Assembly: GCA_951799445.1 (NCBI GenBank)
Contig: OX637288.1
Location: 27,259,288 to 27,323,287, forward strand
Source: Pseudisothecium myosuroides
Lineage: Eukaryota > Streptophyta > Bryopsida > Hypnales > Lembophyllaceae
Length of the DNA stretch: 64,000 nt
Direction: 5' to 3'
The notes below the pieces were generated by a model, which saw nothing but the letters and a program-made list of their open reading frames with translations, was not told where the DNA came from and did no database searches. Of the stretch, positions 1 through 64,000 are shown piece after piece; the first letter of the stretch is position 1; every line of letters starts with the position of its first letter. Both the position numbers and the translations under genes were made by a program.

Positions 1-1010
1 CACAGCAAGGCTGCGGCATTGAAAAAGACGGCCGGGATGACAAGCCATCTGCACTGATCCCACAACCCGAACGGCAGCGCCATATGCCATATGACCAGAA
101 ACCTTGAAGTAAGCCTCGTGTACGACAATGGTATGGGCGTTTTGAAAAGTCTCTCACATGCCCCGACATTGTCATGGAACTGCGTTAAGTTCCTATCCAT
201 GCTCGCCCTCTCCATGTCGCTCATACTGGCGCTGTGCACGATCTCGGACATGACTTGCAACACATGGTTCGGTCGATGAGAGGTCGACATAACTGATGCA
301 AGCTCCTCTTCGTCCAGTAAACCCTCTAATTCTGCCTCCAAATCTCCCCCCTGACACAAATGACTCTTCAATGTATATGGAAAAGCGGCCGTGTAATGCA
401 AAAAACTCTGCAGCTTGGCTGAATCAGCAGGGGAGCGCATGAAAGTTAGGGCTTGCCTGCAGACGTCTCGAGACCTATTCACGTTCAAACCCCACGCCTT
501 CCGGGCTTCGTCAAACCGTGCATACGAAGCATTCGTCCTGAAAACAAGCAGCAGTGCCAGCGCTGGCGCCGTGAGCACGAACGGCACGTTCGAAATGTGC
601 AGAAGAGGCAGCCAAGCGGGGAGCAACTGCGCCGAGAGACCTTCGTTGTAGAATGTGATGACGGCAGCCACGGCAGTAAGAGAGAACACCGGAGGCCCCA
701 GCGCCATTATCACCCGAGAAGAAGCAATCGATACCAAATGCCGCCCGTGTCGAGAACTGCTCCGATGCCGCATCCAATCCTCGTGATCGAACACCTGCCT
801 CCGGTACTCCATGGCGTCCTCCTTCTCCTTGTCCGCCACAGACGAATCGAAATAGCGGTCAATGCGCTTGGTGGCACTCACCACACAGAGCTTCTTGCGC
901 GGAGAACGGTGACGACCAACCCTAATTCTCAACTTCGAAGGCACCAGAAACGGATGGGAACCCGCCATCGCCAGAGCCACGGGGGTCCCATGCACGGTGC
1001 TCATCGCCAT
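1..1010 (-). CDS. Plastid bestrophin-like anion channel (VCCN1 family), 3' part cut by window edge
   Basis: An open frame of 336 codons runs from the ATG at 1010 to the left edge with no stop and no intron. An in-frame stop lies just upstream of this ATG and no other in-frame ATG intervenes. Residues 1-50 are basic and Ser/Ala-poor in acids, ending near CVVSA, as in a chloroplast transit peptide. The next part has the family's hallmark segments: a DHEDWMRHRSS-type entry, a hydrophobic helix, TAPALALLLVFRTNASY followed by ARFDEARKAW, and later PIPLSYTRLTSRF and a second hydrophobic block. These match plant bestrophin-like proteins such as Arabidopsis VCCN1, thylakoid voltage-dependent chloride channels that tune proton motive force. 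Known homologues are about 400 residues, so roughly the last 70 are outside the window. Assignment to the family is firm; thylakoid versus envelope location is inference. Confidence 0.93.
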   Translation of the reverse strand, partial: MAMSTVHGTPVALAMAGSHPFLVPSKLRIRVGRHRSPRKKLCVVSATKRIDRYFDSSVADKEKEDAMEYRRQVFDHEDWMRHRSSSRHGRHLVSIASSRVIMALGPPVFSLTAVAAVITFYNEGLSAQLLPAWLPLLHISNVPFVLTAPALALLLVFRTNASYARFDEARKAWGLNVNRSRDVCRQALTFMRSPADSAKLQSFLHYTAAFPYTLKSHLCQGGDLEAELEGLLDEEELASVMSTSHRPNHVLQVMSEIVHSASMSDMERASMDRNLTQFHDNVGACERLFKTPIPLSYTRLTSRFLVIWHMALPFGLWDQCRWLVIPAVFFNAAALL

Positions 1011-2321
1011 GGTCTGCGCTTCGGAAAGCTCCTCATCAAATTTTTCAAATTTTCATGGGTGGGGAAGAAGATCGCGCATCACAATCCGGCAACTGAAAGG
1101 CACTCTGCGCTAATTACTCACAAACGGGCCAGCAGTTCACGAGCTCCCTCGAGAAACGCTGAGAATCTCGCCATCTCTGCCAAGGAGCTTGAAAAAATTG
1201 CAAGCGAAGTTCAAAAACAAAAATTCAAATTCTTCACGGAGACGAGAATTGCATGAAACGAAGGAGGCACAGTTGATGGTTCGTAATCGCGGGATTTCAA
1301 CTTATCAATGGATTCAAAAAGTGCCTGAGCTTATCAATTTCAAAACTCTGTGTGAAATTGTAAAGCGGATGATTTTCATTCAGTTTTACTGTGAACTTTA
1401 ATTACCCCTACTAGTAAGTAGGTAGGTGCTTGGAAAATCGGTAGTTTGGTTTGGATGATGACCAGAGCCAAAGGTAGGGGTAGTCACACCTTCACTCCAC
1501 ACGCATTTTGTGAAGAATGGGGACGTGTCCTTCTCTATATTCATTATTTTTCTCCGGAGGTGAATAATGAGGGTGAAGAAGTTTTCACAGAAAAAGTATA
1601 CAGTATAACCTCTCTTATGCATACTTTGGTAGTGCATAATATGCACTAAGAGAGATTGTACTTTGAAGCCTTTATTGATGAATAGTGGTTGGAGGCCTTG
1701 TAGTTAGAAGCCATGTGGTTGGAGGCCCTATAGTTAGAAGCCACATTAGGCAGTGAACAATACTGCACCTCTCCAAATGTATAAACCTCTCTTAGTGCAT
1801 AGTCCCAACACTATGCACTCAGAGAGGTTCTATTATATTCCATCACGCTATACACTTTCACCTCCTTTGCACGTCAAGGATTTTGTTGCCCTTGTTTTTT
1901 ACCTTTTTGCTTCTTCCTGTTCATTCCTTCTATTACACTGGCAATGCTTTTGTACGACTTTCGATATCTACGAGTTCAGTGCCCACCAGTAAATTGCGCT
2001 GTCCATTTTCCATTCCCATTCTCCGCTCACAAGAAAGGGGGGTCACACCTTCTTCATGAATTCAAGCTCCCCGTTGACTCTCTTTTTTCTCATTCTTTTA
2101 GAGAATTTTCATCTTGTTCCCATGGTATTCCATTGGGAACGTCCTGAGAACCCAGCGGCTTCTCGCGGCTCTCTCCATTTGGGGCTCTTGCCGCACCAGC
2201 GGCTCCTGAGAACCATTTTCCAGTCGGGAGCCGTCTCTCCGCGGCTCCGGAGCCTCATGTGCGCTCAACTCCAATCTCTCGCAATTCAGCCTTCTGCTGC
2301 GATTGCGATTTTGGCTTGCGG
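1011..2321. other. Intergenic region between divergent bestrophin and PPR genes
   Basis: This 1.3-kb spacer separates two divergently transcribed genes, so both promoters must lie here. The first 250 bases next to 1010 are probably the bestrophin leader. The middle holds a foldback element (1607-1829). The last 150 bases before the PPR start are rich in short GCGGCTC-type repeats and contain an upstream ORF. No other gene is supported. Confidence 0.7.
1607..1829. mobile_element. Foldback MITE-like element with two hairpin ends and a 30-bp tandem repeat
   Basis: Two hairpins built from the same AACCTCTCTTAGTGCATA-like word delimit this segment. The right one (1784-1829) pairs 19 bases with one mismatch around an 8-base loop. 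The left one (1607-1657) is a looser version of the same palindrome. Between them a 30-bp unit beginning TGGTTGGAGGCC is present twice in tandem (1686-1715 and 1716-1745). This is what a small non-autonomous DNA transposon or foldback element looks like. No target duplication is clear. Confidence 0.5.
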
Positions 2322-2325
2322 ATGA
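2257..2325 (+). promoter_or_regulatory. Upstream ORF whose stop overlaps the PPR start codon
   Basis: An ATG at 2257 opens a 22-codon frame that ends in TGA at 2323-2325. That stop overlaps the two consecutive in-frame PPR start codons (2322-2324 and 2325-2327) in the string GATGATG. An earlier ATG at 2056 is in the same frame and would give an 89-codon version with the same stop. Where the transcript starts is unknown, but ribosomes using either start would terminate exactly on the PPR initiation site, which suggests reinitiation control. Confidence 0.5.
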
Positions 2326-4748
2326 TGCTTCCCGGTGCCCTGCGGAGATGGCGATCAATTTCCCTGCACCATGCGGTCGCGGCTGGCTACACCCAGCAGC
2401 ATTCCCTTTTTCCTCACCTCTCCGGGCAAGGTTTAGGGTTTATCTCATGTGGTCCTCTTCCCCTCCTTTCCGCGACTAGTCACGATGGGAATGCAATAGT
2501 CTGGTTCGGTTTCTCCACTTTAGGGTACCGAACATTGACAACAGATATTCCGATTCCACGGGTGGTCGTTTCCGAAATTGGAGCAGAAGTTTCGTACAAA
2601 TCCAAGCTGCAGAAGATCCACGGAGTAATCAGGCGACGAAAGTGGGATGCGGAGATGGGGAAGCAGCTGGAGCGGTTGAAGATTAAACTCAGCCCTGCGC
2701 TTGTGTGCGACGTGATGGTGAAGCAGAAAGATCTCAAGCTTGCGCGGTGTTTTTTCGCATGGGCAGGGGAACAGGATGGTTACCAGCATTCCGTTGGGAC
2801 GTACACTCTGATGATCAAACGACTTGCTGGGGCTCAGGAGAGTGAGCCCGTGAATCGTTTACTGGTCGCTATGTGGAAGGACGGGCATGCGATCTCGACG
2901 CATTTCGTAACTTCCTTGCTACGTACTTATGGCAGGGGGAATAACATCGCTGGTGCTCTTGAGCTTTTCAATCACATGGAGAATTTTGGCTACAATCCGA
3001 GTATTAGCGTGTGCAACTTCGTGCTTGAGCTTCTTGTGAAGGGTGGATTCTATCATAGCGCTGTGATTGTGTTTGGGAAATTAAGGCAATTAGGGGTTAA
3101 GCCGGATGTTCAAACGTTTCGCATTCTTGTACACGGGTTCATTAGGTCTGGGAGGGTGTATCTTGCATCGGAGCCAGTGCAAAAGATGATTCAGGCGGGG
3201 GTTAATCCTGGAGTGTTGAGTTTCACTGTGTTGATCGATGCGCTTTCGAAAGCTGGAAACGTTGAGGAAGCTTGCAAGGTTTTTACAGGTATGAAGGCTC
3301 TTGGTTGTGTGCCGAATGTGGTGACGTATACTACGCTCGTTAACGGTCTGGCAAAGGCTGGGAGATTAGAGGAAGCATGTGAAATATTTGTTGAAATGAA
3401 GGAGAATGGTTGCTCTCCGGATGCGATTGCTTACAACACCCTTATTGATGGACTGGGTAAAGCTGGTGAAGCAGACATGGCATGTGGTCTTTTCAAGGAG
3501 ATGAAGGATAAGGGCTTAATGCCTAATCTGTGCACATACAATATCATGATTGCTGTTTTAGGCAAAGCCGGTCGCCAACCGGATGCTTGGCAGCTGTTTC
3601 AGGACATGAAAGAGCAGGGAGCCGTCTCGGACGTTTTCACCTACAATACCTTGATTGATGTCCTTGGCAAAGGTGGTCACATGGATAAGGTTCTTACACT
3701 CATCAAAGAAATGGTAGAGAAGAGGATGGATTCCCCTCAGGCTGCCGTTGAAGACGTTGCTGAAGACCCTGCGGAGGGGTTCAAGTCTCTTAGCGAGGTA
3801 ACTTACAATACTTTGATGTCTGCTTTTATGCATAACGGACATGTGGATGAAGCTGTCAAACTGCTGGACGTGATGAAGAAGCATGAGTGTGCTCCCACTG
3901 TGGTCACGTACACTACATTAATTGATGGACTCGGCAAGGCTGGGAAACTGGAGGAGGCGGTGAGTCTACTAAGAGAGATGGAGAAACAGGGTTGCGAGCC
4001 TTCTGTTGTGACTTACAGTTCTCTCATGGCGTCCTTTTCAAGGAGAGACCAATTGGAGGAGTCCTTGAGCTTTTTTGACGAAATGATCAGGAAAGATTGT
4101 GTTCCAGATTTGGCCGCGTACAGTTTAGTGATTAATTGTCTCTGCAAGTCCAGCGACGTGGAGAAAGCTCTGGATGCTTTCGGGAGGATGAAAGAGCAGT
4201 CGTTGGAGCCTTCATTGGGGATTTACAAAACCTTACTTGATGCACTCGTTAGAGATGAGAAGATTCACTTGGCCTTGCAGGTTCTTAACGAGCTGGAAGG
4301 AAGTAGTTTGGTCCCTGATACATTCGTTTACAATGTCATGGTGAATGGGCTTGTGAAGTCCAATCGCGTGGACGAGGCCTGCAAGGTGGTGGACAGCATG
4401 AAGAGTCGGAACATATTGCCTGATCTTATTACATACAGCTCTCTTCTTGATGGACTTGGAAAAGCCGGAAGGTTAGAAGAGGCATTCAGTGTTTTCACAA
4501 AAATGGCAGAGGAGGGCTGTGAACCTGATGTTGTAGCTTATACTTCACTTATCGATGTCCTTGGAAAAGGTGGTAAAATCAATCATGCACTCACAATTTT
4601 TAGGACTATGACAAGTAAGAAGGTGACTCCTGATGCTGTAACCTTCGGTTCTCTTATTGATTCTCTTCGGAGAGAGGGCAGAGTTGAGGAAGCTCAGAAA
4701 ATAAAGAGAATCAGGTTTCTGGCTAACCAGGAAAACAAGGTTGGCTGA
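2322..4748 (+). CDS. P-class pentatricopeptide repeat protein, 808 aa
   Basis: The intronless frame starts at the ATG pair at 2322; the extension upstream would need a GTG start. The first 60 residues are rich in Arg, Ser and His with few acids, consistent with an organelle presequence (mitochondrion or plastid, not resolvable here). From about residue 160 to the end I count 18 repeats of about 35 residues with the typical pattern VVTYTTLIDGLGKAGKLEEA. Repeat 9 carries an acidic insertion of about 20 residues. There is no E, DYW, SMR or other C-terminal domain, so this is a pure P-class protein. Such proteins bind organellar RNA in a base-specific way and act in stability, splicing or translation. 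Specific target unknown. The 3' UTR may contain an intron (GTACGAGG near 4890 to an AG near 5201). Confidence 0.95.
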   Translation: MMLPGALRRWRSISLHHAVAAGYTQQHSLFPHLSGQGLGFISCGPLPLLSATSHDGNAIVWFGFSTLGYRTLTTDIPIPRVVVSEIGAEVSYKSKLQKIHGVIRRRKWDAEMGKQLERLKIKLSPALVCDVMVKQKDLKLARCFFAWAGEQDGYQHSVGTYTLMIKRLAGAQESEPVNRLLVAMWKDGHAISTHFVTSLLRTYGRGNNIAGALELFNHMENFGYNPSISVCNFVLELLVKGGFYHSAVIVFGKLRQLGVKPDVQTFRILVHGFIRSGRVYLASEPVQKMIQAGVNPGVLSFTVLIDALSKAGNVEEACKVFTGMKALGCVPNVVTYTTLVNGLAKAGRLEEACEIFVEMKENGCSPDAIAYNTLIDGLGKAGEADMACGLFKEMKDKGLMPNLCTYNIMIAVLGKAGRQPDAWQLFQDMKEQGAVSDVFTYNTLIDVLGKGGHMDKVLTLIKEMVEKRMDSPQAAVEDVAEDPAEGFKSLSEVTYNTLMSAFMHNGHVDEAVKLLDVMKKHECAPTVVTYTTLIDGLGKAGKLEEAVSLLREMEKQGCEPSVVTYSSLMASFSRRDQLEESLSFFDEMIRKDCVPDLAAYSLVINCLCKSSDVEKALDAFGRMKEQSLEPSLGIYKTLLDALVRDEKIHLALQVLNELEGSSLVPDTFVYNVMVNGLVKSNRVDEACKVVDSMKSRNILPDLITYSSLLDGLGKAGRLEEAFSVFTKMAEEGCEPDVVAYTSLIDVLGKGGKINHALTIFRTMTSKKVTPDAVTFGSLIDSLRREGRVEEAQKIKRIRFLANQENKVG

Positions 4749-6459
4749 AAATCCCGGGGGTAAATTTCTGGACTCGACATTGTATATCACCTTGGAGTTA
4801 ATGGGATTTGGGACTCGGCGGCAAAGCAGAGGATCCATTCCACGTATTTTTACCACATGATTGTGCACCAGCACACACATTCATTCCAGGTACGAGGTTT
4901 AGAATTAGGTTTAGGTTTAACTTTCATCTGGAATCAGCAGCATTAAGTTTAGTTATTGGCTGATTTATTGTTGCCTTGAACTCAGATTTCGGGGGCAGTA
5001 CACTTCCTCGTCCAGGATAAAAGCCTCCCCAAGTACATTAACCCTTAGACGTGACAGTTTTTGAAAACATACTCGAAGCTGGCCCCAGGGGCTAGCTGTG
5101 ACGTTTAATGGTTAAGGCTCCGAAGCCTTGGTTTATTATGTGTGTTTATTCAGTCGCTTGAGCTATCCCTGCTTCTAACCTGTACTCTTTGATGTCATGC
5201 AGGCCCAGAATAAAAGTTGAGAGCGCTACGCCCACACTCGGACTCTACAAGTCTGTATCTTGATCACTTGGGCCGATTCAACGACTGTAAACATCTTGCT
5301 GATTGAAAGAGTCTGAAGAAGACGAGAATAGTTCCTGGTTACATTCGCTGTGATGAGGAGCTTAGTCGTATGTTAGTGATATAGTATTAGCTAGAGTTTC
5401 AGACACTCCCAGTGCAAAGCGAGTATGCGGGTTGTGTCTTAAGTTGAAATTTGAATCTATAACTCATTTAGGGGTACGGTGAGGGAGTCGAGGTTACTGG
5501 TACAAAAATGGCAGAAGCATCGTCCTCTCAGATAGTTGCTGCACCAAATCACATAATTTAGGGTTCATGATGTGGTGTTCTGCAGCTTCGATTCCAAACT
5601 TTTGGCCAGTTTGGATGCTCTAATTTTTGGATGGATACTGTCCAGGCGAAGCCTAATAAGAAGGGAGAAGTTCATAGTGGTCACATCCTTCAGCTATGAC
5701 TGTGGGACTCAAAATGAAGAGCCCCTTAAATTATACCAACCTTTGAAAGTGGTTGGAGTTACTTCTCTCTTTATCTGGTCACATCCTTCCTCAAGGTTCA
5801 CATGAGCTTTGATATTGTATTTTATAAAATGAGTGTTTGTGACTGTGTTTTGTGAGAAAACGTCATTGGTTATAATTTTTGTAGCGAAAAGTCAAAATTA
5901 GTTGGTTAGTACAACAAAAACAATTCAACTAATTTAGAATTTCTTCATACAAGGTATCAATGCCAGTCTGCCATCCAAAACGCTCCGACTGTTGTCAGCA
6001 TTGTTATACAGTATACCTAATAACTGTCAGCCCTCAGCTTCATCCTACTCTATCCGATCCACCATCAACCAATTCCAGTTCCTGAAAATGAATTGTTCCA
6101 GTATTGAATAAAGGGATCTCAAGAATACCAAGTAATTCCATATTTGAGAAAAGAATGAAGCTCTGGAGAGCCATTGATATAATGAGGTATGATACACAAA
6201 TCCAGTGATGAATCTCAAGCTCCACGTTCCCAACTCCTCGCGGCCACTGAAGTAACCACAAATCAGCTCCATGTGAGCTCTAAAATTTGAACTTCTCTTG
6301 AACTCCCATGCCACCAGCTCGGTAAGAAAGTGCACAAGAATCAGTAATACCAGCTTGGCAGTGAATCCAGAGCAATGTAAAATAAATTCCGCACTTAATT
6401 TACTCGCAGATTCTGCAGCTTTCGATGTGATGAATCAGTACGAGATTCAACAAGACAAT
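4749..6459. other. Convergent intergenic region: 3' UTRs of PPR and NAA38-like genes
   Basis: The left part is the likely PPR 3' UTR. Splice-like signals at about 4890 and 5201 suggest a 3' UTR intron. The right part, from about 6040, is the likely 3' UTR of the minus-strand NAA38-like gene. Short ORFs here have no recognisable domain. No other feature seen. Confidence 0.6.
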
Positions 6460-6909
6460 TCAATCGCGATACCCCATTCCGTCGTCGACTTCAAAGCCTA
6501 TACTCAAAAGATCCAGCTTCTCATCTAACGAACATTCCACATGACAAGAAGTACGGCACCGCGCCGGAATGAGAACCATCCCCAGACCCCGCTTCTCCAC
6601 AGGCTCCCCTCCATCCGAACCCGGCACGTTTCGGAATTCAACCGTGTCATACATGATTATGTTCCCCTGCTTGTCCAAACAATGAAAAACGCCCCAGAAG
6701 AAACGCCCGTCCTTCACTCCCACCTTCACATTCCTGGACAACAAACGCCGCGCCTTCTTCACAATTGGCTTCGCAGCATCGCAATCGTGGTCCTCCAGCA
6801 AACTACTCCTCTTTTCCCCCGCAAACGACCTCTGATCGTCCAGCTCCTTAATCGGATCCCTAATATCCTCCGGAATCACACTCAGTCCTTGCAACGCCTG
6901 ATCTTCCAT
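6460..6909 (-). CDS. NAA38: NatC N-terminal acetyltransferase auxiliary subunit, LSM-domain protein (NAA38/LSMD1 type), 149 aa
   Basis: The first in-frame ATG is at 6909 and the frame ends in TGA at 6460 without introns. Residues 1-45 are a charged, probably flexible N-terminus. Residues 48-130 form an Sm/LSM fold: ARRLLSRNVKVGVKDGR, FFWGVFHCLDKQGNII, a DTVEFRN strand, then an acidic loop and GLGMVLIPARCRTSCHV. The pairing of GxFHCxDxxxNI with LIPxRCRTSCHV is characteristic of LSMD1/NAA38 and not of spliceosomal Sm proteins. Its homologues are the small subunit of the NatC complex with NAA30 and NAA35, which acetylates nascent chains at the ribosome. The protein is slightly longer than usual because of its N-terminus. 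Family call is strong; complex membership is inferred from homology. Confidence 0.9.
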   Translation of the reverse strand: MEDQALQGLSVIPEDIRDPIKELDDQRSFAGEKRSSLLEDHDCDAAKPIVKKARRLLSRNVKVGVKDGRFFWGVFHCLDKQGNIIMYDTVEFRNVPGSDGGEPVEKRGLGMVLIPARCRTSCHVECSLDEKLDLLSIGFEVDDGMGYRD

Positions 6910-7001
6910 CACTCACACCAACAAAGCATTCGCACAATCTGCAAATCTGGGAACCAGTGCCTGACGACAATTGAGACCAGAGAGCTTCTTAATGAGCTTC
7001 C

Positions 7002-7009
7002 AACCCTAA
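7002..7009. promoter_or_regulatory. Telo-box (AACCCTAA) in the NAA38-like leader
   Basis: The motif AACCCTAA lies about 95 bases upstream of the NAA38-like start codon. Plant telo-boxes are common in promoters and leaders of translation-related and other housekeeping genes. A chance match is possible. Confidence 0.35.
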
Positions 7010-7466
7010 TTCAGTGAACTCTGCAGGTGAAGTGGATGAATGAAGACTTATGAATTGTGGTTTAATATATATATTCATCCTACTGGTACGCACGCATTAC
7101 TTCATCCACTGCACTAAAATCTTGTGAATTCAGGTTTGGGTTTTTTTTCTCTCTTCTGAATTTAGTTTTTTCCTCTTTTTTTACTTTTTTAACAAATGGG
7201 AAACCCACTGCATTAAAAAGAAAAACAATACAAAACAGCCAAGCCGAGAGGCTGGACAAATGAAGAGATAGCGAGAGCAAAAGGACCAAAGAAAAAGAAA
7301 TATCAGAGAGTCCTAAGAAAATCTACAGCCAGGGGGGCCGCGCCTTTGCCATCTAATAATGTAACTCTCTTTCGAAGCTAACAACTTGGATCGGAGCCAA
7401 ATATTATCAAATTTGAGCCAAATGGAGGATGCTTGGTGGGGTTTGAGCTTGGAGGACACTTGGGCT

Positions 7467-8045
7467 TTAATCCCTAAAAGACCAGAGGGGTGTCCAGATT
7501 TCCAAAATTGTGAAGATCTATTATAAAATACAACTTAGAAGAATATTTTAATGATGACTCTCAAATAATAGTTGTAAAATGATATTTATAGATCACATCC
7601 ATAGGGTTAGATCAACAAAAATATATACCAATATTTTTCAATAAAATTTGAAGCCAAAAATTGAAAATTCCTTCTAAAATCAATTGTAGATTGAATATTT
7701 ACGATTTTTAAGAGATTTTGTTTCCTATAAGTTTAAAATATTGAGTTCTAATTATAGTGATTTTTGAAGATTTTTATTTGATCTTTTGATTCAATTCATT
7801 TTTGAAGGGGCATTTTTTGAACTGAAAAAAGTTACTTTTTGAGGCTAGACCTCCCGAAACCTTTTGAATTATAGAATATTTGCAAAGCAAAATCTTCATA
7901 ATTTGAACTGTACAAATGTTAAAGAACTAATATAAGAATCTTCAGAAAAAAATTGATGGATGAAAAAATGCATTTCGGTGAGATTGGATCATGTTTCTGT
8001 TCATTCATTGTTCAAAATCTTCACTCATGGTCCTTTAGGAGTTAA
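7467..8045. mobile_element. TTAA-flanked MITE, copy 1
   Basis: The left end reads TTAATCCCTAAAAGACCA and the right end, on the other strand, TTAACTCCTAAAGGACCA. Both ends therefore share a TTAA plus a 14-base inverted repeat with few mismatches. TTAA target duplication with C-run ends is the hallmark of piggyBac-type elements, though no transposase is present. The interior is AT-rich and non-coding. Similar ends occur at 18321-19310, 24698-25339 and 36766-36916. Confidence 0.55.
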
Positions 8046-8402
8046 GGAATGCCACTCTGCCTGAGTCAAGAAGTGCATCCTAGAGTGCTTGCTGTAGGAG
8101 GCCACGTGTGTGTGAAAACACCTTCTGGTTCCTAATAATCCAAATTAACCAAAGAGGCACCTCTCAGTAAAGACCAGATAATTCAGAAGTCATAAAATCA
8201 TCAAGGCAGAGTCGAGCCAAAAATGCAGAGCATATGGTCGAATCCAGGGTTGTCATATCGGACGGGTCGAGGTGATTGGACGAGACGGACGGACGGGCGA
8301 ACCGGACAGCCCGGACGCCCTTCATTATTGAAAATTTCCAATTGGCAAGTCACTTCACGCTAGTGGTCCACGTTGGAATCAGGTTGCGGACGTGAAAGTC
8401 AG

Positions 8403-8452
8403 GGCAGGGACGTTTCCGTCGGGGCGCGGACTTGAACATCAGGGCGCGGACG
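8403..8452 (+). repeat. Left subterminal GC-rich repeat cluster of the hAT element
   Basis: Words of the form CAGGGCGCGGACG occur at about 8403, 8421 and 8441 and point inward from the left terminus. The same words occur inverted near the right terminus. Subterminal repeats are the usual transposase-binding sites in hAT elements; binding here is inference. Confidence 0.6.
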
Positions 8453-8986
8453 GATTCATGTCTTAGGGTTCATATTTGTAAAACAACTATTGAAAAATTG
8501 ATTTCTGCGAAAGTTCAAATCAAGCATTAATGCTTTCAAAAGCCACATCCACTTGTTTTCTAGACGCGTGTACCCATTCATGATTACTTCCATGCATTTC
8601 GATAAAAAGATGCACTCTTCATTGTCTTCATTGACCATTGTTGTACTCGCACTTGAAAATTCTATGTACAACATCTTCTACTGTTCAATATAACTACACT
8701 CACGAATGTCATCTACATGCATGGCAAATGCGATAATTTTGCAAACACAATTGGAGACTTCATTTTTTTAGATAACCAACAACATTTATAAATTTCAAGC
8801 ATTGTTCAGTACAATAACAAGTTCACAACACAATGAATCTATACTTTCAAGATACGCCTCCTCTTCCATTGGTTATCTTAGACCCTCCTTCTTGTTCTTG
8901 TAGATCTTCATTACTTCATGTTTCAATTGGTGCAGCTGTCTTGAACTCATGATAAATGAAGATCTACAGATAGTGTTGGGTGCCCC

Positions 8987-9886
8987 TCAATTGTTGAAAC
9001 GATTTGATCTGAGGACTCGTATACCCGGATCCCCTAATGCAGCATTTTGAATGACCACATCATCATCTGCTGGTGCCTCATCACAATCAAGGTCGTCTTC
9101 ATCATCACCGCCTTCGCTAGTTCCACGTTCATCTTCTCCATCGTCACCGTCTGTAGTCCAGTGGCCCTCCACTTCCGAGTTCTCATTTTGAAGCTCCACA
9201 GCTATTTCACCATGCCTACAATTGCGTCTAAACCTCTTGTGTGGTTGAGCTCTAGGGTCCTTCGCGTCAGAATTTATATTGGGGCCTCCTTGTACTCGAG
9301 GAACGACATACGCTGGAGTGGACAAAGTTTCGCCTGGAACATACGTATTCAAGAATGGCTCTATCACCACGTTTGGGTCTCTGGCCCCAATTCCTAAGAG
9401 AGGGCGTTTATAAGGCCTAGACGATGACGCTTTGTTGTTGTTTTGCCCACCTCTAATACTCCGGCCTCCAATCCCTGCACGACCCCTTGCTCCTCCACGG
9501 ACGGTAGTCCTTCCACGTCTTTGTTGATATTCACCCATGGTGTGGTGAACTACGGGTCGAGGGGCGGTAGGGGATCTACCACCCGTTGTAACATTTGAAA
9601 TGCTTTGAGGCATCAATTCAACATTTCCCATTGAGTCTAGCCCTTCTTGGGCAGGTCGACGGTGAGCACTCGAAGTTGCAGGAGAAGAAGGGTTAAGGGA
9701 ACGCTGTACCGGTGTATTTTGGTTAGGAAGCACAGTATACACTGCAACCGGTGGGGGTATACGGGCTTCGTCTTCAAGCGGGTCAATAAACGCAAAAACA
9801 TCAGTGGGATCTAAATGTTCAGGGTCAAAACGCCTTGCTCCCGCTACATGATCCCCCATGACATTTCTTGCGATCGGTCGTGCCAT
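8987..9886 (-). CDS. Uncharacterised RGG-box and acidic-tail protein of the hAT element, 299 aa
   Basis: This intact frame starts at an ATG at 9886 and lies just downstream of the transposase. Residues 120-150 form an Arg/Gly-rich block (RGRTTVRGGARGRAGIGGR), typical of RNA- or DNA-binding low-complexity tails. Residues 225-275 are strongly acidic. No catalytic domain is recognised. The 130 bases upstream, read in a neighbouring frame, look coding as well (RILKDLFAIVMAVGGPEEW), beginning with an ATG that overlaps the transposase stop. The original protein may therefore have been longer and is now frameshifted near 9890. It could be a second element protein or a detached C-terminal part of the transposase. 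Confidence 0.5.
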   Translation of the reverse strand: MARPIARNVMGDHVAGARRFDPEHLDPTDVFAFIDPLEDEARIPPPVAVYTVLPNQNTPVQRSLNPSSPATSSAHRRPAQEGLDSMGNVELMPQSISNVTTGGRSPTAPRPVVHHTMGEYQQRRGRTTVRGGARGRAGIGGRSIRGGQNNNKASSSRPYKRPLLGIGARDPNVVIEPFLNTYVPGETLSTPAYVVPRVQGGPNINSDAKDPRAQPHKRFRRNCRHGEIAVELQNENSEVEGHWTTDGDDGEDERGTSEGGDDEDDLDCDEAPADDDVVIQNAALGDPGIRVLRSNRFNN

Positions 9887-10012
9887 TCTTGGATTCCCAA
9901 CGTTCTAGGTATGGCTGCCATGGCGTCCTTCGACAACTCTGTTGCTATCGCAGCCACCCACTCCTCCGGGCCCCCTACTGCCATCACGATCGCAAACAGA
10001 TCCTTCAGTATT

Positions 10013-12504
10013 CTAAGTTGCATTGTTCATCAGATTTCCACCGCCATTTCCATTTCCATTTCCCCCTTCGTTTTCCGGAGGGAGGTCATCGTCATTGTTG
10101 GAGGGAACATTATCATCATCGGCGTCCACCATGTCCGGATCATCACTCTTCGAAGACAATGACAAAGGCTGCACTTCCGGAACGATTGGATTTTGAAGGC
10201 CAGGGGGGGAGGATTTTGGCGAGGATCGGCTCCCCAAGGGCCCCAGCAACCAAGGAGGACTTCTTCTTCCACTTCATCATCATCTCCATAGTAATTTCTA
10301 GCTTCCTCGAGGTGATTGGCCCCTGCCCTCCACAAATTTGGATTTCGTCGGTACTCTTGAGGTGCTCGGTTTGCTTCCACATCAATTTCTTCTTCAACTA
10401 CCAGCACGTCAAATTCACGAAGGCGTTCAGCTACCGGAACAGGGCCAAGGGCATTTGGATCAGAATCCTCCGAGAAGATATTAGCATCATACCAACGAAC
10501 CGGATCGGCCCCCGGTCTTTGTTGAAGTACACGGCTATTGGTATAAATATATACCAATGACTCAGCCTTCTCGGGGGCTAACCGATTCCGAACCTTATTG
10601 TGGACAAATGAATACATACTCCAATTCCTTTCACATGAGCATGCTGAACACGTCAATGACAATATACGCACGGCAATCTTAGATAGTGCTCGATCTCCAA
10701 CCCTGTGCCACCATTGGTGGGGAAGCATCTGTGTTGCTCGGATGTCGGGTGTCTCAGCAGCACTATATGGCCCCGTGCCCTCCTCGAATTCTATTAATTC
10801 TGCCAGCACGTCGTTAAACTCTACACCCACTACATTTTCCATTTTGCGGATGATCCGATACAATGCACAGAGGGCAATTCCATCAGCCCTAAGCGCCACG
10901 TTGTCTAAGAGATATGGATTCAAAAGGGCCCCGACGTAGTGAACATCCGTAAAGACCATGTCCCACCTTGTTTTGAAAGACTCCTCCATGGTGGTGGCTA
11001 TGTCATCTCGTAGGGTGAAGGGTGGCTCTCTTAAAGAAAACACATGGGCTCTCAAATTGTGCATTACAAGCCACGCCCGACCCATAGCTGGTTCTCGGCC
11101 ATCAAATATGCGCAATGCCTTCAACACGTCTTCAGTCATGTGCACGTAATTCACACATTGTTGCCAGAAGCCCACATCTTCAATAGTTGACACCACATTA
11201 CGTGCAGCCGTAGCTGCTTGCTCCCCATTCTGTCTGTTTTGCAAACCATCAAAGTAATTTTGAACGCGCGCCTGGTCTTTTAACCGCAGCAGTACTCCTC
11301 GAAGTTTCACCAGTCGGTGCAACATGAGGAAATTACAAGCAAATCGGGTTTCGTTTGGCACTACGAGCTGCAGGTTCGGACTCAGCTCCCGGAAAACAGA
11401 CATGGTCGCGTGATGGTTCCAAATGTACTGGCACAATCTTCTTGCCCACTGAATTAAATCTTTGAATTCTGTTACTTTGGCCCAATCTTCCAACATGAGA
11501 TCCAAGGCATGTGCCATGCAACCCTGCTTGAAAATGTGGGGGTACGTGTGAACAATGTCGTCCAATGCCCCAAGCATGTTCGCTGCATTATCCGTACAAA
11601 CCTGCGTGACGTGTTTCGAACCCACTTTCTTAATGAATACTTTCATCTCGTCCGCTATGTAGCGCATGGACTTCTTTTGTCCGGTAGTGTCAATGGCCCC
11701 CAAAAATACATCACCGGTAGGGCACAACATCATCACATTCATTAGGGGCCTCCGATTCACGTCATCCCAGCCATCAGTGCATATTGTCACCCCGTAATGC
11801 TTCACTGCAAAACCAACTGTGGTTTTGATTTGCTTCTCGATTTGCAACCTCTTGGGTTCAATCAACTTAGTCATGAACTGATGATAAGAAGGTGGACTAT
11901 ATTCAAACCTTGCCACTGAGGTTGCCCTCACAGCCTCAATGAAGGCTGGATTTCTTGCCACATTAAATGGCACGTTTGCCTCGTAAAAAAATGATGCCCA
12001 CTTGTCATCCAACTCCTTCCTCTTTGCAACATTAAAAGCATCCTTCATGCGTTGCTGAAGTAATGTCCCAGATCTCGTGGAATTTGATCCAGCGAGACTT
12101 TGGGACCTCTCTACTGGGTCATTCCCTTCAGGGAGAGTAGCCCCTTCAGCCTGGTTCTCACCGGCGCCCCCTCCCGTCACTTCGTTCTGAGTGGATTGGC
12201 TTGAACTTGCAACTGGAATTGTTCTCGATGGACCACTCGGAACTGAGTCTCCTTCGTAAATGTCCTCGGGGCTCAATCATTGCGGGACAAAGTTTGCACA
12301 ATTTGCAAATCGGTGGCGCACAAGTCGCGGCGCACTATGACAAATTGACCTCTCGGACTTTGCACCATATCCAAAGTGAGCAAGAGCGCGCTCGCGTTTA
12401 TAGCTGAATGTCGCATTGCAGAAAACACAAGTCACTTTACTCCCATTCTCAGAGAAATTATACCACGGTTCCCACTCTTTTGTTTGCTTTCGTTGACTTC
12501 CCAT
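10013..12504 (-). pseudogene. hAT transposase (BED finger, DUF659, hATC), decayed
   Basis: The frame starts at ATG 12504. The first 75 codons form a BED-type zinc finger (WEPWYNF, then CVFCNATF, then a HF pair). An in-frame TGA at 12277-12279 interrupts it, and the same frame continues for almost 700 codons. It contains a DUF659 core with the acidic residues CTDGWDD and CTDNAANM, and a C-terminal hAT dimerisation domain (ALSKIAVRILSLTCSACSCE, then RNWS). After the hATC part a run of seven C on this strand (10203-10209) shifts the frame. The acidic, Asn/Gly-rich tail resumes in another frame and stops at 10013. The protein would catalyse excision and insertion by an RNase-H-like fold. The stop and frameshift make it non-functional unless they are assembly errors. 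Confidence 0.85.
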
Positions 12505-12764
12505 TGCATTCACGACGAATGCAAACGTGTTCTTGTAGGAAGTAGAAGAGGCTATCACACCAAATGAAACGGACAAAGTAATAGTTAGCGCCAATCCACT
12601 GCTTGAATTGATTTTTACATCACCTCAGCAGCAAACCAGGGCCATTTGCCACCCAAGTAGACTCACAAGGAGCTCAAACTGAATTGAAGTCCAAGATTTA
12701 AGGCCACGATGACAAATGTAGAGAAGTCACAACAATAGGATTGCCTTTATACCCTGGGAGTGCA

Positions 12765-12956
12765 GGGACGCGGACGTGTTGTGTGGGGGCGGGGATGTCA
12801 GAGAATGCAGACGAAACGTCAGGGCGCAGACTTCAGGTCAGGGCACGGACGTCAAGGCGGGGACTTCAGGTCAAGGCGAGGACTTCAGGTCAGGGCGGGG
12901 ACTTTAGGTCAGGGCCGGGACTTCAGGTCAGGGCGGGGACGTCCCAGTCCTCCGCC
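12765..12956 (+). repeat. GC-rich GGGCGGGGACTTCAGGT tandem cluster upstream of the transposase
   Basis: About nine imperfect copies of a 16-20 base unit (GGGCGGGGACTTCAGGTCA and variants) lie head to tail, about 260 bases upstream of the transposase start. The unit is related to the subterminal repeats at both ends of the element. It may be part of the transposase promoter. Confidence 0.65.
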
Positions 12957-15097
12957 ATAGTGTGGGGGGGAAGTGAAGTTCGTTTTGAACTTGGCCATGG
13001 GATTCTTCCTTCCCATAGAGAGGGGGAACCCATTAATGCAGGCAGCCCTTCATTTCAGTTTGGGAATATCTTCAAGTCAATGGCTCCATTAAGAGGTCCA
13101 ACCACTTTTTCAATTCAAAGACCGTGTATGGAAGCATGTGGCTCTGTAGTTAGGTTTTTGGAATCCCTATTCCAAACGCTACCAAGTTCGAACACCAGGG
13201 AATGATCTATATAAGGTTAGTGTAGCGTGTTCAAATGTCACTATGTACTTAAGTTTTGAAGATAGGATAAAAATTCATTCTTATTCCCACTAAATACCCC
13301 AAGAAACACTCAACAGTCCATTATAAGATAAAAGACTCAGCATGCACGTCTCAGTCCTATCTAGTGTTCTAGGGCTTGTGACAATAGTTCTGGGACAATA
13401 GTTCAATGTGGACTGACTTGTGTATGGATGCAATGCAGGACTTGACTTCAGTACAGCCCACTATAGTACTTTGAAAATAGTATAAATATACATATTTAAT
13501 ATTTCAAAATATTTAGAGTTTAAGAGTTTAGAAAGTCTTACAATGGGTTACCCCTCAGTAACTCTAGGGACAATATTGGCCAATACAGAGGTTAATCGAT
13601 TCCTACAATTCCAAAATTCAAATTTACTACATACATATGCAATTTTCAATACAAATTCTAATAATAATTAATACAAAATAATTAATAGAATTTTAAATCT
13701 AGTTCCCGATTAGGGGTACGGCCCAAAGGGCCGTTTGAAAAATTTTGACCTTTATTTTAATTTGTTTTTAATGAATGATTTTGAATTTTAATTAAAAGCC
13801 TTTTAAGTCCCATTTTCGTACACCAGTTGATACCCTGCAATTCCCAAACTCCCGGTCGGGTAACAACACCACCGAATTTCAAGTATCAACTGAGATTTCG
13901 TCACCTCGATTGAGACTACCCGAGATCCCAACCCTAACTCGGGACCTCGTCGGGCACCTCACTCGATCCTGGGACCTGAATCCCGATTCCCCGCTCCGGC
14001 GTCCTGCACTCTTTCTGGCCGAATTCCCGATTAATAATTCGATTTTTTCTTTATTTGTACGTAATGCCTTCAGATCTTGGCTCGTGATGTCTAAGCAATC
14101 TACCCCAGATCAAAAATCGACCGAATTGCTGAAATTTCCAAAAGTTGATGAGGAGATTCAGAGGTACTGCGACTACGCAAATTCGATCATAATTTGCCAA
14201 ATTGTGCACAATTTCTCCCTCTTCTGGTTTCTCCCGCAACCACACGACAATGAGGATCAGAGTTTTGGTTCTCGAATAAAATCCGGATTCTTCCAAGTTT
14301 CGCTTGTGTTGGCTTCAGAGATTCGTACAACAGGTTTCCGAGCAGCGCTTGTTTTCCTCCCCGCTTGGCTGTGATGCTGGATGCGTAATTCCGACCCGCA
14401 GCCTCTTCCCAGAAGTGCTCCGACGCACTCTCAGATCAACAATCCGTCTCAATCGAAATTATACACAAATTTCAAACAGCGTTCAAAAAAAATTGACCAC
14501 ACCGCACTCTCGACAATTCCAGCACAATTTTGAAAAAAAACAGCACTTTTTATTAATCAACAATGAAAACAGTACAATGTCAGCGCAAAATTGTTGCAAT
14601 GAAGGTTACACAGCACAGGGAGACGAAGAAGAAAACGCGAGAGAGAGAAATTGAGGAAAACAGCAGGGATTAATGCTGAATTCCGGGTGTGATTGGAGAG
14701 GTCGCAGCGCTCGCGATCAGCACGGCATTCACCACGCCTCTTGAATCCCTAATTTTCTCTTTTTCTTTTTCTTTCTGTTTTTCTTTATCTTTGGACTTTT
14801 ACTTTTACTTTGCCTTTGTCTTTTTCCCCTTTTAACTACTGTTTTGACTATCTACCAAAGTATCTTTTAACTTTTTGGAACTTCTAGTGTACTTTGGACT
14901 ATTTTAACACTAAATTCTCAAAATATATATAAATAATATAGGAAATGCTACAAAAAATTGAAAAAGTTCTATAAAAAGTTGAAAAATTATACTACAGGCT
15001 CCCTTCTTGGTGCCAAACTTCTCCTTCTTGCCTTCACCAAGCACTTGAGAATTAGGACCCACCCAAAATAAAGGAGATTTCTGAAAATGAAAATTTT
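12931..15097 (+). repeat. Direct repeat unit 1, split by the solo LTR
   Basis: Bases 12931-13144 and then 15002-15097 together match unit 2 (15961-16268) at roughly 95% identity, in the same orientation. The break in unit 1 is exactly the solo LTR plus its target duplication. Unit 2 therefore shows the uninterrupted sequence. Confidence 0.8.
13145..14996. mobile_element. Solo LTR, 1852 bp, nested in the hAT element
   Basis: The segment starts TGTAGT and ends ACTACA, the TG...CA form of LTRs with 6-base terminal inversion. It is flanked by a perfect 5-bp duplication GGCTC (13140-13144 and 14997-15001). The empty site is seen in the sister repeat at 16169-16173, where GGCTC occurs once. No internal gag-pol domain is present and no second LTR is seen, so this is best read as a solo LTR left by recombination. 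It has a TATA-like CTATATAAGG near 13207. A 154-codon ORF inside (13910-14374) has no recognised domain. Confidence 0.85.
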
Positions 15098-15645
15098 ATT
15101 TGTGTAATGGGATCCTACGAGGGTTTGGGATTGAAATGAAATACTAGTTCCGTTATTTTTTAATTCAAGTTCAACGGTACTCTTTTGTAATGGGGATATT
15201 TTAAGTGTAGTTTAGGATTGAAAAAATTAAATTAAATTCTATCCAAGTCATTTTGAATTCAATCATTCCACTAGAAAATTTTATTTGTGTAATGGGATCC
15301 TACGAGGGTTTAGGATTGAAATGAAATATTAGTTCCCTTATTTTTTAATTCAAGTTCAACAATACTTTTTTGTAATGGGGATATTTTAAGTATGGTTTGG
15401 GATTGAAAAAATTAAATGAAATACTATCCAAGTTATTTTGAATTCAATCATTCCACTAGAAAATTTTATTTGTGTAATGGGATCCTACGAAGGTTTGGGA
15501 TTGAAATGAAATACTAGTTCCCTTATTTTTTAATTCAAGTTCAACGGTACTTTTTTGTAATGGGGATATGTAAGTATGGTTTGGAATTGAAAATTGTAAA
15601 TGAAATACTAGTCAAGTTATTTTGAATTCAAGCATTCCAAAACAA
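15090..15645 (+). repeat. Three tandem copies of a 185-bp unit, itself a dimer of about 92 bp
   Basis: Units start at 15090, 15275 and 15460, each with AAAATTTTATTTGTGTAATG. The spacing is exactly 185 bases twice. Within each unit the phrase TTTGTAATGGGG...GGTTTGGGATTGAAA appears twice, so each unit is a diverged dimer. This is satellite-like higher-order structure. Confidence 0.85.
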
Positions 15646-15733
15646 TATTTCAAAAATATTAACTTCTAAATTGAGCAAATTCGTTAGGGTTTTTTTAACT
15701 TCAAATTAGGATCAACAACCAAGTTCGGTGCCT

Positions 15734-15751
15734 TGGGCATTTAGGGGTTAA
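15734..15751 (+). repeat. Isolated end of a TTAA-type MITE
   Basis: The words TTGGGCATTTAGGGGTTAA match the right end of the TTAA MITE at 25320-25339. No partner end is found to the left, so this is a relic or a truncated copy. Confidence 0.4.
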
Positions 15752-15849
15752 GATATTTGTGAGTTCAAGTTTGTGAATTTCCGTGTTCAACTTTGTCATG
15801 GAGGGAGTTCAAATTTGGCTTGGAGGGAGGTCAGGTCTGGGCGCTTGGA

Positions 15850-15975
15850 TAAATTTCCACACATACTTTAGGTCAGGGCGCGGACTTCAGGTCAAGGCGC
15901 GGACGTCAAGGCGGGGACGCCTAGACAGGGCGAGGACTTCAAATCAGGGCGCGGACGTCAGGGCGGGGACGTCCC
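15850..15975 (+). repeat. GC-rich GGGCGCGGACTTCAGG cluster, second internal copy
   Basis: Six or so imperfect copies of the same GC-rich word as at 12765-12956, again directly preceding the 300-bp direct repeat. Cluster and repeat were therefore duplicated together. Confidence 0.65.
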
Positions 15976-16268
15976 AGTCCTCCACCATAGTGTGGGGGGA
16001 AGTGAAGTTTGTTTTGAACTTGGCCATGGGATTCTTCCTTCTCATGGAGAGGGGGAACCCATTAATGCAGCCAGCCCTTCATTTCAGTTCGGGAATATCT
16101 TCAAGTCAATGGCTCCATTAAGAGTTCCAACCACTTTTTCAATTCAAAGACCATGTATGGAAGCATGTGGCTCCCTTCTTGGTGCCAAACTTCTCCTTCT
16201 TGTCTTCACCAAGTACTTGAGAATTAGGACCCACCCAAAAAAAAAGGAGATTTCAGAATATGAAAATT
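15961..16268 (+). repeat. Direct repeat unit 2, uninterrupted
   Basis: This unit matches 12931-13144 plus 15002-15097. It is the empty-site control for the solo LTR insertion. Neither strand has a convincing coding frame through it. Confidence 0.8.
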
Positions 16269-16439
16269 AACTTGCACACTTCAATCAAAAAAATTTTGAA
16301 ATTACATTATACAAGTTTTTGGGTTTATAACGAAAGACAAGGTACACATTTTTTTAAAATTCAAGTGGGAGGATGCATTTTCAAATTTTCCAAATATAAA
16401 CTAAAAGGGTTCACAATTAAAAAATAAATCGAACATGTC

Positions 16440-17640
16440 TTATATTTTTTAGACTTCTAATTGAGTGGGTTAGTTTTTGGTAATGGGGGCTACAAGGGTT
16501 TGGAAATTGGAATTCACATCATTAACGTATTACAATGTATTACAATGTAGTTCAAGGATTTTATTTTTAAAAATAGAGGCTACAAGGATTTGGAAAGGAA
16601 ACAAAATGCAAGTTCTAGTGGTTTCGAAGGAAGTTGAAGGCTTTAGTCTTGTTACTAGATGCTGCAAGGGTGAAGGGTTTTGATTTCAAATCAAATAGAA
16701 GTTATGTTTTGTTTAGTTATAGTTGAAGCCTTTATGGTGTTTGTAAATTGTTGTTCCAAGTGTTTAAAATTCAAATCAAGTACAAGTTAAATGTTATGTG
16801 CTTGTACTTCAAGGGCGTCAAGTTGAAGTACGGGTTTGAAGGGTTTGGAAATCCCTTCAAATACAAGTTAATATTTTTGGATTCTACTTCAAAGGTTCAT
16901 TTGTGTTAATGGAAGATACAAGGATTGGAAATTCCAACCAGATACAAGTGATTTTATCTTTGGTTAGGATTAATTGATTAAAGGATTTACTTCTATAAGT
17001 ACTACATAGAGGCTACAAGATTTTGGAATTCCTATTAAATACAGGATATAGTTCTTGGAGATTGAAGTTGCAGCATTGCAGGATTTACTTCTGTAATGAA
17101 AGGCTACAAGGCTTGAGTATTCAATTCAAATGTAGAATGGAAAATCTTCAGTTTTAGTTGAAGGGTCAATTTCTGTAATTAGCAATTACAAGTTAAATTT
17201 TTGTAATTGGAGGATAAAACTACTGCAAGGATTTAGGGATTGTCATAAATTTGAAGTTACTTGTTTTTTGGATTCCAGTTCAAAAAATCAATGCTTCATT
17301 TCAGTAACAAGAGTCTCATTATGTTTGGATTTAGGAATTGAAATCACATACCTCTTCTTTTATTTTTGGGTTTAGGTGGTTTTTAAAAACAAACAAAATT
17401 GGATACTAGAATTGTTTTGGCAAAAAATCAAAGACCATTTGTTTTATTTTTGGATTCACGTTTAATGGTTCCTTTGATAATTGTAATGTAGACATCTATT
17501 TATGTTTGGAATTGAAGTAAAATAAAATTGTTTTTTAGCTATTATATCTAGGATAGTAGGATGTGTGGAATTAATTATAAAAAATATTGACCATTTGATT
17601 TTTAGATTAGAACAATTTCGGATGATCAATTGTGTATTTG
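16440..17640 (+). repeat. Degenerate continuation of the ~92-bp repeat array
   Basis: The phrase TGTAATGGAGGCTACAAGG and its variants recur about every 80-130 bases (near 16480, 16575, 16910, 17000, 17095 and 17170). It is followed each time by a TTTGGAATTC-like segment. These are old, diverged relatives of the 185-bp units. No gene seen. Confidence 0.55.
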
Positions 17641-18320
17641 TGTAGGCAAAAAAATGAAAAATGCAGCTTCTGGAGAAGGAAAATTAGAAGAAGATGAATA
17701 GTGTTTTTCCCCCTTGGGAATAAATTGTTTTGGAATCTAAGGCAAATGCGGTATTATTTCATTTTTAAGAATGAGAAAAAAAAATTCTCTCCCATTTATA
17801 CAAATTTTGAAACAGAATTACAAAAGGAGTAGAAAGCCAAAATTAAGTAATTAACCAAATTGGATCCTACCAAAAAAATGTAAATTTATATATGCATTTA
17901 TATTTGCAATATAAATCTAATAATTGATAGCATAATGTTTGGAAGATTCGCAAAAATTTGGAATCAGTCCAATCATTTTTGTGTTCTTAATTGCACCAAA
18001 TTAAATTTTTGATTTATGAAGTTCCTCAAAAGTCAAAATCCAAATTTGAATTATTTTTGGTTGGAAGAACCACTTTGTTTGTGCGCAATAATGATTAGAG
18101 ATGTCGAAGAATATATGTTTGTGCTAAGTAATGAGTACGGATGTCAAAGAATATATATTTTCCATCCCTACTATTCCGTTCATTTAAAAAAAAAATGTTT
18201 GCTCCCATTTTTCTATTACACTACCTTTCATACATTTAAAAAAAAATACTTCTCACATTGAAATCTTCATAACCGGAAAGTATAATAAGTTTACAAACTT
18301 ATTACTCAATAAGTTCTTAG

Positions 18321-19310
18321 TTAACTCCTAAAGGCCCAAGGGCCCTTTTTCTGCCAAAAAACATTGGAAACTACCATTTCTAGATCAAGGAGTAAAAAAA
18401 TTTGAAAAATGTTTTCTCTTGGCACATCTAACCGTAGGATCTTACACCTAACTAGTATGAGAATGTGTGTCAAAAATTTCAAAATTTTTGACCACTCAGA
18501 TTGCAACATATCTACATTTAAAGTGGGAAAAAATTCAATGGAAAGTGACCGAATGTTTCAAGGAAAAAACAAGTGGAAAAAACAAGTATTTCAGCACATT
18601 GCAGGACTACACTTTTTGACTTTAAACGTTTTTAACTTAAATTTTTGGAACTTCAGAGTTCTCATCTTCAAATCTTTATAGTGGAGAATTGTGTTGAAAG
18701 TTTAGGAAAAAAAATAATATTAAAAAAGAATTAATTTTCATTCCTACCAAATTTATTAAGTAGAAGTACGTACGAGATTTTCCGAATATCTAAAAGACTA
18801 ATATATTTCAGATGGAATTAACATACATACATACCAATGGTAAGAGTGTTCTAGCAAGTAAGCTAAACCACGATATTTATTTATTTATTTTTAATTGCAA
18901 AAATAGCATTCACAAATGAATCGTACAAGTTATTTTTTCCAAGAAGATGCTCAAACTGCCCAAAAAACATGAATGTCCATAACTTTCTCATAACAAATCC
19001 AAATGAAATGAATCAAAGCTTTCCAGATAAAGTAAAATATAATCTAGGAGAAAAAAAATATTAAAAAAATAAATAAAATTTGCCAAATTTCTTTTGCTGC
19101 CCAAATTGTCAGTTACGAAAAAGTTAACATATTTGGCCATAACTTTTGACTCCTATTTCCAAATGTGCTGAAATTAAGTGCATATAAAAGATTTTCTTTG
19201 CACCCACTTTTTATTAAATTTTAGCTTAAAATATCGAAATCTCTAGTCAAACGTACGTACTCAAAATGTCTATACAACCCAAAACCACATGCTAGTCCTT
19301 TAGGGGTTAA
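18321..19310. mobile_element. TTAA-flanked MITE, copy 2
   Basis: The left end reads TTAACTCCTAAAGGCCC and the right end inverted reads TTAACCCCTAAAGGACT, so TTAA plus about 13 inverted bases match. The interior is AT-rich with no coding potential. It is nested inside the giant hAT element. Confidence 0.55.
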
Positions 19311-19757
19311 GGAATTATACATGCATCATGCAAAGGAATTCAACATTTGAATATATGTATTTCATATGCATAATGCATGAGGTAGTACAAAATTGGAAAA
19401 GTATACAACACGTTTTTCCATGATAAAATATGCATATCCACAAGTCTTCGTCTAATATTGTTTGTAGTAATTCTATAAGCATCGCCGCATCGGTAATGAT
19501 AAGTGCCTAAGTCTATACGCAAAATATGCTTTGCTAATTAGTAATTACCCCACTAGAAAATGCACTCAGTCGATATTCATTGGACTATTTGCAGTGCCAC
19601 TGGGTCCAGCCTCATCGTCATGTTTGCCATGCTGGATGTCCAAATTTTTGCCGGAGCCTAGTTGAAGTCTACGAACCGCAAACCGAGTTTTCCTCGATGG
19701 TTCGTCTTCTTCCAAAATGGCCCTCATAATTTGCGATTGCTTGAGGCTCTCCAGAGC

Positions 19758-21915
19758 TCAACGTGTATCCGGGCTATGTTGCTCAAGCAAGAAATCCATC
19801 CCTTCGTTTCTGAAAGTTTCCCTCCACTCAGATTCCGATAATTGAGCAAGCTCCGCGGGGTTGGGCAGGTCAGGGTCCTCCCCAATACGAACCCTGTTGT
19901 CGTCGATGACACGGACTCCATCAATGCCCCACAACCATTGCCTTGGGTGAGGTCCAAATTGAAACTTCTTTCCAACCTCGTCCCAATGTCCATTGAAGCA
20001 TTGGAAGAAAAAATTTCGTTGTCCTTGGCTATGCTTGTCTTTCATCGGAATCAAGTGGTGGCACACTTGGACAATTTGATTTGGGTCAGTCTCCCATCCA
20101 CATTCAGCAGCGATCTGTATCTTGTCCAACGATGTCATTTGCAATTTCCAGCTCCACACCAAGTTGGTTCCCCACTTTTTAGAGTAATTGGGGGCATTCG
20201 TGGCATTGAATTCCCAATGTGGTGGCATGTATGGGACCAAGCCAAACAAATCGTACAAGCGCTCGTGGAAAGGAGCCTTGCACAATATGCACCGACGACG
20301 GGAAATCATGGAACTGATGAGGCAAAATGGGTGGTACAAGTGGTTGCACGTGCCCAAGTGCATTCCACCTTCAGGGCCAAATGGATTCATACAAATGGGG
20401 CATATGGTCCCGTCATGCACAAAGCTTGAAGGATTTGGTCACTCCAATAACGACTTCCCTTTGTAGTCGACCGCCGACCCAACCTGAGTTTTTGTAATCC
20501 CAATTGTGTTGGAACCAATCAATGATTGTTTTTCCACCAGCAAGCTTGATGGTGGACATGTTGGGATCGAAAAGATCGTCCACAAGGGCTCAGGAAGTCA
20601 AGCCAAACACCCTTTCTTGATTGTGCTGACTGTAGCAGTGGTCCATTTTTTTGAACTCTGCTAGCATTTGTCGGGTTCTGTCAACGGTGAACACGCATGC
20701 CAACTTCCATTGGTAGTATTGTTCCACCAAGGCCTGCAAACAACTTTGTAATTTTTCGTTCTCAGCTCGCAAGTTGTTGATCTTAGAGCTGTTGTCCATA
20801 ACCATGCCCCCAACTTCAGTTTGCATTGGCATGTTGCTGAGTAATTCGCCAAAGGACAATGAATCATCTTCTGCAGACATGGCAGCAGCACCGTGCACAT
20901 TTTGCACCGGAATCTGAGAATCGTGAGGTCCTTGTGCTTGTCCTCGTGGATCTTGACCTTCGTTCATCATTTGTGCTGCTTGTAGAGCTCGTCGAAGCTC
21001 CTCTATGTCACGTGCTTGTTGAGCAATTATTTCGTCCTTGTGCGTGATTTCTTCTTTAAACTTGCACACATCTTCATACAGAGAATGTATTCCATCATCT
21101 CTCTCTTGTAATTGCACCCTCATGCTCTGTATGGTGTTTGCAGCAGCCATGACATCAACAACTCCAATAGTTGGTTCATCAGTTGCTTGGAACTGTGCCT
21201 CAGCAACTCCAACCACTGGATCCTCAGGGCCAGGGAACTGCACATGATTATCTTGCTCCTGAAGTTCTCCAAGAAGTGCACGCTCAGCCCTCCGTTTTTT
21301 TGCATGTTGTTGTCTTTTGTGGGTTAATACCACTAGTGTATGAGTCCCATCAAAGTCGTCGTCCGTAGAAGAGGCTGGTGTCTCATACGTGTCGGGTGCC
21401 TCAATACGTGTGTTAATCCTGCCTATGCCTCCTTCGGGATACCTCATAACCCCCCTTGGAATTTCTCCATTCGCTGCTGTCGGTATTTTTATACTAGATG
21501 GCGTGCTCTTTAAAGTGGACCAATCCACCCGCTTGTTCAATCTCACCTCCGCATGTACACCTCGTGCAATGAAAAGGTGGATTTCATTCCTTTTTATGGT
21601 GGACAAGTCGTACAACACCTGATATACTTCAATGCATCGTTGTTTGAAGGCCTCATCGATGCAGAATTTCAAGTTGGCTTTATGGAACCGGTGGTGGTAG
21701 TTGTGCCACTCTTCCGGGAAGGCCTTGTCAATGTGGCACCATTTGATGTAATTGGTGCAAGTCTCGAAACTCCACGGCTCAGGCTCTTCATTCCAGCCCC
21801 TAAATGCAAGTTTGTCGGGGTTTCGAAGTACGTGTAATCTCTTTCGTTGTTTGGTACTCGGCCTTTCTCTGTTCCGGTCTCTTTCTTCTTTGGTAGTTCT
21901 CGCTGGTGTTGCCAT
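19758..21915 (-). pseudogene. Coiled-coil plus RING-finger gene carried by the hAT element, decayed
   Basis: The ATG at 21915 is preferred over an upstream ATG (22026) because the likely TATA box lies between 22043 and 22050. The first 442 codons encode a basic start, a Trp-rich middle (residues 45-110) and a coiled coil near residues 285-350. They end in TGA at 20590. Reading on in the same frame gives about 55 more plausible residues. A one-base shift near 20425 then opens a 220-codon frame starting with a RING-type finger: CPICMNPF, CNHLYHPFC and CILCKAPF supply the eight Cys/His ligands. RING proteins are usually ubiquitin ligases. Function in the element is unknown. Whether stop and shift are mutations or an unrecognised intron cannot be decided here. 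Confidence 0.65.
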
Positions 21916-22380
21916 CGTGGAAAAATCAGGCAAAGATTCAATGTAAGAATAGAAACGACCCTGCACAACGCCAACGACCACCTCAGTGAAGAAGTGGTGG
22001 ATTTGGAATATGCAGGGCGGGGACAAATGAGGCGGGGACGGACTTTTATACTGTCGGAGTGCCCTTGTTGGGGCGGGGACACGTCCGATTCAGGGCAGGG
22101 ATGGGAAGGGCTGGGATGGGAACGGGAAGGGCGGGGACGGGAATGGGAAGGGCTGGGGCTGGGACGAGGAGGGCGGGGACGGGAACGGGCCAGGGCGGGG
22201 ACTATAAAAGCCGCCTTGGTCCCTCACTTTCCCTTGCCAAGTCCGTGCCCTATGCCTCACACCTTTGTTTGCGGAAGCGACCTTGGGACGTGAGTTTGGT
22301 GGGTGATCGGGCTTGGCCTACATATAGCACCCGATTTTTTTATTTTCTCTGAAGTTTTCGTGATTTCAAAATTTTGTAGA
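21916..22380. promoter_or_regulatory. Divergent promoter of the element's RING and kinase genes
   Basis: The two genes start back to back, 465 bases apart. TATAAAAG occurs on the minus strand at 22043-22050, 128 bases before the RING-gene ATG. It also occurs on the plus strand at 22203-22210, 171 bases before the kinase-gene ATG. Between the two boxes lies a GC-rich array of GGCGGGGACGGGAA-type words. The mirror arrangement strongly suggests one shared bidirectional promoter. Confidence 0.65.
22015..22206 (+). repeat. GC-rich GGCGGGGACGGGAA cluster, third internal copy
   Basis: About ten imperfect copies of a 10-18 base GC-rich word fill the space between the divergent TATA boxes. They resemble the subterminal repeats of the element. 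Confidence 0.65.
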
Positions 22381-23966
22381 ATGGCAGGAGAAGGGAGTAG
22401 GTCATCGGGTCACCGCCCCGTGTTTGTAGACTTTGATGCAGTTCCTGAGGTGGTACGTCCAGCCACGAACGTGTCAGCGGCTTCAGGGTCATCCAATCCC
22501 TCATCATCCAGCAGATCGAAGCGCAAAAGTCAACCCAATCCTGACATGCCCCCCCCACAAATTTGTGGTCGAGGCTAGAGCAATAGCGGTGGTTTTTTAC
22601 ACACGACGAACCTCTGGAATGATGTCCAGAGAATATGTGAACTACAGCAAAGAAGGATACCACAAGTTGACTGCTGAAGTGCAACGAGAGTTGGAGACCG
22701 CATTTAGAAAACCTGAACAATTCAACAATTATCAGGATTACTGGTTGTACTCTGAGTGGTTGGATAAACAAGTGTCGCAACTGACCACCAATATTGTGGA
22801 GAATTGGTGTTATCACATTATGAAGAAGGAGGATGGTAGTGATTGGGACACGCATGACAAGGAATTTGCTTTGAGATTGATCTAGATTCAGAAGTTCTCC
22901 CAACAATATTCTTCCTCACGTAGAAAGAAACAAGCACCATGGAAAGCGACGCTTGAAGACCAAATACGAGCTCATTGCGTGAGCGGAACATTCAAGTGGC
23001 TAGAAAGTTGTGTGAAAGTGAATCCCATGCCGAACCAGACCGCGATTGGATCATATGGGACCGTGAGGAAGGTGGTACTCACGAGACTACAAAGCATTCC
23101 CAGTTGGATTTGCTTCGTAGGGAAGACTTTGAGGACCTTAAATGAGAAGGAGAAGCGCGAAGGTATTGTGAATGAGGCGGGGGGGGGGGTGTCCAGTGAT
23201 ACATCCTGGTATCATAAGACTTGCGTACATCCATCCCAAAACAATGGAAGGCTACACGCTATGGTGGAATGGAGGGTCCTTAATTTCTTTCTTGGCCAAG
23301 TGCAACTCAAAATTGAGTGAAACATTGGTTTTGGATGACATCACGAGACAACATGATATAGGGTTGACGCAAGAAGAACTCGGTTGGGTTGCAACTTATT
23401 GCAGAAACCACGTGAACTTGGCTCTATCATTGCTTGTTACAGTGGAAAAATGCCATGAAGTACAGTATTTACACAATGACATTACTCCATCCAACGTTTT
23501 GCTCCATTTTGATGAATGGAAAGAGAACACAGTGTACATAGGGATTTGCGATTGGAGGCTTTCTGTCCGAGTTGTAGAGAAGGAGCTGTCAAGATATGGT
23601 TATACAACCATGGAGGAGCTCGAACGGGAGAAAAACAAACGCAAACATGCAGCCCCCAAATTGTTCTATGTGTACGGAGAGAAGGGGTCGGAAACCTTGC
23701 TTGAAGTCATGCAAAAAAAAAAGTTGTACTCTATGGCTGCTGATGCATATGCAACGGGATGGATAGCATATCAAATTTGGAAAGAAGAATGGGATTCTAA
23801 GTATTTTACAACCAAAAACAAGGAGCAATATTCGAATTTCTTGATTAAGCTATTGAGCCTCCAAGAAGTAGATGTAGGCAAGAGGGCGTCTGTACCTGGC
23901 GTTCTAGACACTTTGAGGAAGGAACCTCACTGTTGGACTATGCCTGAATGTTGTTATTGTACATAG
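22381..23966 (+). pseudogene. Protein-kinase-like gene carried by the hAT element, decayed
   Basis: From the ATG at 22381 a Ser-rich start runs for 55 codons to a run of eight C (22549-22556). The frame shifts there. The next frame is interrupted by TAG at 22883-22885 but continues in phase into a kinase N-lobe: GSYGTVRKV (glycine loop, about 23047), FVGKTLR (candidate ATP lysine) and VNEA (candidate helix-C Glu). A run of eleven G (23179-23189) shifts the frame again. The last frame gives the hinge region, then YLHNDITPSNVLL, an HND variant of the HRD catalytic loop, a CDWRLS segment in place of DFG, and an AADAYATGWIAYQIW helix. Without the lesions this is a complete kinase-like fold. Activity of an HND/DWR kinase is uncertain. 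Confidence 0.72.
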
Positions 23967-24550
23967 TATATTGTTTGTACTTTCTGAGGTTTAGTATGTG
24001 GCAATTTTATAGGAAGACCACACTTTTGTGCTTAGAAGAGCATGAAGCATGTGTATTTTGCGGTTGCTGCATATTTCATATATAAAGATTAAAGACACAA
24101 ACGTAACTATGGTAGAAATCTTGTAATATAGAATTTGGCAACTCTTCCATCATGGCAATTGTATGACTTTTTCGAATTTATGAATGTTGAGTAAGGCAGT
24201 AAGCATTAAGCAAACAAATTTGAATGCAAAAAAGCATGGGCATATGGTAGATGCTATGGGCACCTTAAAATTTTGAAAGAACCATAGACCGTAGCCCGTA
24301 CTCGGCGTAGGGTGTAGGAAGGAATGACTTTGAAATAAATAATACTCTTCAATATAAAAATGAAACCCCTCTCCCCTGTTTTGAGCTTATTTGGGCATAA
24401 CTTTTGTTCCCAGGCAACGATTGAAAAAAAATAATATTCCCATGAAGCTTATAAGTTTTTCGATCTACATAAAAAAAATCAGGACAAAAATAAAAATTCA
24501 ACCCGTAGGTACCTGCCCAAAATCCCATTTGTCCCCCAAGGCTCGAGGGG

Positions 24551-24570
24551 ACAATGGTCCTTTAGGGATT
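24551..24570 (+). repeat. Isolated TTAA-MITE end
   Basis: TGGTCCTTTAGGGATTAA matches the right ends of the TTAA MITEs at 8031-8045 and 19297-19310, but no partner end is seen nearby to the left. Confidence 0.35.
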
Positions 24571-24697
24571 AAAAAAATGTGGTTCACGTGAGCACAGGTC
24601 CTCCCTTATTGCTCATAAATTTGAAAGGAATTAGTAATTTTTTGCCTACAATGCAAAAAAGTATGGTTTAATTGAATGAGGGCCCCTTTATTGCTTC

Positions 24698-25339
24698 TTA
24701 TCCCCTAAATGCCCGAGGCACCAAATTTTGGTGTTGACAAAACTTTGAAGTTAAATAAAACCTAACCAAGTTGCTATTTTTAATAGATTAAATTTTTGTA
24801 AAATTCTATTTGAAGTCTACTTTTAGTGTCAAGAATCCGATTATCAAACGATTGATTATGATTTTTCTATTCAAGATTTTGTGCAAGGGTACCCATTTTA
24901 ATCTTGACTTTCCGTAGTGTTGGGGGCTCTTGGAAATGTGCCTCAAATACACTACATCTTGGAGGAAAATTCACATTAGAAATTCATTTAAAAAAATTGT
25001 AGAGTAGATTTTGAGAAGCCGTAAATTGATCATGGTTATGCATGTTAGGCCCTTAAACCTCATATTTTTTTGGTGACCAACTTCTTAGATTCAATATGTA
25101 AAAAAAGGATTGAAAGAATTTCTTAGTTTTAACACCGTCATGTTCAAACATTATAATCTTTAAATTCATAAGTGATATTCTTGTGTTTTCTTTTCCTACG
25201 TGATCTCTAACATGTTTAGTTTGAATTTGTACGGTTACAATTTTAAAAAATGATATAATTTATCAAAATGTTGGCCTTTTGTTCGATTTAAAGCAAATTC
25301 TTAGAAGTTCAAAACAAGCCTTGGGCATTTAGGGGTTAA
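24698..25339. mobile_element. TTAA-flanked MITE, copy 3
   Basis: The left end reads TTATCCCCTAAATGCCCGAGG and the inverted right end TTAACCCCTAAATGCCCAAGG: 19 of 21 positions agree. The interior is AT-rich and non-coding. The left TTAA has decayed to TTAT. Confidence 0.6.
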
Positions 25340-25564
25340 TGGAGAATGAACTAAATTCATTTGCCTTCAAGGGAAAAAAATACGAGTCCATGGAACAAGG
25401 TTCCTCTTTCTTTACTTTTAAATTCACAAGGAATTAGTTCTACTCGGCCCCACTGAAAAAAAATACGGTTCGGTTGTACAAGGACCCCCTTCATTCAAAA
25501 ATAAATAAATTCAATTTGGCTCCAATTTTAAGAAATCGTCTACTTCCGTCCACGATCCGACTAC

Positions 25565-25680
25565 TTTCGTCAACGAGCTGACTACCATCCGCGCCCCAAC
25601 GCACTCACGTCCCTGCCCTGACTTCCGTCCCCGCCCTGGCAAGATTACGTCCGCGCCCTTACTACAGTCCGCGCCCCCTA
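25565..25680 (-). repeat. Right subterminal GC-rich repeat cluster of the hAT element
   Basis: On the minus strand, words such as GGGCGCGGAC, GGGCGGGGACG and CAGGGCAGGGACG occur about five times. They point inward and mirror the left cluster. Confidence 0.6.
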
Positions 25681-26036
25681 CCGGAGACGTCCACACCCTA
25701 TATCCTACTTGGTAGCCACGTGGCATCAAAATGGCAGCCACATCACTTGTTTTTTCAATTAAAAAAAGTCAACTTTGTGTTGACCACATCGGACGGGTGA
25801 ACCGGACGTCCATCCGGTATGACAACCCTGGTCGAATTGCAAGTGAGGACCCATCACAAATTGCAGGCACCATTAGTATTTTGGTTTATAACCCCGGACA
25901 TTGGTTTTGGAGCAACGAGAGGTAGCTATCATCTTATACCACCTCTTGTCGCAGAATGCTTCTCACCCAACATCGTCAACCCAAACAAACAATTCCATCT
26001 AAATGGCCTTGAATCTTAGCTCCAACCTTTGAGCCT

Positions 26037-26270
26037 GATCGAAGAGATGTATGGCTTAAGGCGCGCTCTCAGAAGAAAGCCGCCTTTATGTGGTCAATCT
26101 GGCACAACGCGGTAGCGGTACACTCGTGGAGGGCCAAAATTAACCAAGGACTGGATATCACTTACAATTGTTGTTCCACCAGGGCTGATGAAACACCCAT
26201 TCATAGATTTTACCATTCTTTCAAGGCCCACAAAGTTTGGGACTATGCCCAATCAATCTTGCAACACTTT
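26037..26270 (+). pseudogene. Fragment of a LINE-type reverse transcriptase C-terminal zinc-binding domain
   Basis: The frame DVWLKARSQKKAAFMWSIWH followed by a CC...H...H spacing and KAHKVWDY resembles the zinc-binding segment (zf-RVT) after plant LINE reverse transcriptases. It is short and has no upstream polymerase motifs, so it is a relic. The giant hAT element seems to have landed beside it. Confidence 0.4.
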
Positions 26271-27954
26271 TCCTCTCTTTTGAATTTAGTTTTTTCCTCT
26301 CTTTTACTTCCAAGGAATTTTCAACAAATTTGAGCTACATGATGACTTAAGTTTGTTTGGTTCTTTTTGTATTCTTGTTAAGTTTGTTTGTTTGGATTCC
26401 AAAAGAAGTGTGGTCCCAACTCATTGGAGAAGTAGAGTGTGCTAAAGTGTATGAGTTGACATTGTTGAGTAAGTGTTCTATTGTCATTCTCTTGCCTTAT
26501 CATCTTTTATTTTGTTTTTGTACTCAAGTTGTTCTATATATCTTATATCCTTCTAGGGCATAAATGTCTTGAAAGCGATAGCATGATTGGGGCACTCCAT
26601 TTATTGTAGGACAATTGCACCTATAGCAAGATTAGTTTTGTTGAGAGGCTAAAAAAATTCTTTACAATAATCGTATGCATTTTGTACAATCTCTAATGTA
26701 TACAAAGCACTTTACCTAAAGCTCTACATTTTGGCAATACTAATTGCAATACTTCTATGAATATTTGTCGAATGTAGCTTTGAATATGCAGAGTATGATC
26801 AACAAGACTTAGGATCCATGTTGTTGATTCATAGTGGTTGTTTTATTTTAGAAGTAATAGTACAAAGTGATTCATTTGTTTTTGAGTCACAATTGGCTCT
26901 ATGATCTATAAAGCTATGAAAATTGCTTGTACCATATTTCAATCAATGCAATATACACCTCAAATTGTGTATGAGATTTAAATTTTTTTTAAATGGAAGC
27001 AAGCATGGGAGTAATGTCCATGCTGAAGAGCAGTGGTCTAATTGTCACATTGGTTTCTAATACTCAAATGCTCCAACCTTTTATCATTTTCTTCATTTAA
27101 GAAACTTGTCAACAAATCTTAGGAGATCTTTTTCTTAAAACCTTGAATATGGAGATGATTTTTGCTTGGGGTGACACATTATAGCTTTAAAGATGTTGAT
27201 ACACTTAAAAAGTCACTGATGTACACAAAACTCTATCCTGATTGGAAACTGACTTTGAAATACCTTAAAACAATTTGCATAGTCTATCAAATATAAAGCA
27301 CATCCACAAGGGCTGAATCAAAATCCAAGAATGCCTTGCAAATTGAGAATAAATCTAAATTGTGTTGATTAATTTCCATGAAAGATTGACATAGATATAT
27401 TTTGTATTTACCTCAATTTCATTGAGTTTGTCATAAAGAAAGGCAATCTTTAAAATATTTAAATATTACCTTTGGTATACAAAGATATTTGGACAAAAAA
27501 AATGTTCTGAAGCAATAGATAATGGTGGTAAAAATAAGGCGCTATCAAAAGGTAATGAATGGTCTTTACCACCATAAATCTGTTTTATATAACACGGCTT
27601 CCTATTGTCTTTTTGATTTCATTTTCTATTTGCTACCTAATAAACTTTGCTTTGGTATTTAGTTGATAAATTGATGTAGGTAGCTGCAATGGTGGCGCCT
27701 GAAATTGTGTGCTTCATTAGCTGTTGTTGGATTGATGCTTGGCTGTGATTGTTAGATGCACTCGCAATGCTACCACCAATTTGTAATGTCATAGCTACTC
27801 CAGATGCTATAAGTTTCTTTTGAGTTTTGCGTGCATGGGATTGCATAGAGGCAACAAATGTATGTTCCGACATCTGGGAGGGAGAAACAGTTTGCGTGAT
27901 TTGCCTAATTTGCAAAAAAAGCAATACCACCAGTTGTGTCTGCCCAGGGCATCG

Positions 27955-28720
27955 ACTCTTGGGTGATTGTAAGAAACACTTGTACTATTTTGAGTATTTT
28001 TCGTCACACGTTCAATGCGGAAGTTATTTTGTGCCAAAAGTACTGCAAAAATGATTGAATGAACATGAAATTCAAAAGCAAGCTTCCTACAGCAATCAAA
28101 AATGCACTTGAATTATTTTAATTTTTTTCAAAATTAATTCAATAGGTGAAATTGAATTTTGAATACATGTCACACATGCGGTTTTGGTGTTTTTTAGTAC
28201 TATTGGATGATTGCAAGAAACACCTGTACTGTCTGGTTGCGGGTTTTTTGTGGATCGCTATAACTTTTGCTATAACTTTTGATTTATAGGTTCAATGCCA
28301 AAACCAAAAACACGATTCCTAGATGTCCTAATTGTAATTGTATCCCTTATTTTTCAGAAATTAAAAAAAAAATTATATTTAAAATTCAATTTTGTTAATT
28401 TGTTACACTTTGACATTTAGGGATTCTTAGTACTACAAAGCGGTTTAAATTAATGTTTTTTAGTTGAAATTTCTATGGTATATTTTCCTAGTAGGTAGAC
28501 ATATTCCTACCAAAGATCATTTAAAAATACATTATTTTATATCCTCCACAGTTGTGCAAATAGGCCTCCCTTGCACACACACTTCTGAACATTAGAGATG
28601 GTTTTGACTTCATTTTTTTGGTCAAACCTCATCACCAAGAAATCCTCCCATATGGCCAATTTTTAGTTTTGTTCAAAATTGTTTTTCCTATTTTCTACAA
28701 ATTAAAATGTCGAAGGATGT
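27955..28720 (+). repeat. Dispersed repeat, copy 1 (partner at 42728-43840)
   Basis: Two blocks, 27955-28165 and 28200-28720, match 42728-42950 and 43330-43840 in order and orientation at roughly 75-85% identity by eye. It contains the word GATTGCAAGAAACACCTGT, seen also at 34460 and 52026. It is an unclassified, probably non-autonomous element. Confidence 0.55.
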
Positions 28721-29359
28721 ATTAATATCAAATCGTATCTAGTAGAAATTATAAAGAGAGACAAAATCCATTGTCTTGCTGTAACATATCATAATTTTCT
28801 GAATACTTATCATATCATATTAATAAATATAGGATAAATCAAAAAAATTGGATGCCTTCCCCCATGTTCCATGTATGGATAAGTTTTCTTACTATAGACT
28901 TATCTATTGATTTTTTTAATGATATTATTAACATATTTTAATAAATTATATATCTTCTAAAAGCTCTTGAAATCTCTTATCTTGGTATGAATAAAAATAA
29001 GAAATTATAATACTTCTAGTTCATTAATAAGCACAAATATGAATCTAATAAGTATAGACTTATTGTAAGGGAGTTTTCACTCCAAAGTTTTAGTAAGGAT
29101 AATCATGAGAGCATAGGACTAGTCATATTTGAATACATATGTTGTATAGATTGATGTTAATTAATTGTCTATTAATTATCTATTAATCGATTGACCCTCC
29201 AAAAGTTACACAATCATTTGGATTTTGCTTCAAAAGCATTAATTTGCAAAATTTCTTCATCGTCTCGGCTTGCAAGTGAACAGCACCGTAGAGCTAATTA
29301 GGTCGGGTTTAGGGAGAGTTACGTTACACATGATTACAAACTGCACATCAGAAGATTTC

Positions 29360-29850
29360 ACATTCATTTCCAGATTCTTTACATTTCTACAAGTTTGAAA
29401 TCTTTCTGCATTCAACACCTCAAGTCTAGTCAGAATAACTGTCAACAATCTAATCTCCAATAAAAGAAATTGCACACGCTGCCCCAACGGTCTACAAAGA
29501 CCTACATAGAATAATAGCAGTGAATTGGAGATAATCCAAGAAGGGTCCGATCTGAGACTCCACGTACGAATCACATTCATTTCCAGATGATATTCTACAA
29601 GTTGAAGTCACTTTCAAATGCTTCTACACTCTGCACCTCAAGCCAAATTAAATTCCTAACATTCTGATTCCAAATAACAAAGAATATGTACACTACCCTT
29701 GCAATTCTCTACAAAGACACACATCGAGCAATTACGCTTCTACAAAGACCTACATAGAATAATACAAAGACCTATTTAACTAGTTCATAACAGAGTCAGA
29801 ACTTGCGAGAATCAAAGAAGGATCTGATCAAAACTCTCAGAGTCTGACAC
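29360..29850. repeat. Imperfect tandem duplication in the FSP1-like 3' flank
   Basis: Two adjacent segments start with CATTCATTTCCAGAT (about 29362 and 29574) and share TCTACAAAGACCTACATAGA and a GAAGGRTCTGATC-like end. They are diverged tandem copies. They probably lie in the 3' UTR or flank of the minus-strand gene. Confidence 0.5.
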
Positions 29851-29934
29851 CAAGATTGAAACACTTGGAAACCATTCAAGCTAAGGTAGATAAGTTTGTT
29901 GCTGCCTGCTGTGGAATTCCTCGTTTTCATTTGA

Positions 29935-32768
29935 CTAAGCAGCCAAACCGAGGTTTTTCCTGGAGGCCCCGACGAACAAGTCCTTGCTTTTGAGCATGCC
30001 CGGCAATCTCCCCAGCAGCGTGCCCAGCGGCATTTGCATGACCCCCAAGTTCCTTCCCAGTGACACCACCGCCATCGTCGACGTCGCCACTTTGTACTCG
30101 GAGAACTTGGCCGTATGGGGGTCCTTGAAATACTTCTTGATGTTAGTGATCACCACCGCTGCTTGCTGTTGGGCAAGATAGCCCTGCTTGCTTTCCTGCA
30201 ATTGATACATCATCAAAAAGTCATCAATACTGTACTGCATGGCCAGTTTTGGTGAACTTCTGAGAGCCCAAAATCGTGGCATTCATCTGCACAAAGCTCT
30301 AAAAACTAGGACTGGTGGAGAGTTAGGTTCCAGGCTGTGCGTCCAGCTGAAAAGTGACGAAGTAATTTTAATAAGTTATTTTAATCTAGACTGTGTTTTT
30401 GAATCAAAGTGGGTTACTTATATTAAAACTTGTGTGGTTTAGTCTGTAGACACATTGCAGTGGGAACGGAGAATCAGGTAAAAGCGGCAAAACAGGGAAA
30501 ATCAGCGGTATGCACTAATTTCCCCTGTTGGGAACACACTTAGGCCAGGATTGGCAATCCAGGATTCGGACGTCAGAAATTGTTACATACATCTACACAA
30601 AGCGCGTGTAACTAGGGCAGGTATGTAAGTTTGTGATTTATATCTATATGCCGCACTTCCTGCCAAGTTGTGGAATATCGCCAATTTCACGAAATAGACG
30701 TTAATTGTACGTACGTACGTCGCCGTGTGTAAGTATTGAAATAACCTCCAGGCAGTGAACTTGAAAACAATGGAGATGGGAATTTCTGAAGTACCTTGGT
30801 GTTGCAAATGTCGCCGAGAGCGTAGACGTTAGAATGCCCCTGCACGCGCATATTCCTGTCCACCTGCAACCTCCCGTTGCTATTCATGAAAGCCTCCAAG
30901 TCGGAGCCCCTCAACCAGGACGATCCCAGTCGCTGTCCAGTACACACGAAGTGCGCATCGGCCTGAATGGCGGTCCCCTTCTTGGTGACGTAGTTCGGTC
31001 CCGCCAGTCCTTCCGTGTCGATTCTCTCGTTGAGGAGGACCGTGACTTTCTTCGACTGCAACCACTTGAGCGCCTTGGTGGATGCCTTGGGCCCTAGAAA
31101 CTCGATCAGACGATCCCCGCCGTGCACCAGGGTGACTTTCTTGTTGGGGAAGTCAGTGACGATCTCCCCAGCCAGCTCCACGCCCACGGGGCCTCCACCG
31201 ATGATCAGCACGGATTCGGCTGCCAGGAGCTTGGCGTTCTCTGCAACAGCACTTCACTTACTTAGAGGTCGGAACAAATCTAAAGTATGAACAATTTCTT
31301 GCTAAGTTGTATACTCGCTCATAATAAATGACGACTGAGGCAAATTCTGATTTTGGGGGGACAGGTGTAGCTTTATGTTTAGTGCAAAATTTTGCCATTA
31401 ATTTGTACTGAAAATTGCCAATTTGTAATGGAAATTTTCTTGTGTACTGTGGTTGGTACGTGAAAGCATAGAATGATTATCAGCTTGGCAATTCTTCAGA
31501 AATTCTTTAACCATGAACCCATATGCTAGATCAATAACGCAGCCAAATTGAAAAGAAAACTTACAAATTAAGTGTAAAAGATAGTGTTTGGTTGATGAAA
31601 GCACAGAATGGTTACCAAGTAACTTAAACTTTAGAAATCCTTGAAGAGCACAGACTTAACCATTTAACTATGAAATGTTTAGAAAAGGCAACCGCATAAA
31701 TGAGACTTGTTGAAAGCATAGAATGGTCACCATGCCAGCTTGGTCATCCTTGAAGAAACCTTTAACATTTTGTTAGATAAAGCAACCAAAAGATTATACC
31801 ACATTGAGGTTCGTGAAACTAAGCATAGAATAGCTACTTTACCAGCTTGGTAATCCTTGAGGAGCTCATTCTTGGTGGTGGGTCCGGAGAACAAGGTGCC
31901 GGTACCGACGACGAGGACATCAAACGGCACTCGTTCACCGGAAGCTGTGAGAAGCTCAGAGCCTGACACGCCACTCGCTGCAGCTTGCAACACTTTCCCC
32001 GTCTTCATGTAGTCGGAGTGCTTCACAATCGACCGCTCCGCGAATTTGGGCTCCACTATGCATCTCAGCTTGGCGAACGGAACCTCGAAGTACTCCTTTC
32101 TGGGCACATACAACAGTCGGCGTCATTAAATTATAACTCTAGCCATGGCACGGATAGGAGCTGGCACAACCAAAACGAAACAGTCTAGACACGTTCACAC
32201 GTCTGACATGTTCTGAAAACACACGTTCGATCGTTCCGTAATAGGGTCTGTATCTCGTACCGCGTGTACGCGACATGTTTGCTTACGAGCTCGAGGAATT
32301 TTTGTTCTAAGGTACTAAGTGGGAATGCCAACTAGCTACAAACATATATGAATAACATCTATGGCGTGTTTCAAGACCGTCAAAATTGCTACATTTAAGT
32401 GAGAAAAGGTTTATAAACTAGCAAGGACTATAATAGATCTGAGGCTACTGCAGAGAAGTGCCAATATCTTGAAATTTTGCCAATTTTGCCAATTTTGCCC
32501 ACATGATGATTCACAGGTGGATACACAAACACAAACACAAACAGGGCAGACTGTGGCTTGGAAGTTTCTGCTGCTAGAAGACAGAGTTCTACTGGGGCAA
32601 CTGCTGAGACAAGCAGATATTTTTCCATGGCCAAGGAATGTGAAATGCATACGGGTCAATGAGCGTGAGATTGTAAGCGTCCGTGTCGAAAGCGTGCGCG
32701 ACGGTGGTGCCTGCAACTCCTCCACCCACCACCACGATACGTTTCTTGTCTGCCATTCCAGCTCCCAT
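29935..32768 (-). CDS. FSP1/AIFM2-like FAD-dependent NAD(P)H:quinone oxidoreductase, four exons
   Basis: Exons: 32768 (or 32756)-32653, 32099-31843, 31240-30795 and 30195-29935. All introns are GT-AG and all junctions keep frame, for example DP|KEYFEV, YQA|ENAK and CNTK|ESKQGYLAQ. From the second Met the protein has 355 residues. Residues 6-17 give the FAD-binding IVVVGGGVAG. A second dinucleotide fold, VLIIGGGPVGVELAGE, binds NAD(P)H. NVYALGDI is the second FAD motif, followed by QGYLAQQQA. The C-terminus has SLGRN and MLKSKDLFVG, as in plant AIF homologues. Animal FSP1 reduces membrane quinones and protects lipids from peroxidation; the same role here is inference. An in-frame Met four codons upstream gives an MGAG start. 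The gene looks intact. Intron 2 contains degenerate copies of the exon-2 end. Confidence 0.92.
31440..31870 (-). repeat. Four diverged tandem copies spanning the exon-2/intron-2 boundary of the FSP1-like gene
   Basis: Segments centred on AAAGCATAGAATGGTTACC...CAGCTTGGTAATCCTTGA start near 31465, 31600, 31715 and 31822, that is, every 107-135 bases. The one at 31822 is the real exon-2 end with its donor site. The other three lie inside intron 2 with altered donors. Confidence 0.7.
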
Positions 32769-34084
32769 CCCTCGCTCTGCACACAGTACGTCCTGCCAAC
32801 GGACGTCTGACAATTAAATTCTACTTTTTTGTTACAGAAATTCATGCACCAAGCAGATGACGTCTGTATATTAATTCAATACGCATATGACCTCGATCAC
32901 CACCAGAACTGCGTTTCAAAAGCAGATCTATGCAACCAAACTGGAGATCGATTGATGCCAAATCAAATAGACAAAGTTGTACTCCGCATCTTGACTCCAG
33001 CTAGCTAGCTAGCGAAGTTCCAGCCACTCAAATGACACGTAGTACTGGAGTACAACATTTCAAAACGTAAAAAGATCAGATCGATTTAAACAAACGTCGA
33101 CTCATTCATTGCGTCAAGAAATCTTTCCACTCCTTACCTGAGCTACTTTTCAGTCAAACCGATCGATCGATCGATCGACAGATCAGACCAGATCGAGCTA
33201 CTAGAACTGGTGAATGATCGACAACGTAGTGAATCGAACAGAAATTAAATCTAGGAACAACGGCAAAATAAAGGAGACCCAGATTGCCTGCAAATCAATC
33301 AGGAGTGCGGTTCCACCTGGAAGTACCGACCCTATATAAGTTGTTACGATCATGCAGCCAGGAAGGTGCGCTGGGAGATCTGGAAGGGACTGGACAAAGG
33401 AGCAAGGAAAATACTTGCCAAAAATAATAATGATTATTTATAAGAAATACTGTTGGAGATCAGGGTTATTTCAGGAACGGAGTGGAGGAAGGTGCTGGCG
33501 AAGCATACTTGAAGCGAGCATATTGCGGTTGAGTATCTCGTTAAGCTTAGTTTTCTAGATCCGGGTCTACCGGATTTGTTGCACTCTTGGAGCTTGTGTG
33601 AGAGTGTGAGTTGATATAGAGGAGCTTCAATGGATGGAAAATAATCATGGAAAATGGAACTCATGTCAGTTCTGAATCGTGGGAGACCGCTCAGTGTCTT
33701 CGATCAGGTCGAGTCGATAGTAGTTCAACGAGCCAATTCTTCCTTATCTCTTATGGATGAAGAAAGGACAAATATAGGGATAGGGAATGCTTTTCCTCAC
33801 TAGTGTTACTCTGCCCCAAACATAGAGAGAAAGGTGACTTTGAATTCCCCAAATTTCCCCTCCTTTAGGAAATTGGGCCTTGAGTTCCCTAAATATTTAA
33901 GCATAGAGAACCTTGGTGGGGAATTTTCTTTCCTATCCTGATGAATTTTATCCGGATACGGATAGGGAATGTCCTTGGTGGGGATGCTCTAATGCGGAGG
34001 CCGTTTTGACCCCCGTTTTACCTTGAAGAAAATGCAGGAACTTTTTATTTGCGATGCATGATAAAATTTGCAAATTTTGAATTC

Positions 34085-34394
34085 ATGGCCAATTTCATTA
34101 AAATGGCGGTATTCCGTTAATTTGGCACTTTTAGCAGTTCAAACCGCCCAGTCTAAATTGCTTTTTCTGTACCCAAATCTAAACCTGTATTAGATTTTTG
34201 AAATCTACATTTATCCCAGATATTTAAAATCTCTACCAATCCTAGATTTTTCAATCTGCATGGTCTGATATCTATGTCAGTTTTAGATTTCTGAAATCTG
34301 AAAATGACCTAGATGTTAGCAATGTATACTTGTCCTAGATGTCACGGTGTGAAAATGGCACATGGAATACCGCCATTTTAATGAAATTCGCCAT
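34085..34394. mobile_element. ATGGC-ended MITE, copy 1
   Basis: The ends read ATGGCCAATTTCATTAAAAT and, inverted, ATGGCGAATTTCATTAAAAT, and the match continues through GGCGGTATTCC. A 4-bp duplication ATTC flanks it (34081-34084 and 34395-34398). A paralogous sequence near 37060-37100 carries ATTC once without the element, an empty-site equivalent. Confidence 0.8.
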
Positions 34395-34453
34395 ATTCAT
34401 ACTTGCAATCAGAGAATCCAAATTAGTTAGGGGGGGGTAAAGAAATAGATTAA

Positions 34454-35196
34454 TGGGTGAATGCAAGAAACACCTACCGATTTTGTTGCGTACTTGCGTT
34501 TTCATAGTACTCGTGATTTTTTTCCTGGAGTACTTTAAAATTAGAAAAATAATTTTTAAAAAATTAAAAAAGTATGGCTAATGTATACACCTTTAAGATG
34601 AAAGTAACCACCAAAGGAAATGCATAGAAAAATTCTCTAAGCAGGAGAACTAGAAAAGTGCCAAATCTCAAGAAAATGGATATTTTGATGTTTTAATTAG
34701 TTAAAAATAGGAAAAAAAAGTAAATACATAAAATGAAAATTGGCCATTTCTAACAACTCTACGGAGATGGTCATTCACCCAAAAAAAAATCCAAAATAAT
34801 ATTTTATATGTTACAAAATGCAAGTACAAAGAAACACACTTTGTGGACTTTCATACCACATAAAATTAATTATTTTTAGAATCCCTTTGGAAAATAGCTA
34901 CAAATCTATTAGAAGACCATTCTTTCCAAATTTCAGTTCAAAATTCGTTTTTTTGGGTACTAAATAGTATTTAAAAACTCCAAATTGGCAAGTGTAATAT
35001 AAAATTGGGGGCTATTTTTGGATAGTAAAATGTTCTTGAAAATTACAAAAAAACTAGGCAAAGTGTATAATAGTCATGAGTACCTTATTTATAAATCTTG
35101 AGTCATTTAGAGCCAAAACGCAAAAGTTATGGCCAAAAAACAAATCAAAATGTAGAGTGTGATGCAAAATAGTACAAGTGTTTATTGCATTCACCT
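34454..35196. mobile_element. 743-bp MITE with GGTGAATGCAAGAAACAC ends
   Basis: The left end TGGGTGAATGCAAGAAACAC and inverted right end AGGTGAATGCAATAAACAC match with few differences. TAA flanks both sides (34451-34453 and 35197-35199). A 3-bp TAA duplication fits PIF/Harbinger-type elements, but no transposase is present. A similar element is nested at 52017-52778. Confidence 0.6.
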
Positions 35197-35737
35197 TAAT
35201 CAAGCACAAAATAAGGGATCTTTTTTTTACATTCCCCCTTGGTTGGACCTCCAAATAAGCCTTATTCCACTACTAAAGACTTGACCCTTCAATCAGCTCT
35301 CAATAAAGGGCATTTAAGGGATCCGCACCTAAATGAGATCTCCTTTTCTTTTTCTTTTCTTGCACACAAAGAAATATTCTTTGAATTCAAAGGCAAGAAA
35401 AATAGTACAACAACGCCACTTGGCAATTTGCCAAGCTAAGAAACATAGCCACCCTTACTTGCCAAACTTGGCAAGCTCAAATTTTCCATCTAATTTTGAA
35501 GAGCCCTCAATGTCCTTGTCCTTCACCCTAGCTCACCAAGCACGGCCCATAAGCAATCAGGTGACCACTCATCAACAAGAATAAAGGATAAAGTAACTAA
35601 ACTTGGGATGAACAATGATTTCAAAGACCATTCCTTGACACACTAGGATTGAGTGTCAAGATAATATTGTGAGGGACATGTAACACTTTTCATCTACATT
35701 TGAAGAATATTAGACCTCTAGCAAATAAGGTATGTCC

Positions 35738-35827
35738 GTATGTGCACCTAAAAGTAATTCTCTCCTAATTGTGATAGCTATAGATAGGTATAGCAATTAG
35801 GAGAGTATTACTTTTAGGTACACATAC
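35738..35827. repeat. 90-bp near-perfect hairpin
   Basis: The left arm GTATGTGCACCTAAAAGTAA pairs with the right arm GTATGTGTACCTAAAAGTAA (inverted). Pairing continues through CTCTCCTAATTG to a short loop, with about three mismatches over 40 bases. It could be a tiny MITE or encode a microRNA-like foldback. Confidence 0.6.
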
Positions 35828-36765
35828 TTTAAGGGTGGCCATGCTCTAACCAGTTCCAGATGGAGGCTTTTCCTCCCACTTGACGCTCAATCCTTCTCTG
35901 GAGCAAATAGCTTCAAATTGCTTCCATCTTCTATCAAAGTGTTTAGGAGCTTGCTATTGAGACAAACACCTTTTTTGCAAACTAGTAATTTTGAATACAA
36001 TTTGGAAAAATAGCACATGACAATATTAGCAAAACATAATACCTTTCCAACATGGACAGGACCATTGTCTGGTTATACAATGTTATCCATCAAGAGGTGA
36101 TTAGACAGGACTTGCACGGCTTGATGCCTTAGTAGGCGGCTGTATGCACAACATCGTTTACCAATGAGTCCAAAGTCCCATTTGCATTCTTGAAAAGGGG
36201 ACCCCGACAATGAACGAAATTGTCTTCTATGGCTCCTGTGTCACTGAACTCCAATCCTTGAACTAACTCACAAGCCCCTCCCTCCTTCCTTCCTTCCTTC
36301 CCCTCCCAAACCTCTAGCAAAGCATAATACCTTCCCAGCATGGTGAGCACCATTGCCTGCATGGTTTTTCTACAATGTCACAATGTACTGTAGTTCATCA
36401 ACCCTTCGAGGTCATCCCCTCTCTTCTACTCGCTGTCAATTTTTTTTCAAACTAAAAAGCACCTAGGTTACAAATTGTGTAAAGACCCATTGTACTGTAC
36501 TGGAAGAGTTCACAGCACTGAATGTCATTTGAAATGCACATTGTTATTTGGGTCCCACCAGCTGGGTCCCACCCTCCACAGAACCTTCTAGAAGATTCCC
36601 TGGTTCTTTAATTGCACCGGAAAGCTTGGATCCCGCCTGAGGGAGACGGACCAAATAACGATTGTCTCCCTCATGTATGTGTGGTGTACATTTTTGTTCT
36701 GGAATGTATCCCATGGGTGTAATAAGGATAGAATTGGGGTTGGGGTGGTAATAGGTTGGTTCAAC

Positions 36766-36916
36766 TTAACCCTTTGAAGGAAGATGAGGCTGAAAAGTGG
36801 TGGATGGATGGCTTCATTGTTTAGTGTAGAAAGGAAGAATGCACCTATTGGTTCAATAATTGGAGTGGTTTTGGTGACTACCTTGGTCATGGGGGAATGT
36901 GTCCTTTAAAGGTTAA
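36766..36916. mobile_element. Short TTAA-flanked MITE, copy 4
   Basis: The left end TTAACCCTTTGAAGGA and inverted right end TTAACCTTTAAAGGACA are similar to the other TTAA MITE ends. The element is only about 150 bases long. The match is weaker than in copies 1 and 3. Confidence 0.35.
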
Positions 36917-39900
36917 GGGAAACCGGCCTATGACAAGTAAATGATCCATCACATGTAACTAGGTGGATCAAGGGGAGGAATTGACACCCCCTATTGTTGC
37001 TCATTATTGCTGCAACTTAATCCTCAAGAAAGTACTAGAATTTTTTATACACGGCTCATAATAGAATTTGAAAATTTTGAATTCGTATTTGCAATCAAAG
37101 GCCTTCAAAAAGAGAGGAGAGGTGGTGAAATACCAAATAGCGTGGCATAAAATCAAGGGCAATTTTTTACATTTATTCTCAGCAAGGGCAATCATGAAGG
37201 GGATCAATCCTCTCTAGTTGCATTGGGGAATGATGGTGGTGGAGTGAATAGTGATTGTTATAGGAACTTCCACCTTTAGAATGTAAAGTCATCACAAGAA
37301 GTGGCCTATTTTAATCCTTAAAAAATAAGATGGTTACTGTGAAAATTTGGGGGTACTGTGTAAATTATTTGCTTAGAAGAAACCAAGAGCACTCAATGGA
37401 GGTCTAACACTGTGCAAAAGCTTTCTTTTTCCTCACTAAATTGCAAGGATAAACATCTCTACTTCTATCTTACATAGAAGGATTCTCTGTCATTCATTGG
37501 ACAATAAATGTCTACTATGTTGTTTAAGGATTAAGCCTTCATATTGTAGCCCTATTAGGAAATATTGTGACTGCTTTAGGTGAGTAAAATGGCCTGATTA
37601 TGGATACATTTTTGGGGGGGTTGGGAATAGTCTAGAGATTCTTTGGGGCCAAATGGATAAGTCACTTCTAAAATTTATAACAAATTTGTACTTTGTCAAA
37701 AATATAAAATTTCAATTGCTCACCCTATACATTCCTCACATTTGCCTATACGTAGATTTTTTTTTTTTTAAAAATTTCAACAATACCACAAGGCAAACCA
37801 ATCATTTTGCGTGTCATAGGCTAGTTTACCTTAATTGCAAATTGAGCATAGCTTTTGTTATGTGACATAATTTAATATTTTTCAATAAGATCCAAAAATG
37901 TCACATGGATTTTTTGGGAGTCACCAAAATTGTTTGTTGGACAAACATTTGTGACAAATATGCTTTTTCAGTATGTATCTTAATTGGGATTCGGAGGACA
38001 ACAAAATTTACCAGTCACTTGTAGCACCCTATATGAAGGTCAGATTCAATATAAATTAAGTCATTCTTGAAATATAGAAATTCAATTACAGCACCTAAGT
38101 GTTGAATCAAACTTTCTTGTATAATTTACTATTTTTAGTTGCTATGAGGAAGATCCTTTCAAATATTTACCATATCAAATGATCAAAGGGGACAAGAGTC
38201 ATTATTGACTATAGCAAATAAGCAAGTCATAAACTGGAAGGGGATAATTACTAGAAAAGAGAAATTGATTTTGTTGCGTTTCGACTATCTTATTATGAAC
38301 TTTTGAGGATATATATATGATATAATGCTAAAAATAATGTACTCCCAAATATTCAACCTAAAAAATTCTCTAAACATTATAAAAAAAAATAGAGAATCTA
38401 AAATATTAAAAATAGGTATATTCATATTAGTATTTTTGAAAAATAAATACTAATACTAATACTAATAATAAAAATATGGACATTTTTCCAAACTTGTGGG
38501 GCTTCTAATTAACTAGTTACATCTTGTCTGAAGTCTAAAAAAAATTGCAAGCTCCAAGTGGATACAAAGATAGCACACTTTGAAGACATATGCAAACTAG
38601 AGAATTTTTTTTAAACATTAGTAAGTTCAATTCATGTAATCCTTGTGGATGAATTCGGATTCCAACTTTTAGCTTCAAATATTCAATTATAAGCCAACAA
38701 GAGTATTACTTCTCCTCAAATGATTAGGGGGACATCCAATTGGAGGTTGTTTAAAAATAATAAATTATTTTTGATAAAAATGAAAAAATATAAAAATATA
38801 TATTACAATTTTATGTACCTTAGTTATCAATTCATTTGGGATATTTGTAGGTATAATGTAAAAAGTATAGTTGAAAGACATATTCCTCTACAAGGAGAGA
38901 TAAGAACCGGTACATTCAAATGTTTTTTGCAATTGCCTAGGGATGTATTTGATGAACAATTGGAACATTCCAATGACTTGACAACCTTGATTGCTTCTTA
39001 TTGGCAAGTGAAGGAGGGCTCTAGTGTATTATTGTTAGCATTATTTGGAGACAACATTATTGAATAAGTTGTGAATTTTCAAAGTGTTAATTATAGGCAT
39101 TTTATAAATTGTCACTAAACTTTAGTATTCAAACAATGTTCATCTTCAAAAATCAAATCTTCATTTTAGGCAAGAATCTTGAGGTGAAACTTTTTGGTCA
39201 AATGAATGATGATTTTGGAGTGTTTACTTTTACTTTAGTTTGTTTGCAATACAAACAGTTGAGCTTCTTTAATAATTAACTTTATTTTTGTATGAGATGA
39301 TACTAAATATAAGATTATTTACATTGTAGGTCTTCTTTTAGATTTTGCCATATATATATAATTTTGCTTCATAGAAATGAATGTATTTGATAATTGAATA
39401 GAGCAGTTGTACCCTTACAACTTAAACATTCAATTAAATAAAAAAATTGGATGTATGAATTGGAGATTTAGATGGATTAGACGATGGAAAAAGGAATGAA
39501 AAGTTTCCCATTGAAATAGGAGAAATACAAAATTGTGTTGCTTTTTACATCTTTAAACTTCAAAATCTCTTGTTGCGTGCAACTCTGCATTCAATGCTTG
39601 ATTTGATAAAAGATAATTCACTACTAGAAAATGACGTCCAAATCAACCAAAAATAAACAAGTTATTGTAGAATTCAATACCATTATGACCAATTTTACAA
39701 TTTTTTTGTTCCTTTTGCACAAATTAATAAAATGGCCACATTATTTTTGTTGATTTGAATAGTACAACGACCAAACAATAGATTTTTGTTGATTTTTTTG
39801 CAATCTTTCGGAATGTCATTTGGACAATGTTTAATTCACCGTGGTTGGAATTCTATGTACAGTGAATCTATTTATTTTTGAAACTTAATCATTTACAATT

Positions 39901-40465
39901 TACTAGTTTTTGAACTCAGAAGACTTTGGCCCGGCCATTTTGGCATAGTAAAATAACTTTTTTCAGAAAACTTTGAACTTAAAAAAGTTAGAAAATTAAG
40001 CTAAATTTCATGTCCAAAAATCCATTTGTGATTTTAAGCCTTCAATCAAAAGTTATAGACAAAATTTAGAGAGGCATTAGAAGAGAATTCGGGTCCAGCG
40101 ATGCCCAAATTGAAAATGGGCTAATATTGGAGAAGGTACAATAGAAATTAGGAAATATTTCCACATGGCTGTTTACAATATGGAACCTTAGGTGATGACA
40201 TAGGATTTGGAGGCGTTGCAACCAGTAGAAGCAAATTAGCAAAGAATAATAAAGAATGATGGCATCATGAAAATTGTCCCTTGGGTCTTTTAAAATAGAC
40301 ATTGTTGCCAACGGTTGTATTGAATTGATATGACTTCCTACATGGCAGCACTCATCCTTGTACCCGAAATACACTATTAAATTGGACATCCTCATTGCTT
40401 GAAGTGGCAAGCTGCCAACATGGACTTGGTTTGTACAAGACAAGGCTCCTAAATTGATGCCATAT

Positions 40466-41591
40466 CACTAGTAGAAAAACAGTGCCCAAATCAACAAAAC
40501 ATCAACATATTTGTGTTGAAGTGGATACTACATTGTCCATTTTTACATTTTTTTGTTGATTCTGGTAGACATTACCGAAATCAACACTTTTTTTTGTTGA
40601 TTCGGATACTGCAACTCTAAAGTAACAAAAAAATCAACACTTTTTTGTCCATTTTGACTTAGGAGAATCTCAAGTAATTTTTTTCATTTGAAAAATGTTT
40701 AAATCACCAAAGTTAGTATTCTATGTACAATTTTTTTAAAATTTTAAACTTTATCATTCACAATTCGGTGTTTTTTTAAACCAGCAAACTTTAGAGGCCA
40801 TTTAGGCATAGAAAAAAAACTTATTTCAAAAAACTTCCAACTAAGAAAAGTTTTTAAATCAAACTAAATTTCATCTCCAAAAATCCGTTTGCAATTCAAA
40901 GTCTTTAATCAAAAGTTATGAATGAATTTCAGAGAGGGGTTAAAATGAACTTTTTTTTGACATTTTTAAACACCCTCTCTGAAATTTATTCATAAATTTT
41001 GATTTAAGACTCCTAATTGCAAACGTATTTTTGGAGATGAAAGTTAGTTTGATTTAGAAGCTTTTCTTAGTTGGAAGTTTTTTGAAATAAGTTGTTTTTC
41101 TATGCTTAAATGGCCTCTGAAGTCTGCTGAGTTTGAAAAACAAATGGAAAAAACTAGTTCTAACCAAATAAATAGAAACGTAACCCAATCAAGCAAATGT
41201 ACATGGATGCATGGTGTGTTGGTAAAGGCCTTGACCCCTAAGCAAGGGGTGCAAGGTTCAAACCCCGTTGGCACCACTTACTTAGGTGGTGGCTTCCTAT
41301 TGGTTTGATTGGCCTAGGTGGCGGCTTGTCTAGGTGGTGGATTTCCATCAATTGACCGGCCTAGGTGGCATTTTTGGTGATGACATGGCACTTACCATGT
41401 GTCAATTTCTATTTCTATATGGCCGAATTTTTTTTTTTTTTTTTTTTTCATTTTTGACTTGACCAAATCAACAAAAAAATCAACACTTTCTCGTTAACAA
41501 ACTACCCAAATTAACTCGTCCAAATCAACAAAAAAATCAACACTTTTATGTTGAATTTTTATTAATTTGGTCATTGAATTTTCTACTAGTG
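40466..41591. mobile_element. CACTA-like non-autonomous element (inner), 1126 bp
   Basis: The ends read CACTAGTAGAAAA and, inverted, CACTAGTAGAAAA, perfect over 13 bases. TAT flanks both sides (40463-40465 and 41592-41594), the 3-bp duplication expected of CACTA/En-Spm elements. AAATCAACAAAAAAATCAAC words fill both subterminal zones. A long internal inverted repeat spans 40765-40940 and 40975-41140. Confidence 0.8.
41209..41276 (+). repeat. tRNA-like sequence inside the CACTA-like element
   Basis: The string TGTTGGTAAAGGCC resembles a pol III A box and GGTTCAAACCCCG a B box, 35-40 bases apart as in tRNA genes. Between them ACCCC and GGGGT can pair around a 7-base loop TAAGCAA, but the base before the would-be anticodon is A instead of T. 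T-stem pairing is poor. It is therefore tRNA-derived, not a functional tRNA. The outer element has a more degenerate copy. Confidence 0.5.
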
Positions 41592-42727
41592 TATAAGCAT
41601 CTCATGAATGCATTGTTGCCAACTCCGCTCATACTACTAGCATCCCATTAGACCATAACTTTGATGGCAACGTGCAACATAGACCTCTGGAATGAAATTT
41701 CTTCATTTATACAAACCAGACAATTCATTTTCAAGCCAAAAGTACTAGGCATGTTGAGACCCCAATTATCCTTTAATGGGTAACATGGAATATTATCTTT
41801 GACATTTCAAACATCCTCTTTGAATTTTGTCCATAAATTTTGATTGTAGGCTCAATATCACAAAAAAAATTTGGACATGAAATTTAGTTTAATCTTCTAA
41901 CGTTTTCAGTTCAAAATTTTCTGAAAAAGTTATTCTACTATGCCAAATTGGCCATCAAAGTCTATTGAGTGCAAGAATTACTGCATTGCAAATGGATAAG
42001 TAAAATAAATAAATTTATATTGCATTTTACATGCAATTGCAATGGTATTGTGATGGTTGGAGGCATGGGCACTTGACCACGAGGGCTTGGGTTTGATTCT
42101 AGTAGGCGACTACGGTGGCTTGTTCGCGCAGCGGGCTGCCATGGTGGCCTATCCATGTAGTGGAGCGGCCTCGTGGCCATTTCTATATGGGCTACCGGCG
42201 TGGCATGGTTTCACATAGCAATTTTGGGTCATCCGCATAGAATATTTTAATATTTTTAATATTTTCTTTTCTTTTTGGATGTGACCAAATCAATGGGTTT
42301 TTTGTTCAATACTATCCAAGTCAACATTTTCAAATCAACAAACAAAATAAATACTTTTTTGTTGAATTTTTGTTGATTTTGACACAGATTCTCTAGCAGT
42401 GTAAGTGTTTTAATAGGTGCAAATAGCCTAGAATGGCATAAATTACTCTTCTTAATTTTTGTAGAATTACACTCATTTTTATAAAATGAGATGGAATTTT
42501 TTTTGAAATTACAACTGAGTAACCTTTGTTTTCACCTTCCAATTGTATATGTCTTGATGCACACCTCCAATTTTTGATTTTTTGTTAAAAGATTTTAGTA
42601 TGTATGGGTTCAATTAGTCTAAGAAGGTACTCTGTTCAATTTATTCAAATAATTAAGCCATCAAATTCAACCAAATTTATCACAAAAATGTCAAAAATTG
42701 AGGTGGAAACTTGAATGAGGCTTGTAG

Positions 42728-43840
42728 GATATGTAGGTGATTGCAAAAAACACCCATCCTATTTTTTGTCACAAGTTCAATGCAAAAGTTGTTTTGTGCC
42801 AAAAGTATTGCAAAAATGATTGAAATCATTGAATGAACATGAAATTCAGAAATAAGCCTCCCATAGCAATAGAAAATGTACTTAAATTATTTCAATTTTT
42901 TTCAACATTAATTCAATAGGTGAGATTGAAATTTTAATATAACCCATACAATTTTGATGGATTCTAGGACTATTAAGTACCTTTTTTGAAGAATTCTGGT
43001 CTTAGATTTGGTACACTAGCTCTTCTAATAGAAATATACCTTCTCAAGAGAGGAATTTCCAAAAACATGTTCCAAGTGTGTTCTGCATTGGCCTAAAGTG
43101 TATCATATTTAAATTGAATTTATGTTGAATTAAAAATGTTTTTTTCGTTCTAGCTTTGATATTCCCTTTTTATTTGGTCTAAGTTGGCAACAATGGCCAT
43201 TTTAAAATAAAATTTTCAAGTGCATTTTCTAATTTAAAAAAATAAAAATGCAACATTCTTATTTTTTAGTATAAATTGTAGCATGTGGCTCAAAATAGTG
43301 ATTTCAAGGTACACAAAAAGACTCAATTATAGTAGGTGATTTCAAGAATGAGTGGTTTATTTTGTTACACTGGCAAAATTGGGTTTGTCTTTTGCTATAA
43401 ATTTTGAATTATGAACCCAATGCCAAAAACAATTTTTTTTTTCTAATTGTCTTGATTGTAATTGTATCCCTCATTATTCAAAAAATATAAAAATTATTTT
43501 ATATTTAAAAATCAAATTTGTTAATTTGTCACACTTTCAAGTTTAGGGTTTTTTAATACCATTGAGAGGTTTAAGTTAAGGATTTCCAGCTAAAATTCCT
43601 ATGGTATATTTCAATAGTAGGGGGACATGTTCCTACCAAAGGACATCTAAAAATACATTGTTTTATATCCTCTACTTCTTGCAAATAGGCCTCCTTCATG
43701 TGCGCACTTATAAACAATAGAAATGGTTTTGACCTCATTTTTTTGGTTGAAACTCATCACTAGGAAGTCTTTCTAAATGGCCAATTATTAATTTTTTAAT
43801 AATTATTTTTCCTATTTTTTATAGATGAAAACATTGAAGT
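42728..43840 (+). repeat. Dispersed repeat, copy 2 (partner at 27955-28720)
   Basis: Blocks 42728-42950 and 43330-43840 match copy 1. The intervening 380 bases are absent from copy 1, so one copy has an insertion or the other a deletion. Confidence 0.55.
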
Positions 43841-44561
43841 ATTTTTCATAGCTTTTAGTGAGTTCATTACTTTTCATAGCGTCCCTACTTTGCTGTAAAA
43901 TTAGTAGAATGAATTTGGATTCCACATCATTTAGTGGACGTGTCCTAGAAATCAAGTTGCACATGTATCTCTTCCAACATTTTGACTTTCCTTATGTTTA
44001 ATTTTCCTTGAATTCAACAAAGTGGCTTATTAAATTCCAAAACCATTCGGCTTCAAGAAATTTAATTATTTTTCGCCAGAAGTGACCTCAAGCTATGATA
44101 TTGGGAAGCGACTACAGCGAGGATTCCGAGAAATTTTTGTAGGCAAGGGTGCATGGTGTTGTAACGCGTCAGACACCATTTCGAGTGGGAAACAGGATTC
44201 CTTCAGACTGGATTTTAGAACTTCCACTTCTGTTGCAACAGAGAAGGATGAAGAGTTTCTCTTTGCTCTCGTCGGGAGAAGTTGGCTATCGCATATGCTT
44301 ATCTGCACACCTTTTCGTGAACGAATTTTGCATTTACAAGAATCTTAGGGTGAGGTCAGATTATCATACAACAACCAAATTGATCTTCAAAGTGATTAGA
44401 ATCGCTCTAGAAAAGAGATTGTAGTCAAGGATGCGAATCGCTTTCATCATCTGATCAAAGATGGCTTGTGTTGTGTTCTGGTAAAGATTACTTGGTCATC
44501 AGTTTGGCAATCTCGATTGATTGTGAGCATATGTATGTGGAGCACAGGTCAATTTTCTCAC

Positions 44562-44651
44562 AGCCTTCGTGATGATCATCTTTCACTGTCTCTGACTGTA
44601 TTTGATGATCTCGTTTGTATTTGACGATGTTTGATGATCATCACGAAGGCT
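44562..44651. repeat. Perfect 19-bp inverted repeat downstream of the SLAC1-like gene
   Basis: AGCCTTCGTGATGATCATC (44562-44580) recurs exactly inverted at 44633-44651 around a 52-base loop. A dinucleotide AT/AG run follows. It lies about 340 bases beyond the SLAC1-like stop codon. Confidence 0.7.
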
Positions 44652-44992
44652 CATATATATATAGAGAGAGAGAGATATAGTAATAGGTGATTCTCAACAA
44701 CGCCTTCTCATTATTTTGTGTTGACCCTCAAGGCACCAGTAAGTTGATGTATTGTTAATGTACCTACAAGCGAAGTGCAATGTTCCGGTGTTTTTGAAGT
44801 GCTTCTCCATATTTGCTATTGAGTATAATTCCAGATACCTCTATTATTGACAAGGGATGAGCTGGTTGCTGTCAACATGTATATTTTCAATGTGATACAA
44901 GAATGAATAATGTCATGTAATATGAAAATGTTCTCGAAATTTCAAATGATTTGCAAGCCTGGCTCGAGCTTTCAAAGAATAATAGAAGTCCT

Positions 44993-47900
44993 TTACAGTT
45001 CGTCGTCCAGTTGCGGTGACAAAAACCTCTCCGACGCCGAGATCGACACAGAGCTCGTCTCGTGGAAGAGGCAGTTGTGCATGGAACCGTCCTTGGAAAG
45101 GAGATGGTTGACGTGGTGGAGCATGATCTTGTGCAGGGGCTCGTTCTCCAGCGTCAGATACTCCGGCATGATCGCCTTGTGCATGGAGTATTTCTTCGGT
45201 CCGTGCGCGGTGATGGCTATGGCGGCGTCGTTCTGGAAGATGGTGCGGAAGACGAAGATGTGGAGGAGCGTGGCGCAGAAAAGCACAAACACGATCGCCG
45301 TGGCCGCTAGGGAGAGGAGGATGGCCAGGATTCTTGAGCTCCATGATGGAGTGGCGTCGCAGTATGCGATGGCGGCTATGGCGGCTCCTGTCATTGGAAA
45401 TGTGTACGCCCACCAGGACAAGGTAAACCTGCGCGAATTGAGGTTGATGAGGACAATTAGCTTTAGGCTTGAATCTAAAACCGAGTTGGAAGAAATGCCT
45501 CAGTTACTGGAGATCGGAATATCCTCGTTCTCACAATTTTTTCGTTTTTGATTACCTCACTCTGCATTACTTTCAATTCTGCTTTAAAAGATTCTGTTCT
45601 TAAGCTGTGAGTAAACGTTCAAATGTTTTCTGAATTAGAAGCCGGTGAACGAGATTTCCCGTTTTTTCCGAAACGGAGAGTAACCCTAAACACATTGGAT
45701 TGAGATTGGAATTGAGAAATTAGGCTTCGGACGTGCGAGAGAAGTGAGTCCAGAGTTCCTTTGGAATTAATTGAAAACAATATTTTCCATTTCTCACAAT
45801 TTTTCGGTTGCGTTCTTGATTGCTTCATATTTAGTTTTTTAGCGATTCTGGTTTCAATTACGCAATAAGTATGCATACAAAGATTGAAAAGTATTTGAAA
45901 CTGTTCAAATTGTCGTTGAATTAGAAACCGGAGAGTGAGGATATTCCGATTTCCTGCACCGAAGAAAAATTCAGGGCGAAGGGACCGAGGAATTGGCTGA
46001 CCTGATGCCGCGGAAGAAGTTGATGCGGACGGTGAGCGAGGTGTACAAGAAGAGAGCGATGAAGAACATCACTCGGGAGACGTATCCAAACTCCCCCGTG
46101 ATGAACGACCATGCCACACTCGCGGTGCTCGGGGCGGCCACGAAAAGAAAAAACACCGGGTGCAGATCTTTCGGCAGCTTCTCGTTGGTCGGAAGGCGTT
46201 GGTAGAGCGTGACAAAGAGCACGAGGTAGTGTGCGAGGCCTACTGACCAAAAAAATATAGCTGGCTCCTTCCACTTCACAATGGCCGCGAGAAGCGATCC
46301 TACGAAGTTCCCGACGATGGACAAGTGCGTGGAGGGGTTGGCCACTTTGGAAAGCCTCCTCATCCCACCGGAGAGCCATTGGCCGTAAAGCTTGAGTTCC
46401 AGGATGAGAACGGGGCTCATGAAGCAGCAGAAGACCGCGGGGTGGACCGAATGGGAAATGGAGGGCGGTATGCCTATCGCCAGAAACATGCCTGCAATCC
46501 ACGGTGCGAAGAAGAAGTTGATGCGCACGGGATGGAAGTACTCCCGCCTCACTGCCCCGAAGAAGAAGAAAATCTTACACATGTACGTGGTGGAAATGAC
46601 GAGAAGGGACAAGAGGGCTATGCTCCAGAGAAAGAGGTTGATTTCTTCAGGGATGTGTAGGATTTTGAGCGCCGGGGACTGGTGAAGCCTTTTCCAGAGA
46701 ATGCTCTGGCTGCCCAAGCCTAGACTTACTCCGAAACAGTTCAAGGGGAAGCGCAACAAGAACGGCCATAGCTCATCCTTGGGCAGCATCAGCACTTCAT
46801 GATCCTGCAAAACATGTCAACATTGTGGGAAACGTCATACAACGTAACCGATAAATTCCTCGTCTACATAACTGCTCTTGTATGATACTAGTATGGTGAG
46901 GACTGTCGCCTCATTCAAGATTCACTAATGACGTTACTGATTGAGTGACACAGCATTGCTGTCTATTCTGCCGGAGAACATTCTTCCGTTCTCGTGGATG
47001 CCGAACGTGGAGCTGGTGATCCATGTCTAGCAGGAGGCACACTCAGGGCTCTGACTTACGGTGAGCCTACAAATTTCCTAACTCTCCTCACTCGCTCAAG
47101 AACGTTGGGATTCTTGTCTTCGGAAGTAATGTCCGTTCACGGAGACCATATGAGTTTACAAGTATAAATGGCCATTTCAACTTATAGCAGTGTGTCATTA
47201 CGAGAAAACCTCATGTGCACCCACTGGATGAACCGTAGAAAACTTGAGTTTGTGCAAGCAGGAGACCAACCCAAAGAGAAAAGGACACCGCAAAGATACT
47301 TGTAATCAATGCTTTCAAATAGACTGGCTGTCATCAAGCATTAATCTGCGTCTCTGGTTTTCCTACACAGATTTTACATTCTTCTGAAGGTTTCATTGTT
47401 CATGTCTTCCTCTCCGACTCTTCAATTGTTATTGGCTTAGACCAAATCACACATTATCAATCCCATCCGAAAGACTTATTAAAATATGATGATAAAGACG
47501 CAGGAAATTGTCACGAACATGAATCTCGTCCAATTCTGGACCGTGGAGCGCATCGAAGTAGCGACCAGGCTTAATGAATGGTGGAGAATCATCTCCCTCG
47601 TCTACATCATCTTGACCTAATGTCGCTGCAATGCCCTCCCGTTCTTGAACAGAGTTCCTCCGCACAATAGAACTTTGCCTGCACACCGGAGACATTTTTC
47701 AACCATCATTTTAGGCAACGAAGGAACCTCCTACGCCATACTGAAATATATGTACGCTAAGGAAACAGTACCGTACTCAGAAGCTAATTTCTTCCAGAAG
47801 TACAGTACCATTACATGTGGGACATGTAGGGCTTATGGAAATTGAGCAAAGAGAGCGTGCGGTATTCAGTTATATTCAAAATTCATTAACGTAGGACTGA

Positions 47901-48751
47901 AGGAGTTTCAAGAGCAAGTATATTTACCGTACTCAAGCCACAATAACTCTGCACATAAACCACTGAATCCATTCGGAGTTCATTTCATCTGAAAACCCTG
48001 TGTTGAGAAGAAAACTACTCAAATCATAGCACATGGAAACCGAAGTGCAGACCAGAACTGTATCCTTATTTTTATGGGCATCATCTTCGTTAACATGGCA
48101 CGTTTCAAAGTGCCACAATTGTGACATTCGATTGCGCAGACTCTAAAAACCAGGATTGGCAAAGATCTGAGGTTCTAGGAGGGCAAATCAAAGGTGACAA
48201 TCTCCGACAATTATGCCAAAGAGACAAATAAGGCCATTTGTATCATAAACGGATCGAATCTATACGGTAAGTTCATTCTGGAACCCATTCTCTGAGCTGG
48301 TCAACACAAGATCTAAGGTAGTGAAGCTGTAGTACCTGTCATAACGAGCAGATCGCGTTCGAAACTTGTCATACGATGCTCGATTCTTTGCAGCCCTATT
48401 CTGTTCATTAGCCTCTGTCTGTAACCTGTTTCCAAAATTTGCAAAATTCTGAGCAGGACGAGGCGATGCACTGAATGCCGGTGTTGAGGTTTCTGCGGTC
48501 AGCAAGTAGGCTGGCTTGCGCTCAGACTGGGACAAAGTCGAACTTGAATTCCAATCCTTCACTGGAATGTAAACCTCTGCAGCAGAACGTAGAATGTCAA
48601 CCTCCGGAGCTGAATGCCGACTTTCTAGGTAAGTTTTAGCCATATACTGCCGCGTTTCGTCGTGCGAAATAGAGAAGTTTGGCAGTTGAAAGACTCCGTC
48701 ATGCTGATTTCCACTGCTACTGTCACTAGAAACCCTCTCCAACGTTGTCAT
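44993..48751 (-). CDS. SLAC1/SLAH slow-type anion channel, 604 aa, four exons
   Basis: Exons: 48751-48336, 47678-47519, 46804-46002 and 45428-44993. All introns are GT-AG and phases agree (416, 160, 803 and 436 bases; 605 codons with stop). Residues 1-150 are a polar cytosolic N-terminus. The exon 1/2 junction creates RQSSIVRRNSVQE, with basic RxxS sites like those phosphorylated by OST1-type kinases. Then follow RYFDALHGPELDE, MLPKDELWPFLLRFPLNCFG and about ten membrane helices including YFHPVRINFFFAPW, LKLYGQWLSGGMRRLSKVAN and SWWAYTFPMTGAA. The C-terminal 75 residues are cytosolic. SLAC1 channels release chloride, nitrate or malate at the plasma membrane. Stomatal or other role in this species is unknown. 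The gene appears intact. Confidence 0.95.
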
Positions 48752-50464
48752 AATCTTTGCTTGTGTGCTTTAGCTGGAAATACACTCCACTAGTGACTGC
48801 AGCATTGAAAACATGAGAAAATTAGCAACCAACACAAGCATTCATCTCGAAAAACGTTCTCATGACTGTTTCTCTAATGAATAATCTGTACTTTGGAATC
48901 AAAGACAAATAAGGTGATGCCATACTAAGCTTCCGAGTGGTACCAAAACTAAATTTCACCCCCAGACAGAGAATCGAATTCGGCAACCGAACTTGGCCGG
49001 AGTAGCTTACACTCAGTTTCTAAAATTTGCAATTGATGCATCGAGGCCTCTGACTGGTCTCTTTTGTGCCAAAAAACAAATAAATTTGCAATTTATGGAA
49101 GGATACCGGTTGCAGAAATCAAAAGACGTCAGCTACTTCAAGAAGAAAAGCTCTTCAAACCATTAACTGCTAGGGTTCCAGTCGTGGGGCCCTTTTGTAC
49201 TTGAAGAACCGCAGCACCGTCCAATGCGATAGTGGCCAAGACTTCTCGACATTGATTATTAAATAAAGAAGACTACTTTACCAAACACAAAAAATGTACT
49301 ATACTTTCCTTTATCGTCGAAGCTTGATGAGCTAGTGGCATCAAAGACATCAAGCAAGTGGGAGGTTTCGAAAGATGCGCCAAAATTCACCAGAGGATTC
49401 AACGACGGTACAGTTACTCTCATCAACCTTCCCAGTTCGCATTTCATTATCTATTGCCTCTCCAGGAGACTCCAACTACGACGATTCTCATAGAAAGGCA
49501 ATTGAATTTTCGTCAACTATGTACGTAACGTAGATATATATGCCTGGTGGCCAGATGGCTCTGTCAACTAAAAGTTTGCTGCGTTTGGTTGCAGCGTACC
49601 GGCAGGGATCCAAACGACTTGCAGCTTTCTTGTACACGCATGAGTGCGTCAATTAACCAGCATCCTTATGACCAAATTTAGCCCTTTCCCTGTAAAACAC
49701 TGCGCACGCACTCTTCCGAAGAACTAGTACCCAAATGAAGTCAAGCTGTCGCCTACCACTCGGTACCATGAGCTTCAATACTCTACATCTGTTCCTTGCA
49801 AAACAAATTTCTTCCAGGTACATACAAATGATCTCTAGACTCAGCTATTGTCAAAGTGCACGGAAGAACAAAATAGTGAAAATGGCGGAAGGGTCAAATG
49901 TATGCATGCCATCTGCGATCTGCCTACACCTAAAACTCTGACAATTGTTACTGGTACCCACAACTAGAAACTGATTATTAGTGTACAAAGGAACTGAATG
50001 CTCGATGTGAGTGAAAACAGAAGGGCTGCAAGAGAGCTAAAGCGTAAAGGAATTCGGCATGTGAGCTTGAACGGTGAAGCTTCCGGGGAATCCGGGAACG
50101 AGTGCTAAAAATAACGTGAGGATCGGTGACTTGAGCCAAATTTGGTTCGAAATTACCGGATTTTGCTACGACCACGTGGCAGATGCTGGAGGACGAATAT
50201 TATATTGAAGTTCTGATAATTACAGGTTGGAATTGAAGTTCTTATGGCACGTGGCGGCGGGAGGATTAAGTTACTGCTGACGTCTTGAGTCTTGACCCTA
50301 TAACGCCTGAATCCTTTCAGTTTTAAAATTTGCAAATTTTTTCTTAGAAGACGGACATGCCCATTTCCAAGAGCTTCAGTTATCCGAAACTGAAGTGTGA
50401 CCTAAGACTTATCGGAAATAATTAGATGATAATGAATTAAAAATGTGTAATCCATCTCCAGTGG

Positions 50465-51320
50465 CGAAACTGAGTACAAATTGGAAACGTTTTCATTCAA
50501 CAACCATACCAACAACCATACCATAAGTATCAATGGACAAAGTCCAAAAGTGTATATACAAAAGTTGTAGTGTGTGACATACTACACATTACTAACCATG
50601 GAAGTTTGAAGAAAAAATTAGTTGTGATTTGAAAGAAAATCAATTTCAAAATTAGTCATGTCTAAAACTTAGTTTTGTTCAACATGATTTGGAATTACTT
50701 TATCTTTTGTCAATTTTTTCTTAGAACTCCGAAAATACTTTTTGTGCCTTGGCATATTGGTATACATTATTGGTATACATTTGAAATATTGGTTGAATTG
50801 GACAATGCATTCGATTCATATTTCGCAGCCATATAATGTGTTTTTTAATTGAATTTATTTGTCTAAAGACTAGAGTTCATGATGCACATAATTGATCCAA
50901 CAAATACCAAAAAGAATAAATTATCATTGTCAATATCATCAAAAAACTACCAATTTGATGAAGGTCAGTGTAATTTTTGGCAATTTTCAATTTTTGGATG
51001 ATATTGACAATGATAATTTATACCAATAATGTATACCACCAATATGCTAAGGTACAAAAAGTTTTTTTGGAGTTTTAAGAAAAAATTGAAAAAAAATAAA
51101 GTAATTCCAAATCATGTTGAATAAAAATGAGTTCTAGACATGACTAATTTTGAAATTGATTTTCTTTTCAAATTACAACTAATTTTTTCTTCAAACTTCC
51201 ATAGTAACGTGTAGTATGTTCCACACTACAACTTTTGTATTTACACTTTTGTATTTTGTCCATTGATAGTTACGGTATGGTTGTTTGAATGAAAATGTTT
51301 CCAATTTGTACTAAGTTTCG
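50465..51320. mobile_element. 856-bp foldback element with arms of about 320 bp
   Basis: The left arm starts CGAAACTGAGTACAAATTGG and the right arm, inverted, CGAAACTTAGTACAAATTGG. Pairing continues with moderate divergence through CATACCATAAGTATCAATGG, CAAAAGTTGTAGTGTG and GGAATTACTTTAT to the inner GGTATACATTATTGGTATA. Long arms around a small centre are typical of foldback or MULE-type MITEs. No target duplication is evident. Confidence 0.7.
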
Positions 51321-51802
51321 TTTGTCTCTGTATACCTTAATTTAGTTAGTTAGTTTTGTTTGATTTGATACACTAAGATCTAAAAAAACATGGATCTCTC
51401 GGCAATGTTCTTGGTACTATTGAAAAGCTCTCTAAGAAGAGGGGAGCACGGACTTTGTTTTGTGGTGTTTGGACCTACATTGTGAAAGTTATTGAATTTC
51501 AAAGTTTTTATGAATTAATAAATTGAATTAAATTATCTTTTATTTTGAAAAAAATGTAACTTTCACAATGTACTTATATATATTATATTTTTATTTATCT
51601 TGATTTTATCAAAAAGGTCATTAAAAAAAGTTGCCTTTCAAAGATTTAAGAATCACTTGGGATGAATGACTACATGAATGAGAAGTTATTTAGACAAGAC
51701 ATTGTCTTAAAGCACTATGTGCATCATCCAAAATGTGAATTCTTGAGTACTTAAAGGTTTACTGAATAAGGATCTACAAAAAAGTGCTATATCTTTAAGA
51801 TT

Positions 51803-52876
51803 ATGGCAAATTTCATTAAAATGGCGGTATTCCATGTGCCATTTTCACAACGCGAAATCTAGGACAAGTATACAGTGTTATTATCTAGGCCAGTTTTAGA
51901 TTTCTTAAATCTAGGATTGATATAGATATCAGACCCCGCATTCTAAAAATCTAGAATTGGTAAAGATTTCAAATATCTAGGACAAGTGTAGATTTCAAAA
52001 ATCTAATACAAATATAGCCAGGGGTGATTGCAAGAAACACTTGTCCTATTTCTTGTCCCCTTGCCCTTGGACGGGTGTTTTTTTGCTCATAACTTTTGCA
52101 TTGTTTGTTCATTTGGCATGAAATTTGGAAGGAAGGTAGATGCGGTAGTTGTAAACATTGTGTAATTTTTTCAAATTTTTTCAAATTAATTTACTATTTT
52201 TACCTTGCGCCCAATTGGGTGTCTACCTTGACCATTTTGGAGGGGTTTAGTCCTATTTTTGACCCAAAGATGCAAATTTGAAGGCGCAAATTGGATATGT
52301 TGGAGGTCCACTAACATTATAAAGACTGAATAAAGTTTTTTTGAAAATAGAGACATGTCGATTGCACACATGGGGGCAAAGTGACCTTCCTTTGCACGAA
52401 GGCCACAAAGAGGGAAAAATTCTCCTTCATGAATTTTTGGTGCAATGCAAGCACAATCTTCTCTAGCAAAATGACCTTTTTTATGGAATTTTTTTTAATT
52501 TTTTTTTAATTACTAAAATGAAAAACTCCACAGATCCCTTTTCTGCTATTTTTTGTTCCTAATGGCTTTTGTAGTGCTCCGAAGTAGTTTGTAGTACTTT
52601 ATAAAACAGCATAGTACTGAATTGACAGTGTAGATCTGCAAGCGCCTTGAATCGACGGTTCAGATTTGCCGGGGCACTGCTAATACACAGTATTGGTAAT
52701 ATTGTACAGTACTGCCAGTCCTGTGGCCAAAAAATGCAGTTTTGCTGGAAAAAAGTTAATTGTTTCTTGCAACTATCCATAGATTCTGGTACCAAAAAAA
52801 CAGCTCAGACTGTGCGGTTTGAATTGCTAGAAGTACCAAATTATTGGACTACTGCCATTTTAATGAAATTGGCCAT
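51803..52876. mobile_element. ATGGC-ended MITE, copy 2, carrying a nested insertion
   Basis: The ends ATGGCAAATTTCATTAAAAT and inverted ATGGCCAATTTCATTAAAAT are flanked by a perfect 4-bp duplication GATT (51799-51802 and 52877-52880). Aligned to copy 1 in reverse, the sequence is collinear except for 762 extra bases at 52017-52778. Confidence 0.8.
52017..52778. mobile_element. 762-bp element nested in the ATGGC MITE
   Basis: Its limits come from comparison with MITE copy 1. It is flanked by ATA on both sides (52014-52016 and 52779-52781). Its ends carry GATTGCAAGAAACAC and, inverted, AGTTGCAAGAAACAA. Size and ends resemble the 743-bp element at 34454-35196. Confidence 0.65.
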
Positions 52877-54209
52877 GATTTCAAAAAAATTCAAATTTTC
52901 AAATTAAAAAAATATACAAATTGAATATAAAACCAAATACAATCTAGAATTAGAAGCAAATTAGGGACGAAGTAGAAGGTGCCGTTTCATGACTTCTAAA
53001 TTAATACAAGCGGAGTACATTGGATTTTGGAGATTATAATTTTTAATTTGGTGTATTAAAGTGACTATTCACTCTCTGAAATGTATGGATTTGAGAATTT
53101 AGTGAAGTATTTCTATCCTCATGGAGTATTTGTAACACTCAATAAACTTGAGTATCAAACATTCATAGATTCATAGCCAATAATTAGTGGGTAGAATCTT
53201 TAGTGATGCATTATTCAAAATTTATGAGGAAAATTTACCATAATTGTTATGGCTTCCAATTGCAAGATGTATGAAATGGTCTAATAGTATTTTTTTGCAT
53301 CTAGAAATAATTATAAAGTGAAACAATGCAACTACATATTGAGAATAGAAGTGTCTATATTGAGGTCAAAAGTAAATTTTTTAAAATATTCTACATTTGT
53401 TGGCTAATTTCCATTTGTAATTTTGTATTTTAGGATCTTGTCATGTTATTTGATGACAATTAGCTATTGGGATCTGTAAAGCATGTTAGGGGGTGGTTGT
53501 AGACTTAATATAGCCAAAATGGCCATGTATTGACCATTGGGGGGCTAAACTAGTATTTGGAGGCTATTTGAAGGTGTGAACAGGGATATTTGGAGGCAAG
53601 AAGGATTGCTTGAAGCCCAAGGCTGACTCTTCTTTCCTTTCATTCTCTTCAAGTCTTGTGTGTGAAGGTTTAATGGAGTTTTAGGAGATGGTATATTATA
53701 CCTTGAGGGTTGTTTATAGATGATGGCGTTGTTGCCAATTTACATAATCTGAGGTTTTTCTTTGTATTTTTTGATTTCTGTGCAAAACTAGTCATATCAA
53801 GATATAGTAGAAACATTTGGGAGTATTTTTTATTCTTATTATTGGATGGTTGTTTATTCATGCCTAATTGTAGTGTGGATTTGCTTTGGGACATGTATGT
53901 GTGTTCTAATACTTGCAGTTTATGACACCTACTATTAGCGATGCAGAGTGACATGACAATCTAGTTTAAGTATAATAATAGAAATAGAGACAATTGAGCC
54001 AAAATAAGATTAAAAATATTAGGATAGCCCCTCTTTCTCTTTTTGTCTTTTTTGAAGGCAAATATTGTTTTTGATTTAATCAACAATTATCCATCTTTGA
54101 TACCGCATTTATTGTATTTTTTGAAATATTTTTTAATTTACCTTCAATTTATTTTTAATTATTTAGATAATTTTTTTTATTTATCCTACAAATCTCTCTC
54201 TCTCTATAT

Positions 54210-54363
54210 ATGGGCAATTTTGTTAAAATGGCAATATTTTTTTAAAATGGCATGAAAATAGTTCAGAATGGCCGTTCTGAAATCTATATCTGTCCTAGAT
54301 GGTGAAAATGGTGCACTGTCAAAGTGGCACTTGGAATATCACCATTTTAATGAAATTCCCCAT
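54210..54363. mobile_element. ATGGC-ended MITE, copy 3 (short)
   Basis: The left end ATGGGCAATTTTGTTAAAAT and inverted right end ATGGGGAATTTCATTAAAAT are flanked by ATAT on both sides. The interior is shortened to about 150 bases. It still contains the family words AAATCTATA and GTCCTAGATG. Confidence 0.7.
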
Positions 54364-56032
54364 ATATATATACAATGCTAAAAGTGACAACAATGGCCTT
54401 TTCAATATTTAGTTGGTTTACATGTGAGTCTAAGGTTGCAGTTTGACATTTCCAATCCAAAAATGAAGTAAACCTGATTATGCTAGCAACAAGTTGTAAG
54501 TTGTGTTTAGAGGTTCTATTCAGTTCAAGTAGGCTAAAAAGACTAGAAAATGACCAATTGTGAAGCTCTAATAATTTTTTGATTTCTAAGCTATATAAGA
54601 TTTCCAATTTTTTTGTGAAGATTTTGAAGAAAAAATGAAGAATTTTTATGTCAAATAAAAAATACACTTGAAATTTCTGAAAATAGCAACAGATTCACTA
54701 TCTATATACCTTAGAGGAGCTATTTGTCAACTCACATATTTTGCAGAGATTGAGATGTTTGAGAAAAGTCATTGGCAAGTAGAATAAAGACAATCCAACA
54801 AGAAATGAATTTTATGTGATTTTTCACAGTTTATTGAGACAAATTTGCTGAAGCATGGGTAGACCCATGCGAAACCAGACGTTGATTTTTCCCCTCTCCA
54901 CTGAGTGCATTGTCATGATGCTAAAGCGTTGCTAAGGTTGTGGTAATGGGTGGGTGACTGACGCAAATGGGAGTGTCCAATAGATGTTGGAATTGGATGA
55001 TTGATGGCATTGGGTTGTTCAAATATGACACACTGACAGATGACTCTACATATCAATTCCTCCATCCAAATGACTGTCATTCATACATAATCGAGGTTAC
55101 ATGTCAATTACTCCGAGCAAATGATTGTCATTCATACATAATCGAGGTTGACATGAGTATGGAAAATTGCACTAAATAATGTATATTGAGTGACCCTCAC
55201 CAAATAGAATTCCATTTACATGAATAGTATAATGTAAGTTGGAGCATGAGCTACATGTAATTGAAATTTGTGTGGGCCAAAACTTGAGAGCCAAATGGTA
55301 CTAAGCAATTTCTTCAGTTTCTTGTGGAAACTAAGATAGTCGACTCTAGCTTGCGATCCTTCTGATACCGTAAAAGGCAATTGATCTTGGGCTTACACAA
55401 TCTCGTGATTCTGGTTGTGCATAATTGTTTGAACAGTCTCACATTGGTGAAGCTAAGCAATGGATAAGCTTATCCTGCACATTCATTTACTCTGGTAGTC
55501 ATTGTTTTACAGTAGACCACAAATTGATTTATAACCAAATAATCTTCACTACAATACAATGGTAGAAGTCTTACATGGGTCGACTCTGATAGCAAAGTTT
55601 ATCTAAAGCTCCCCTATATGTTCTTATGAATCCACGGCACGGCACAACTGAAAAAAGTGGATATCGGACGTTTGCAGCCATCAGCTGCTGATGGGATGTG
55701 AAGAATACTTCAACTATTGAAAATTTACAAGTAACAAGAGCAGAGAAGCTGTTTGCCACACAAGAACATGAACCAGTCTTCAGAGAAGATCACTCTGGTC
55801 ACAAACATCAGCATCACTAGTTGCATGAACATGATGACTTTGACAACAGGGACAAGCACTTTCACAACAGTGACAAGCAATTACAGTATATGCAAAGATG
55901 ATATTCACACGTTTTTTCACGCCTTGATCTTCGGTGGTATGGAAACGTGTTGGTATGTGATGCTCATGTGGAGAGTTCGGTCGCCACTTGGCTTGTGGGA
56001 AAGACGTTTGCAACATCCTCGAGCTCTTCACT

Positions 56033-56254
56033 CACTACAAGAGAAAGGGGTGTTTTAAGTGAGTTTTTCAGTATAGTCCTAGACACATGATTTTAAGTAA
56101 TGACCTTTAAAGAGATTTTCAGCAAAATTTTACTTAAAATACAAATGTTTTAAGTAAAATTTTACTGAAAATCTCTTTAAAAGTCATTACTTAAAATCAT
56201 GTGTCTAGGACTATACTGAAAAACTCACTTAAAACACCCTTTTCTCTTGTAGTG
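56033..56254. mobile_element. CACTA-like foldback MITE inside the aldo-keto reductase last exon
   Basis: It starts CACTACAAGAGAAA and ends in the inverse. The two arms of about 100 bases pair almost perfectly (GGGGTGTTTTAAGTGAG and on through GTCCTAGACACATGATTTTA). A 3-bp ACT duplication flanks it. Removing the element and one ACT restores the continuous codon series of the host exon. Confidence 0.9.
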
Positions 56255-56430
56255 ACTGGACAGCTAGACTCCAAAGGAAGCAATATTCCAGTCCAAGTTG
56301 GCAATCTTGGTGGTTGCCAAGAATTGGAACAACATCAACACCTTGATGTTGGACCCAAGCAAGCGCAAGCTGGTTCATAGTACACCCCTTCCTCTCTGCA
56401 ATCTGCCTCACCCGCTCCAGCAGCTTCTCG

Positions 56431-57010
56431 TTGTTTTTCAAATTCTCTCCGACCAACCGTGGAGCATTTTTCTGCGTCCCATTACACCAAGGCTTAACAG
56501 AACTGACCAAACTGGCCATCTTTGAAGACCTCTTTTTGAACTGCAAAACAGGTGCTCTCTTGACTTCACATACTTCAAGTATGTCCCAGGAGATATTGCT
56601 AATTCGGTTCATGGTCCAGAAAATGCACTTCGGGGAGCTGAAAAGTTCATAGGAGCTTTTCGGTGAGTGATCAGCAGAATTATGTATGGCCAGAGAAAGT
56701 ATATGCGAAGCCACACAGACTTGTTTTTCAAATTCTCTCCTACCAATCGTGGAGCATTTTTCTGCGTGGAGCATTACACCAAGGCTTGACAAAACTGACC
56801 ATCTTTGAAGACCGCTTTTTGAACTGCAAAACAGGTACTCTCTTGACTTCACATACTTCAAGTATGCTCCAAGAGATATTGTTGATTCGGTCCATGGGCC
56901 AGAATATGCACTTCGGGGAGCTTAAGAGTTAAAAGGAGCTTTTCGGTCAGTGATCAGCAGAATTATGTATGGCCAGAGAAAGTATATACGAAGCCACACA
57001 GACTTATGAG
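56431..57010 (-). repeat. 290-bp tandem duplication in the aldo-keto reductase pseudogene
   Basis: Copies start TTTTCAAATTCTCTCC at 56435 and 56725, exactly 290 bases apart, with about 90% identity. Each contains the start of the last exon (APRLVGENL) and flanking intron. The copy at 56721-57010 has lost the rest of the exon. Confidence 0.85.
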
Positions 57011-58407
57011 ACGAGAAAAGTAGGTAGCAAGTGGAGAAATTACAATACGAAAGTCCGTCTGGACAAGCTCCTCCCGCTTGAAAGTGCCACACAAGAAGCC
57101 TCGACCGAGGGGGCAATACGAGACAATCCCAATGCCGAGCTCTCTGCATTCACAACCAAACACAAAATTTGGTAACGATGCCACGTCTGTAATACTTAAG
57201 CTCACTGAGTCGGTAGAAAAGAGGGTGCCAATCGACTTCAGACACAATAGCTTGTGAAGTTGCTACTACACAGAAGCAACGAGCATAGGAATCCTCTTTT
57301 GGAGAGCAAAAGGGAAATCCCAAACCTGCACGTTGGAACAATCTCATCTTCAACATCTCGAACCCAAAGGGACCACTCCAGCTGCACGGCGGTGATGGGA
57401 TGGACTGCATGAGCCCGCCTTATATCTGCTGCACTGGCTTCTGAAAGGCCCAGATACTTCACTTTGCCAGTCTCCACAAGCTCCTTCATCGCCCCCACCT
57501 ACAGACGAGTATAAAAATAGGGAAATACAATAAAAGTTCAAAATTGCACTGAATCGAAAAGAGAAGAGATAATCAAGAGTGTAAGACTGGTTTAAAACGA
57601 ACAAAGCAAATGGCCTCTTGCTAGGATTCAGTAAAGCCCTTGACAAAGAAGATTCTTTAGAAAAAATTGCCATGGAATATCCCATCTGACGGCAGAGCGC
57701 TGCACATTTCCTTTGATGACTCTCCTTGCTTGTGCTGTGCCATTGAATATAAATCATTTCAATTATGTCCCAAACATCAGAATTCAGGTGTTGGATGGAA
57801 AAGGACATACCGTGTCTTCAATAGGCGTATTGGCGTCAATACGATGCTGGTAATAGAGATCAATGTAATCCACACCCAATCTCTTCAGACTCGCCTCGCA
57901 AGCTTGGCGTACATATGCGGGTGTGCCTTGGACCGAATACTTGACTGTAGCTCCGTGTTTCTCCACGCTTACTCCGAATTTGGAAGCGATCTGTATTTTG
58001 CTCCGGTCCAGTCCCTTGATAGCCTAACAGATCAAATGAAAGGAATCATTTCTGGACAGACTTTCACAACTTCACAAATTCGGAAATCAATGAAAGGGCT
58101 TAAGTATATTCCTGTCCAATCTCCAGTGGAAGACTTCAAGAAAGAATTTTTCTCCACCAAAAAGAAGCCCCCCCAAACACACCTTGCCCACGAAAATCTC
58201 GTTTGTATGAGGTCCATAGGCTTCGGAGGTGTCCAAGAAGGTGACTCCAGACGAGACAGCGTGGTGGATGAGCTTGATGCCTTCTTCTTCTGGTGTGGGG
58301 TTGCCATAGAATGCCGTCACGCCCATGCACCCAAGCCCTGGTTGCGAGACCTCCATTCCCTGTGACCCCAGCTTCACTCTCGGTACACTCGACTTGGGGA
58401 CCGCCAT

Positions 58408-61400
58408 AGCTACCTGTAATTCACACAACTGCTTAGTATATGAAGGACGACAACACTCACGAATTGAAGATACCCACAGGTCATTTCTTATATTTCTTCG
58501 ATCATTTCTACCAATGCAGAAGCACATCAAATGAGATTATCCCTGAGAGCGTCGCTGTCCCAGTCCATGGGACACAGCTGAACCTGATCGTCAAACAGCA
58601 ACACTTGCACTGCAGAGAAGTTGAGACGTGCCGAATGTCGACAATGAAATTTGCTGTCTGACGTCTTTGCTTGAAATCAAATCGAAGGTTAGCTTGCCCT
58701 CATGTCATTGCTGAATTTTTTGAATCTTTTCCCCACGTAAAAGACAAGTGTGAGAAACAAGGAGAACTGCTGAAATTATTAATTTTTCAACCAAATAATG
58801 AATTTGCTATGAATTTTTGAAGTGCCGTTTGCTCATTTTGGCCCAAAAGAGTCTCTAGGTTGCCTAGAGTCAATTGAAACTATATCCATAATGTTGATCC
58901 TACTCACTTAAAGCAGTCACAATATTTTCTAAAGTAGGAGGCCTAGAAAAGGTCTAGTGTGTTTCTAATTCTTGAGACTTTGTGGCATTACAAGATTTTA
59001 TTGGATTCAATAATAGATTTGTGTCTTGGATTGCCTTGAAAATTAGTATGCATATGGTTAACATTATTATCCATAAAAAAAAAATTTAACCTCAAAGTTT
59101 GTAGTGCAAAAATATTTAGCAGAGAGCAGTCAAAGCCATCTAAAATCCTTGGGCACAATCCAGAAAACCACAACTTTCACTTTGAATGCAAATATCTTTC
59201 AATCTATACAGTGAAACCTCATTATATTTTTTCCACATTTTTATCTCATAAAAGTTAAGTACAAGATCCTACAATTGTATTCTCAAAAAGTCCATCTTGT
59301 AAAAATTTTAAATGAACATTAAGGTAGCTAACGCACTTCCAACTACTTTAGCAATTACGCACATTTTTAGAGCGCAAGTTTTTAGAGTGTGGAATATTTC
59401 TTGTGTACAAAAATTTGGAAGTTCGGAAGGATTCCATATTTTTTTTAGAATTTTATTACCCAAAACGTAGTTACTATGAATTTTTCTAGTGGAAGATTCT
59501 CTTCAACCTATAATGGTGATATAGACCTTTCGACTTTTGACCATAAGCTGATTGCAAAATCGACCAAGGGCTAGTTGCAATATTGAGAGCCTTGCAGCCA
59601 ATCATAATGCGCTACAATTGCTTCGGGAACTGAGCCACAACTAGGGCTTTTGTTTTTTTCCTGGCGAAATTTTGCCACTGCGACTCTGTCCCTCCAAAAA
59701 CTGGCCTGTGCAGTGAAGCCGTCAAAGGGAGGGACACGGGTCCAAAAAACCCGCCCTGGCCACAACTTCATGGAAGGAGAGCAGCCTATAGATTGGAAAT
59801 GGGGGGGGGATCAGAAATGGGTCAGCTACCTTAGTTCCAACCTTGAAAAGGAGGAAAAAACACATTCCAAACTTCGGTTGAAAATCTCTTCCAGCCTTGG
59901 TTGGAGATCATAGCCGCACCGTACAGGTTGGGTATGGGAGCCTGGTTGGGAATAGGCGGTTCTACCTACCTTAGATACATGCACTCCAAAACATACAACC
60001 CTCCTACTGTTTCCCCTTGCAATGGAAATTGTCCATGTGTTTCAAACAAAACAAAACATACAACCCTCCAAAACTGCTAGAAACCAAGAAATGTGACCAC
60101 CACTCCTGAGTCACTTGAATGTACCCCAAAAGTGCACATGAATGTTCCATAACCGAAAAAATAAAAAATAAAAAATAAAAAATAAAAGGTGCAAATTCAA
60201 GTACTGTATAGGGACGGATAGAATGTGATTTTGACAACAGTGGGCCAATTCAAGGGCTCCCAGAGTCCCAGTGATCCATACTGAAGCCTCCGAACCAGAA
60301 GAAAATTGTAAGGCTCCATTGTAAAGACCACTCGGGACCTCGAATTGGATATATAGTACCCTCGCTCAGGACGTGGGATAGAACCAGCCAGACCTCGATA
60401 ATGTCACAGCCTACTGGAGGAACCTCAAATTAGGCCAGAAGCGTACAGCTTTTTCTTTTTATGTTTGTATGTAACGTGATGGCAATATTTATATTATGTG
60501 AAAAGTAAAAGTGACATTAAAGAAATAAACCTTTCGTTGCTAGTTCCGGAATAAGTATTTTCAAATAGAAAATTGTGAGTTGAAATATATTCAAAAGGTG
60601 AATACGTCTTTTAGGCACTAAACTTTTTGATTTTACAAAATCTTAGAATTAATATGGTTCAGTTATAGTAATTACATTGGAAATGAACTTGGAAGTACTA
60701 GACTTATTGTTATTATTAGACTAGTCAAATTTTCATATTTTCTTGTTGGCATTTGAAAGGAAGTCCCAATGCACCAAAGAAAGTGACTATTAGATACCAT
60801 CGTACACTACAAGAGAAAGGGGTGTTTCAAGTAGTGTCCTAGACATCACGTCTTTCAAGTAACGTCTTTTAAGTAAGTTTTTGAGTAAAATTTTACTAAA
60901 AAGATTGTCTTTTTAGTAAAATTTTACTTAAAAACTTACTTAAAAGACGTTACTTAAAAGACGTGATGTCTAGGACACTACTTGAAACACCCCTTTCTCT
61001 TGTAGTGATATAAAAGTTACAAAAGAACAAAGGTTGGTTCTAAAATAGTTTCTTCCAAATAGGTACATAATTGATTTGGGAGATGTGGACAAAGTGAAGA
61101 TGGTAGTTTCAGGTCAGTGGCGCATTTGGGGATGCGCCACCTTACAGTAAATTTCAAATTATGGAGTTTCGTGAGAGGATGTGATATTAGAGAAGGTGAT
61201 ATTAAAGAGGCTTCGGTGTTCTAATACAGGGAGTCAGGAACCTATTTAGATAAATCTCCACCGCCAAAGTTTATCCATCTGCCGCTCGATCGAGCCGAGC
61301 TCCCTGGGCTTCCTTAACAGCGGGCACCGGGTCTTCTTCTTCATTGGAAGGCAAGCTAAGGAGCAGCTCGCAGGCGATTTGTATCATACTTCACCTCCAC

Positions 61401-61443
61401 CACGCGATCGCAGAATTGAATTGTGAGCTTGCATTTCTTAGCC
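58408..61443. other. Intergenic region between divergent aldo-keto reductase pseudogene and malate dehydrogenase
   Basis: It contains an AAAAAAT microsatellite (about 60155-60187), a CACTA-like foldback MITE (60805-61007) and short unrecognised ORFs, such as 59571-59771 on the minus strand. The last 200 bases are the malate dehydrogenase leader. No gene supported. Confidence 0.6.
60805..61007. mobile_element. CACTA-like foldback MITE, second copy
   Basis: The ends CACTACAAGAGAAAGGGGTG are identical to the copy in the aldo-keto reductase exon. The arms of about 95 bases pair almost perfectly. Flanks are GTA and ATA, a 2/3 match. Non-coding. Confidence 0.85.
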
Positions 61444-63823
61444 ATGGAGGCAGCCAACTCCCGAGCGCAAGCTCGCATCGCTCGGATCGCCTCGCACATC
61501 CGGGCGCCAGAGGTAGGGCCAATTTCTCGTGCGCCTGATATCATTCTGAGGTTTCAATTTGGTGGTTGTAGAGAGTTTTTTTTCTTGGGTTAGGTGGGTT
61601 GCAAGGGCTAGGGTTTGTGACACGAATTTGGAACGTTTTTGAGTCTGCTACGTGAATCTACACGGTGTTACATTATAAGTTGTAATGACAATTCTATTGT
61701 GAAGGCTCTATGGGTGAAATTGTATACGTTCAGGCAGTTTGAGGCTCAAAACTGGTGGTTCTGATGGGATTCTCTGTAGTAATGGATTTCGCAAGGAGTC
61801 GAGCTTAGATTTCGATAGGCTGGTACCGGATTTGAACCTTTGTTTGTGACTCTGCTATGTGGAGCTGAGTAACTGCGACATTGCTTTTTGAATCTTCGGT
61901 GTCTCTTTTCCTTTTACATTCGACATCTTCCTTTTGGTGAGGAATTTTAGGTGGATTTAGAGTGGTACGGGCTTTTATTGTGGTTGCGTGTTGTGAAATT
62001 GATTGTGATAGGTTTGTTTTTGTGCTTCGTGTTGTGGGTTTCTTGGTTGGAGAGTTTTGAATCTGAACTAATTTCGTTTAAGGGACGAAATGAGGAGGTG
62101 GTTTTCTTGAATTTCGCTGTCGAAGTGCTTTGTTGAGGTTGTGAAGCCATGGGGGATGATTGCAGGAACATATCATGGCAGGGTTAGAAAGAGAGACAAC
62201 TCGTGCACGAGGTGCAGGTCCAGGATTTAAAGTGGCCGTGCTGGGAGCCGCGGGCGGAATTGGGCAACCTTTATCTTTGCTCATGAAAATGTACCCTTTG
62301 GTGTCCACTCTCCACTTGTACGATGTTTTCAACACCCCCGGCGTTGTTGCTGACTTGAGTCACACCAATACCTCTGCTGTGGTACAATTTCCTCACATTG
62401 AGTCTCACATCAACTTCACCAAGCTTAAGTATACCAAAACTGCTATTACTGTGGGCTAAACTGATTCTCATAAGTATTTGCCTTTTGAATTGGAATTGTC
62501 AATTTTGACTTATTTAAAACCGAATAGGTTAGTACGAAGCCATGTATGATTCAGTCCTTGATGCATTAGAAAATTTGTTACAAGTAAAGAGTACACAAAT
62601 TATATGAATTTGGTGTATTTTTATTGCACTTTTTGGTGTACAAGTAGAGCCAATTGATTATGTCGAGTGTTGTTGTGGAAGTTAATGTTTTTTAATTATT
62701 GTATCATTTAGGTATCATGAGTTTAATATTGTGGATATTGGTCACCTCTGAACTACCCAACCTTTGTCTTTAAGGTGCGAGGATTTCTTGGCAAAGATCA
62801 ACTGGGCCCTGCCTTGGACGGGATGGACCTGGTCATCATTCCTGCTGGAGTTCCACGAAAGCCAGGCATGACGAGGGATGATTTGTTTAACATCAACGCA
62901 GGCATTGTGCGTACTTTGATTGAAGGTGTAGCGAAGCATTGCCCTCGAGCTTTTATTAATATCATCAGCAACCCTGTGAACTCCACCGTCCCGGTTGCTG
63001 CGGAGGTGCTGAAGTTGGCTGGTGTGTATGACCCCAAGCGTCTCTTCGGTGTCACCACTCTTGATGTCGTCCGGGCCAACACTTTCGTGGTAAGGATTCT
63101 CTTGTAGACTACATTATAAAGCAGTTGTCAATAATATTTGAAAGCGTACTTGAGGCCAACGTTATACTTACAATATTCAACATTCTAATGATGTACTCAA
63201 TGATGCGTGCTGAATAGCTACTGAGTACAGTAGCAGAAGACAATGGCTTGAATAGTATTAGGGTGTAAAAAGTTTATGTAAGGCCAATTATAACGGTTCT
63301 GAACTTTTTGCAGGCTGAGGTGATCGGTGTAGATCCTCAACAGGTGAATGTGCCAGTCCTTGGAGGGCATGCCGGTGTCACCATTCTTCCCATCTTGTCT
63401 CAGGTGAGATACTGACAAGGTCTTTTCTACTTCAACTCTGTGGCCTGTATTCTGATGCCTTACATTGTCATCTTTTCTTGGTTTTCAGCATTTTCAAAAC
63501 TACTCTGAGGTCATAATCCTCACGCTCATTACATTTGTTGCAATTCAGGTCACACCCAAATTTACCTTCACAGACAAGGAAGTGGCTTATTTGACCAACC
63601 GCATCCAGAATGGAGGAACCGAGGTGGTGGAGGTAAAATTGTCAATTGATAACCGTAAATAATGATCACTAGGTCCATTTGTTTATTTGTTTTGTGTTGA
63701 TTACCGTTTCGTATATTTTACGATTGAAGTCGATGAACCATAAATGGGATTCTGAATGTTGAGTACTGGATTGTTCATGGCTTCCAGGCTAAAGCAGGAA
63801 CGGGCTCGGCAACCTTGTCCATG
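61444..63823 (+). CDS. Glyoxysomal/peroxisomal NAD malate dehydrogenase, first six exons (3' end outside window)
   Basis: Exons: 61444-61512, 62166-62381, 62775-63089, 63314-63403, 63549-63632 and 63788-63823. All introns are GT-AG in phase 0 and give 270 residues of about 355. Residues 11-19 (RIARIASHI) form a PTS2 peroxisomal signal encoded entirely in the 69-base first exon. Residues 46-57 ([12 protein letters not shown]) bind [16 protein letters not shown] at 117-129 supplies substrate-binding arginines. Asp192 (TTLDVVRA) and His219 ([11 protein letters not shown]) form the catalytic pair. The enzyme interconverts malate and oxaloacetate in the glyoxylate cycle and photorespiration. The remaining roughly 85 residues lie beyond the right edge. 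The gene appears intact so far. Confidence 0.95.
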
Positions 63824-64000
63824 GTAAGCTTATCAGTCAATTATCATCAAGAGGTTATTGTTATTGGTGTCTTTGCTTATCAATATGAAGACCATCTCTT
63901 TTTCGAGTATTTTAGTACTGTCAATTCTGGTTTTGTTTACTTCAAATGGAAGTATTTCGTAATCTTAGCTCCAGAAAAATGGTTTTGAGCGATGTCCTAT

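Follow-up and report, generated by a model that had tools for sequence, protein, structure and literature searches.

hAT elements are usually described as small transposons with one gene, and the segment from 8245 to 25830 of the window (the whole stretch of DNA that was analysed, 64,000 nucleotides long) raises the question as to whether a much larger element with several genes is present here as a genuine unit, or whether hAT ends have come to bracket genes of other origin. The original prediction was of one hAT unit of unusual size containing a transposase, an RGG/acidic ORF, a coiled-coil/RING gene, a kinase-like gene and nested elements, with the additional genes regarded as cargo. The features of the segment are collected in Table 1.

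Table 1. Features of the hAT unit and its flanks, with positions in the window.
Feature	Position	Strand	Remarks
Left target-site copy GTCGAATC	8237..8244	.	7/8 identical to right copy
Left terminal inverted repeat CAGGGTTGTCATA	8245..8257	+	Exact match; recurs at other loci
Left subterminal array, 3 GGGCNNGGAC motifs	8402..8451	+	
Acidic/RGG C-terminal tail of transposase (probable)	8987..9886	-	Frame differs from core
hAT transposase core ORF (DUF659, Dimer_Tnp_hAT)	10030..12276	-	Pfam
N-terminal transposase part, probable zinc-binding DNA-binding region	12277..12594	-	Matches related transposase N-termini
TATAAAGG box upstream of transposase	12744..12751	-	Equivalent in c09
Array at transposase promoter, 4 GGGCNNGGAC motifs	12841..12940	+	
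Solo LTR (TGTAG...CTACA), 5-bp duplication GGCTC	13145..14996	.	Later insertion, outside element proper
Three 185-bp tandem repeats, noncoding middle of element	15089..15643	+	
Duplicate of 12818-13144 and 14997-15095, with 4 motifs	15865..16268	+	
Coiled-coil/RING gene	19758..21915	-	Broken in window copy; RING within 19758-20420
Divergent RING/kinase promoter, 7 motifs	22015..22250	.	TATAAAAG boxes 22043-22050 (-), 22203-22210 (+); equivalent in c09
Protein kinase gene	22381..23966	+	Broken in window copy
Right subterminal array, 4 motifs	25609..25676	-	Inverted relative to left end
Right terminal inverted repeat	25818..25830	-	Exact inverted match to left end
Right target-site copy GTCGAATT	25831..25838	.	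7/8 versus GTCGAATC

The terminal sequence CAGGGTTGTCATA occurs without mismatch exactly twice in the window, in inverted orientation at the two boundaries, giving this copy exact 13-bp terminal inverted repeats; two more matches appear in the window when two mismatches are allowed, the expectation for matches with up to two mismatches being 1.37. The flanking octamers agree at seven of eight positions, and a match at least this good has a chance of about 0.0004 by hand calculation. Short terminal inverted repeats are a hAT feature, as is the 8-bp target-site duplication found in the family, and the transposase has Pfam matches to DUF659 (PF04937, 2e-33) and Dimer_Tnp_hAT (PF05699, 2.8e-9), the hAT dimerisation region being present. 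In the window copy a stop codon separates this core from the N-terminal part, in which Pfam reports no zf-BED domain even though the segment matches the N-terminus of related transposases. The RGG/acidic ORF is present as predicted, but it is probably not a separate gene; because it aligns with the C-terminus of the one-piece transposases P0047 and P0048 (1093-1131 aa), it probably represents the tail of the transposase. Since the tail lies in a different frame from the core both in the window copy (c01) and in a second full copy (c09), an intron or frame change between the two seems likely from the sequence.

The host genome searched, which from the genes neighbouring the unit appears to be that of a plant, comprises 388 Mb in 222 contigs, with the window on contig C2. 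With the left 200 bp of the unit as query there are at least 43 matches in at least 40 places (70 candidates, of which 40 were scored), and 20 left-end loci carry the terminus on the strand displayed or on the other, some with single changes. For ten other left ends (c02-c11) we read the first 20 kb of the interior, and for c09 a further 10 kb. It is c09, on contig C5, that bears most directly on the prediction, as it has the same genes in the same order and orientation as the window: transposase (95% identity), tail (91%), RING gene (90%) and kinase (94%), with the extension adding the remainder of the kinase (91%), the right end and an 8/8 target duplication, GCAATATG. The ends thus recur elsewhere, and in c09 they do so with the genes between them, so that the condition originally set for refuting the prediction does not hold. 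The c09 kinase is interrupted by an unrelated 9.29-kb insert, without which the copy is about 17.0 kb long. A third full copy on C9 is recognized by coordinates (left end, transposase 89%, RING 90%, kinase 91%), and near 12.42 Mb on C5 a left end is found with a transposase and no kinase within 30 kb.

Of the nested elements that had been predicted, one nested insertion is present in the window copy. The segment 13145-14996 is absent from all ten of the other copies compared, each of which joins across the gap with a 5-bp overlap, so that it can be read as a solo LTR inserted in the window copy alone. It contributes 1.85 kb, and subtracting it leaves a unit of about 15.7 kb, which is smaller than predicted and still far above the usual hAT size.

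Eight of the ten other copies (c02-c06, c08, c10 and c11) contain none of the genes, and c07 has only an N-terminal piece of the transposase. Across 12 copies the target duplication is perfect in seven (c02, c04, c05, c06, c09, c10 and c11), 7/8 in the window copy and 3/8 in c08, which keeps both ends despite this; for c03, c07 and c18 no right end with a duplication was found. The six gene-less copies with 8/8 duplications (c02, c04, c05, c06, c10 and c11) retain both element ends (1.2-1.5 kb on the right) along with the noncoding middle, and share one common 0.7-kb stretch that is only 73-75% alike; from their sequences they look like internal-deletion derivatives. We note that one of these, c05 (C11:255275-275274), is 18.9 kb long; about 11 kb of this is inserted sequence, in which there are inverted pieces belonging to the element's own family. 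Copy c18 consists of a left end and transposase tail, with no further element sequence above 250 bp in about 21.5 kb, and just outside another left end, at about 15902183-15902581 on C11, lies a piece of the RING protein with 30% identity that is perhaps the remnant of a diverged relative.

The ends and the genes are also connected by a short motif. There are 22 copies of GGGCNNGGAC in the window, compared with 0.72 expected by shuffling, and all 22 are inside the unit, clustered in arrays that point inward at both element ends. TATA boxes read from the sequence adjoin the arrays of all three genes in the window copy; c09 has arrays at the matching places, with three of its four TATA matches adjoining them. 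Six other copies contain 99 motifs in 55.2 kb of element sequence versus one in 64.5 kb of flanking DNA, with 64 of 64 on the plus strand in the first half, 30 of 30 on the minus strand in the last 700 bp, and five elsewhere.

These observations bear on the possibility that the unit is an accident of nested insertions, in which unrelated hAT ends bracket genes foreign to the element. Nested insertions have certainly occurred (the solo LTR in the window copy and the 9.29-kb insert in c09), and the genes are absent from eight of ten other copies of these ends. However, in c09 the entire order recurs, enclosed by paired ends and an 8/8 duplication, and for the close family we reject the accident on this ground; moreover, the noncoding middle and right end are common to the gene-less copies, and the motif arrays tie the ends to the gene promoters. 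An accidental origin is thus extremely improbable, and we are nearly certain that 8245-25830 is one genuine unit together with its gene content.

The presence of a coiled-coil/RING gene and a kinase gene inside the unit agrees with Pfam, with scores below the curated cut-off for the RING (2e-5) and below cut-off for the kinase domain (1.1e-5). Both genes have internal stops and frame breaks in the window copy, but in c09 a single frame with one stop spans coiled coil and RING, which are therefore parts of one gene. Because c01 and c09 each have stops of their own, neither is evidently active. The kinase yields a confident structure model (mean pLDDT 81.6), helical in its N-terminal part, that matches RAF and other protein kinases. 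The model of the RING protein is poor outside the RING (mean pLDDT 61), so that no DNA-binding fold can be named for it; the RING itself is matched weakly by structure, and Foldseek returns no match for the model at E <= 0.001. One scan of viral contigs revealed no relatives of the kinase. A kinase with 67% identity (P0002) is found on a 2-kb contig labelled Bacilli; stray plant sequence in a metagenome bin is the likelier source.

Comparison of c01 with c09 over 438 kinase and 658 RING codons, excluding the stretches around frame breaks, gives a pN/pS of 0.33 with p 4e-6 in the RING gene and of 0.35 with p 2e-4 in the kinase; the value is 0.26 for the transposase including its N-terminal part, and 0.64, not significant, for the tail. 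Judged by these ratios, purifying selection has constrained both the RING gene and the kinase in these two full copies. An alternative explanation is that they are captured passengers, host genes carried without benefit to the element, and gene capture by plant DNA transposons is indeed known (also from the available text of PMC6431247); in addition, the genes are broken in the window copy and many copies are without them. The constraint between c01 and c09 argues against this, as do the promoter arrays common to the element genes, and because the kinase and RING genes are both constrained and share the element's motif arrays they look like genes of the element itself. The genes predicted as cargo are thus within the unit, but the constraint and the arrays speak against passenger status.

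The passenger explanation can also be weighed against the distribution of the three genes in the genome, for which all counts are lower bounds because scoring was limited to the best candidates. The kinase query gave at least 82 scored matches (297 candidates), merged to 77 loci; the transposase query at least 65 (396 candidates), merged to 63 loci; and the RING query at least 93 pieces (718 candidates), merged to 58 loci. A kinase lies within 30 kb of 42 of the 63 transposase loci, against a mean of 1.9 and a maximum of 7 in 1000 random placements, in which the lengths of C1, C8, C9 and C10 were guessed; in the other direction, 40 of the 77 kinase loci have a transposase within 30 kb, leaving 21 transposase loci and 37 kinase loci with no partner at this distance. 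RING loci behave similarly, the random placements again using guessed lengths for those four contigs, with a kinase within 30 kb at 36 of 58 (random mean 2.7, maximum 9) and a transposase at 22 of 58 (random mean 1.9, maximum 6); 43 have either partner, 15 have both and 15 neither. Searching with the kinase and RING genes, as originally suggested, therefore places both near related transposases far above chance, the RING gene in several lineages.

Among linked loci the kinase lineages match the transposase lineages. There are 40 mutual nearest kinase-transposase pairs within 25 kb, whose identities have a Spearman correlation of 0.70: pairs with a transposase above 80% (n=3) have kinases of 91-98%, those at 60-80% (n=6) have kinases of 54-61%, and those at 43-47% (n=31) have kinases of 26-30%. 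The mutual-nearest rule removes one 63% transposase 19.4 kb from a 26% kinase that is also claimed by a nearer 44% transposase. Such matching in 40 pairs likewise argues against passengers. We regard the passenger explanation as improbable and consider it very likely that the kinase and RING belong to the element as its own genes.

The arrangement of the genes varies with lineage. In the near lineages 13 RING genes point away from their kinase; where a transposase is present too, at eight of these loci, the RING gene lies in between and on the same strand as the transposase. The far lineage has 22 loci with RING and kinase facing each other, at a gap of 8.6-14.2 kb in 20 and a wider one in two; six of these facing loci have a transposase on the far side of the kinase, and there the three genes together occupy 23-32 kb in an order that differs from that in the window copy. 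One more facing RING/kinase pair, near 3.41 Mb on C3, is of mixed lineages and probably reflects chance. In a compact family the kinase and transposase are convergent, 16 of the 18 pairs so arranged being separated by 3473-3475 bp, and stop-free frames are found in 10 of 15 transposase matches (1076 aa) and 11 of 17 kinase matches (559 aa). A transposase lies no more than 3.6 kb from 17 kinases (16 of them compact, one divergent), and one of these kinases has a RING gene within 30 kb, the one near 3.41 Mb on C3; in one compact copy, 2.4 kb between the two genes contains no RING match. With no RING genes of its own close by, the compact family indicates that the RING is not essential. The right terminus of the compact copy in which the 2.4 kb was read is, read inward, CAGGGTTGTCTA and adjoins an array of another GC-rich motif, with a similar GC-rich array upstream of the kinase. 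From gene linkage we take the diverged loci to be candidate elements, paired ends and duplications being known for the close family alone.

How might such an element work? We propose that the transposase would cut and paste the unit and would mobilise the shorter gene-less derivatives, the transposition step following established hAT biology. The GGGCNNGGAC arrays at the ends and promoters are putative binding sites of an element-encoded protein, either the transposase or the RING protein, and binding there could couple transposition with transcription. The kinase and RING protein may modify this array-binding protein or host silencing factors, keeping the element expressed. Such a module would work like VANC of the VANDAL elements, with no kinship to VANC; Pfam reports no VANC-like domain in the kinase or RING proteins. 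In the available text of PMC5735166, VANC binds a short motif arrayed in the noncoding regions of VANDAL elements and causes methylation loss. By this analogy an anti-silencing role for the kinase and RING protein is conceivable, if rather unlikely.

The arrays may instead be plain transposase-binding subterminal repeats that double as promoter parts, with the kinase and RING protein acting on the transposase alone and having no anti-silencing role. Subterminal repeats are usual in hAT elements, Ac/Ds among them (PMC3260210, in the portion available), and the arrays here do point inward at both ends; recognition of the ends would nonetheless not call for the further arrays found at promoters within the element and in its duplicated noncoding stretch. 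This simpler reading is still tenable and its probability falls somewhat short of even. Taken with the mechanism that we propose, the window copy is probably a full-length though degenerate representative of an autonomous hAT transposon with several genes. More tentatively, and with rather less than even confidence, the loci may represent a plant hAT clade equipped for signalling by a protein kinase, joined in some members by a RING ubiquitin ligase. These genes would have been long co-inherited with the transposase and driven by lineage-specific arrays, and would give the transposon an independent means of overriding host control through phosphorylation and ubiquitination.

Comparison with known systems places the unit closest to several of them in part. 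Like maize Ac/Ds, itself a hAT system, it has CAGGG inverted termini, 8-bp target duplications, and DUF659 and hAT dimerisation domains, as well as subterminal repeats and internal-deletion derivatives corresponding to Ds of Ac (the latter two features from the accessible part of PMC3260210). It differs in size (4.6 kb for Ac, about 15.7-17 kb here without later insertions), in having genes for a kinase and a coiled-coil/RING protein in addition to the transposase, and in having arrays at internal promoters too. The Mutator-like VANDAL elements are similarly multi-gene, and their noncoding regions contain arrays of short motifs that all point the same way (PMC5735166, available text); the distribution of GGGCNNGGAC inside versus outside the unit parallels this as a likeness of working, not of membership; the transposase is of the hAT and not the Mutator type, and kinase and RING replace VANC. 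The copy number of the 185-bp repeats and the motif-bearing duplicate (window 15089-16268) differs between element copies, as it does for the target repeats of VANC.

Pack-MULEs also have extra genes between terminal repeats, but the genes here are in fixed order with the transposase, are constrained and are not fragments; Pack-type elements are non-autonomous and carry unconstrained fragments that differ between copies, whereas two copies here have a transposase together with constrained genes. The fungal Starships and the Polintons are likewise large units with several genes besides a recombinase. Starships use a tyrosine recombinase, in contrast to the hAT transposase here. Polintons use a retroviral-like integrase (PMC6431247, portion available), again unlike the hAT transposase of this unit. 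PMC6431247 and PMC13317346 contain no occurrence of either hAT or kinase, and we found no precedent for a hAT element with a kinase or RING gene in the open-licence PMC literature, absence from which is not absence from print. The unit is a hAT transposon that is novel in its size, gene content and regulatory layout.

A hAT lineage in which kinase and RING genes are conserved would demonstrate that a cut-and-paste element is able to accommodate and retain a regulatory module of several genes. In the compact family open reading frames are numerous and the spacing is constant, which makes it a practical system in which to ask how a kinase of its own benefits a transposon and whether, as with VANC, silencing is overridden by arrays and proteins specific to a lineage.

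Two further observations concern the surroundings of these elements. The insert in the c09 kinase (C5, about 9371976-9381264) has inverted ends CTCGGGGGGTGCACTCC and an 8-bp duplication ATGGAAGG, with two ORFs of 624 and 285 aa that have no Pfam match, and is perhaps an undescribed DNA transposon. In addition, C11 makes up 16.9 of the 388 Mb and has 25 of the 82 kinase and 17 of the 65 transposase matches, far above its share, and is possibly a repeat-rich or sex chromosome.
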